A stretch of 40,677 nt of DNA from Psychrilyobacter piezotolerans (GTDB lineage Bacteria; Fusobacteriota; Fusobacteriia; Fusobacteriales; Fusobacteriaceae), in contig NZ_QUAJ01000019.1 of NCBI RefSeq assembly GCF_003391055.1, positions 34,812 to 75,488 of the forward strand, written 5' to 3'. The notes beneath the pieces were generated by a model, which did no database searches, was not told the DNA's origin, and saw nothing but the letters and a program-made list of their open reading frames with translations. This document shows, piece by piece, positions 1 through 40,677 of the stretch (the stretch's first letter is position 1; each line of letters starts with the position of its first letter). The translations under genes were made by a program, and so were the position numbers.

Positions 1-1029
1 CTCTATACTCTCTTTCATGGTTCCTATATTAAAACCGCTTATAAATGGTATGGCACCATTATCTCCTGTTATTTTTGGAGCAATGAATATCTCTCCTCCA
101 TCCAAGGCCTTTTCTTTAAAAGCCATGGATATCATGGAATTTCCGCCTTCCAACAGGATGGAATCTATTCCTGATTTACCGATCTCTTTTAATATATCTT
201 CCATTAAAAATCGATTTCCATCTAAAAATATAAACTTCACCTTATAATTTTTTTCGAATTTCACATGTTTTTCACTGTGGATATTCCCTTTGGAAGTGAT
301 TATTATAGATTTATTGTCACTGTTATTCTGGATAAAATTATAATCCTCCGGTGTTTTTAAGCCCGGATCCACAACTATTCTATGGGGGTTATTTCCTCCC
401 TCTATCCTTGCATTCAGTCTGGGGTTATCTCCTAAAAGGGTGTTTATCCCTACCATTATTCCCATATATTTATGCCGAAGTTCCTGTACCCTGGCCCTTG
501 ATTTTTCATTGGAGATCCATTTGGAATCCCCGCTTTTAGTGGCTATCTTTCCATCCAGGGTGATGGCACACTTTAAAAATAAATAGGGAATCTTTTCCTC
601 TATATATTTAAAAAATACAATATTTTGTTTTAAGGCTGCATCTTTTAAAACATTAATTTTTACTTCTATCCCTGCATCTTCTAAAAGTTTAACACCTTTC
701 CCTGCTACCAGGGGATTGGGATCCAGAGCAGCGATCACACATCGTTTAATTCCCATCTTAATTATTTTTTCAGCACAGGGAGGAGTTTTCCCATGGTGGG
801 AACACGGTTCCAAAGTCACATAGATAGTAGCTCCAGAAGCTTCTACCCCGGCCTCATCCAATGCAAAAACTTCTGCATGGGGTCCGCCATATTTTTTATG
901 GTAACCCCTTCCAATTATTTTACCAGCTTTTACAACTACCGATCCTACCATGGGATTAGGATTTACATTTCCCTCACCTAGGGCAGCCAGCTCCAGGGCT
1001 AATTCCATATATTTTTCGTCTAAATTCAC
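1..1029 (-). CDS. ribD: Bifunctional riboflavin deaminase/reductase RibD, C-terminus cut by window edge
   Basis: Catalyses two early riboflavin steps: deamination of the pyrimidine released from GTP, then reduction of its ribosyl side chain. The reading frame is open for 343 codons to the window edge. The N-terminal deaminase domain shows the zinc site H51-A52-E53 and PCSHHGKTPPC (residues 75-85, Cys76 and Cys85). The reductase domain begins near residue 145 (KCAITLDGKIATKSGDSKWI) and continues with GINTLLGDNPRLNAR and LLEGGNSM. The start is a GTG at 1029-1027 with GGAGGG about ten bases upstream; no ATG fits better. It lies downstream of ribH on the same strand and so probably shares the FMN riboswitch. 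The gap of about 290 bases between them is unusually long for an operon. Identification is secure; only the last residues are missing. Confidence 0.95.
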   Translation of the reverse strand, partial: MNLDEKYMELALELAALGEGNVNPNPMVGSVVVKAGKIIGRGYHKKYGGPHAEVFALDEAGVEASGATIYVTLEPCSHHGKTPPCAEKIIKMGIKRCVIAALDPNPLVAGKGVKLLEDAGIEVKINVLKDAALKQNIVFFKYIEEKIPYLFLKCAITLDGKIATKSGDSKWISNEKSRARVQELRHKYMGIMVGINTLLGDNPRLNARIEGGNNPHRIVVDPGLKTPEDYNFIQNNSDNKSIIITSKGNIHSEKHVKFEKNYKVKFIFLDGNRFLMEDILKEIGKSGIDSILLEGGNSMISMAFKEKALDGGEIFIAPKITGDNGAIPFISGFNIGTMKESIE

Positions 1030-1322
1030 CACAGTTAACCCTCCCCATTTTTTATCCTATTTTTACCACCAATCTACACTAATTTTCTCCAATCTTTTAA
1101 TCTGTGTTAGTCTGCGTAATCTGCGACTAAAAATTCTTTTTTTTCTTTGTCACCAATTAAAATCTTTCAACACAGAGATTCACTGAGTTTTCACTTAGAG
1201 TTTCACAGAGCTTTTTTATTAGTAATTATTCACTTTATCTCCTGATACCTCTTTTTCCTTCTATATAACTCTGTTACTTAAATTTTCAATTTTTCATTAT
1301 CCATTTTCAATTTTCCTCTTCC
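1030..1322. repeat. ribH-ribD spacer with short-period CACAGA/TCTGTG repeats
   Basis: No gene is seen. Positions about 1100-1128 contain TCTGTGTTAG, TCTGCGTAA and TCTGCGAC in succession. Positions about 1170-1212 contain CACAGAGATT, CACTGAGTTTT, CACTTAGAGTTT and CACAGAGC. Both read as degenerate tandem units of 9-12 bases, and the second array is in the opposite orientation to the first. The function is unknown. Confidence 0.5.
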
Positions 1323-1787
1323 TTATCCTATTGTGTTGATCAGATTTACCATCTCTATAGCTGATACTCCTGCATCAAACCCTTTATTCCCTGCTTTAGT
1401 TCCTGCTCTTTCTATAGCCTGCTCTATTGTGTTAGTTGTTAAAACTCCGAAAATCACAGGAATTCCAGCATCCATAGATACAGTTGCTATTCCTTTAGAT
1501 ACTTCTGCACATACATAGTCAAAATGAGGTGTTGATCCCTTTATTACTGCTCCTAAAGCTATTACAGCATCATATTTTTTAGTTTCTACCATTTTTTTAG
1601 CTATCAGCGGCATTTCAAATACTCCCGGAACCCATGCCATATCTATATTTTCATCATTTACACCATGTCTAACCAGAGCATCCTTAGCTCCTCCTAATAA
1701 TTTAGAAGTGATAAATTCATTAAATCTTCCGCATACTATTCCTACTCTGATGTTTTCTCCGTTAAAATTTCCTTCAAATGTTCTCAT
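1323..1787 (-). CDS. ribH: 6,7-dimethyl-8-ribityllumazine synthase (RibH)
   Basis: Joins the RibD-derived pyrimidine with dihydroxybutanone phosphate to make the riboflavin precursor lumazine. At 154 aa it is the normal length for the icosahedral lumazine synthase family. Family signatures are visible: [12 protein letters not shown] near residues 16-27, WVPGVFEMP at 52-60, and [14 protein letters not shown] at 79-92 with the proposed catalytic His88. ATG start at 1787 with GGGGG just upstream. It is the first gene after the FMN riboswitch and terminator, with ribD next on the same strand. The usual order is ribD-ribE-ribBA-ribH, so placing ribH first is a variant. Confidence 0.96.
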
Positions 1788-1824
1788 AATTTTTTCCCCC
1801 GTATATTTTATTTTTTTTTATAAA

Positions 1825-1862
1825 AAAAGCCTCAAGTTTTTTACTTGAGGCTTTGGACTTTT
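1825..1862 (-). terminator. Intrinsic terminator of the FMN riboswitch
   Basis: On the minus strand AAAGCCTCAAGT is followed by a short A-rich loop and ACTTGAGGCTTTTTTT. The stem is perfect and ends in a T-run. It sits between the FMN aptamer and the ribH start, so it is the likely expression platform: FMN bound gives termination. Confidence 0.85.
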
Positions 1863-1980
1863 AATAATTTTCATTAATTCATAATTTTGTTAACAACATT
1901 TTTCTCTGAGCTTATTAAGAATGCAGCAAAAAGAAAAAATGCTTTTAAACTTTATAAATTAAAATTTTATTAAAAAACTT

Positions 1981-2083
1981 CTTTCATCCAGACTATCACT
2001 GTCGGTACCAGAATTTCACTAGTTCAGCTTACGCTCGCGGACTATTACCGCCGGTAGGGAATCACACCCTGCCCCGAAGTTCA
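1981..2083 (-). ncRNA. FMN riboswitch (RFN element)
   Basis: The minus strand carries the conserved RFN core. It has GGGGCAGGGTG, ATTCCCTACCGGCGGTAA, AGTCCGCGAGC, TGGTACCGACAG and AGTCTGGATGAAAG in the right order. FMN binding is known to shut off riboflavin biosynthesis or transport genes. Here it precedes a terminator and ribH-ribD, which fits transcriptional feedback. Confidence 0.95.
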
Positions 2084-2101
2084 TATTCAATTTTATAATT
2101 G

Positions 2102-2131
2102 ATTATATCCTTAATTTCTTTTCCTTGTCAA
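2102..2131 (-). promoter_or_regulatory. Sigma70-type promoter of the riboflavin operon
   Basis: On the minus strand a consensus TTGACA (2131-2126) and TATAAT (2107-2102) are separated by 18 bases. Initiation would fall near 2095, just ahead of the aptamer. Confidence 0.8.
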
Positions 2132-2204
2132 ACATTTTTTTTATTAATAATTTAAGACAAACAAATAAATAACTTAATCTATCCGACTTGTACAAATTTT
2201 TACT

Positions 2205-2241
2205 GAAAAAAAATCTTCAGCATTAGCCGAAGTTTTTTTTT
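2205..2241 (-). terminator. Intrinsic terminator after the envelope cluster
   Basis: Minus strand CTTCGGC-TAAT-GCTGAAG (one G-U pair) followed by ATTTTTTTT. It lies directly after the stop of the LolA-like gene and separates this operon from the riboflavin promoter. Confidence 0.8.
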
Positions 2242-2242
2242 C

Positions 2243-3028
2243 TCACTCCCTTTTCAGGTACCTGAAGGAAAAGTACTCATCCTTTACATCTCTGTTCAAG
2301 ACTATTTGGTCCGTTATCATCTCCGAAACTCTTTCATTTTCCAGGTTTTTCATGACCATATGTGTCAATCTGTACCTTTTTTTTTCCAGGTCCACCTCTT
2401 TTATGGAAAGGACGCTAAACTCTTTTCTGGGCTCACCGTCAAAGTTGTAATACAGGGCCCTTCTTATGATAAAATCTTTTTTAGATATGTAGATAATCTT
2501 TTTTAAAAAATCGTACTCTTCCTCTTTCTCCTCATTTATGGGCACCTGTTCTATCTCCCAGCAGGCTTCCCTGTTGACCATTTTTTCCCCCGACAGCTTG
2601 AAATTGAAGTCGGTGATTTTAATCCCACCTATGTCTGCATAGGTAAACTCCGACCCCATGAAGCTGTTCCCTTTTTCAGATGAAACAATCCTCCTTATCT
2701 TCCTAAGTGACGGGAGATACAGCCACTGGTCATTGTCCTTTGAACTGTCATAGTTGTATGTCAAAAAACTTGTTCCCTTTATCTCCCTTGGTTCCAAAAA
2801 CCTCATGAGTATCTTATTTGTTTCCCCCTTGTCATAGAGTTTGGTGACTGCTGCAATTTTTCTGACCCTCATGTTTCCCCTGTTGTCGTAGATCACAAGC
2901 CTCATGACGGCTTCTGAACCATCCAATTTAAGTTTTTCTTTATAAGTATCCACTATTTCATCAGCTGTATAATTTTGACCAAAACTCATGTTGAAAATTA
3001 AAAAGAATAAAAATAAAAGTTTCTTCAT
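2243..3028 (-). CDS. LolA-fold outer-membrane lipoprotein-sorting-like periplasmic protein
   Basis: Predicted periplasmic protein of about 261 aa. It starts MKKLLFLFFLIFNMSFG, a clear signal peptide, and then shows YTADEIVDTYKEKL. The mature part resembles the outer-membrane lipoprotein-sorting (LolA-like, DUF4292/DUF1329-type) fold that carries lipids or hydrophobic compounds: repeated beta strands, LYLPSLRKIRRI and the downstream MGSEFTYADIGG block. The frame extends 15 codons further upstream, but the ATG at 3028 is preferred. It has GGGGG eight bases upstream and gives a clean signal peptide without overlapping the MMPL gene. It is third in a barrel-MMPL-LolA operon. In other bacteria such proteins are found beside HAE3 exporters, so a shuttle role for that exporter is inferred. 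The substrate is unknown. Confidence 0.8.
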   Translation of the reverse strand: MKKLLFLFFLIFNMSFGQNYTADEIVDTYKEKLKLDGSEAVMRLVIYDNRGNMRVRKIAAVTKLYDKGETNKILMRFLEPREIKGTSFLTYNYDSSKDNDQWLYLPSLRKIRRIVSSEKGNSFMGSEFTYADIGGIKITDFNFKLSGEKMVNREACWEIEQVPINEEKEEEYDFLKKIIYISKKDFIIRRALYYNFDGEPRKEFSVLSIKEVDLEKKRYRLTHMVMKNLENERVSEMITDQIVLNRDVKDEYFSFRYLKRE

Positions 3029-3039
3029 GGCATTTCCCC

Positions 3040-5295
3040 CTATCTTAAAAATTTTGGATCGAACACAATACACATGGCAGGAAGAGTTACAATAGCAGCT
3101 ATAAGACAGGTTGTGATAGACACCACCACAAGGAACCCGAAGAACTGTACAGGGAGAAAGTTTGAAAGCAGCAGGGCCAAAAAACCTACTATAACGGAGA
3201 GGGCATTGAATACAATTCCCCTGCCCACTGTGGTAAGGGTCTTTTTAGCAGCCTCCCCACTTGTTTCCCCCATTCTTTTATACACCCTGTACCTCCATAA
3301 AAAATGGATTGTATAGTCCACCCCCACCCCTATCATTATCGAGGTTAGCATTACGGTGACTATGTTTAACTCTATTCCAAAATATCCCATGAGACCGAAA
3401 AGTACCAGGATGGCAGAGCATATGGGGATTGTTGAGAATAGTCCTGCCCACATAGACCGGAATAGAAATCCTACTATAACAGCAACTACCGTCATAGACA
3501 GTGCAAGGCTCAGCAGCTGCCCCCTTACAACGGCTGTCACAAGCTCTGCAAGTATATCGCCGAAGCCGCCGATCAGTTTAAAGGGTGAATTTTCAAACTC
3601 GATATCATTCTTTATGACCCTTAATTCATCCTGTATCGCCTTGACACTTTTACTGGCTACCCTCTCTGTAATAAGGGCATTTTCATAGTTAAAGTCAATC
3701 AACTTTTCAAGATCCTCAGGGTCTCCACTCATGGAATAGAGCAGATAGTACTCTGAGATTGTTCTTGTGTTTTCAGGCACCCGGTCAAATTCCGGGTCGT
3801 CGTTATTTAGGACCTTGTTCATCTTTCTCATTACATCGGAAATAGAACTAACACTCCCCACTATCTCCCTGCTCTCCATTTTTTTGCCCAATGTATCCAA
3901 ATCTTTCATTATCTTTGGATCTTTTAGATCTCCACTTGCAAGTACGGATATTGTGGTGGAACCGCCAAATTTTTCATTTATAAAGTTGTCCGCTCTGACA
4001 ATGGGGGAGTGTTTTGGAAAATAGTTTACCGGATTTGTGTCCACAACAATCTTGAATATTCCCAGGGAAGCCAGCACTACAAAGACTGTGCTGGCGAAAA
4101 TAACTTTTTTGGGTTTTTCAGCCACTGTATCTGCCAGGATTTTCAGGATTTTTTCAAGGGGGGACCCCCTTCCTGTTTTTTTACTCTTAGGTTTTGATTT
4201 TGGCAGTATGGCAAGGAATGCAGGTATGAATACCAGACTTGAAAACAGAGCAAATGCAATACCTATAGAAGCAAGTATCCCCAACTGTTTTGCAGGGACT
4301 ATTATATGGGTTGCCAGACAAAGCAGTCCGGCAATTGTAGTGAGACCAGCTGCAATAACAGGACCCCCAAGTGATTTAAGAATTTTTTTGATTAACTTTT
4401 CTTTATCCATATCCGGGTTTTCTCTCAGTTCAAACTGGTATTCTGCAATAAGATGGATGCCGTAATCATTTGCAATTGCAATCAGTATAACCGGTAATAT
4501 AATGGTAATAAACTGTATCTTCCAGCCAAATAGACGTATTGAACCCATGGCAATTGAGATTGAAAGTATTACAACTACAAAGGGAAGTAGTACCCCCTTT
4601 AACTCCCTAAAGCAGACATATAGAAAAATCAGCATGATGAGTATCCCCACAGGCATAAAGGTTTTTATGTCTTTTCTCATGTATTGAGAGACAAGAGACC
4701 TGATATATGGCAAGCCAGCGATCTCTACCTTTTCCTTTCCTGGGTATTTTTCAATTGTCTTTTTTATCTCCCCTACTATATACTCATCATTTATATTTTT
4801 CTCCACAAAAACCACTATGGAGGCTGCATCGAAATTCTTGGATACCAATGACCCGTAAACCATATCATTTTCAACTATATGTTTTTTCAGCTCTTCAAAA
4901 TCGGATTTTTTTCTTGGTATTCTTTTTAAGAAGGGGCTGATCAGCAGCGCCCCCTTTACAGACCTTATGTCATTTGTTTCAGAAAGGCTCATTATTCTGT
5001 CAACACCATGGATCTTACCCAGCTCTTTTGAAAGATCCTTTACCCTTTTTAATGTGTCCCCATTTAATATGTTGTCTGTTTCCAGGCCTATCATTATTAT
5101 CTCTGTCCCGCCAAAAATCTCCTCTATCCTGTCCAGCCTCAGTCTGGATGGCATATCATCCGGGAGCTGGCTTTTTATATCGGCATCGAACTGGGTCCTG
5201 GGGATGTTTCTGGCAAATACAAGTCCGATAACTATAAAAAAGGCCACAAGAAACCACCTGTACTTTATATAAAACTTAGAAATTTTTCCCCACAT
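3040..5295 (-). CDS. MMPL/RND-superfamily exporter (HAE3 type)
   Basis: Inner-membrane protein of about 751 aa with the duplicated RND layout. One TM is near residue 15, followed by a large periplasmic loop to about 200. Then come a block of TMs (200-370), another TM near 400, a second periplasmic loop, and a closing block (590-745). Family motifs include PRTQFDADIKSQLPDD after TM1 and the TM4 charged patch IAIANDYGIHLIAEY, matched in the second half by IGVGVDYTIHFLWRY. HAE3 proteins export hydrophobic or lipid-like molecules using the proton gradient. The frame can start at a GTG (5304), but AGGGGTG lies seven bases before the ATG at 5295, which is preferred. It sits between the barrel and LolA-like genes with gaps of about 11 bases, so one operon is very likely. 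Confidence 0.88.
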   Translation of the reverse strand: MWGKISKFYIKYRWFLVAFFIVIGLVFARNIPRTQFDADIKSQLPDDMPSRLRLDRIEEIFGGTEIIMIGLETDNILNGDTLKRVKDLSKELGKIHGVDRIMSLSETNDIRSVKGALLISPFLKRIPRKKSDFEELKKHIVENDMVYGSLVSKNFDAASIVVFVEKNINDEYIVGEIKKTIEKYPGKEKVEIAGLPYIRSLVSQYMRKDIKTFMPVGILIMLIFLYVCFRELKGVLLPFVVVILSISIAMGSIRLFGWKIQFITIILPVILIAIANDYGIHLIAEYQFELRENPDMDKEKLIKKILKSLGGPVIAAGLTTIAGLLCLATHIIVPAKQLGILASIGIAFALFSSLVFIPAFLAILPKSKPKSKKTGRGSPLEKILKILADTVAEKPKKVIFASTVFVVLASLGIFKIVVDTNPVNYFPKHSPIVRADNFINEKFGGSTTISVLASGDLKDPKIMKDLDTLGKKMESREIVGSVSSISDVMRKMNKVLNNDDPEFDRVPENTRTISEYYLLYSMSGDPEDLEKLIDFNYENALITERVASKSVKAIQDELRVIKNDIEFENSPFKLIGGFGDILAELVTAVVRGQLLSLALSMTVVAVIVGFLFRSMWAGLFSTIPICSAILVLFGLMGYFGIELNIVTVMLTSIMIGVGVDYTIHFLWRYRVYKRMGETSGEAAKKTLTTVGRGIVFNALSVIVGFLALLLSNFLPVQFFGFLVVVSITTCLIAAIVTLPAMCIVFDPKFLR

Positions 5296-5306
5296 AGCTT
5301 TCACCC

Positions 5307-6533
5307 CTAGAAATTTAATTTTATCTCTGCATAACAGCTTGTCTTCCTATCCCCGATTAGGTCGAAAAGGGTACCACTATCCCCTAAAAATAGATCTGCC
5401 CCCACTGTGAGTACGAGGTCATCTGTGATATTATATTCAGCTTTTATCCTGGTAAAAAGCTCTTTTGTGTCTATGTTGTAGTTTGTCAGGTTCTCCAATT
5501 TAAGAGTTTCATAGAAGAGATCCCAGGAGAGTCTGTAGACAAGAGAGTTTTGCAGTTTTTGGGTCTGCCCGGCAAGGACAGAGTTAAACCTCTCTATTTC
5601 ACTGGAGTATTCCCCACGAAAATCAACTACATAGGTTCCCATATACTGTAAAATCAGATTAAGATCCTTTGCGATCTCCCTGTCAATACCCATTATATAT
5701 TCTATTTCAGGATTTGGGACATAATCCTTCTTCCTATAATTTTTTGTATGTTTGTAAGCAAATTCACCCCTGAATCCATAGTCCCCTAATGTTGTTGCAA
5801 AATCAGCCCCCAGCACATCATACCTGTAGGGCTTTTTTACCCTTTCCCCATCTATCACAGCAACCCCAAATTCCGGGGAATAGCCATGAAAATAGGAGAT
5901 CGATCCGTCAAATGCAGGATCCTCAAATGTAAGCTTTAAGGCTTCGGAAAATTTTTCCTCATATTCACCCTCTGGCAGTTCTATGGGTATTTCTGAAAAC
6001 TTATATCTGGGTATGAGAACGCCCTGCAGGGTGAATGGGTAGAAATTATAGTCGGTTTTTGCCATGAAGTTTGCCAGTCTCCTGTCATCCTCCTGGGGAG
6101 AAAAGAGACCCAGGTCTTTAGGATTTAGGTTATCAGTTGGGTTTACCCCATCACCTCTACCCCATACAATCACCTGTTCCCCCACTCTAAAGTCAAATTT
6201 ATCCAGATAGATGTCCAGATACCCTTCCCTTATAGACACCATGTCCTCCTCCGACTTTATCCTCAGGTCCACATATGCCATTCCGATTTGCTCTCTGGGG
6301 ATCTTAAGCTGCAGTGAGGTTTCAAAATATTGATCAGCTACCTCACCATCCTTCTCCAGGAAGATATCTCCCCGGACATATCCTCCCAAATCATATTTTG
6401 GTCTTCCCTCATCACCTTTTAAAATCGAACTTTCAAAATTCCCTGTTTCTTCAGAGATTGCAGACTCAAAAAGCCCATTTTCCCCTAGAAGAGAAGTGCT
6501 TAGCGTGATAAAAAGCAGAAATATATTTTTCAA
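5307..6533 (-). CDS. DUF1302-like outer-membrane beta-barrel protein
   Basis: About 408 aa with a signal peptide (KNIFLLFITLSTSLLG), many alternating amphipathic strands and a C-terminal KLNF ending typical of outer-membrane barrels. The stretch VGEQVIVWGRGDGVNPTDNL (near residue 115-135) closely matches the DUF1302-type barrels that accompany RND/MMPL genes in proteobacteria. A GTG at 6542 is possible, but GGGAGG abuts it. The TTG at 6533 sits eight bases from that site and begins the signal peptide cleanly, so it is preferred. First gene of the barrel-MMPL-LolA cluster. Likely role: the outer-membrane part of a trans-envelope transport path. This is inferred from context, not shown by sequence. 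Confidence 0.75.
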   Translation of the reverse strand: MKNIFLLFITLSTSLLGENGLFESAISEETGNFESSILKGDEGRPKYDLGGYVRGDIFLEKDGEVADQYFETSLQLKIPREQIGMAYVDLRIKSEEDMVSIREGYLDIYLDKFDFRVGEQVIVWGRGDGVNPTDNLNPKDLGLFSPQEDDRRLANFMAKTDYNFYPFTLQGVLIPRYKFSEIPIELPEGEYEEKFSEALKLTFEDPAFDGSISYFHGYSPEFGVAVIDGERVKKPYRYDVLGADFATTLGDYGFRGEFAYKHTKNYRKKDYVPNPEIEYIMGIDREIAKDLNLILQYMGTYVVDFRGEYSSEIERFNSVLAGQTQKLQNSLVYRLSWDLFYETLKLENLTNYNIDTKELFTRIKAEYNITDDLVLTVGADLFLGDSGTLFDLIGDRKTSCYAEIKLNF

Positions 6534-6595
6534 ACTATCCACCTCCCAAATAAAAAATAAAAGAATATCTAAATTTTGTTTTTAAACGTTAGTTT

Positions 6596-6618
6596 TATAT
6601 ACCTAATTTAAGTATATA
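6596..6618. promoter_or_regulatory. Inverted repeat upstream of the barrel gene, possible operator
   Basis: TATATAC and GTATATA are separated by nine bases, a perfect 7-bp inverted repeat about 60 bases upstream of the barrel start. The spacing resembles repressor operators, but the AT-rich composition makes chance possible. No obvious regulator gene is adjacent. Confidence 0.3.
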
Positions 6619-7074
6619 ATCTTTTTTATAGTTTTCAATAAATTTAGTTTATTTTTTTTATTTGTAAATAGTTAGTAATATTTTGTCATCTCATGCATTA
6701 TTTCGATGACTTTCGGCACACTTTGAAGTTAGGTTAAAAACGAAATAGTTAATTTGAAATAAAGGAAAATCTTATCTTATCGAATAAATAGTAATATATC
6801 AAAAATTAATCTTAAAAAAAAGTGAGCTATTCACGACGAGAAGCAATGAGTATTTTAGAGGATACCCTATTGGCGGAGCTGTTGGTGATACCTTAGGTCT
6901 TTTTTACAAATAACAATCAGGTTAAACAATCATTAAATATTAAAAAAAATTAATTTTATGGAGTGTAAATTTATAAAATTTTTAATGGAGTTTTAATTTT
7001 ATTCTATCTATTATAGGTGGTATACTCGTATTGAGGAGATATTACCTTAATTACTTTCAGGAGGTGTCTATAAG
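6619..7074. other. AT-rich spacer between divergent genes, no gene seen
   Basis: About 450 bases with no convincing reading frame. The right end holds a TATACT -10-like box (about 7021) with a TG one base upstream and then AGGAGG, serving the small gene that follows. A patch near 6870-6915 (CCTTAGGTCTTTTTTACAA) resembles CCTTAGGTATTTTTTACAA near 12296-12314. Confidence 0.4.
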
Positions 7075-7245
7075 GTGAAAGCGTTTCTTATATTGAAAAA
7101 AGGTGAAAAAATAATACAAAACTTTAACAACAAAACATTACTTCTAGCTTCTATCATATCTTGGAATAGAAGTTTTGGAGACTATGATCCTATGAAAATA
7201 ATCATGGCTCTAGACGGCAGCGGACAGATAATTTTTAGTTCTTAA
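7075..7245 (+). CDS. Hypothetical 56-aa small protein
   Basis: Short frame beginning GTG at 7075 with a strong AGGAGG ten bases upstream, ending TAA at 7245. The product starts MKAFLILKKGEKIIQ and ends MALDGSGQIIFSS, with no signal peptide or membrane segment. I do not recognise it. A -10-like box (TATACT near 7021) lies in front and a perfect bidirectional terminator follows, so it looks like a self-contained transcription unit. Strong initiation signals and framing by control elements are the main reasons to call it real. Confidence 0.55.
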   Translation: MKAFLILKKGEKIIQNFNNKTLLLASIISWNRSFGDYDPMKIIMALDGSGQIIFSS

Positions 7246-7260
7246 TTTTTTATAATTTTA

Positions 7261-7288
7261 AAAGCCCAAGTCTTTAGACTTGGGCTTT
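7261..7288. terminator. Bidirectional intrinsic terminator
   Basis: AAAGCCCAAGTC-TTTA-GACTTGGGCTTT, a perfect 12-bp stem with a four-base loop. It lies between the convergent 56-aa gene and mnmA and can serve both. Confidence 0.85.
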
Positions 7289-7322
7289 ATTATTGGAAAT
7301 AATTTTAATTTTTTAAATCTTA

Positions 7323-8420
7323 TTATTTAACTATAAATCCACTGGCCATGACTTCACCATCATAATTATAAAGTACCACACCTTGCCCCGGAGTTATAGC
7401 TCTAACCTTCTCTTGCGTAAAATCTATCTTTATCTTATCATTTTCTAAAACCTTTACAGTACAAGGATGAAATTTATCCCGAGATCTAGTCTTTGCTCTC
7501 AATTTCATATTTTTTAAATCTTCTATCATTTCGCAGCCCAAAAGATTTATCTTATCGGCTATCAAATATGAACTGAATAATTCTTCATTATTTCCAACTA
7601 TCAAACGATTTTTTTTCCCATCTATCTGAACAACATAAAGCGGTGTAGGGTAACTGATTCCCAGGCCTTTTCTCTGCCCAATAGTATAAAAACTAACTCC
7701 TCTATGCTTACCTATTACCTTTCCGTCTGTTGTAACAATCTCACCTTCACATGTGGCTTTACCATCTGTCAGCTCATTTAAGAACTCTCCTAATTTACCA
7801 TCTTCTACAAAACAGATCTCCTGACTGTCTTTTTTAGCATATACTCTGATATTTAATAGCTCAGCTAATTCTCTTACCTGGGGCTTTTCAAGATCTCCTA
7901 TTGGAAACATTAATTTTTTTATATTTTCTTTTCTCATTTGAGACAGGAAATATACCTGATCTTTATTTGGATCGTCACCTATTTTTAACAGCCCATTTTC
8001 TATCTTGGCATAATGCCCGGTAGCTATAAAATCTGCTCCGTGGGATAATCCTAATTCTACCAGCCTTCCAAACTTGATGTATCTATTACACACCATGCAT
8101 GGATTAGGAGTTCTTCCTTCCATATAGTCATTTACAAAGCTGTCTACTACTATGTCTTTGAATTCATCTCCTAAACGAATCATATGATGTTCTATCCCCA
8201 GATCATCACATACTTTTTTTGCATCACTTAAGTCTATACTTGTACTGCATGCTGACCCGCTGGTCCATACTTCCATTGTGATTCCAAAAACTTTGTATCC
8301 CTGTTTTTTTAACAGATACGCTACTGTTGAAGAATCTACTCCTCCACTCATTGCCACTGCTACTGTTACATTTTCATTCTTCGGATCATACTTTAAGTAT
8401 GAGTCTAATTTTTTTACCAT
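7323..8420 (-). CDS. mnmA: tRNA-specific 2-thiouridylase MnmA
   Basis: Adds sulfur to uridine 34 of tRNA Lys/Glu/Gln in the cytoplasm using ATP and persulfide relayed by partner proteins. At 365 aa it has the family length. The PP-loop ATP site SGGVDSS is at residues 25-31. The two catalytic cysteines are in NPCMVCN and QEICFV, and GHYAKI, FLSQM and YTIGQRKGLG are also typical. ATG start with AAGGAG eight bases upstream. The LysE-like gene ends 41 bases upstream on the same strand, so co-transcription is possible. Confidence 0.97.
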   Translation of the reverse strand: MVKKLDSYLKYDPKNENVTVAVAMSGGVDSSTVAYLLKKQGYKVFGITMEVWTSGSACSTSIDLSDAKKVCDDLGIEHHMIRLGDEFKDIVVDSFVNDYMEGRTPNPCMVCNRYIKFGRLVELGLSHGADFIATGHYAKIENGLLKIGDDPNKDQVYFLSQMRKENIKKLMFPIGDLEKPQVRELAELLNIRVYAKKDSQEICFVEDGKLGEFLNELTDGKATCEGEIVTTDGKVIGKHRGVSFYTIGQRKGLGISYPTPLYVVQIDGKKNRLIVGNNEELFSSYLIADKINLLGCEMIEDLKNMKLRAKTRSRDKFHPCTVKVLENDKIKIDFTQEKVRAITPGQGVVLYNYDGEVMASGFIVK

Positions 8421-8461
8421 TTCACTACTCCTTTTTTAAGATTATAGGAAAAAGCTATATC

Positions 8462-9073
8462 TTAGTTTTTTATAAATGATGACAGAGTGATTGCCACTCC
8501 GCCTAACATAATTATTACACTGGCATAATGCCTCAATGTTTCTAAAGTTTTTAATGTTATTTTTTTTCTATAATGAGATAAGGCCCCAGTTATTACAAAC
8601 CACTGGACTCCTCCGCCAATTATTATTCCCAAAGCAATTTTTAAACTAATACTTTCTACATTTGTAGATACACCCAAGATCGCAAAAAGACCTATAAAAG
8701 TCAAGATAGAAAGGGGATTAGCAAGTGCCACTAAAATAGTCGTTGCATAAGATCTCATACATCCAAAGTGATCTTCTTCCACAATATTTGTTATCTCTTT
8801 TCGACTTCTAAAAATTTTATATCCCAATCCTAATATCAATATCCCGGATACTATTTTGATCTCCACTTGATAGTCCTGCAATAATTCTTCCACATATCTA
8901 AATCCAAATAATGCAATAAGCCCGTAAAAAACATCCACTGTTATCATTCCCAAAGAGGACATAAATCCCCTATTCCTTCCTTCAGATAGTGTTTTTTCCA
9001 TGCAGTATATAGCCAGCGGACCAAAAGGCAATGAAAGTACCATCCCACATATAATTCCATCTAATAAATACAC
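8462..9073 (-). CDS. LysE/RhtB-family amino-acid exporter
   Basis: A 203-aa hydrophobic protein with about six membrane segments. It has the N-terminal signature of the LysE translocator family (GMVLSLPFGPLAIYCMEKTL) and the mid-region ANPLSILTFIGLF. These proteins export amino acids or related small molecules. It starts with GTG at 9073, six bases after GGAG; an overlapping ATG is out of frame. It lies between the small YD-like gene and mnmA on the same strand. The substrate cannot be told from sequence. Confidence 0.8.
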   Translation of the reverse strand: MYLLDGIICGMVLSLPFGPLAIYCMEKTLSEGRNRGFMSSLGMITVDVFYGLIALFGFRYVEELLQDYQVEIKIVSGILILGLGYKIFRSRKEITNIVEEDHFGCMRSYATTILVALANPLSILTFIGLFAILGVSTNVESISLKIALGIIIGGGVQWFVITGALSHYRKKITLKTLETLRHYASVIIMLGGVAITLSSFIKN

Positions 9074-9146
9074 ATAAATCTCCTCTTCTGCTACTTTATA
9101 TGAACAATTTATCTACATTATATCATATTTCATCTATTTTTTCCCT

Positions 9147-9386
9147 CTAATATTCATACTCCATTATTGTTTCTTTATCCGCTCCCATATCGGATATTTT
9201 CATCATTGTCTTCCTTTTGGAATTGTCATATCTGTATTCATATATCCAGTGAACTAAGGTTTCCCCCATACCGTCTATTTTTTTAAACAAAATTGGATCT
9301 CCATATTCATTATATTTATACTCCTGGATACTTTTTATATTTTGATCTTTATCTTTAATAACTATTTTCTTTGGATTTTTTTCCAC
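9147..9386 (-). CDS. Small YD-repeat-like protein
   Basis: A 79-aa protein without a signal peptide. Its middle shows two units of the pattern YKYNEYGDPI and YRYDNSKRKT, the same kind of unit as the larger repeat protein at 14221-15588. GTG start at 9386 with GGAGG six bases upstream. It lies 56 bases after the amidohydrolase on the same strand. It may be a stand-alone fragment of a longer repeat protein or a short family member; no function can be assigned. Confidence 0.55.
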   Translation of the reverse strand: MEKNPKKIVIKDKDQNIKSIQEYKYNEYGDPILFKKIDGMGETLVHWIYEYRYDNSKRKTMMKISDMGADKETIMEYEY

Positions 9387-9442
9387 CTTAATCCTCCTCT
9401 AAATTTAAATCCACCCCCAAAAGGAGTAGATTTACTTTTCAT

Positions 9443-10831
9443 CTATAAAGTTTCTGCTATCTTTTTAACTTTTTTAGAAAATTCCTGAACAGCCTTTCTA
9501 TTCTTTTCCTCATCATAGGTCAATAATTTTTTATCCTCTACAATCAACTTTCCATTTACAATTACCGTATCTACATTGGAAGCATTGGCTGAGTATACCA
9601 ATACTGAATACGGATCAAATATAGGGTGCATATTTACAGATCTCGTCTCTAAAACTACTATATCCGCCAACTTCCCATTTTCTAAAGAACCTAATTCATC
9701 TTCCCTGTGGATAGCTCTGGCTCCTCCCATTGTAGCCATCTCCACCACTTTATACGGCGGCATTGCCGACCTGTCTTTATTTGCTAATTTATGCAATTTT
9801 GCCACATATCCCATTTGACCGATAATATCCAGGGTATTCCCGCTCATAGGTCCGTCTGTTCCAAGGCCGATTCTAACTCCGTCATCAAACATCTTCAATG
9901 CCGGAGATACACCTTTTGCCGATTTAATATTGGCTACCATATTATGAGCTACTCCTACATCTCTTTTTTTCATAAGTTCAATATCGGTGTCTGTTACAAA
10001 GATAGAATGAGCTGATATAAACCTTTCATTTAATAAGCCTATAGAGTCTAAATATTCAACAGGGGTCATATTATATTTGGTTTTAAATTTATCAAATTCT
10101 TTTTGAGTTTCTGCCACATGCATAGAAACCGGAACATCATATTTTTTAGACAGATCTCTTATTCTCTCCAAATCTTCCTCCTTAACTGTATGAGGTGCAT
10201 GAGGTCCAAACCCAGGAGTGATCAATTGGTCATTTTTATATTTTTCTACAAATGCTATTGCCATCTCTACCTTGGCATCTCCATCTTTTCCATCTGCTGT
10301 AGGATATTTTATGATGTTTTGTGTCATTATCCCTCTCAGCCCAATCTCTTTTACAGCCTGTGCCGCACTTTCTTCAAAGAGGTACATATCTACCATAGTT
10401 GTAACTCCGCCCTTAGCCATCTCTATGGACCCATGAACAGCACCGGTATAAACCATCTCTTGAGATACCATTTTGTTTTCCAGGGGGAATATATATCTGT
10501 TTAATCTATCTGGAACATCATCTGCTAAACTTCTGAATACACTCATAGAAACGTGGGTATGAGTATTTATCATCCCCGGCATGATGATTCCCCCATCTGC
10601 ATCTATTGTTTTTTTAGAAGAATATTTTTTTAATATCTTTTTATCCCCTACTTCTACTATCTTATTTCCTTTAACAATGACTACACCATCATCTAATATT
10701 TCCTTTTCCCCATTCATAGTCAAAACTATTCCATTTTTCACTATTAAATCTACTTTTTTTGCTGCTTTTACCTCTGCATTATTAAATGCAAACAATGAAA
10801 CAATCGATCCCAATAACAATATTTTTTTCAT
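9443..10831 (-). CDS. Exported amidohydrolase of the MtaD/SAH deaminase group
   Basis: A 462-aa metal-dependent hydrolase. The N-terminus MKKILLLGSIVSLFAFNNAEVKA is a signal peptide (residues 1-23), so it probably acts in the periplasm. The amidohydrolase core shows metal ligands H91 and H93 in INTHTHVSMS, then HAPHTVKEEDL, HVAETQKE (His near 240), HSIFVTD and GTDGPMSGNTLD. These match 5-methylthioadenosine/S-adenosylhomocysteine deaminases and related nucleoside-analogue deaminases, which are usually cytosolic and about 30 residues shorter. ATG start with GGGGGA upstream. The substrate is uncertain; the export signal is the odd feature. Confidence 0.82.
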   Translation of the reverse strand: MKKILLLGSIVSLFAFNNAEVKAAKKVDLIVKNGIVLTMNGEKEILDDGVVIVKGNKIVEVGDKKILKKYSSKKTIDADGGIIMPGMINTHTHVSMSVFRSLADDVPDRLNRYIFPLENKMVSQEMVYTGAVHGSIEMAKGGVTTMVDMYLFEESAAQAVKEIGLRGIMTQNIIKYPTADGKDGDAKVEMAIAFVEKYKNDQLITPGFGPHAPHTVKEEDLERIRDLSKKYDVPVSMHVAETQKEFDKFKTKYNMTPVEYLDSIGLLNERFISAHSIFVTDTDIELMKKRDVGVAHNMVANIKSAKGVSPALKMFDDGVRIGLGTDGPMSGNTLDIIGQMGYVAKLHKLANKDRSAMPPYKVVEMATMGGARAIHREDELGSLENGKLADIVVLETRSVNMHPIFDPYSVLVYSANASNVDTVIVNGKLIVEDKKLLTYDEEKNRKAVQEFSKKVKKIAETL

Positions 10832-10910
10832 TTTTTCCCCCTTAATTATTTAAATTATTTCATTATATCATTCCAATGTTTATATGGATATTTATTTTTC
10901 CATCTATTTT

Positions 10911-10935
10911 AAAAAGTGTCGCCGCGACACTTTTT
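10911..10935 (+). repeat. GTGTCGC palindrome, copy 1
   Basis: A 12-bp perfect inverted repeat (AAAAAGTGTCGC and GCGACACTTTTT) around a single C. It is followed by GATTTTT, so it resembles an intrinsic terminator reading rightward. It lies in the 5' region of the leftward amidohydrolase gene and not at any gene's end. Confidence 0.9.
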
Positions 10936-11203
10936 GATTTTTCTTTATTTTTTTATCCTCTCATTCATACTCCACCTGTTTCCGCCTCTAGCACATTCTA
11001 AATTATTTTATTTAAAATAAAAGTAATTTAGATACTCGTGTCTCTGGCGGACAAAGCTCAATTTTGAGTTTCATCTTAAAGTTTATAGTCGTTGAGCTTC
11101 AGCAGTACTGTTTCTACAACAACGATTGTGACTTCTTCACATTTCTCACCACAGAAACGATATAAAGAGTTCCACTAAGAAATGACACATAATTTTTAAA
11201 ATC
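10936..11203. repeat. Spacer between palindrome copies 1 and 2, with inverted and direct repeats
   Basis: No gene is seen. Positions about 10979-11053 form a large imperfect inverted repeat: CCGCCTCTAGCAC and CTAAATTA on the left, TAATTTAG and GTGTCTCTGGCGG on the right. Positions 11079-11140 are copy A of a 62-bp direct repeat shared with 12031-12092. The block framed by two identical palindromes looks like a small mobile or structured element. Confidence 0.5.
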
Positions 11204-11228
11204 AAAAAGTGTCGCCGCGACACTTTTT
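11204..11228 (+). repeat. GTGTCGC palindrome, copy 2
   Basis: The same 25-base core as copy 1 with centre C. Here the symmetry extends outward (AAAATC before, GATTTT after). It lies about 50 bases upstream of the marR promoter and would stop rightward transcription entering marR. Confidence 0.9.
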
Positions 11229-11278
11229 GATTTTTTATGTTTTATAAGTTTATTGTTACTTTATATTCCTTATTGTTA

Positions 11279-11333
11279 TTGACAATTTTAACATTCCACC
11301 TTATACTGTTTACATATAAACAGTATAGGAGGT
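11279..11333 (+). promoter_or_regulatory. marR promoter with overlapping operator and Shine-Dalgarno
   Basis: TTGACA (11279-11284), a 17-base spacer and TATACT (11302-11307) form a strong promoter. A perfect inverted repeat, TATACTGTTTA (11302-11312), CATA, TAAACAGTATA (11317-11327), begins exactly on the -10 box and ends at AGGAGGT (11327-11333), the ribosome site of the gene. Bound repressor would block the promoter, as is common in MarR autoregulation. Confidence 0.8.
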
Positions 11334-11339
11334 AAGTTT

Positions 11340-11753
11340 ATGTTTTCAAAATATATCAGTATAACCTACAGACAATACCAACATTATATGAGGGAGGAAC
11401 TGAAAAAATATAAGATAGGCAACAGCGATTACCCCATCTTACTCTGTCTGATCAATAATCCGGGGATCTGCCAGAATGAGGTTTCCAGATTAACCAAATT
11501 AAATAAAAGTTTAATATCGAAAGGGGTAAAAAAATTAATCCAATACGAATATCTATACCAGGAGGAGGATACCCACCACAAACAAAAACAAAAACTGTTT
11601 TTGACAAAAAATGGAAAAAAGATAATCCCTGATCTAAAAGATATTATCACCCGTTGGAAAAAAATCGTCTTTAAAGATCTCACAGAGCCAGAGATCGAGA
11701 TCCTATACAAGGTCATGAAAACCGTGGATCAGAATTCAATGGCTATAAAATAA
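11340..11753 (+). CDS. MarR-family transcriptional regulator
   Basis: A 137-aa winged-helix protein. The recognition region reads NEVSRLTKLNKSLISKGVKK (about residues 46-65), followed by a wing (YLYQEEDTHHKQKQKLFLTK) and C-terminal dimer helices. MarR proteins repress efflux or stress genes and their own promoter until a ligand binds. ATG at 11340 with AGGAGGT seven bases before. The promoter carries a perfect inverted repeat over the -10 box. The next gene on the same strand is a MATE pump, as in MepR/MepA of Staphylococcus, but a repeat-filled gap of 660 bases separates them. Family assignment is firm; the MATE target is inferred. Confidence 0.88.
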   Translation: MFSKYISITYRQYQHYMREELKKYKIGNSDYPILLCLINNPGICQNEVSRLTKLNKSLISKGVKKLIQYEYLYQEEDTHHKQKQKLFLTKNGKKIIPDLKDIITRWKKIVFKDLTEPEIEILYKVMKTVDQNSMAIK

Positions 11754-12360
11754 AAAAATATTTGATTCTTCACTACAAAGTAAGGGTCATAGAACTACTC
11801 GTAAAGGGCATCACCAAAATAACTAGAACTTATCAAGTAAGTTAAGAATTTTGCGATATTAGTTTATTTCATAAACATAGAACTGAAAATAAGATAAAGA
11901 GTTTTGCAAAGAAAATCTAAACTTTCTTTTGACGCAGACTAAAAGCTGACTTTCTCTTTTGAACTTAATTTCTTTTTCTAGATGTTCCCTAGCTTTTTCA
12001 GATTTACTTAGTTTTTTGTTTTTAATTTCGAAGTTTATAGTCGTTACACTTCAGCTGTACTGTTTCTGCAATAACGATCGTGACTTACTCACTAAGACAA
12101 TTATAAACTCCTGGCACTTTTTGGTTACTTTTTCTTGCTACAGAGAAAAAGCAACCCGTATCAAGGACGGAACCCTTGGAACTTATTTTGATCCTCTTTG
12201 GTTTGTTCCGATTCATGATTATTAAATTTATTTACATAAATAAAAAAATTTAAATATGACTCACTAAAAGAAATAAACCCAGTTGAAGATGAGATCCTTA
12301 GGTATTTTTTACAACTAGCAACTTCGATGAACTATTTAATTAGTACTATGACAAAAAAAC
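11754..12360. repeat. Repeat-rich spacer between marR and the MATE gene
   Basis: No convincing gene is seen. Positions 12031-12092 are copy B of the 62-bp direct repeat (about 53 of 62 bases equal to 11079-11140 by eye). Positions 12123-12156 form a hairpin, GGTTACTTTTTCT against AGAAAAAGCAACC, with one mismatch. Positions 12296-12314 resemble 6879-6915. The stretch looks like a stack of degenerate dispersed repeats. Confidence 0.5.
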
Positions 12361-12385
12361 AAAAAGTGTCGCGGCGACACTTTTT
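12361..12385 (-). repeat. GTGTCGC palindrome, copy 3
   Basis: The same core with centre G on the plus strand, so it is in the opposite orientation to copies 1, 2 and 5. It ends about 28 bases before the Shine-Dalgarno of the MATE gene and would form a hairpin in its leader. Confidence 0.9.
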
Positions 12386-12423
12386 ATTTAATAATTTTAT
12401 CAGCATTTTTTTTAGGAGTGTAT

Positions 12424-13791
12424 ATGAAAAACATAAGATTAGAATCAGAAAAAATATCCAAACTTTTATGGGAATATTCCATACCTGCCATCACAGGAAC
12501 ATTGGTCTACATCCTATATAATATCGTAGACAGAATATTTATAAGTTTTGGCGTTGGACGATTAGCTATTGCCGGAATAAGTATAGCCCTGCCGCTTTTC
12601 ACCTTTATACTGGCAACAGGGTTATTTATAGGTGTAGGAGGAGGAGCTCTTATATCTATAAATTTAGGAAAAAAAGACAGGGAAAAAGCAGAACAGATCT
12701 TGGGAAATGCACTGACTTTATTTATTCTAACAGGGATTTTATTTTCAATTTTAGGTACCCTGTTCCTGGATGATATCCTTTTATTGTTTGGTGCTACAGC
12801 AAACAACATCGATTATGCCAAAGATTATATGTCTATAATCTTTTTTGCCACTACCTTTCAACTGCTGTTTATAGGAATGAATAATATTATGAGGGGAGAG
12901 GGCAACCCAAAAGCTGCCATGAAAATGAGCATCATAGGCTGCGGGTTGAATATCCTGCTTGATCCCCTTTTTATATTCACACTGGATATGGGGATAAAAG
13001 GGGCAGCCATGGCCACGGTTATCTCAAATATACTTGTAGCATCACTTCAAATCAGGCATTTTTTAAATGGCGACAGCAATATAAAATTAAAATTAATAAA
13101 TTTGAAATTAAAAAAAGAGATCCTTCTGGGGATGGCCGGCATAGGGATAGCACCATTTATCATGCAGATGTCCAATTCCATTGTGGTTATTTTTATCAAC
13201 AAAAATTTAAATATCTATGGAGGCGATATTGCAATTGCCGCTTATGGAATAATCAACAGTATAAGCGTCCTTATGTATATGCCCATTGTGGGAATATATC
13301 AGGGAAGTCAGCCTATATTAGGATACAATTACGGTGCTAAAAATTATAGAAGGGTAAGGGAGACATATAAACTATCTCTTTTAGTGGCCATCAGTATTTC
13401 AGCCATAGGATTTATTCTGGCTATCTTTATGCCCCATATATTAATTTCACCATTTATCAACAATGATAAAACATTATTGGATCTGACAGTAAATGCAACT
13501 AAAATATTTTTCAGTATGACCCTTTTTATGGGATTTCATATGATTGGCAGCAGTTATTTCCAGACAGTTGGAAAGGCCAAAATAACCACAGCTATAAATA
13601 TTATCCGTCAGTTTATCCTTATGCTGCCCCTCCTATATTTTTTACCTAAATACTATGGTGTAAAGGGGGTTTGGTTAGCTGCTCCCATTACAGATTTCAC
13701 CCTGGCTGTAATAACATCATATTTTGTTGTCAGGGAGTTTAAAACTCTTAAAAGGAAGTCAAATTTGAAAAGAGAAATTGTTGAGATCTAA
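12424..13791 (+). CDS. MATE-family multidrug/cation antiporter
   Basis: Inner-membrane pump of about 455 aa with twelve predicted membrane segments. It has the MATE halves beginning ISKLLWEYSIPAITGTLVYI and GMAGIGIAPFIMQMSNSIVV, and the family motif GVGGGALISINLGKKDREKA near residues 75-95. Such pumps extrude drugs or metabolites using Na+ or H+. The frame can begin at a GTG (12418), but AGGAG lies five bases before the ATG at 12424, which is chosen. It follows the MarR gene and is probably its target. Palindrome copy 3 in the leader and copy 4 after the stop bracket the gene. Confidence 0.93.
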   Translation: MKNIRLESEKISKLLWEYSIPAITGTLVYILYNIVDRIFISFGVGRLAIAGISIALPLFTFILATGLFIGVGGGALISINLGKKDREKAEQILGNALTLFILTGILFSILGTLFLDDILLLFGATANNIDYAKDYMSIIFFATTFQLLFIGMNNIMRGEGNPKAAMKMSIIGCGLNILLDPLFIFTLDMGIKGAAMATVISNILVASLQIRHFLNGDSNIKLKLINLKLKKEILLGMAGIGIAPFIMQMSNSIVVIFINKNLNIYGGDIAIAAYGIINSISVLMYMPIVGIYQGSQPILGYNYGAKNYRRVRETYKLSLLVAISISAIGFILAIFMPHILISPFINNDKTLLDLTVNATKIFFSMTLFMGFHMIGSSYFQTVGKAKITTAINIIRQFILMLPLLYFLPKYYGVKGVWLAAPITDFTLAVITSYFVVREFKTLKRKSNLKREIVEI

Positions 13792-13810
13792 ATATATTGC
13801 AAAAAAAAGC

Positions 13811-13835
13811 AAAAAGTGTCGCGGCGACACTTTTT
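13811..13835 (-). repeat. GTGTCGC palindrome, copy 4, likely terminator
   Basis: The same core with centre G and matched flanks (AAAAGC before, GCTTTT after). It lies between the convergent MATE gene and the gene at 13858, so it can end transcription from both sides. It is the only copy placed as a normal terminator. Confidence 0.9.
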
Positions 13836-13857
13836 GCTTTTTTTATGTGTTTAAATT

Positions 13858-14163
13858 TTATCCCTCTAAAATCTCTGCTGTAGCTTCATAATAAGGTCCC
13901 TCTTCATCTTCTCCATATTCTACAAAAAAAGTTACTTGTAAATCTCCCAGGTAGAACCCTACTCCATTTCCTTCTTTTTCAACAAAGTATTCTATTTTCT
14001 TTAATTTTGTTGTTAAGATTAGTTCGGCGATATCTTCTCTCATCTCCACTAATTCTTTCATATCTTCCTCTAAGTCAAAACCTAATTCACTTATCTTCTC
14101 ACTCATTGCCACAACTCTTCTATCTAATTTTTCTCTCATCTCTTGATCTAATATAATACTCAA
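13858..14163 (-). CDS. Hypothetical 101-aa acidic cytosolic protein
   Basis: Not recognised. The first half is helical and charged (MREKLDRRVVAMSEKISELG, then DLEEDMKELVEMREDIAELI). The second half looks like beta strands ending VEYGEDEEGPYYEATAEILE. No signal peptide or membrane segment. The frame can start at GTG 14172, but AGGAAG then overlaps it. The TTG at 14163 sits eight bases behind that site and is preferred. It is last in a minus-strand run after two secreted-protein genes (57-base gap) and ends at palindrome copy 4. Confidence 0.55.
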   Translation of the reverse strand: MSIILDQEMREKLDRRVVAMSEKISELGFDLEEDMKELVEMREDIAELILTTKLKKIEYFVEKEGNGVGFYLGDLQVTFFVEYGEDEEGPYYEATAEILEG

Positions 14164-14220
14164 TATAATCACTTCCTTTAATTTTTTATTTCTTATTATA
14201 CCATAAAAAATAAAACAAAC

Positions 14221-15588
14221 TTATAATTCTTTCTTTCTATATCCATCCCTCAATGTTATAGTTTTATATTCATGAATTTCTTTTCTTTTATATCCACTTT
14301 TCCCTTTTTCGTATTCTTCAATCATATTTCCATAAGAATCATATTTATATGCGGATTTGGAGTAAAACCCACCCCTGAACTCTTTGGAAGATTCAACCAT
14401 CTGATTATCACTGTTGTATCCATATGTGTATTTTTCCCAGTTAAAATCATCCCTATATTTTTTAATTAAATTTCCATTATTATCATATGTATAAATCATA
14501 TTATCTGAGAAACGAACCTTTCTTTCTTCTTTTAACCGGCCATTATTATTATATACATATACCGTTATAAACTTATTACCTGGATCACCAATTATAGAAG
14601 TTTCCTTTATAATTTGATTCTTATAGTTATATTCATATTTATCCTTTCTCCATTCCCCATTTGAACGTTTTTCAGATTTCTCTATCATATTATTTTCCCT
14701 GTTGTATTTATAAGTAGTCTTTTCCCACCTATCATAACTATCATCCATGTATTTTTCAATAAGATTATTATGGATATCATATTTGTAGATAGTTTTTTTT
14801 CTGCCATATTGTTCTCTTCTTTCTTCTGTAATCAATTTATTATTTTCATCATATGTATATGTAATCTTATCTTTAGCATCACGAGCATGTAACCCTTCCC
14901 GTTCTAAACTTTTTTCTATAAGGTTACCTCTCCCGTCGTATCTATAGACAGTTTCGTCTACATCTATAGATATACCGGTTATTTTTTTTGAAACGATTAG
15001 ATGAAACTTTTTATCTAGAAGTTTTTCACTATATTTTCCATGGGGATATTTTTCTAAATAATTTTGTGTCCCCTTTAGAGTAGATGTTTTTTTATAGACT
15101 TCCTCCTCTATAAATTTTTTGAGTTCTTCACTATACCTTCCCTTTGGATATCTTTTTAGATAATCCTCTGCCTTACTTATAGTGGTAGCTCTTTTAGAAT
15201 ATTGTAATTCAATAAAACCTTTCTTCTCTTTAGCATATTCACTATTAGGATATCTCTTTAAAAACCATTCTGCACCTTCCAAAGTCATAGTTTGTTTAAA
15301 ATATTCATCCTCTATAACTTCTTTAATCTTTAAACTATATTTTCCATGGGGATAAAATTTCAGATATTTTTCTGCACTCTCTATATCAACCGCTTCTTTA
15401 AAGTATTCATCTTCTATAAAATCTCTCATCTTCCCACTATATCTACTTTCAGGATATTTTTGCAGATACACTCTAGCCTTATCTATGGTAGTGGCATCTC
15501 TTACATACTCCACCTCAATAAAGTTTTTTATCCTCTCACTATGCTTACTGTCAGGGTAGTACCTCAGATATTTTTCAGCCTCCTCCAC
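14221..15588 (-). CDS. 34-residue-repeat plus YD-repeat protein, 3' part of a frameshifted gene
   Basis: About 455 aa without its own signal peptide or Shine-Dalgarno. Six repeats of 34 residues come first, with the pattern ExEYxxxATTxxxAEKYLxxY then PxxxYSxxxxxFI, length like TPR units (residues 1-205 plus a partial unit upstream). Then follow about nine units of roughly 23-25 residues such as YRYDGRGNLIEK, YTYDENNKLITEE, YKYDIHNNLIEKY and YTYDNNGNLIKKY, a YD-repeat pattern found in surface and secreted proteins. The frame is open upstream to 15633 and joins the PEGA gene if one A is removed from the A8 tract at 15626-15633. So this is probably the body of one envelope protein. It is either broken, phase-variable or misread at that base. 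Confidence 0.7.
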   Translation of the reverse strand: MEEAEKYLRYYPDSKHSERIKNFIEVEYVRDATTIDKARVYLQKYPESRYSGKMRDFIEDEYFKEAVDIESAEKYLKFYPHGKYSLKIKEVIEDEYFKQTMTLEGAEWFLKRYPNSEYAKEKKGFIELQYSKRATTISKAEDYLKRYPKGRYSEELKKFIEEEVYKKTSTLKGTQNYLEKYPHGKYSEKLLDKKFHLIVSKKITGISIDVDETVYRYDGRGNLIEKSLEREGLHARDAKDKITYTYDENNKLITEERREQYGRKKTIYKYDIHNNLIEKYMDDSYDRWEKTTYKYNRENNMIEKSEKRSNGEWRKDKYEYNYKNQIIKETSIIGDPGNKFITVYVYNNNGRLKEERKVRFSDNMIYTYDNNGNLIKKYRDDFNWEKYTYGYNSDNQMVESSKEFRGGFYSKSAYKYDSYGNMIEEYEKGKSGYKRKEIHEYKTITLRDGYRKKEL

Positions 15589-15601
15589 TGTAGTTGCTTT
15601 T

Positions 15602-15916
15602 CTAAGATAATATTCCTCGGGATACTTTTTTTTCTAAAATGGCATTTATCGGGACCTTTATATCTATTTTACCCACTTTTAAAGTTTTGGAATAATAACC
15701 ATAACTTCCATCTCCATTCTCATTTTTTACTTCTAGCAGATATTTTCCAGCAGGGAGTATAAACTCAAGGGGAAGTTCGTCATAGGTCCCCGCTATTTCG
15801 CCATCGACATATATATCACTTCCACTCTGGTCACTCATCAACTTTATATAGGCATCTGAAAATGACAGTTGTCCATAAAAGATTCCCAGGATCATAATCC
15901 ATAATATTTTTTTCAT
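15602..15916 (-). CDS. Secreted PEGA-domain protein, 5' part of a frameshifted gene
   Basis: 104 aa. The signal peptide MKKILWIMILGIFYGQLSFS is followed by a PEGA domain (residues about 28-90): SGSDIYVDGEIAGTYDELPL and FILPAGKYLLEV. PEGA domains are surface or periplasmic beta modules. The frame stops at 15602 after an A8 tract. With seven A the protein would read on as LEKKYPEEYYLRKATT straight into the first 34-residue repeat of the next frame. It lies 19 bases after the secreted protein at 15936-17039, in the same operon. Confidence 0.72.
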   Translation of the reverse strand: MKKILWIMILGIFYGQLSFSDAYIKLMSDQSGSDIYVDGEIAGTYDELPLEFILPAGKYLLEVKNENGDGSYGYYSKTLKVGKIDIKVPINAILEKKVSRGILS

Positions 15917-15935
15917 CTTTTCTCCTTAATTAATT

Positions 15936-17039
15936 TTAATAACCGTCATACGATATATAATAGATTGCTTCAAATCTTCCTAAATCTGTAAAATTCTTCT
16001 CCAATAATTCCTGTAATTTTTCCACAGAGATTTCTAAACCATATTTTTTAATTATATAGTTTGTGCACTCTCCTTTAATATTTTTTCTTTTTTCTTCCCA
16101 TCTGCTCTGCAGTCTGGGCAGATCATTTATAGCAGCCTTCTTCACTCTCCTGACTCTTTCCTCCCTTTTTCTCTCGTATTCTTTCGATCTTTGTTCCCGT
16201 TTTTTTCTTTGGGCACCTGTTTCGCCAATATATTCTGCTGTAAGAGTAAGTCCTCTTCCTTTTACCTCTACCATTGTATAATAATCCCCACATCTATCCG
16301 AGATAAACTTTATTATCTCCCCATCTATTTTCTTTAAATCTTCCTTGGGATCTTCAGAATTCATCTTATCAAATTTTTTGAAGGGGTCTTCCTTGGTAAA
16401 TAGACTCTTTTTTTTGTCTTTATTCTGTATCCAGCTTTTTATAGGATTCAAATTAAATTCAATCCTTCCAATACAAGAAGAATCCTCATTTAGTCCAGCT
16501 ATAAAGATCTGTTTTGCATCACTCTCAGAAAGGTAGTAGTGTTTTTTAATACCCCCATATGGAGAAGTTTTATAGACAGTCTTATCCCATTGGGGGGAAC
16601 CCGGTACATTAAAACTAAAATATTTCCCTCTTTGTTCTTTGGATAGATTAAATAAGTGCCCCCAATAGATATCCCCCATGGAACCTAAATCAAAATACAT
16701 ATAGCGTTCATAATCCAAAATTGCAGCGGCACTAGCAGATACAACCAATATTTTTTTTATTATCTCCTTGGGAACCTTGTACAGTTTTTCCTTATAGACC
16801 ACAGAAGATGTTGTCCCTGGAGAATTAAAGGTGATCCCAACTATCCCTCTGGCATTTAAAACAGGTTCTCCCATCAAGGTACTGGCACTCCACTCTATAT
16901 ATAAAGAAGCTGTCTCGTGCACTTTGGTATCCCCATCCTCTATCACAATACTTTTTATGGTATCGTGCCCCTTATACTCCTGACCATATAATAACCCGCA
17001 ACCGAGAATCATTATGAGAAGTATTAATTTTTTATACAT
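15936..17039 (-). CDS. Secreted protein of unknown function (367 aa)
   Basis: Not recognised. The N-terminus MYKKLILLIMILGCGLLYG is a signal peptide. It ends LLYGQ rather than in a lipobox, although Cys14 leaves a weak lipoprotein possibility. The mature protein has a beta-rich first half (SIVIEDGDTKVHETASLYIE) and a very basic coiled-coil stretch near residues 275-325 (RKKREQRSKEYERKREERVR). A helical tail ends SYDGY. It is first of three minus-strand genes (this, the PEGA/YD gene, the 101-aa gene). Co-transcription with a PEGA protein suggests an envelope complex. Confidence 0.6.
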   Translation of the reverse strand: MYKKLILLIMILGCGLLYGQEYKGHDTIKSIVIEDGDTKVHETASLYIEWSASTLMGEPVLNARGIVGITFNSPGTTSSVVYKEKLYKVPKEIIKKILVVSASAAAILDYERYMYFDLGSMGDIYWGHLFNLSKEQRGKYFSFNVPGSPQWDKTVYKTSPYGGIKKHYYLSESDAKQIFIAGLNEDSSCIGRIEFNLNPIKSWIQNKDKKKSLFTKEDPFKKFDKMNSEDPKEDLKKIDGEIIKFISDRCGDYYTMVEVKGRGLTLTAEYIGETGAQRKKREQRSKEYERKREERVRRVKKAAINDLPRLQSRWEEKRKNIKGECTNYIIKKYGLEISVEKLQELLEKNFTDLGRFEAIYYISYDGY

Positions 17040-17125
17040 CTTCCCACCCCTAATTTTATATTTCCCCTTAAACTAACTAATTATTTTACTATCATATAAT
17101 GATATATGTCCAATAATTATTCAAA

Positions 17126-17150
17126 AAAAAGTGTCGCCGCGACACTTTTT
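17126..17150 (+). repeat. GTGTCGC palindrome, copy 5
   Basis: The same 25-base core with centre C, followed by GATTTTTTT. It lies about 90 bases upstream of the leftward secreted-protein operon and just before the decayed NhaC end. Confidence 0.9.
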
Positions 17151-17199
17151 GATTTTTTTCTATCTCTGAAATAAAACCTGCTTCTATACTATTTAGAAA

Positions 17200-17414
17200 T
17201 ATCTCCTCGTATTCATCTGGATGGGAATATCTACCTGGCTGTAGGAGATACTATATCTGGAGATATCATAGGAGATCACTGCTCTCCTATCTCATATACT
17301 ACCATCATGTCATCTATGGCAACAGACATCATGTTAGGACTCCGATCCCCTATGCCCTCCTAAATGCAGGGATAAGTTCTATAATATTTATTATTTTAGG
17401 ATATCTGGGTTAAA
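17200..17414 (+). pseudogene. Remnant of an NhaC-type Na+/H+ antiporter C-terminus
   Basis: Plus-strand frame 1 reads NIYLAVGDTISGDIIGDHCS then PIS, the conserved NhaC block around GDHCSPIS. It stops at a TAA near 17362. After a frame change the sequence continues TPIPYALLNAGISSIIFIIL then GYLG and stop, the usual NhaC end. No start, ribosome site or N-terminal two-thirds is present, so this is a deletion-plus-frameshift relic. Confidence 0.7.
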
Positions 17415-17472
17415 ATTTAGACGATCTATCAGACAGCTGATTTCACTTATATTATTTTAAAAAAACTTTTGA

Positions 17473-17501
17473 TTGACAAGTGTAGGAGATTACTATATAA
17501 T
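17473..17501 (+). promoter_or_regulatory. Consensus promoter of tRNA-Leu
   Basis: TTGACA (17473-17478), 17 bases, TATAAT (17496-17501): a perfect sigma70 consensus, 13 bases before the tRNA 5' end. Confidence 0.88.
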
Positions 17502-17513
17502 TTCCTATGTTGA

Positions 17514-17599
17514 GCATCAGTGGCGGAATGGTAGACGCGTAAGGTTGAGGGCTTTATGGGAATTTTCCTGTGGGGGTTCAAGTCCCCCCTGATGCACCA
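17514..17599 (+). tRNA. tRNA-Leu, anticodon GAG
   Basis: Acceptor GCATCAG pairs with CTGATGC, followed by A and an encoded CCA. The anticodon stem-loop is TAAGG-TTGAGGG-CTTTA (one G-U pair) with anticodon GAG, reading CUC/CUU. A long variable arm (GGGAATTTTCC) marks a class II tRNA, and the T-stem GGGGG/CCCCC flanks TTCAAGT. It has its own promoter and terminator. A decayed prophage patch lies about 0.6 kb downstream, beyond the NUDIX gene. Confidence 0.95.
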
Positions 17600-17624
17600 T
17601 GTATTACCTCTAAAAATAATATTC

Positions 17625-17664
17625 AAAGCTTCCAAGGCTCCAGAGCCTATGGAAGCTTTTTTTT
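17625..17664 (+). terminator. Intrinsic terminator after tRNA-Leu
   Basis: AAAGCTTCCA and TGGAAGCTTT enclose AGGCTCCAGAGCCT and are followed by a T-run. It is the 3' end of the tRNA transcript. Confidence 0.85.
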
Positions 17665-17711
17665 ATAAAAAAAAATACACTATATAAAATAATGTACTTT
17701 CTGTTTTAAAT

Positions 17712-18149
17712 CTATTCCCACCCAAAAGTTGTAAATGGGCTTTTCTTTTTATAATTTTCTATTGCATATTTTATATAAGGAATAGTATTCTCGGGAAGTT
17801 TATCTATTTCAAACCACTCTAGTTTGTCACACTTATGAGGCTCCATATTTCTTATCTCTTCCTTCCAAGTTAAAGTTTCTAAAAAATAATCTATTCTTTC
17901 TTCAAAAGATTTCTTTCTATGCATTACTTGAATAGGTAAAATTTCTTCTTTTTTTATAATTATCCCCGTTTCTTCTTTAGCCTCTCTTATTGCGGCCTCT
18001 ATAAAAGTTTCATTTCCATCCACATGTCCAGCCGGAACACTATAATTCCCATCTTCATATCCTGTGTTATATCTTCTTAACAGTAAAATTTTATTCTCTT
18101 TGATTATAAATAAATGAACTGCCACATACATTTTAATCCTTTCTTTCAT
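17712..18149 (-). CDS. NUDIX hydrolase
   Basis: A 145-aa NUDIX protein. These hydrolyse nucleoside diphosphates linked to another group, cleaning or regulating nucleotide pools in the cytoplasm. The Nudix box is at about residues 42-64: GHVDGNETFIEAAIREAKEE then TGI, with the REAKEE metal ligands intact. The frame allows TTG at 18152, but the ATG at 18149 has GGGGG seven bases before it and is preferred. The C-terminal FGWE ending is complete. Substrate unknown; it stands alone between the tRNA and the decayed prophage patch. Confidence 0.9.
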   Translation of the reverse strand: MKERIKMYVAVHLFIIKENKILLLRRYNTGYEDGNYSVPAGHVDGNETFIEAAIREAKEETGIIIKKEEILPIQVMHRKKSFEERIDYFLETLTWKEEIRNMEPHKCDKLEWFEIDKLPENTIPYIKYAIENYKKKSPFTTFGWE

Positions 18150-18229
18150 CAAATTCCCCCTATATAATTTATCTATATAATATACATAATTTTTTTTAAA
18201 GTAAATATATATTCAATTTTAGTTATAGT

Positions 18230-18448
18230 TTAGAATGACCTCATAATCAAATACCTTTTGAGTCTCTTTTCATATATTTCTAAACTTTTTATGATATTAT
18301 CATGATCTATACTCACATCATTAATCTCTTTCAACTGATCCATTTGTTTAAGTTTTTTAAAAACATATTTTTCTATCAAATCAGCATTAACTTTCTTTTT
18401 ACAGCCATTACATTGATAACTCCTATAAACCTTCCCTGATTTTTCACT
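18230..18448 (-). pseudogene. C-terminal remnant of a recombinase-like protein
   Basis: The minus-strand frame from 18448 to a TAA at 18230 reads SEKSGKVYRSYQCNGCKKKV, then NADLIEKYVFKKLKQ and ends YLIMRSF. The CxxC with VNADLIE is typical of the zinc-ribbon/C-terminal part of large serine recombinases. An in-frame TGA just upstream and the absence of a catalytic domain mark it as decayed. It may be the integrase end of the neighbouring phage relic. Confidence 0.45.
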
Positions 18449-18709
18449 TCATAACTCTATTTTATATTTTTTTAATTCTCTTTTGACCTCCACCCTCTCA
18501 GAAACTCTAAAATGCGTTTTTATGCATTTTAGTCATCTCTCGATACATGCCTTGTAAATGTTTATAAGATCGAGATTTAAGCCTTCTAAGTGGATAATAC
18601 AGAGCCATATAGTCAATCTTAATAAGATTATTAAAGAGATAACAAAAGAGGATGAAGGGATTTTAGCACACCTGAAAACAGCCATAGAGTTGCTTAAAGG
18701 AGGGAACAG
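18449..18709. other. Phage-relic spacer with a short open 3' end
   Basis: No intact gene is seen. The last about 110 bases read on the plus strand as VNLNKIIKEITKEDEG and AHLKTAIELLKGGNR, stopping TGA at 18712, overlapping the lysozyme start. This looks like the end of a small phage gene coupled to the lysozyme; its beginning is lost. Confidence 0.4.
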
Positions 18710-19090
18710 ATGAAAATATCTAAACAGGGAATAGACCTTTTAAAGCATTTCGATAGTTACGAAATGAAAGCTTATACTTGCCCTGCTGGGGTTTGGACAT
18801 TAGGGTGGGGATTCACTCAGGTTAATGGTGTAAAAGTAAAAGAAGGGGATATGATGCCCTGGTCTCTCTTTGTAACAACATTGGAGGATCAAGTTTTAGA
18901 AGGTCCGACATAGTTAAATTGATCAATAGTAGGAACTTTATAGGAGCTTGTAGAATTTTCAACCTGTGATCAAAGGCAGCTAAAAAGAGATCCAAAGGAT
19001 TACTCAGAAGAAGGATGTCAGAAAGAAATTTATTCTGCAGTTGGCCAGATCCAATTTTAAAGACCGTTCCCAAAAATTATCAGGAAACAC
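18710..19090 (+). pseudogene. Decayed phage lysozyme (GH24 endolysin)
   Basis: The start ATG is preceded by AGGAGG. The product begins MKISKQGIDLLKHFDSYEMK and AYTCPAGVWTLGWGFTQVNG, matching GH24 muramidases. The catalytic Glu of the usual FEG motif is replaced (HFDS). The frame stops at 18911-18913. Further on, another frame gives GLLRRRMSERNLF, the conserved C-terminal GLVxRRxxE block of the family. So the gene is frameshifted and internally shortened and cannot make an active enzyme. Confidence 0.75.
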
Positions 19091-19116
19091 ATAAAGAGTT
19101 ATGAGGAGAGTGCAAA

Positions 19117-19368
19117 ATGATAGAATTATTTACAAACCCATTAGTATTACAGATATTGTTTGGAATCATATTATTGGTTCTACCATCACCGTTACTGAAG
19201 AAAACATGGGATAAGGTAGGAGATGCAATTGAAGGTGTAGGTGGAGAAAAGGCCAGAGGTGTAGCTTATAATTTTACTGAGGGATTAAAGAACTCTAAAC
19301 ATGATGGAGACATCAATTTAACCTCCAATGACCAAATCGATAGAGAGTTGGATAAATACAAGATATAG
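19117..19368 (+). CDS. Holin-like small phage membrane protein
   Basis: 83 aa with GAGGAG about nine bases before the ATG. One membrane segment (LVLQILFGIILLVLPSP, residues 8-24) is followed by a soluble tail with KKTWDKVGDAIEGVGGEKA and an acidic C-terminus. It follows the lysozyme relic on the same strand, the usual place for a holin or spanin-like gene. The frame is intact, but its partner is dead. Function is inferred only from layout. Confidence 0.5.
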   Translation: MIELFTNPLVLQILFGIILLVLPSPLLKKTWDKVGDAIEGVGGEKARGVAYNFTEGLKNSKHDGDINLTSNDQIDRELDKYKI

Positions 19369-20118
19369 TTGGGTTTGATGGATTCAAAATGTGCGACACG
19401 TTTTACAATGAAAAGTTGTAAGGGTCTTTAATTAACAATATTAAAGATAATAACTGTAAATCCAATAAGAGGAATGATGGCGTAACGTCCTGAAACTCTT
19501 TTCCTAATACTACGATATGCGTCTAATGTACTTTAATACATAGAGGTGTAAAGCTCGTTGAAGTCAGTTGAGAGGTAGCCCTAAGATACTTTAGGAAAGG
19601 TAGTTTCAATGGAAACTAGGTTACTGATAGACTGGGGATCTATAAAATTAATATGATAAGAATGTGATAAAATCACTGACGAAATTACGAATGTACAGGT
19701 CTATAAATCCAACATATAGTAATGTATGGACTTCTGAATAGAAGGGAATGTGAGGTTGAGTAAAATTATTTTATATGAAAAACCTTTTAATGTTACAGGC
19801 GTTAACAAGCATTCAGGCTCAGAGTAATCATCTAAGTTAGTCATGTAAAGATAAGATTTACGGAACGTGGGAAGCGAAGAACAATTATTCCAAACAGTTA
19901 AAGATGGATTGGTAGATATAAGATATTACGAAATATTGAAATTCTTTTATCTTCGTGAAAGTAGGGACACAGTACCAATGAAACCGTGATAATAAGCGGT
20001 GGAGGGATAGTCCCAAGTCAAAATTATATATAGAATAATATAATTACAATTGAATTTCTGAATGGTAGTAAACCGAGATAATAATTTTGTTTAACCAAAT
20101 TCAAGTAGGTGAAAACGA

Positions 20119-21173
20119 ATGAATAAGAAAAGTATCTTTTCAGAGATAATCAAAAAGGAAAACTTTGAAGTAGCAATAGATAAAATCAAAAAAATGGTGA
20201 AAAAGCAACTGGGATAGATAACATCTCTATTGAGGAATTTATCAAAACCCAGAACCCATACCAAACTATCCTTGAAAGACTAAAAGATTTCACACCCAAT
20301 GGAGTTAAAAGAGTTGATATACCAAAAAGTGATGGCAAAACTAGACCTTTAGGCATACCAACAATCGAAGATAAAATAATACAAATGATGTTCAAGAATA
20401 TTCTTGAACCCATAAGTGAAAAGAAATTTCATAATCACTCGTACGGTTTTAGACCTAATAGAAGAGCGGAACACGCAATTGCATGGAATAATCGATTAAT
20501 AAACCAAAGCAAGTTACACTTCTGTGTAGATATTGATATTAAAGGCTTCTTCGACAATATTAACCACACCAAACTGATAAAACAATGCATAAAAATTGGG
20601 ATAAAAGACATGAAAGTTATTAGTATAATCAAAGCAATGTTAAAAGCTCCTATACACCATAAGAATGGGGAAATAGAAATACCTAATAAAGGAACCCCTC
20701 AAGGAGGGATACTTAGCCCCTTACTATCTAACATCTGCTTAAACGAATTAGATTGGTGGATAAGCAATCAATGGCAAACCTTTAAAACTAGACATACATA
20801 TAGTTCAAGGAATCACACATATAGAGCATTAAAAAAAGAAAACTTAACAGAAGTATATTTAATAAGATATGCAGATGACTTTAAACTATTGTGCAGATAT
20901 AGAGGAAATGCTGAAAGAATGTTTAATATAACTAAACTATTTTTAAAGAATAGACTAAAACTTGAAATATCTAAAAAGAAATCTAAAATTGTAAATCTTA
21001 GAAAACAAAAATCTGAATTCTTAGGTTTTGCAATTAAAGCTGTTCGAAAAGGAAAGAAGGGTAAAAGGGTAGCTCATACTTGGATGAAAGATAGTGCCAT
21101 TAAAAGTTGTACAACAAAACTAAAGGAAACTATTAAGAAAATCAAAAGAAAACCCAATATAAAAAAATATTAG
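20119..21173 (+). pseudogene. ltrA: Group II intron reverse transcriptase, frameshifted
   Basis: The ATG at 20119 begins MNKKSIFSEIIKKENFEVAI. After an A7 tract (20188-20194) that frame ends at a stop. The next frame continues NGEKATGIDNISIEEFI, then IPKSDGKTRPLGIPTIEDKI, SYGFRPNRRAEHAI and the catalytic LIRYADDFKLL. One extra A would restore the frame. A second break at the A7 tract 21161-21167 ends the RT at 21173. The RT motifs themselves are intact. It could be a dead gene, a slippage-expressed gene or two base-call errors. Confidence 0.8.
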
Positions 21174-21774
21174 GTTATATAACAGTCAAGTAAGAGGTAT
21201 TCAAAATTATTACCAAATTGCTACCCATATATCTATTAGTCTAGGAAAAATAGGTTTCATAACAGATAAGGTGATATACAACAGACTAAAAGATATCGCT
21301 AGGAGAAATCATAAGGATGAAAGATACCGAGAAAGGTTTCGAGGATACAACTACAAAACTTGGAGTATAAATAATACAACTCTCTTCACAATTCAAGCTA
21401 GAAAATGGAAACTAGCAAAATTATCTTCTAAGAAAAAACCTAAAAAACTTACTATTAAGCAAGATAAATCGAAAAGATTGATTGATGAAAAAACATCACA
21501 TAAAAATAATCAAGCTTATAGTAAGGAATGGAGTGCAATCAGAGCTATATTATATCACCGAGAAAATTGTATCTGCTATGTAACGGGAGAATATGTAAGG
21601 CATAATGAATTTGTAGTACATCATATTATCCCAAAAGAATATGGAGGAAAAGATAACTTTGAGAATTTAATTATACTCAAAAAAGAAATCCATATTGAAT
21701 TACATAAAAAGAACCCTAGTTTTAGTAATCCGAAATTTGATGAACTTAGAAAAGAAATTCTAAATTGTAAATAA
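21174..21774 (+). pseudogene. Maturase and HNH endonuclease part of the intron protein
   Basis: It continues the intron protein after the second frame break: RLYNSQVRGIQNYYQIAT is the maturase (domain X) start. Then VIYNRLKDIARRNHKDER and a C-terminal HNH nuclease with CICYVTGEYVRHNEFVVHHI and NLIILKKEIHIELHKKN. The metal and catalytic residues C-x2-C-like, HH, N and H are present. A separate in-frame start at 21271 (GTG) exists but lacks a good ribosome site, so translation as an independent protein is doubtful. Confidence 0.7.
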
Positions 21775-21881
21775 ATTAATTAAATGTAATTTTTGATGGA
21801 ACGCCGTATGAGGTGAAAGTCTCACGTACGGTGTGGATGAGGGGAAAAGATGGAGATAATTTCAAAGTCTTACCTATTCAT

Positions 21882-22004
21882 ATCAAAGGGAAAGGATTAG
21901 AATTTAGAGTGAACCCATGGAAGTATAAGACTAATCTATTTGAGTTTAGGGTTTGTAGGAAGGCTGATTCGATATGGGAATTATTTTGGAAATATAAAAA
22001 GTAG
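21882..22004 (+). pseudogene. 3' exon: end of a small phage gene, possibly RelE/Gp49-like toxin
   Basis: Directly after the intron a frame reads IKGKGLEFRVNPWKYKTN, then LFEFRVCRKADSIWELFWKY and stops at 22004. The LFEFRV...WELFW pattern resembles the C-terminal part of phage Gp49-like RelE toxins. Across the intron the 5' exon gives only WIQN in the same frame before a stop, so the gene's start is lost. The assignment is tentative. Confidence 0.35.
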
Positions 22005-22265
22005 ATTAAAGGGATGATTTTGAGCATTCCTTTTTATATTTAATAGAATAAATATAAATTAAATGATTTTTTTAATATTGCAAAATTAAGTCGAATTTCA
22101 AAGTACATAAGATTAATGTAATTATATTTTTAATTTGTTTTTTATAAATATCCATTTTAAAAATATAAAGTCTTAAAATTTGACTTTTTTTAACATATAC
22201 ATTACAATTTCATCGAGTTTTTATTAAATTTAAATTAAAAACTAATTATTTTTAGGGGGGAAAGC

Positions 22266-22856
22266 ATGAAAAAAATATTATTAGGACTATTTGCATTATC
22301 AGCTATATCAATGGCATCAACAGAACAGGGAACGTTTAGTAATAGAGTTGGAATTAATATGGCTAACAAGGGAACTGAAAAATGGGATGAAATAGATTTA
22401 AATGATGATAACGTTTATGATGAAAGTTATGGAATTAATTATAAACTTCTTTATAATGTAACTGATAGATTTAGATGGGGTGCAGAATTAGGGTATGATG
22501 TTGTTGCATATTCTGATGAATTTTCTAAAGAATTTGATACTGATGGTGATTATATAGGATTATTAACATATGGTATTACAGGGGAATATGATGTATACCA
22601 AAATGATCAATTATCAGTTTATTTAACTGGTTCATTAGGGGGAGCCTATAATGAATTAGAAGCAAATATTATCTTAGAAGAGTTGACTTTGACTGCAAAA
22701 GCTTATGCTAAATTAGGTTTAGGTACAAGATTCCAAAATGGATTAGGATTAGAAATTGGAACTAAAGCAGTTGCATATGATCTTGATACTAATTATTCTG
22801 GTAGTGATGAAATGACTAGACAACAATACTATTTTGAAGCAAACTTTACATTTTAG
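22266..22856 (+). CDS. Outer-membrane beta-barrel protein
   Basis: 196 aa. The signal peptide MKKILLGLFALSAISMAS is followed by alternating strands: GINYKLLYNVTDRFRWGAEL, LSVYLTGSLGG, AYAKLGLGTRFQNGLGLEIG and the C-terminal YYFEANFTF with a terminal Phe. The size suggests an eight-stranded barrel of the OmpW/OmpA-membrane-domain class. GGGGGGAAAGC lies directly before the ATG. It is preceded by an AT-rich region of about 260 bases and followed by a terminator 170 bases beyond the stop. Stand-alone gene; ligand unknown. Confidence 0.78.
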   Translation: MKKILLGLFALSAISMASTEQGTFSNRVGINMANKGTEKWDEIDLNDDNVYDESYGINYKLLYNVTDRFRWGAELGYDVVAYSDEFSKEFDTDGDYIGLLTYGITGEYDVYQNDQLSVYLTGSLGGAYNELEANIILEELTLTAKAYAKLGLGTRFQNGLGLEIGTKAVAYDLDTNYSGSDEMTRQQYYFEANFTF

Positions 22857-23536
22857 TTGAAATGTATTTGAGGAGAGAGTCACTAAAAGTTCTTTTTTCA
22901 AATCTGTTAATGATTCCTTAAGTGTGAATTCATCACCGGAACCGTTTATTTTATTACTTGAAAATTGAAAGTTATAAAATAATTTTTTTGTAACTTTCGT
23001 AATTGACCTCAACAAAATAAACGTTAAAAGGGCAGTATAAATTTACTGTCCTTTTTTTATAAGTTATCTATAAGAATTACTAGAAATAATCAAAATCAAT
23101 ATAATGTTGATTATATTGCACCATATCTACTGGGGTTATTGAGATTGGAATGAATTGAAGTATTTTAACTACCTCGGACAATCTCAAACCCAATAAAAAG
23201 AACAGGGTTACAAACAAAAATTGAAAAAGAATTAAATAAATGAACAATAAATTACTTGTTGATTAAAGAACTTGCCACGTCCTATCTATTCACTTTAAAT
23301 CCGGTGTTATCCCACTCTTTTTTTAGTGTCCTTGACAAAGGGTACAGTTTATAAAAATATCCCTTTTTCTTTTCCAGAGAGTGAGGTATTTTGTCTTTGA
23401 AGCAATTGAAATAAAATTTTGTTTATAAAATTTAAAAAGATAGATTGAAATTAAATTAAATAAAGTTAACTTTTATAAACAAATATGCTAAAATTAATAG
23501 AGAAAATTTAATATATGTAGCTTTTTTTTAAGTTAC
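22857..23536. other. Spacer between barrel and kinase genes
   Basis: About 680 bases without a recognisable gene. Apart from the terminator at 23026-23059, a patch near 23325-23360 (AGTGTCCTTGACAAAGGGTACAGTTTATAA) loosely resembles 24707-24745. The final 130 bases are very AT-rich and must hold the kinase promoter; TATGCT near 23484 is a possible -10 box. Confidence 0.4.
23026..23059 (+). terminator. Intrinsic terminator after the barrel gene
   Basis: AGGGCAGTA and TACTGTCCT (one G-U pair) around a six-base loop, followed by TTTTTTT. Confidence 0.8.
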
Positions 23537-24253
23537 ATGGGGGAGATTGAACAAACAATGGTAAATGAGAACATGTTATTGAAAAGAGATCGTGACAATT
23601 ATTTATTGGAAGCATTCCGTGTACTCAGAAGTAATATATATTTTTTGGAAAAAAAAAACCAACAAACAATAGTATTTACTAGCACTATTCCAAATGAAGG
23701 TAAAACTGTCGTATCAAAAAATTATGCTATGTTTGTAGCAACAACAGGAAGAAAAGTAATCATAGTAAATTGCGATATAAGAAGGGATAAAAATCACAAT
23801 AATTTTGGACTAAAAATAAATTATGGGATAGAAAGTATTCTGACAGGAGAGAGACAACTAGATGAGGTGATTATTAGGGGTGTAGAAAAAAATTTAGATA
23901 TTTTACCTGCAAAACATTTAAATAGGGATACAACAGAACTTTTCCTGGGAAATAAAATAAAAGAATTACTAGAAAAATTAAGGGGGAGATATGATCTGAT
24001 AGTACTAGATACTCCTCCCCTTACCATAGCTACCGATGCAGCAATACTTTCGGAATATGCAGATGGGGTGATCTATGTCTGCGGATATGATATGGTGAGA
24101 AAAGAAAAAATGATTAGAGCCAAAAAAATATTGAAACGTTCCGGAGCTAAAATTTACGGGGTAGTAGTAAATAAGATAAATGAAAAGGCATACTCCGGAA
24201 ACTACGGATATGAGGAATATAAACATTATCATGATTATATAAAAAAAGCTTAA
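23537..24253 (+). CDS. CpsD/Wzc-type tyrosine kinase (BY-kinase)
   Basis: 238 aa. BY-kinases autophosphorylate a C-terminal tyrosine cluster and control polymerisation of surface polysaccharide. Seen here: Walker A-like STIPNEGKTVVS (G55-K56-T57), Walker A' VIIVNCDIRR (74-83), Walker B LIVLDTPP (154-161), and a tail with YSGNYGYEEYKHYHDY. The protein is the cytosolic domain only, as in Gram-positive CpsD; no Wzz-like membrane partner is in the window. The ATG at 23537 lacks an upstream ribosome site. GGGGGAG inside the first codons might instead serve the ATG at 23558, though 12 bases away. No capsule genes adjoin it, so it is an orphan here. Confidence 0.87.
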   Translation: MGEIEQTMVNENMLLKRDRDNYLLEAFRVLRSNIYFLEKKNQQTIVFTSTIPNEGKTVVSKNYAMFVATTGRKVIIVNCDIRRDKNHNNFGLKINYGIESILTGERQLDEVIIRGVEKNLDILPAKHLNRDTTELFLGNKIKELLEKLRGRYDLIVLDTPPLTIATDAAILSEYADGVIYVCGYDMVRKEKMIRAKKILKRSGAKIYGVVVNKINEKAYSGNYGYEEYKHYHDYIKKA

Positions 24254-24334
24254 TGTAGAAATTTGAATATAAAGATTATAAAAATAAAGGAAATATAGAA
24301 GGTTAGTAAAAAAAAGGATACTGAAACAACCTGT

Positions 24335-24384
24335 AACCATGAAACTGGACACACATAAAAAAGTGTCTGTTTCATGGTTTTTTT
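24335..24384 (+). terminator. Intrinsic terminator after the kinase gene
   Basis: AACCATGAAAC plus GGACAC pairs with GTGTC plus GTTTCATGGTT across a loop, followed by a T-run. Confidence 0.8.
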
Positions 24385-24396
24385 ATAAGAATTTTA

Positions 24397-24619
24397 AAAG
24401 AGAAAAATATATCTAAAAAATTATTTTCTGATAAGAAAATCAGTCAGTTAGCTAAGAATAAAAGCATCTTTAGAGTCTCTAACAAATCAATTACATACAA
24501 TTTTGAATTCAAAAATTTGAATTTTTTTTGAACTTAGTTGGAAACTTATGAAAGGCTATCTAGAATATGATGGAATAGAAGTTAATAGCCCAAAACGGCC
24601 CCCCAGATATCACATTTAA
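24397..24619 (+). pseudogene. Remnant of an IS3-family transposase OrfA
   Basis: A plus-strand frame reads KEKNISKKLFSDKKISQLAK then NKSIFRVSNKSITYNFEFKN. This resembles the start of IS3/IS150 OrfA proteins, where NxxVxxVSxKSITYxxEFK is typical. It stops at 24532. A second frame gives SWKLMKGYLEYDGIEV and NSPKRPPRYHI before a stop. No OrfB or clear terminal repeats are seen, so it is a short relic. Confidence 0.5.
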
Positions 24620-24648
24620 AGAAAGAGGAAAACAAGGAGAAAGTTCAT

Positions 24649-24688
24649 AAAAAAAGATGACTTCTGCATAATACAGAAATCATCTTTT
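24649..24688 (-). terminator. Terminator of the giant vWA gene
   Basis: Minus strand AAAGATGATTTCTG, TATTATG, CAGAAGTCATCTTT with one mismatch, ending in seven T. It lies about 70 bases after the stop of the 2471-aa gene. Confidence 0.8.
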
Positions 24689-24755
24689 AATAGGTTACTA
24701 TATCTTTTTCAGTGTCCCCAGCAAAACCTGTAGTTTGTAAACTTTGAAAGTATTA

Positions 24756-27700
24756 TTAATTATTTTCTCCACTACTTTCTTTACTGCCGTCTACACTGCT
24801 GTCTACACCAAATTTATGATTGGTTCCCTCTCCTACTACCTTTATCTTACTTTTCCTTTGCCTTACCTCATCTTCCATCCTAACCTTTATTCCGTCGGAT
24901 TCTTTTGGGATAAAATAAGTTTTCTCAAAAGTTTTTTTATGTCCCAGCCTGTCCCAGACTGTAAGAAGAAGCTCACCCTTAGATCCTCCTACAAATCCCG
25001 AAGTAGGTATTGTAACGATGGTGGTTATAGATCCAGGTTGGATGGATTCAAAACTATCACCGTTAAGATCTTTTGCCTCAAATTCAACTTTGTCATCTCC
25101 CACTGTGAAAACATAATTATATTCTTCTATTCCGGATAATTCCTCCAAATTGCTCAGACCTATGACTATATTCTTATCGCTTCCTAAATCTCCTATTATT
25201 CCCCCTTCCAGGTAGGAGGTATTCACCCTGGTATCCACCACAAAATTAAGTCCTACCGGATCTCCTTCTACACCAGCTACGCTTATAGGAGTTACTACGG
25301 CGATGTTTGGACCGTCTGTGTTAAAATTGGATCCGCTGTTACTGTTTAATTCTATATCTTCCGTTTTATTGAGAATATTAACCAAGGTGGTGTCCGGGAC
25401 CCCGTTTTTTTCCATTTTCAAGTATATTGCATCTGCTCCCGCTGCACCACTTACATCGGCATAGATAGTCGGATCATCTTCCAGTGAACCTCCTCCTCCC
25501 TTGGTAAATAAATACCCATTTACACTTAAACCATTATCCCCTGTCCTGCTGGTTGTTATATTGTCCCATCCATTGACAGCCTCATAGGTTTGAAGCGCTA
25601 TTGCCTTAGGTTTACGGTTATCCACAATTAGGGTTGTATCCCCTTCTATTCTGTTCCCCGCCTTATCCTCACCTGCTAATTTTAAAGCCACCTCCTTATA
25701 GTCGGTGTTATCATCTATTTCAAAGGTATAGGTTATATGGTATTTCTCATGGTCATCCGTATCTTGAACAGCTACACTGGATGGATTCAAGACAGAATAG
25801 CCGTCCGGGAAGTACAAGAGATACCCTCCGTAAGAGGCGCCTGTTATCTCCCTGGAAGCCATATTATAATCTTTGACATCAAAGGAAATTTCTACCGTAT
25901 CTCCGTCTTGTACATGAACCTCCCCTGCCGTATCCACACTGTTGATTCCGTATTTTATTTTGAAAGTATCGTTGGTTATGGATATATTGGAAACGACCGG
26001 ATCCACCGTATCTACCATTATTTTAATTTCTGTTGTTGACGGATTCACCAAATTGTCTACCATGATTTCGTTAAAATCATTTTTTGAATAATCGGTTATT
26101 CCTTTTAATTTTCCACTTTTACTCATCCCGTAGAGTGGCGCAGTATATTCCCCATCGGTATTTTGGTTAGGTTCCAACCCTACATCAAAAATAGTGTCTC
26201 TTTTCCCTCCCAGATAAACACTGCTGTCTTGTGGTGGAGAATGATAACTTGGGGCCCCTGTTTTTAAATCTGATTTATCCTTGTTATATTTAAATCTCAG
26301 TATTCCTGCCCTGTAATTACTGTCCGTTCCCATAAGGTTGACTCTATAGTCTCCGTTGATATAATATACCCCATCTTGAGGAGGTATGATGGAATTATCG
26401 GTATATGTCAATTCAGGCGTAGGACTTATCTCCGTATTGTCTATGTTTAAAATACCTGTGTTTTCACTGGCTGTATTCCCTGCCGCATCCATAATTTCAT
26501 TTACAACACTTATTATTCCGTCGGCATTTACTACCTCTATATCCTGCCAGATAAGTTTAAACCTCTCTATTGGTTCTGCCACCGAAACAGGCTCTACAGC
26601 GGGAACCGGCCATCCCAGATTACCTGTGGCGATATAAACATCATTCTCATTTAAATTTTTATCCTCTATTGTTATAGTCAGATCCAGAATATCTCCCGTC
26701 TTAACATAACTTCCTTCATTTGTTAAAATGGAAGTTAATTCCGACACGCTGGCTGCGATGTATCCTGAATATGTCTGTGCATCACTGAATATAGGATTGT
26801 TATTCAGATCAACTGTGGATTCTAAGAAACTTTTCAAAGTCTTATCCTCTACTGCGACTCCCACTATCCTCGGTGGTATCACATCCACTTCTACATTGGG
26901 CAGCACCTTGGTTTCATTGAATAGATCGGTAGCTGCTGTAGCTTCAAGATTTATAAGCTCTATATTGTTGTCCCTCAGTATCTGCATCTCAGCTTCCGTC
27001 AAAACTACATTGAATTTATACCATCCCTGATTTCCGAAGGTATCAAATCCATCTGTATTTCCAGTGATCCCCTGTAATTTAGTTGCACTTATCTTTAACT
27101 CTACCTCGCTGCCTCCGGTATTATTTAATACTTCCTTCAACTCTGAATCCCTTAATTTTATCCTGTACCTAGCATCATCTAATTTTTCAAAATCATTATT
27201 TAGAAGATTGTCAAATAGATTAGGAGTAGCGGACTGATTGTTCAGCTCATACCACGCATCGGATATGTCTCCCATTAATTCTACGAACTTTGCTTCCTCT
27301 ATATCGATTTCTGTTCCGCCTACTACTAGAGCTAATGAAGTTCCTGTTGGACTGACTAAGGAATTAGCCAAGATCTCTGCTTTCTCTGAACCACTTAATT
27401 TTATACTGTATTCCCCTGTCGGTAATATCGTATACTTTAACTTATTTATATGATTTAGGATATCCTTTCCAGAGTTGTTTTGAACAACCACCCAAGATTC
27501 TGTCCTTCTGTCTAATATGCCTCCTAACTCTGTCTCACTTATTGTAAACGGCAGCCAGCCGTCTTCCGATAAGCTCACAGCTATCTCACCTGTAGTTCTG
27601 CTAAATAGTAAAGTCCCATGAATATCAAAGACCTTCAATCCCTGTTCTTTTATGATATCTTCAATTGTTATAGTATTTCCATCATTATCTAATTCATTGT

Positions 27701-30700
27701 ATCTGGATTTAGCCAGGAAGGTTATACTTCCCATTCCATCCACTATACTTAGTTTAGGAAAAGTCCCCGTCGGATCCTCAAATTCTACAACTAATTTTTC
27801 TTGCTGTACAGAATATTGATTGTCTCCTGTTACAGTTAAATCTCTGATCTCCCTGCTTATAGGAGTTTCGTCTGTACCGGTTACATTTATTAATTTAAAG
27901 TCTACCGTTCTGGTGGTACCGTCATACACATTGAATGGTGTCAGATAAGATAAGATCCAGCTTTGAATAACCCCCATATTGTTTATAATCTCCGATAATG
28001 CTCCTTTTATATACTGCTCATTATTTCCCATCTCATACATAAAGAAATTATCCGCAGAATTATAAAGCTTAAAATCGGTATGATAAATATCTCCTATAGG
28101 CGACGGAATATTCCCTTCTATTGGACCCACCCCGTATTTCCTGTCATCCCAGACATCCCAATTTTTCCCAATTTTTCTCCCAGTGGTATTTTGATAAACC
28201 CCGCCTGGAACCGTAACCTCTTTATAAGAGGTTACACCCTGGTCAGGATAAACGATTCCAGGTTCACCAGTAACAGGGTGTTCTAGACCATTTCGTCCTA
28301 CACTGAATATACCGCTTAAATTTATATTATCCACTATCCCATTCTCATTAGTGTGGTTTAACTTACTGTATAGTGTACTCAATACATTAACATGAGTATA
28401 ATTTTCACCCGGTATCTCTGAAATCCAATCGGTATCCATATTTGCATCGGTTAAGAATATTATATGTTTTTTAGATGGTATGTAACCCCCGCTATTCACA
28501 GTCGCTATCTCTCCCGTATTAGTTAAATATCTGCCATTTTCACGGAGTTTTTTTATGGCATGATGAATTCCCCAGGCACTGTTTTCCTCTCCGTCTACAT
28601 ATCCACTTGCAGGATTCAGTTGAGCAAAGGCATCTTTTAATTCCTTCAATTCCTCCTCCCTTCGATTTTCCAAAGTGATACCGCCTTCCGTCGGATTGGT
28701 TTTAAGCCCGTCAAACCATTTGTCCTTATAGATGGCCATATGATAGTATCCTCCAGCACTTTCTACAGGGCCATTATCTCCATATTCATGTATCTTATCA
28801 GCCCAATTGCCCACAGGGGAAACCTGTGTACCTTGGACATTAAACTGATCATTCTGTCTTGGACCAAAGGTAATCAGATTATATTTTACATCATACCCCC
28901 TGTTGTAGAGTTCCTGTCCAAAATTTGTCAGCTCGGAATTTACTGAAGCGATCTTATTTGTCATTGACTCAGAATTATCCACTACAAAGACTATATCCAA
29001 CGGAAATAAAAATCTTCTTTGATCAGATTCAGTTAATGTTGCTCCACCCTCTTCTATTACTTCATTTACTCCTTCTGTTATGCCTGTTCCTTCATTTGTT
29101 TCAGCAGCCTTATACCCAGAATATTCAGGGTAACTGGATTGAAGGTTAGAAGTATCTAATTTTATTTTCCTTTCCATCTTAGTGAAGAAATTTACATTTA
29201 CTTGGATTGCACCATCACTTGTACTTGTGGTTATATAGTCTACCTTATGGAAATTATTTTCTTTGGCAAACTCCTCACTGACTACATCCAGTATATCCAT
29301 ATGAAAACCATCGGAATCCTCGTAAGTTATTACCTTATAAGTGCCGTCATATCCTCTCTTCACAGTGTAAAGCTGGATGGTATAGTCTCCTATTGGTAAT
29401 CCTATTAACCTCAAATCTTTATTCTCATAAGTGACTACACCATTTGAAAAAATCAATTGCTCCTTAACTCCCGCATCAAAGATAAAATCCACATAATTTT
29501 TATCAGAGGTGCCCGATAAAAATTCTTCCAGCCTTAAGTTTCCTTCTGTTGTTTCATCTAAGTAATTTATAGGATTTTCATTAGTGTATGGATCCCAATA
29601 ATATACCGGTAACCCTGCACCATCTGTAGCCGGTGTACCTTTGACTATTCTGAAAATTATTTTTTCATAATTTGAAAACTCTCCGTTGGTGTTTGAAGGT
29701 CCTTCATCCCAGCTATAGGATACCTTATCTCCACTTTCCACAACCTTAGTTAGTCCGTCTCCAGACTCATCTGTATAAAACACTATATCACTGCCATCCT
29801 CCCCCACTAAACTACCCTTGGAATCTGTGACGGTTTTTTCTATGATGAGCCCTCCTGCCGGTTCGGCAGCGGGATAGGTCCAGCTCTTATTTCCATAGGT
29901 AAATTCATTTATTTCTGTATGACCGCTGTTTTCAAGTATAAAATTATTTAAACCATCTCCATAGTTTATGGTCTTCATCTGCCTGTATCCCGTCCTTTCC
30001 GGGGTAAGGATTCTATCCTCTATTTCATAATCTTGAATTTCAAAATCCTTTAAAGGGTTGAATTCAAACAATACCCTCTGGTGGGGATATCTTTCATCTT
30101 TAATTGCAGGAACAGGTTCTATGTATTTTCCCGTTATATCACTTGCAGCAACACTGTCGTCTATATCAATATCAAATGATATAGTTCTCTCCTTTGCCTC
30201 TTCATCTGTGAATAGGGTGTTGTACTCGCCAGTCCATCTGTATACGTATTTTTCTACCCCGTCTATCGTTATTTTGTTTCCTGCTGCCACATAGTTTATT
30301 CCACCTATATTTATACTTCCAACAGTATTTTGAGTTAAAGTTATATTAGCATAAAGATTATCCTCTGCAACACTGTCATTATTTACCCTTGTTTCTTTGA
30401 CATTTAAAAGTTTTACCACTGCTGGTACTGGTAGATCTGCATCAGTTAATGTAATTATATTTAATTCTATATTTTTATAATTAGATATATCTATATCTTC
30501 CAGCCAAACCTTTTCCCCTGCTATAGGTCCATTTTTCCCTGTAAAACTTAATGAATCTTCATAGGTTGCAACCACGTAGTTTCCTATATCCTTATTGTTT
30601 TTATACCTAAGGGTATAAAAATCCAGTTTATAGGGTTCCAAGTTTTTCAATCCCATAAGCTCAAACCTGCCGTCTGTAAATTTTCCAGTTAGCCCGTCCT

Positions 30701-32171
30701 TTGAAATTTCCTGCTGGCTTTCGCTGATTTCAAAAACAAAGTCTATGTAATTGAGGGTTCCGCTTAAAAATCCGGATAAATTGTCTCCCGCATCTATTTT
30801 TTTTATAGGTCTGAGGTCTCCCTGTGGAGTAGTAGTCCCATTATACAGCCTGAACACTACCTCCTGGGATTTGTAGGCCATCAGATGCGCCAACTTATTT
30901 TCTTCTGTTTCATCATAGATAAAGGTATTCTTAGATGGCTCCAGATCTGCCTCCCTAAAATTAGTCGCAGGAGCAGGAACCGTATAATTTTCATCTATTT
31001 TTTCTATATAAGTACTGCCATCTTGTATAATAGTTAAATTAAATCCGCCCTCCTTTGGTAGTCCCGTATTTGGAGTGAGTTTAAATTTAACCATTGATTT
31101 CGGTTCACCGCTGTAGCTGTATTTTTCAGGTTCACCTGGAGTAAAGGTTGTTTCAAAATGGTTAACAGGGTCTGAGCTCAAAAACCCCTTTAAACTTACA
31201 CCTCCCGATGATACAGCCGATAACTCTTCTACAGCCAGTCCACTGGTTATATATTGGTCTGAGTTCATTAAATTGTCTTTTATTATTTGGGAATATATAT
31301 ATTGGTCTCCAGGTTCTTCTTCAACAAGAGGATTTTTCCCTAAAAATCCTAGAGTACTCTCATAAGTAGCTATAACATAGTTTTTAGAATCTGGATTTCC
31401 AGTTAACCCATATCTCAAAGTATAAAGATCTATTTTATAAGATTCATTGTTTTCTAACCCTATGATTTCAAATTTGCCATTTATAAATTTACCTATAATT
31501 CCGCTTTTTTCTATTATTTGTACAGTTGCAGTTGCCTCCTCATGAGGTTTTACTTTTATAAATATAAAATCCACATAATTGTTACTGTTATAAATATCAT
31601 CTACACTATTATCTTCAACTTTTTTTACAGGTCTGAGCCCTTCTGTTTTAGTCCCAGTATAAAGTCTGAAAACTACCTTTTGACTCTCATATTGATTATC
31701 ATTATTACTGTTTTCAATATAAGTAAATTCATTGTTCTCACTGCTTACTTCTTTAAAATCAGTCGTAGGAGCAGGGATACAATAAGCTTGGCTTATTGTA
31801 TTAGAATCATATTGAAGGGTACCATAAAAAGTATCAGATTGGTTTTTAGAAAGTTCCAATTCAATCATCGGTCTATTAGTACCAGAATAACCAAATTTAT
31901 TTTCACTTATTTTTTCAAAATTTAACGGTTCATAAGAATTATTAGATATCAAAACATCTTCTAAGGTTGCATCTCCCGTTTCCAAAGATCTAATTCCATT
32001 TACTATTTGATCACTATGATTCTCATTATAATAATAGTCATATGATGAATTCGAGCCGTCTGCTGTTCCTAAATTTTCTCTCGTTACTTGAGAATAGATA
32101 TATTGTTCACTCGAAAACACCGAGACACTCAATAATATAAATAAAATAAAGATTTTATAGTTCTTAAGCAT
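24756..32171 (-). CDS. Giant secreted protein with von Willebrand A domain (2471 aa)
   Basis: The signal peptide MLKNYKIFILFILLSVSVFS leads to a fully extracytoplasmic protein. Two clear tandem modules follow (about 22-285 and 289-545), each starting QYIYSQ, passing VVFRLYxGT, LRPxKK and YxxxLYTLRY, and ending with GKN. A more diverged third copy (about 640-960) keeps KNYVDFIFDAG and IQLYTVKRG. A vWA domain begins near 1055: PLDIVFVVDNSESM carries the complete MIDAS triplet D1065-x-S1067-x-S1069, with D1242 in IIFLTDANMDTD. The C-terminal 1000 residues look like repeated beta-sandwich (Ig-like) units, e.g. IMVDTVDPVVSNISI and LIVDNRKPKAIAL. No LPXTG, autotransporter barrel or lipobox is seen, so anchoring is unknown. 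It overlaps the upstream coiled-coil gene by 8 bases, with GGGGGT as its ribosome site. Adhesin or matrix protein is the likely role; this is inference. Confidence 0.82.
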   Translation of the reverse strand: MLKNYKIFILFILLSVSVFSSEQYIYSQVTRENLGTADGSNSSYDYYYNENHSDQIVNGIRSLETGDATLEDVLISNNSYEPLNFEKISENKFGYSGTNRPMIELELSKNQSDTFYGTLQYDSNTISQAYCIPAPTTDFKEVSSENNEFTYIENSNNDNQYESQKVVFRLYTGTKTEGLRPVKKVEDNSVDDIYNSNNYVDFIFIKVKPHEEATATVQIIEKSGIIGKFINGKFEIIGLENNESYKIDLYTLRYGLTGNPDSKNYVIATYESTLGFLGKNPLVEEEPGDQYIYSQIIKDNLMNSDQYITSGLAVEELSAVSSGGVSLKGFLSSDPVNHFETTFTPGEPEKYSYSGEPKSMVKFKLTPNTGLPKEGGFNLTIIQDGSTYIEKIDENYTVPAPATNFREADLEPSKNTFIYDETEENKLAHLMAYKSQEVVFRLYNGTTTPQGDLRPIKKIDAGDNLSGFLSGTLNYIDFVFEISESQQEISKDGLTGKFTDGRFELMGLKNLEPYKLDFYTLRYKNNKDIGNYVVATYEDSLSFTGKNGPIAGEKVWLEDIDISNYKNIELNIITLTDADLPVPAVVKLLNVKETRVNNDSVAEDNLYANITLTQNTVGSINIGGINYVAAGNKITIDGVEKYVYRWTGEYNTLFTDEEAKERTISFDIDIDDSVAASDITGKYIEPVPAIKDERYPHQRVLFEFNPLKDFEIQDYEIEDRILTPERTGYRQMKTINYGDGLNNFILENSGHTEINEFTYGNKSWTYPAAEPAGGLIIEKTVTDSKGSLVGEDGSDIVFYTDESGDGLTKVVESGDKVSYSWDEGPSNTNGEFSNYEKIIFRIVKGTPATDGAGLPVYYWDPYTNENPINYLDETTEGNLRLEEFLSGTSDKNYVDFIFDAGVKEQLIFSNGVVTYENKDLRLIGLPIGDYTIQLYTVKRGYDGTYKVITYEDSDGFHMDILDVVSEEFAKENNFHKVDYITTSTSDGAIQVNVNFFTKMERKIKLDTSNLQSSYPEYSGYKAAETNEGTGITEGVNEVIEEGGATLTESDQRRFLFPLDIVFVVDNSESMTNKIASVNSELTNFGQELYNRGYDVKYNLITFGPRQNDQFNVQGTQVSPVGNWADKIHEYGDNGPVESAGGYYHMAIYKDKWFDGLKTNPTEGGITLENRREEELKELKDAFAQLNPASGYVDGEENSAWGIHHAIKKLRENGRYLTNTGEIATVNSGGYIPSKKHIIFLTDANMDTDWISEIPGENYTHVNVLSTLYSKLNHTNENGIVDNINLSGIFSVGRNGLEHPVTGEPGIVYPDQGVTSYKEVTVPGGVYQNTTGRKIGKNWDVWDDRKYGVGPIEGNIPSPIGDIYHTDFKLYNSADNFFMYEMGNNEQYIKGALSEIINNMGVIQSWILSYLTPFNVYDGTTRTVDFKLINVTGTDETPISREIRDLTVTGDNQYSVQQEKLVVEFEDPTGTFPKLSIVDGMGSITFLAKSRYNELDNDGNTITIEDIIKEQGLKVFDIHGTLLFSRTTGEIAVSLSEDGWLPFTISETELGGILDRRTESWVVVQNNSGKDILNHINKLKYTILPTGEYSIKLSGSEKAEILANSLVSPTGTSLALVVGGTEIDIEEAKFVELMGDISDAWYELNNQSATPNLFDNLLNNDFEKLDDARYRIKLRDSELKEVLNNTGGSEVELKISATKLQGITGNTDGFDTFGNQGWYKFNVVLTEAEMQILRDNNIELINLEATAATDLFNETKVLPNVEVDVIPPRIVGVAVEDKTLKSFLESTVDLNNNPIFSDAQTYSGYIAASVSELTSILTNEGSYVKTGDILDLTITIEDKNLNENDVYIATGNLGWPVPAVEPVSVAEPIERFKLIWQDIEVVNADGIISVVNEIMDAAGNTASENTGILNIDNTEISPTPELTYTDNSIIPPQDGVYYINGDYRVNLMGTDSNYRAGILRFKYNKDKSDLKTGAPSYHSPPQDSSVYLGGKRDTIFDVGLEPNQNTDGEYTAPLYGMSKSGKLKGITDYSKNDFNEIMVDNLVNPSTTEIKIMVDTVDPVVSNISITNDTFKIKYGINSVDTAGEVHVQDGDTVEISFDVKDYNMASREITGASYGGYLLYFPDGYSVLNPSSVAVQDTDDHEKYHITYTFEIDDNTDYKEVALKLAGEDKAGNRIEGDTTLIVDNRKPKAIALQTYEAVNGWDNITTSRTGDNGLSVNGYLFTKGGGGSLEDDPTIYADVSGAAGADAIYLKMEKNGVPDTTLVNILNKTEDIELNSNSGSNFNTDGPNIAVVTPISVAGVEGDPVGLNFVVDTRVNTSYLEGGIIGDLGSDKNIVIGLSNLEELSGIEEYNYVFTVGDDKVEFEAKDLNGDSFESIQPGSITTIVTIPTSGFVGGSKGELLLTVWDRLGHKKTFEKTYFIPKESDGIKVRMEDEVRQRKSKIKVVGEGTNHKFGVDSSVDGSKESSGENN

Positions 32172-32661
32172 TTTTACCCCCTTTTAATTCGGCCATTATT
32201 TTATCAGCCTTATCAAATTGATTCATACTTTTATATGATTTATACAACCTCATGTTTATCTTTTTTATATCATCAATAGATAGACTTTCTTTCAATGCCT
32301 CCAGGATGATTACGCTGTCTTCTGGAAAATATTTATATTCATCTATCTCAGTTAAAAAAACATCTAATTTCTCCCTTCTGATTTTTTCATCGGATTCGGA
32401 TAAAATTTCATCCTTTATGTTCTCCAATTTTTTTCTGATTTCCCCTCTTTTTATTTCATTCTCTTCCAGGAGTTTTTGATTCCTCTGTATAGTTTCTTCT
32501 AATTTTTTCCTGCCTGTATCTAGTTTTTCTTTCAATTCTTCCTGTTTTTGTTCCCTCAATATTTCTTTTCTGCTTTTAACTGTATTTTGGGGACGATAAA
32601 CTGTTAAAACTATTAAAACACCAAATAAAATCAATGTATATATTAAATTTTTTTTCTTCAT
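32164..32661 (-). CDS. Membrane-anchored coiled-coil protein coupled to the giant vWA gene
   Basis: 165 aa. One N-terminal membrane segment (LIYTLILFGVLIVLTVY, residues 6-22) is followed by a long charged coiled coil (about 30-115), with stretches such as EILREQKQEELKEKLD and KLEETIQRNQKLLEE. A short helical C-terminus has NMRLYKSYKSMNQFDKADKI. The gene ends with GCT-TAA overlapping the ATG-CTT of the giant gene by eight bases, so the two are probably translated together. AGGAGGT precedes the ATG and TATAAT lies about 40 bases upstream. A helper for export or surface attachment of the large protein is plausible but unproven. Confidence 0.68.
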   Translation of the reverse strand: MKKKNLIYTLILFGVLIVLTVYRPQNTVKSRKEILREQKQEELKEKLDTGRKKLEETIQRNQKLLEENEIKRGEIRKKLENIKDEILSESDEKIRREKLDVFLTEIDEYKYFPEDSVIILEALKESLSIDDIKKINMRLYKSYKSMNQFDKADKIMAELKGGKNA

Positions 32662-32848
32662 AGAGACATACCTCCTATTTATTTTTTTTCATTCGATATT
32701 ATACTTTCTTTTTAATTGTTTTCCTCTTATTTACAAATTAATGGTTCTGATGCAGCAATAATAATAAAAAAATATTAATAAATGAAAAAAAAAGAAATAG
32801 AGTATTTTATATGTGATATCAAAATTCTAAAAAAAAGGAGGAAGAGTA

Positions 32849-33559
32849 ATGAAAAAAATATTATTAATCTTACTGATTAGCTTTAGTTTAATAAGTTATG
32901 GAAAATCCATCGATGCAAGGCAATTACAGTATAGAAATGGGAGGATGTATGAAGAGAGTCAGCAATCTCCATATACAGGAGAAGTTATCGTCTATTACGA
33001 AAATGGAGAAATCAAAACTAAAGAAAATTATAAAGGTGGAAAACTAAATGGGGGAGTTATTGACTTTTACGAAAATGGGGAAGTCAAAGTTAAAGGAAAT
33101 TATAAAGATGGGGAACCAAATGGAGAATGGATTCCCTATTACGAGAATGGAGAAATGAAAGCTAAAGAAAATTATAAAGATGGAAAACTAAATGGGGAAA
33201 TTACTGACTATTACGAAAATGGGGGAATCAAAGCTAAAGGAATTTATAAAGGTGGGGAACCAAATGGAGAACAGATTATCTATTACGAAAACGGGAGAAT
33301 CAAAGCTAAGGAAAATTATAAAGATGGGGAACAAAACGGAGAAGTTATTGGCTACTACGAAAATGGACAAATAAAAGTAAAAGGAATTTATAAAGACGGG
33401 AAACTAAATGGGGAATGGATTATATATTACGAAAACGGACAAATCGGATATAAAGCAAATTATAAAAATGGATTAGAACATGGGGAATGGATTATATATT
33501 ATGAAAATGGACAAATTAAACGTAAAGGAAATCATAAAGATGAAATGCTGGTTAATTAA
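32849..33559 (+). CDS. Secreted MORN-like repeat protein
   Basis: 236 aa. The signal peptide MKKILLILLISFSLISYG is followed, from about residue 45, by eight units of 23 residues of the pattern YYENGxIKAKxNYKDGxxNG E. These are MORN_2 (YwqK-like) repeats. The DNA repeats every 69 bases at 32988-33540, and adjacent units are nearly identical, so copy number could change by recombination. AGGAGG precedes the ATG. It is transcribed away from the giant vWA operon, with a terminator shared with the pilin gene. YwqK-type proteins are sometimes annotated as antitoxins; the signal peptide argues for an envelope role here. Confidence 0.8.
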   Translation: MKKILLILLISFSLISYGKSIDARQLQYRNGRMYEESQQSPYTGEVIVYYENGEIKTKENYKGGKLNGGVIDFYENGEVKVKGNYKDGEPNGEWIPYYENGEMKAKENYKDGKLNGEITDYYENGGIKAKGIYKGGEPNGEQIIYYENGRIKAKENYKDGEQNGEVIGYYENGQIKVKGIYKDGKLNGEWIIYYENGQIGYKANYKNGLEHGEWIIYYENGQIKRKGNHKDEMLVN

Positions 33560-33595
33560 AAAAAATTAAAGGTGTTATAACTCATTGGGGGGTAA

Positions 33596-33632
33596 CAAAA
33601 AAGGGATTTGAGAAAATCTCAAACCCTTTTAA
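33596..33632. terminator. Bidirectional terminator between MORN and pilin genes
   Basis: AAAAGGGATTTGAGA and TCTCAAACCCTTTT pair with one bulged A and have A/T runs on both sides. It lies between two convergent stops. Confidence 0.78.
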
Positions 33633-33634
33633 CT

Positions 33635-34117
33635 TTAATATAAAACCCATAACTTACCCGCGGTACTTTTGTCTTCTTTTGTTCCTGTTAGTCCTGTGGT
33701 TAAAATCAGGTGAAAATCATCTGTTACCGTTATGGAGGTAGCACCTGTAGTTAAATTTTGAGTTCCGTCGTTTAGTACAACAGTTCCCCCGTATTTAAAT
33801 ATTCCATCGTTTTCTATCCCTCCCACCGGGATTTTACCGGTAGTGTCCTGGATGAGCTCATTCGTTCTAGTATCCAGCCTGGAAGTTATGTCTTCAAAGG
33901 TAATAGTCAGAGGTCCCCCTTCATTTTTAACCATCCTATCTGTAACAGCTACATTTCCAGCCGTTCTAGCTGCTCCTAATACTGCTACTGCCTTGGCATC
34001 CTTGGACTTGGCCAAACTTTCATTTAATTTTCCTGCCAATGTCGTTGCTAATGTAATCAGCATTGCTGTTACCACCACCATCTCGATCAGCGAAAATCCA
34101 TTTTTTAATTTCTTCAT
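33635..34117 (-). CDS. Type IV pilin-like (pseudopilin) protein
   Basis: 160 aa. The N-terminus MKKLKNGFSLIEMVVVTAML carries the prepilin peptidase site G|FSLIE with the conserved Glu at +5 and a hydrophobic helix. The rest is a small beta-rich head ending KLWVLY. AGGAGG lies eight bases before the ATG. Pilins assemble into type IV pili or type II secretion pseudopili. No other pilus assembly gene (ATPase, platform, peptidase) is in the window, so it must use machinery encoded elsewhere. The head sequence is not recognised. Confidence 0.82.
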   Translation of the reverse strand: MKKLKNGFSLIEMVVVTAMLITLATTLAGKLNESLAKSKDAKAVAVLGAARTAGNVAVTDRMVKNEGGPLTITFEDITSRLDTRTNELIQDTTGKIPVGGIENDGIFKYGGTVVLNDGTQNLTTGATSITVTDDFHLILTTGLTGTKEDKSTAGKLWVLY

Positions 34118-34129
34118 CTTCCTACCTCC

Positions 34130-34201
34130 TTATTTTGAAGTAGTTCCGTTATGGTAGATATAGTTACCCGCTGTCATTTCATGGGCACAAAACCTTCTTA
34201 C
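34130..34201 (-). other. Possible C-terminal stub of a second pilin-like protein
   Basis: Ahead of the pilin gene the minus strand reads RRFCAHEMTAGNYIYHNGTT then SK and a stop at 34130, opening at 34201 after a TAA. It abuts the pilin ribosome site as the end of an upstream operon gene would. It is too short to identify; it may be a deletion scar or a leader peptide. Confidence 0.25.
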
Positions 34202-34521
34202 TTATAAGATACAGTCTTTTTTTATTTTTTATTTTTTTTAGTTAGTATGCAATTCATAAAAAGTTTGTTTTTCACTACACAAGTCTTAATTACTAGGTGA
34301 ATATGCAAAGTGTTAAATTCAAAAATCTCATTTGAGTAAGGGCAGCAAAATATAAAAAATCATAATTTTAATTAGAACAAACATTTCATAACTGATGAGC
34401 TTATACCGGCAAATGTAAAAAAAATTATTAATTTTAGGAATTTGTGAACTATATAATTTAGAACTTAAATAGAGTATACTTGTAAGAAGCTGGGTTATTC
34501 TCTACATTCAGGAGGGCACCA
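34202..34521. other. AT-rich spacer, no gene seen
   Basis: About 320 bases. The right end has a TATACT -10-like box near 34477 and GGAGGG before the next ATG. No RNA or repeat is recognised in the rest. Confidence 0.4.
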
Positions 34522-34761
34522 ATGAGCAAAAGTCTAGATAAATTCCACGATGAATTAAATAAACTTGAAAAATTGTTATTGCCGTTATACTCAGATCATG
34601 GAGAATTATTTGAATACTTAGATTCTATCAATAGTTCCAGAGATGTTCACGAGAAAATGAGATCAATTAACAAGATTCAGAAATATTGCGAGTCCCAGTC
34701 AAATGTAATAGACCGTGATATTCTCAATCGCATTGACCATTTAAAAGATCTTTTAAGATAA
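34522..34761 (+). CDS. Hypothetical 79-aa helical protein
   Basis: Not recognised. Highly helical and charged (SKSLDKFHDELNKLEKLLLP, then VHEKMRSINKIQKY and DRDILNRIDHLKDLLR), with no signal peptide or membrane segment. GGAGGG lies seven bases before the ATG. The next gene (GNAT) starts 67 bases later on the same strand, so they may be co-transcribed. Confidence 0.6.
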   Translation: MSKSLDKFHDELNKLEKLLLPLYSDHGELFEYLDSINSSRDVHEKMRSINKIQKYCESQSNVIDRDILNRIDHLKDLLR

Positions 34762-34827
34762 TTTAACGTTTTTACTGTACAGAATAATTCAGCAGCTTAA
34801 AAAATATGATAGAGGAGGAAACATTAG

Positions 34828-35373
34828 ATGAAGGCAAATATTAAACTTAGAAACCTGGAAATAAATGATTTGGAGACTTATCTATATTTAAATAATCCAG
34901 AAAGAGAATTTTATAAATATAATGGCCCATACTTTGGTAAACCTACTATAGAAGAGCTGAAAGAAGAGGTTGAGAATTATAGAAGTAAATTTTTAAAGGG
35001 AGAAAAGGACGTAAAATCCGGAAAGATGATTGTAGACAGCAGTAATAATGAACTAATAGGATCGGTAAGCTCTTACTGGAAATCCAAGGAGACACTGTGG
35101 ATGGAGGCAGGTATTGTAATTTTCAATGAAAATTATTGGGGAAAGGGGATAGGTTATGATGCTTTAAAGATGTGGATATCTGAATTATTTAATGACAATC
35201 CTGAAATTATAAGGCTTGGTCTCACTACTTGGTCAGGAAATAAAAGGATGATGAATTTATCGGAAAAATTAGGAATGAAAAAAGAAGCAACCTATAGAAA
35301 AGCTCGTATTGTTGACAATAAATATTACGATTCTGTAAGCTACGGTATCCTGCGAGAAGAATGGAATTTTTAA
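34828..35373 (+). CDS. GNAT-family N-acetyltransferase
   Basis: 181 aa of the RimJ/RimL type. The acetyl-CoA site is in IVIFNENYWGKGIGYDALKM (about 95-115, Q/RxxGxG/A-like GKGIGY), followed by LGLTTWSGNKRMMNLSEKLG and MKKEATYRKARI, the usual end of the family. It transfers acetyl groups from acetyl-CoA to protein N-termini or small amines; the substrate is unknown. AGAGGAGG precedes the ATG and a bidirectional terminator follows. Confidence 0.88.
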   Translation: MKANIKLRNLEINDLETYLYLNNPEREFYKYNGPYFGKPTIEELKEEVENYRSKFLKGEKDVKSGKMIVDSSNNELIGSVSSYWKSKETLWMEAGIVIFNENYWGKGIGYDALKMWISELFNDNPEIIRLGLTTWSGNKRMMNLSEKLGMKKEATYRKARIVDNKYYDSVSYGILREEWNF

Positions 35374-35381
35374 AGTTTAAA

Positions 35382-35406
35382 AAGGCTTCCAAAATTTGGA
35401 AGCCTT
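35382..35406. terminator. Bidirectional terminator
   Basis: AAGGCTTCC-AAAATTT-GGAAGCCTT, a perfect stem between the convergent GNAT and symporter genes. Confidence 0.85.
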
Positions 35407-35433
35407 AATTTTGATATTCCACTTATTTTATCA

Positions 35434-36819
35434 CTAAACTGTTTTTGCCTTTTTTTCTTTTTTCTTTAAACCTTCAAAATAATCTTTAGTTTCTTTTATA
35501 ACTACTCCGCTGAGAGCAATTAATCCAATTAAGTTTGGAATAGCCATAAGCCCATTAACTATATCAGCTATAACCCAAATGAGCTGCAGCCTTATGAATG
35601 GTCCTATGGCAATCAAGAATATAAAGACTGCTTTAAAATATTTTATCCCCTTTACACCACAAAGATATACAGTACATCTTTCACCATAGTAGTTCCAACC
35701 AAGGATCGTAGTGAATGCAAAGAAAATAATACCAATATTAACAATAAAACCACCGATACCTCCAAATGTTAGGAGGTTACTAAAAGCAGCATTGGTAACT
35801 TCTGCTCCAGCAAGATCTGCGTTATTCCATAATCCAGAAGAAACAAGCACAAGACCTGTCATAGTACAAACCACAATCGTGTCAAAGAAGGTACCTGTCA
35901 TAGAGATAAGCCCTTGTCTTACACAAGAATTTGTTCTAGCAGCTGCAGCTGCAATGGGAGCAGATCCTAAACCAGATTCATTGGAGAAAACTCCCCTAGC
36001 TACTCCTGCTTTTAGTGCTAAAGCAACTCCAGCACCGGCAAATCCACCTACAGCAGCATGACCGCTGAATGCACTGCTGATAACCAAATTAAAAGCAGCA
36101 GCAGTGGCACTTGGATCCAATAAGAGTATGATTGTCGCTCCAAAGACATAGAATAGAGCCATAAATGGAACTACTATCTCTGAAACTCGAGATATACTCT
36201 TTATCCCGCCTATAGTTACGGCAGCCACACTAAGTGTTAAAAATAGAGCAACTATCAATTTTGGAACTCCAAATCCACCACTTACTCCTGTAACAATGGC
36301 ATTTACCTGAGCGAAAGTTCCTATCCCGAAGAATGCAACTCCTATTCCAAATACAGCAAAAGATTTAGCCAATATCTTACCAAGCTTTTTATTTTTAAGC
36401 CCCCCTTCCAGATAGTACATGGGCCCTCCAGCTTGTTGTCCATTTTCATCTTTTATCCTATATTTTATGGCTAAAAGCCCCTCTGAATATTTTGTTGCCA
36501 TCCCAAAGAATGCAGCCAGCCACATCCAAAATAATGCTCCCGGTCCTCCTAATCTAATAGCTGTTGCTACTCCTACAATATTTCCAGTACCTATAGTCGC
36601 TGCCAGTGCCGTACAAAGGGCAGCAAAACTACTTACATCTCCCTCCCCTGTATCATCCTTATCCTTTACAAATAGATATTTCAGTGCCAGTGGAAGTTTC
36701 AAAATTTGTAGCAATCCCAGTCGAACTGTTAGATAAAAACCTGTTCCTATCAGTAATATTAATAGCGGTGGTCCCCATACAAAGTTATTTATTGCTTGAA
36801 AAAAATTAAGTGTATCCAT
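35434..36819 (-). CDS. Sodium:alanine/glycine symporter (AGCS family)
   Basis: 461 aa inner-membrane transporter with about ten or eleven membrane segments. Family motifs include AALCTALAATIGTGNIVGVA, GPGALFWMWLAAFFGMATKY and GGPMYYLEGGL, and the mid-protein ARGVFSNESGLGSAPIAAAA block, the AGCS signature. It imports alanine and/or glycine with Na+. ATG at 36819 with GGGAGG about eight bases upstream. A tandem glycine riboswitch lies in its leader, which points to glycine as a physiological substrate and signal. The gene is monocistronic here. Confidence 0.93.
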   Translation of the reverse strand: MDTLNFFQAINNFVWGPPLLILLIGTGFYLTVRLGLLQILKLPLALKYLFVKDKDDTGEGDVSSFAALCTALAATIGTGNIVGVATAIRLGGPGALFWMWLAAFFGMATKYSEGLLAIKYRIKDENGQQAGGPMYYLEGGLKNKKLGKILAKSFAVFGIGVAFFGIGTFAQVNAIVTGVSGGFGVPKLIVALFLTLSVAAVTIGGIKSISRVSEIVVPFMALFYVFGATIILLLDPSATAAAFNLVISSAFSGHAAVGGFAGAGVALALKAGVARGVFSNESGLGSAPIAAAAARTNSCVRQGLISMTGTFFDTIVVCTMTGLVLVSSGLWNNADLAGAEVTNAAFSNLLTFGGIGGFIVNIGIIFFAFTTILGWNYYGERCTVYLCGVKGIKYFKAVFIFLIAIGPFIRLQLIWVIADIVNGLMAIPNLIGLIALSGVVIKETKDYFEGLKKKEKKAKTV

Positions 36820-36906
36820 TTTAGTGCCTCCCTTTTATTATATAGGGAATTTAATTATATATATATGCATATAAACATACATAATTTTATAGATATATAT
36901 AATTAA
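36820..36906 (-). promoter_or_regulatory. Expression platform between glycine riboswitch and symporter
   Basis: The leader contains a long AT-rich inverted repeat (GTTTAATTATATATAT against ATATATATAATTAAA). After it TCCCT can pair with AGGGA of the AGGGAGG ribosome site. There is no G+C stem with a T-run, so control by ribosome-site access looks more likely than termination. Confidence 0.45.
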
Positions 36907-37085
36907 ACTCCTCTGTCCCTTATACCTGAGAGTTTCGCCCATTGAGGGTTTGCTCCTTCGGTGTCCATTATTTGGATCTCTCCAGAGGTTCGTCCAGTAT
37001 AGGTCCCACTTTTATCAAATAAAAGCACCTGAAAGTTTTACTTCTTCGGCGATAATTTCTTATCTTCTCCCTATACCTTCAACCG
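36907..37085 (-). ncRNA. Tandem glycine riboswitch
   Basis: On the minus strand aptamer 1 (about 37085-37001) has GGTATAGGGAGAAGATAAG, GCCGAAGAAG and CTTTCAGGTGC. Aptamer 2 (about 37000-36907) has CTCTGGAGAGATCC, CACCGAAGGAGCAAACC, GGCGAAACTCTCAGGTATAA and GGACAGAGGAG. The two cores in series, joined by a short linker, are the classic cooperative glycine sensor. Its gene is a glycine/alanine symporter, not the glycine cleavage system. Confidence 0.93.
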
Positions 37086-37463
37086 ATTTTCAACTTATAT
37101 ATTATGCAAAATAAAAAAATCCTATAAATTATTTTTTAAAATGAAAATATATGAATCAAAAGACATCATATGTGGAATATCTATATTATATTAGTACAAT
37201 TTTAAGTAAAATGCAATAGTTGAGTGAAAAAAATATCAATAATTTTTTATTACTAACTAGTCTTAAATTTCCCATAGAGGAAACTAAAATTCTTAGAGAT
37301 AAAACAAACACACATCTTCAACTAACTTAACAAACAAAAGGAACAAAACATTTTATACGGCAAAACTATACTAAAATTAAAATTATTTAATTTGACACCT
37401 TTATTTATAAGTAGTAATATTCCAGCAGATAATAATACTAACTAGTTATATAATGGAGGCAGG
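37086..37463. other. Divergent control region between glycine riboswitch and pan operon
   Basis: About 380 AT-rich bases without a gene. The left end must hold the promoter for the riboswitch (TAATAT-like box near 37095). The right end holds the pan promoter. Nothing else is recognised. Confidence 0.5.
37392..37420 (+). promoter_or_regulatory. Promoter of the pantothenate operon
   Basis: TTGACA (37392-37397), 17-base spacer, TAATAT (37415-37420), about 43 bases before the first ATG. Confidence 0.75.
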
Positions 37464-38273
37464 ATGAAAATTGGTATTGTAGGAGCAGGGAGGGTAGGGA
37501 TATCTCTGGGAAGATATTTAAGATATCGGAATTTTTCTATCTCAGGATATTTAAAGAGGGAAGGTAAGGATCTGTCCAGGCTGGGGTGGAGATCTTTTGA
37601 GAGTTATACAGAGATAGCGGCGCAATCAGATATAATTTTAATTGCCGTTCCCGACGATGAGATCATCCATGTCTGGGATAAGCTGTCCAAGGAAAATATA
37701 GGGGGCCGCTGTGTAATCCATACCAGTGGCGCAGTCTCCTCGGAGATATTTTCCGGTGCAGAGGAACTGGGAGCAGAGGCCGCTTCCCTCCATCCAATGA
37801 TGACTTTTTCTGATACAGATACGGCAATGAACAGGATGGAGGAGATGTCTCTGGTTTTAGAGGGAGACTCCCCCCAGGCAAAAAAATTAATCGAGAGATT
37901 GGGAAATAAATATTTTAGTGTGGAGAAAAAATTTAAAATGAGGTATCACCTTGCAGGGGTCTACGCATCCAACCTGATAATCCCAATGATTCACAGGGGA
38001 ATAGATAACCTTCAAAGGTGTGGATTTTCAGAAGAAGAGGCAAAAAACATCCTCCTCCCCCTGGTTGAAAAAACTGTTGAAAATATAGGAAAAAAAGGGA
38101 TAAAAGATTCAGTTACAGGCCCCCTCCAAAGGGGTGATCTAAATACATTGAAGGGGCATTTAAACTCTCAGGAAAGATGGGAACGGGATCTCTATCTGGC
38201 AGGTTCCAGGGAACTCCTGAAAATTGTTGGGGGAAATAAAGAAATAGAAGGCATATTGGAGGAGAAAAGATGA
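37464..38273 (+). CDS. panG: DUF2520 Rossmann protein, probable ketopantoate reductase (PanG type)
   Basis: 269 aa. An N-terminal NADP-binding fold ([17 protein letters not shown], residues 3-19) is followed by [11 protein letters not shown] and [16 protein letters not shown], and a helical DUF2520 domain with [10 protein letters not shown] and [16 protein letters not shown]. It opens a pan operon that has B, C and D but no panE. DUF2520 proteins in this context (PanG of Francisella and relatives) replace PanE as ketopantoate reductase. It overlaps panB by four bases (ATGA). The symbol rests on context and family, not on catalytic proof. Confidence 0.75.
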
Positions 38274-39097
38274 AAAATACAGTAGTAACATTTATTAATT
38301 CTAAAAAAAAGGGGCAGAAACTTTCCATGCTCACAGCATACGATTATACCATGGCAAAAATTATAGACGGAACGGAGATCAACGGAATACTGGTAGGGGA
38401 TTCTCTGGGAATGGTGACTCTAGGATATGATTCCACTCTGGCAGTGACAGTAGAAGACATGATCCATCATGGCAGAGCAGTGGTCAGAGGAGTGAAAAAC
38501 ACCCTGGTGGTAGTAGATATGCCATTTATGTCCTACCACAACACCCTGGCAGAAGCAGTGGATAATGCAGGAAGGATAATAAAACAAACACAAGCCCATG
38601 CTGTTAAAGTGGAAGGGGGCAGGGAAATTTTAGATAAGGTAAAGGGTCTTATAAAGGCTCAAATACCAGTAATGGGCCACCTGGGACTGACACCGCAATC
38701 CCTGAATATCATGGGAGGATTCAAGGTACAGGGAAAGAGCGAGGAGGCCGCAAAAAAAATAATAGAAGATGCCAAACTTTTAGAGGAGGCAGGGGTATTT
38801 GCAATAGTCCTTGAATGTATCCCTGAAAAACTAGCTGATCTTGTGAGTAAAAGTATATCTATTCCTACCATAGGAATCGGTTCAGGGGGAGGATGTGACG
38901 GACAGATCTTGGTATATCAGGATATGCTCAATATGGATGAGGATTTTAAACCAAAATTTGTTAAAACTTTTGCAGATGCAGGACTGGTGATAAAAGAGGG
39001 AATAAAAAAATATACAGACCAGGTAAGGGATGGTGAATTTCCTGCTGCGGAACATACCTTTACCATGAAGGATGAGGTCTTAGAAAAACTTTATTAG
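38270..39097 (+). CDS. panB: 3-methyl-2-oxobutanoate hydroxymethyltransferase PanB
   Basis: 275 aa, the family length. PanB adds a hydroxymethyl group from methylene-tetrahydrofolate to ketoisovalerate, giving ketopantoate. Visible motifs: [28 protein letters not shown] (Asp44 metal ligand), [11 protein letters not shown] with a second Asp, HAVKVEGG with the catalytic Glu, and GHLGLTPQS and [17 protein letters not shown] overlaps the end of panG, so translation is coupled, and panC follows ten bases later. Confidence 0.97.
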
Positions 39098-39107
39098 GAG
39101 GAGTGCT

Positions 39108-39974
39108 GTGGAAATTATAAGGGAAATTGGAGAGGTTCAAAAAAAAATCAAAGAATGGAAAGATGCAGGGGAAAGTATAGGTTTTGTCCCTACCATGGGA
39201 TATCTTCACAGGGGTCATGGAAGTCTCATTGAAAGGGCGGCCAGGGAAAATGACAGGGTAGTTGTCAGTGTTTTTGTAAATCCCATGCAGTTTGATAACT
39301 GTAATGACTTAGATTCCTATCCCTCCGATCTTTCCGGGGATATGGATCTTGTGACAGGATCGGGAGGAGATCTTATATTCAGTCCCACGGTTCAGGAGAT
39401 CTACCCCAGGGGATTTAATTCCCTTGTAGAGGTAGAAAATTTAGATAATGAACTTTGCGGGGCTACAAGACCCGGGCACTTTAGAGGAGTCTGCACAGTT
39501 CTTACAAAGTTTTTTCTTATCCTGGCTCCTCACAGGGTTTATTTCGGGAAAAAAGATTATCAGCAGCTGATGGTTGTAAAAAGAATGGTGGCTGACTTGA
39601 ATATTCCCCTTGAAATTATAGGATGTACAACTGTAAGGGAAGAAAGCGGGCTGGCTATGAGCTCCAGAAATGCAAGATTATCTGAAGATGAAAAAAGAAA
39701 AGCCCTTATAATAAATCAGACATTGAAAGCTGTAAAAGACAGAGTTATTCAAGGAGAAGTTGAGGTAGAAAAGATCCGAAGATGGGCTATAGAAAGGATA
39801 GAAGGGGTAGGGGGAGCTGTGGTGGATTATTTTGAGATAGTCCATCCCGATACCCTTCAAAAGATAACAAAAATAGAGGATAAGGCAGTGGCTGCCACTG
39901 CAGTATTTATAGGAAAGTCCAGACTGATAGACAATATAATTTTAGGGGGAAAAGATGAAACTACAGATGCTTAA
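39108..39974 (+). CDS. panC: Pantothenate synthetase PanC
   Basis: 288 aa. It joins pantoate and beta-alanine with ATP. Motifs: [19 protein letters not shown] with the HxGH site at 34-37, [51 protein letters not shown] and [11 protein letters not shown] (KMSKS-like loop). Starts with GTG at 39108, preceded by AGGAGGAG. It overlaps panD by 20 bases. Confidence 0.97.
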
Positions 39975-40335
39975 AGGAAAGATACACAGGGCCACAGTAA
40001 CACAGGCAGAACTCCATTATGTAGGAAGCATAACTTTGGATGTAGAACTTATGGAAGCAGCAGGAATAAGGGAATATGAACTGGTGCATATAGTTGATAT
40101 AGACAATGGGGCTAGATTTGAAACATATGTAATTGCAGGGAGAGAGAGAGGAATTGTCTGCCTCAACGGAGCTGCAGCCAGAATGGTGCAGACAGGGGAC
40201 AGGGTAATTATAATGGCCTATTGCTATATGGACGAATCAGAGGCAGGGGAACATAAACCCAAGGTAGTTCTTTTGGGAGAGAATAATAAGGTTGAAACAA
40301 TTTCCAGCTATGAAAAGCACGGCAGATTGGTATAA
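39955..40335 (+). CDS. panD: Aspartate 1-decarboxylase PanD
   Basis: 126 aa proenzyme. It makes beta-alanine from aspartate and matures by self-cleavage between Gly24 and Ser25 (HYVGSITLD), leaving a pyruvoyl group. [12 protein letters not shown] at the start and [32 protein letters not shown] are typical. The ATG lies inside the end of panC with GGGGG seven bases before it, so the operon is tightly packed. With panG, B and C the pathway to pantothenate is complete apart from ketoisovalerate supply. Confidence 0.97.
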
Positions 40336-40368
40336 AATATACGATATACTGCCTAAAACAGATATATA

Positions 40369-40397
40369 TAAAAAGAAGCAAGATATTATCTTGCTTC
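40369..40397 (-). terminator. Terminator overlapping the stop codon of the 47-aa gene
   Basis: Minus strand GAAGCAAGA-TAATA-TCTTGCTTC then TTTTTA. The stop codon TAA (40388-40386) lies in the loop. On the plus strand it also follows panD, but without a T-run. Confidence 0.75.
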
Positions 40398-40529
40398 TAC
40401 TTCTTCCTCTACCTTTTTCACTGTGATCTTTCTTTTAACATTTGATTTTATTATTGCCCTGCCTTTTCTTTTACCCTTATTTTTGACTTTCCCTTTTATT
40501 TTAACAGCTTTTGTTTTTCCTTTTTTCAT
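40386..40529 (-). CDS. 47-aa highly basic small protein
   Basis: Begins MKKGKTKAVKIKGKVKNKGK and ends VKKVEEEVEAR. About 20 of 47 residues are Lys or Arg, with an acidic tail. AGGAGG lies five bases before the ATG, and a terminator overlaps the stop codon. It might bind nucleic acid, or polyphosphate or another polyanion, but no family is recognised. Overlap of coding end and terminator suggests an evolved compact unit rather than chance. Confidence 0.6.
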   Translation of the reverse strand: MKKGKTKAVKIKGKVKNKGKRKGRAIIKSNVKRKITVKKVEEEVEAR

Positions 40530-40552
40530 TTGATCCTCCTAAATTTAATCAC

Positions 40553-40677
40553 CTAGATTGTCAAATTAAATGCAACACCTGGTTCTCCCCAGAATTCTTC
40601 ATGGGGAGTTTTCCATCCTAAACATTTCCTTGGTCTATTATTTATTTTTTGTACTGCTATATTTACCTCTTCTTTTG
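40553..40677 (-). CDS. IS30-family transposase, C-terminal end only
   Basis: The minus-strand frame enters from the window edge as KEEVNIAVQKINNRPRKCLG, then WKTPHEEFWGEPGVAFNLTI and TAG at 40555-40553. INNRPRKCLGWKTPHE is the characteristic C-terminus of IS30 transposases. The rest lies outside the window. The 23 bases between its stop and the small basic gene may include the element's terminal repeat. Confidence 0.88.
   Translation of the reverse strand, partial: KEEVNIAVQKINNRPRKCLGWKTPHEEFWGEPGVAFNLTI

Follow-up and report, generated by a model that had tools for sequence, protein, structure and literature searches.

Giant vWA proteins of Psychrilyobacter piezotolerans and its relatives: candidate type IV pilus-borne adhesins encoded with an inner-membrane partner

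The window analyzed here, a stretch of 40,677 nucleotides from Psychrilyobacter piezotolerans (contig NZ_QUAJ01000019.1, positions 34,812 to 75,488), encodes on its minus strand a 2471-aa von Willebrand factor A (vWA) protein and, overlapping its start, a 165-aa membrane protein. Our best reading, drawn by comparison with known systems, is that the giant protein works like PilY1 without being a member of the PilY1 family. We consider the chances about even that it is a modular vWA adhesin exported by the type IV pilus (T4P), PilY1-like in its working and equipped with a dedicated inner-membrane partner. Observations that speak for a T4P adhesin include an array of further giants directly 5' of pilB-pilC, a T4P gene set in the genome, and short forms in which the C-terminal region of the giants follows a signal peptide by itself. 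Counting against it are the position of the window copy away from the pil locus, the missing pil linkage of the outgroup copies, and the low confidence of the structural models.

Architecture of the giant protein

Both ORFs were recovered as described in the initial annotation of this DNA, including their 8-base overlap. The features of the pair are the following.

32164-32661, minus strand: helper, 165 aa, with an N-terminal transmembrane (TM) segment and a charged helical region; genes of this kind lie upstream of vWA giants at six loci
32164-32171, minus strand: 8 bases shared by the stop of the helper and the start of the giant, ATGCTTAA
24756-32171, minus strand: giant vWA protein, 2471 aa, 274 kDa, Sec-type signal peptide (from the ORF and its paralogues on contig C22)
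32112-32171, minus strand: signal peptide region, residues 1-20, without lipobox (sequence and hydropathy)
31311-32108, minus strand: N-terminal module 1, residues 22-287 (self-alignment)
30516-31310, minus strand: N-terminal module 2, residues 288-552, 44% identical to module 1
29292-30104, minus strand: third, more distant module copy, residues about 690-960 (scores above all shuffles)
27882-29012, minus strand: vWA domain, residues about 1054-1430 (sub-threshold Pfam VWA match, homologue over the cut-off, alignment)
28965-28979, minus strand: MIDAS DxSxS, residues 1065-1069, DNSES (alignment)
28446-28454, minus strand: LTD motif, residues 1240-1242, putative MIDAS Asp (invariant in the alignment)
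24759-25601, minus strand: C-terminal region that is the constant part, residues 2191-2471; Ig/FN3-like according to a weak model, and carried by itself in short forms
24759-24899, minus strand: conserved basic C-terminal tail, residues about 2425-2471, ..RQRKSKIKVVGEG..

The giant has a pI of 4.4, and its hydropathy peak is the signal peptide, the start of which is alike in the giant, its paralogues and the short forms. As the initial annotation had it, there is no recognizable anchor beyond this signal peptide: the protein possesses neither a lipobox nor a second TM-like stretch of comparable strength, Pfam searches gave no match to a type V beta-barrel translocator or TPS domain, and, since no NCBIfam model matched at E up to 1, it carries no known type IX C-terminal sorting domain. 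At the N-terminus, the three related modules proposed earlier are borne out by alignment scores that all exceed their shuffled maxima. Between modules 1 and 2, 105 of 239 aligned positions are identical, with a score of 403 against a shuffled maximum of 59. Both also match residues ~690-960, at scores of 111 and 122 compared with shuffled maxima of 66 and 56. The number of such modules in the N-terminus differs between the giant paralogues.

The Pfam VWA model covers only the first 57 of its 174 positions in the window giant and scores 19.6 bits, below the curated cut-off of 23.8. The vWA call is nevertheless secured by a homologue from another family, which matches this model over the cut-off (55.3 bits) and contains two vWA stretches. 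The giant alignment shows conservation of DxSxS (D1065, S1067, S1069) and of LTD (1240-1242). A Thr is usually the third MIDAS element; it could not be placed with certainty in the giant, where an invariant E-N-S lies near the expected position. Of the intact MIDAS site claimed earlier, two elements thus stand and the third has no certain place, so that we regard an intact site as likely rather than proven. The beta-sandwich tail has weak support. AlphaFold models built from three sequences reached pLDDT values of 33 for the vWA domain and 46 for the C-terminal region. We discarded the former for its low confidence and took the latter as a hint only: its core, with a confidence near 70 compared with 46 overall, resembles FN3/Ig sandwiches, which weakly favors the proposed fold. 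Structure prediction, suggested as a check on the initial annotation, yielded this hint and nothing usable for the vWA domain. PDB profile searches returned nothing useful, and a PHROGs search nothing informative.

Paralogues, gene array and distribution

The window genome contains three full-length giants in all. The two others (2313 and 2254 aa) are encoded on contig C22 together with a 447-aa short form that consists of the signal peptide and the C-terminal region. They form an array in the order helper, giant, short form, giant, situated between rpsR (our reading of a 77-aa protein adjoining ssb) and pilB-pilC; the gene order is ssb, rpsR, helper, giant, short form, giant, pilB, pilC, followed 3' of pilC by an ABC transporter pair, a conserved 227-aa ORF and a prepilin. 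Since terminator-like hairpins bracket the helper-giant unit on both sides, co-transcription of the C22 giant with pilB is not supported. Sequence conservation along the giants is strongly polarized. Residues 1-300 of the window protein are only 13-18% identical to the paralogues with 39-78% gaps, whereas residues 2301-2471 are 52-53% identical; these alignments show the C-terminus as the constant end and the N-terminus as the variable one. The C-terminal region is found in only four proteins of the window genome, all of one family.

Such an arrangement of copies and short forms could serve mainly as a recombination store from which the sequence of one expressed adhesin is varied, and there is evidence of this flavor: the short form P0007 and the 3' end of the giant P0005 share 657 bp at 82% identity, the number of modules differs between copies, the second copy in genome G057 is split and has lost its DxSxS motif, and genome G059 keeps short forms only. 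Among the three full-length copies, however, the best tracts reach just 73-77% over 0.2-0.9 kb, and because long near-identical tracts are missing from them, no recent gene conversion is visible. We regard a recombination store as highly improbable.

Among 98 Fusobacteriota genomes, the close giant family is limited to the genus to which the window belongs, while the vWA core reaches G062 and G063, which represent other families, and weakly G041. A scan of genome contigs found a single relative. In six genomes of the genus, one of which is G057 (Fusobacteriaceae bacterium UBA2433), the site between rpsR and pilB harbors members of the giant family. Since this arrangement is shared by descent, the six occurrences amount to one observation. 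Besides the C22 array, its contents are as follows.

G055, rpsR-pilB interval: two giants
G057, rpsR-pilB interval: a giant and a split gene
G059, rpsR-pilB interval: two short forms only
G058, rpsR-pilB interval: one 302-aa short form
G061: a C-terminal piece next to pilB, where the contig ends

The split gene of G057 (L039 11675-17812) consists of ORFs of 554 and 1460 aa, with DNSKY in place of DxSxS, and we read it as a decaying copy. Outside the genus, the C-terminal region ends two proteins of G045 (another genus), away from pil genes, and a profile of the basic tail also finds G041 and one G045 protein. In the DNA read around them, neither the giants of G062, G063 and G041 nor the C-terminal relatives in G045 have adjoining pil genes. 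In G042 and G044, a signal-peptide protein of 346-351 aa is encoded directly 5' of pilB (L068 16754-17794, L074 6173-7228), where the giants sit in the window's genus, and its tail, NRQRTSSITV, recalls theirs. We considered it as an ancestral short form; the profile comparison was weak (E 0.16 and 0.68), and we treat it as a positional analogue only.

The window copy has neighbors of another kind. Adjoining the 3' end of the giant is an isolated ParA/AAA_31-type ATPase of 238 aa (23537-24253, plus strand), which resembles the ATPase domains of exopolysaccharide tyrosine kinases. A few kb downstream, an RVT_1 reverse transcriptase fragment is followed by an HNH ORF (20385-21774, plus strand); together they look like a broken group II intron protein. 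On the other side, a MORN-repeat gene and a convergent prepilin gene form a pair (32849-34117) that has a second copy on contig C10 (L099 7594-8998). The two prepilins are 74% identical, and both copies are found near a Na:alanine-type symporter, on which grounds we take the pair to be an old segmental duplication. We discounted the prepilin beside the window pair as evidence for T4P, the second pilin-MORN copy on C10 being without a giant.

The helper gene and its pairing with the giants

The helper has a single N-terminal TM segment, and 58% of its residues 29-100 are charged. A GGGGG Shine-Dalgarno-like stretch lies just 5' of the ATG of the giant. From the overlap of the two genes, which is also present in relatives, we infer that they are translationally coupled. 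Small genes encoding a TM segment and a charged helix are located directly 5' of giants at both loci of the window genome (G000) and in G055, G057, G062 and G063; the C22 helper is 49% identical to that of the window. Helper and giant genes overlap at five of these six loci (by 29, 17, 29 and 4 bp in C22, G055, G057 and G062, besides the 8 bases in the window), and a 50-bp gap separates them in G063. Five of the 338 genes in the fetched loci had helper-like properties and all five precede a vWA giant; with the G062 helper, which has a GTG start and was missed by the gene caller, this becomes six of six, a count that is descriptive because the thresholds were set after the helper had been seen. 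Giants in second position of an array lack a separate helper, although one is encoded farther upstream of them.

The partners in G062 and G063 deserve a separate word. Homology of their sequences to the helper was not upheld, as a two-sequence helper profile misses both. A four-sequence profile gave E-values of 0.03 and 0.12, above all 300 shuffles, at scores no better than those of unrelated coiled-coil proteins; for this reason, we claim these two partners by position and architecture only. The searches also gave no sign that the helper is an alignment protein of the PilN/PilO type: it had no match to the PilN or PilO families in Pfam, its profile scored at noise level only against PilN of two genomes (E 0.15-0.35), and the Pfam PilN of the window genome is encoded elsewhere.

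Losses are informative as to what the helper serves. In G059, the rpsR flank is 97% identical to that of G055, but the helper that follows has lost most of its length; what is left, directly upstream of a short form, is its 3' part, 80% identical and interrupted by stops. In G058 and G059, short forms that share the C-terminus occur without a working helper, so that the helper is not needed for every family member. Since G059 has lost both the helper and the vWA body and keeps short forms, the helper appears to go with the vWA body, a link seen in this one genome. The survey of gene pairs in Fusobacteriota, foreseen in the initial annotation, thus found homologues paired; since pairing recurs at six loci, the notion that they never are can be set aside, and the suggestion of a dedicated helper is strengthened by the pairing and by its loss along with the vWA body. 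We conclude that the helper-giant pair is real and recurrent, and that it probably functions as a unit.

A signal peptide without an outer-membrane anchor, next to a helper of the inner-membrane type, would also suit a giant that never reaches the surface and stays periplasmic or tethered to the inner membrane by the helper, for instance as a scaffold of the cell envelope. Its roughly two dozen beta domains would, however, if extended, be longer than the periplasm; the vWA domain with its DxSxS motif and the variable number of modules fit ligand binding; and the array sits in a pil locus. This explanation is in our view unlikely.

Type IV pilus machinery and likeness to known systems

Pfam matches in the window genome include PilM, PilN, PilQ, PilD and prepilins. 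There is one secretin, clustered with a prepilin peptidase, prepilin-like minor pilins, PilM and PilN; PilO and PilP candidates in this cluster were assigned by position and by similarity to other genera. PilB and PilC adjoin the giant array on C22, and a PilT-like ATPase is encoded elsewhere. Two of the three full-length giants and the short form thus adjoin pilB-pilC, whereas the window copy does not, and the minor pilins are on C13. The initial annotation had seen in the two genes alone a possible new export pair. This is not supported, as the gene context points to the T4P machine (PilQ, PilB, PilC) as the likely route, with the helper as an accessory. The PilQ-type secretin (L044 8696-10414) has a carboxypeptidase-regulatory-like domain (37.4 bits) ahead of its secretin domain. 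A 2417-aa ORF with a secretin domain was seen in G044 (L075, G044:C2:1446000-1465000); codon and protein character suggest that this contig is foreign, i.e., a contaminant.

PilY1 proteins start with a type I signal peptide. Their C-terminus is conserved and binds minor pilins, their N-terminus is variable and often possesses a vWA domain, and they are found at the pilus tip (PMC7541494, PMC13190605). As in vWA-bearing members of the PilY1/PilC family (PF05567; e.g., P. aeruginosa PilY1 and M. xanthus PilY1.3), the giant combines a type I signal peptide with a vWA domain carrying DxSxS, and in both groups a constant C-terminus, a variable N-terminus, several paralogues per genome and, for part of the copies in the window genome, genes in a T4P locus are encountered (PMC7541494, PMC13190605, PMC9210963). 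The type I (Sec) assignment for the giant comes from sequence and hydropathy, and Pfam gave no match to N_methyl, the motif that goes with the class III signal of type IV pilins. The differences are equally clear: the giant has no PF05567 propeller, its vWA domain lies in mid-protein instead of N-terminally, it is about twice the size of PilY1, its C-terminus is Ig/FN3-like (by a weak model), and it possesses a coupled membrane partner and a dispersed copy outside the pil locus. None of the 98 Fusobacteriota genomes had a PF05567 (PilY1 propeller) match over the cut-off, in a search whose control genomes were likewise without a positive and whose sensitivity is therefore unproven.

Two further systems offer partial precedents. 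Non-pilin cargo such as TcpF and CofJ leaves the cell through T4bP after docking on a minor pilin (PMC9565799); these are small proteins in which a flexible N-terminus does the docking, whereas the constant part of the giant, and its presumed docking end, is the C-terminus. In Streptococcus sanguinis, the modular pilin PilB displays a vWA adhesin module by means of T4P (PMC8179133), as we propose for the giant; unlike that pilin, the giant starts with a Sec-type signal peptide and lacks an N-methylation motif.

Type IX secretion systems follow yet another logic, in which a C-terminal domain is the sorting signal. The cargo proteins of Bacteroidota, with a conserved C-terminal domain on variable proteins, are like the giant in this logic only; no family match was found, and the window genome has just four members of one family. 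One could accordingly imagine that the giant crosses the outer membrane independently of the pilus, with its C-terminal domain and basic tail serving as the signal by which it is sorted, and that the position beside pilB is historical. The constancy of this region, its occurrence alone in short forms, and its presence at sites distant from pil genes (G045, G041 and others) would suit such a route. It sits poorly with the lack of any NCBIfam match and with the restriction of the region to a single small family, unlike a general sorting signal, and we hold it to be rather improbable.

We propose export and display through T4P because the giant family shows the logic of PilY1 and T4P cargo with different parts; dependence on T4P, C-terminal docking, surface location and the role of the helper are what we infer from this likeness. 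The giant would be exported to the periplasm by Sec. The helper, anchored in the inner membrane with its charged helix in the periplasm, would hold or stabilize the vWA-bearing body before pilus loading, and the constant C-terminal domain and basic tail would dock on minor pilins or on the periplasmic T4P ring. Pilus extension could then move the giant out by way of the PilQ secretin, bringing it to the tip or the cell surface, where the vWA/MIDAS domain and the variable N-terminal modules may bind a ligand.

T4P genes are present in Fusobacteriota genomes, but a PilY1 match was found in none of them. It is possible, though we lean against it, that giant T4P adhesins replace PilY1 in this phylum, with a non-propeller C-terminal module for docking and export and a coiled-coil inner-membrane loader for proteins of 270 kDa. 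If the giants are pilus-borne adhesins, the logic of PilY1, in which one end is constant and docks while the other is variable and bears vWA, is also realized by unrelated parts, and the helper would be a specific partner for moving very large proteins through the pilus machine. The short forms, made up of a signal peptide and the C-terminal region, offer a minimal export reporter, and G059 provides a natural test of which part of the giant the helper serves.
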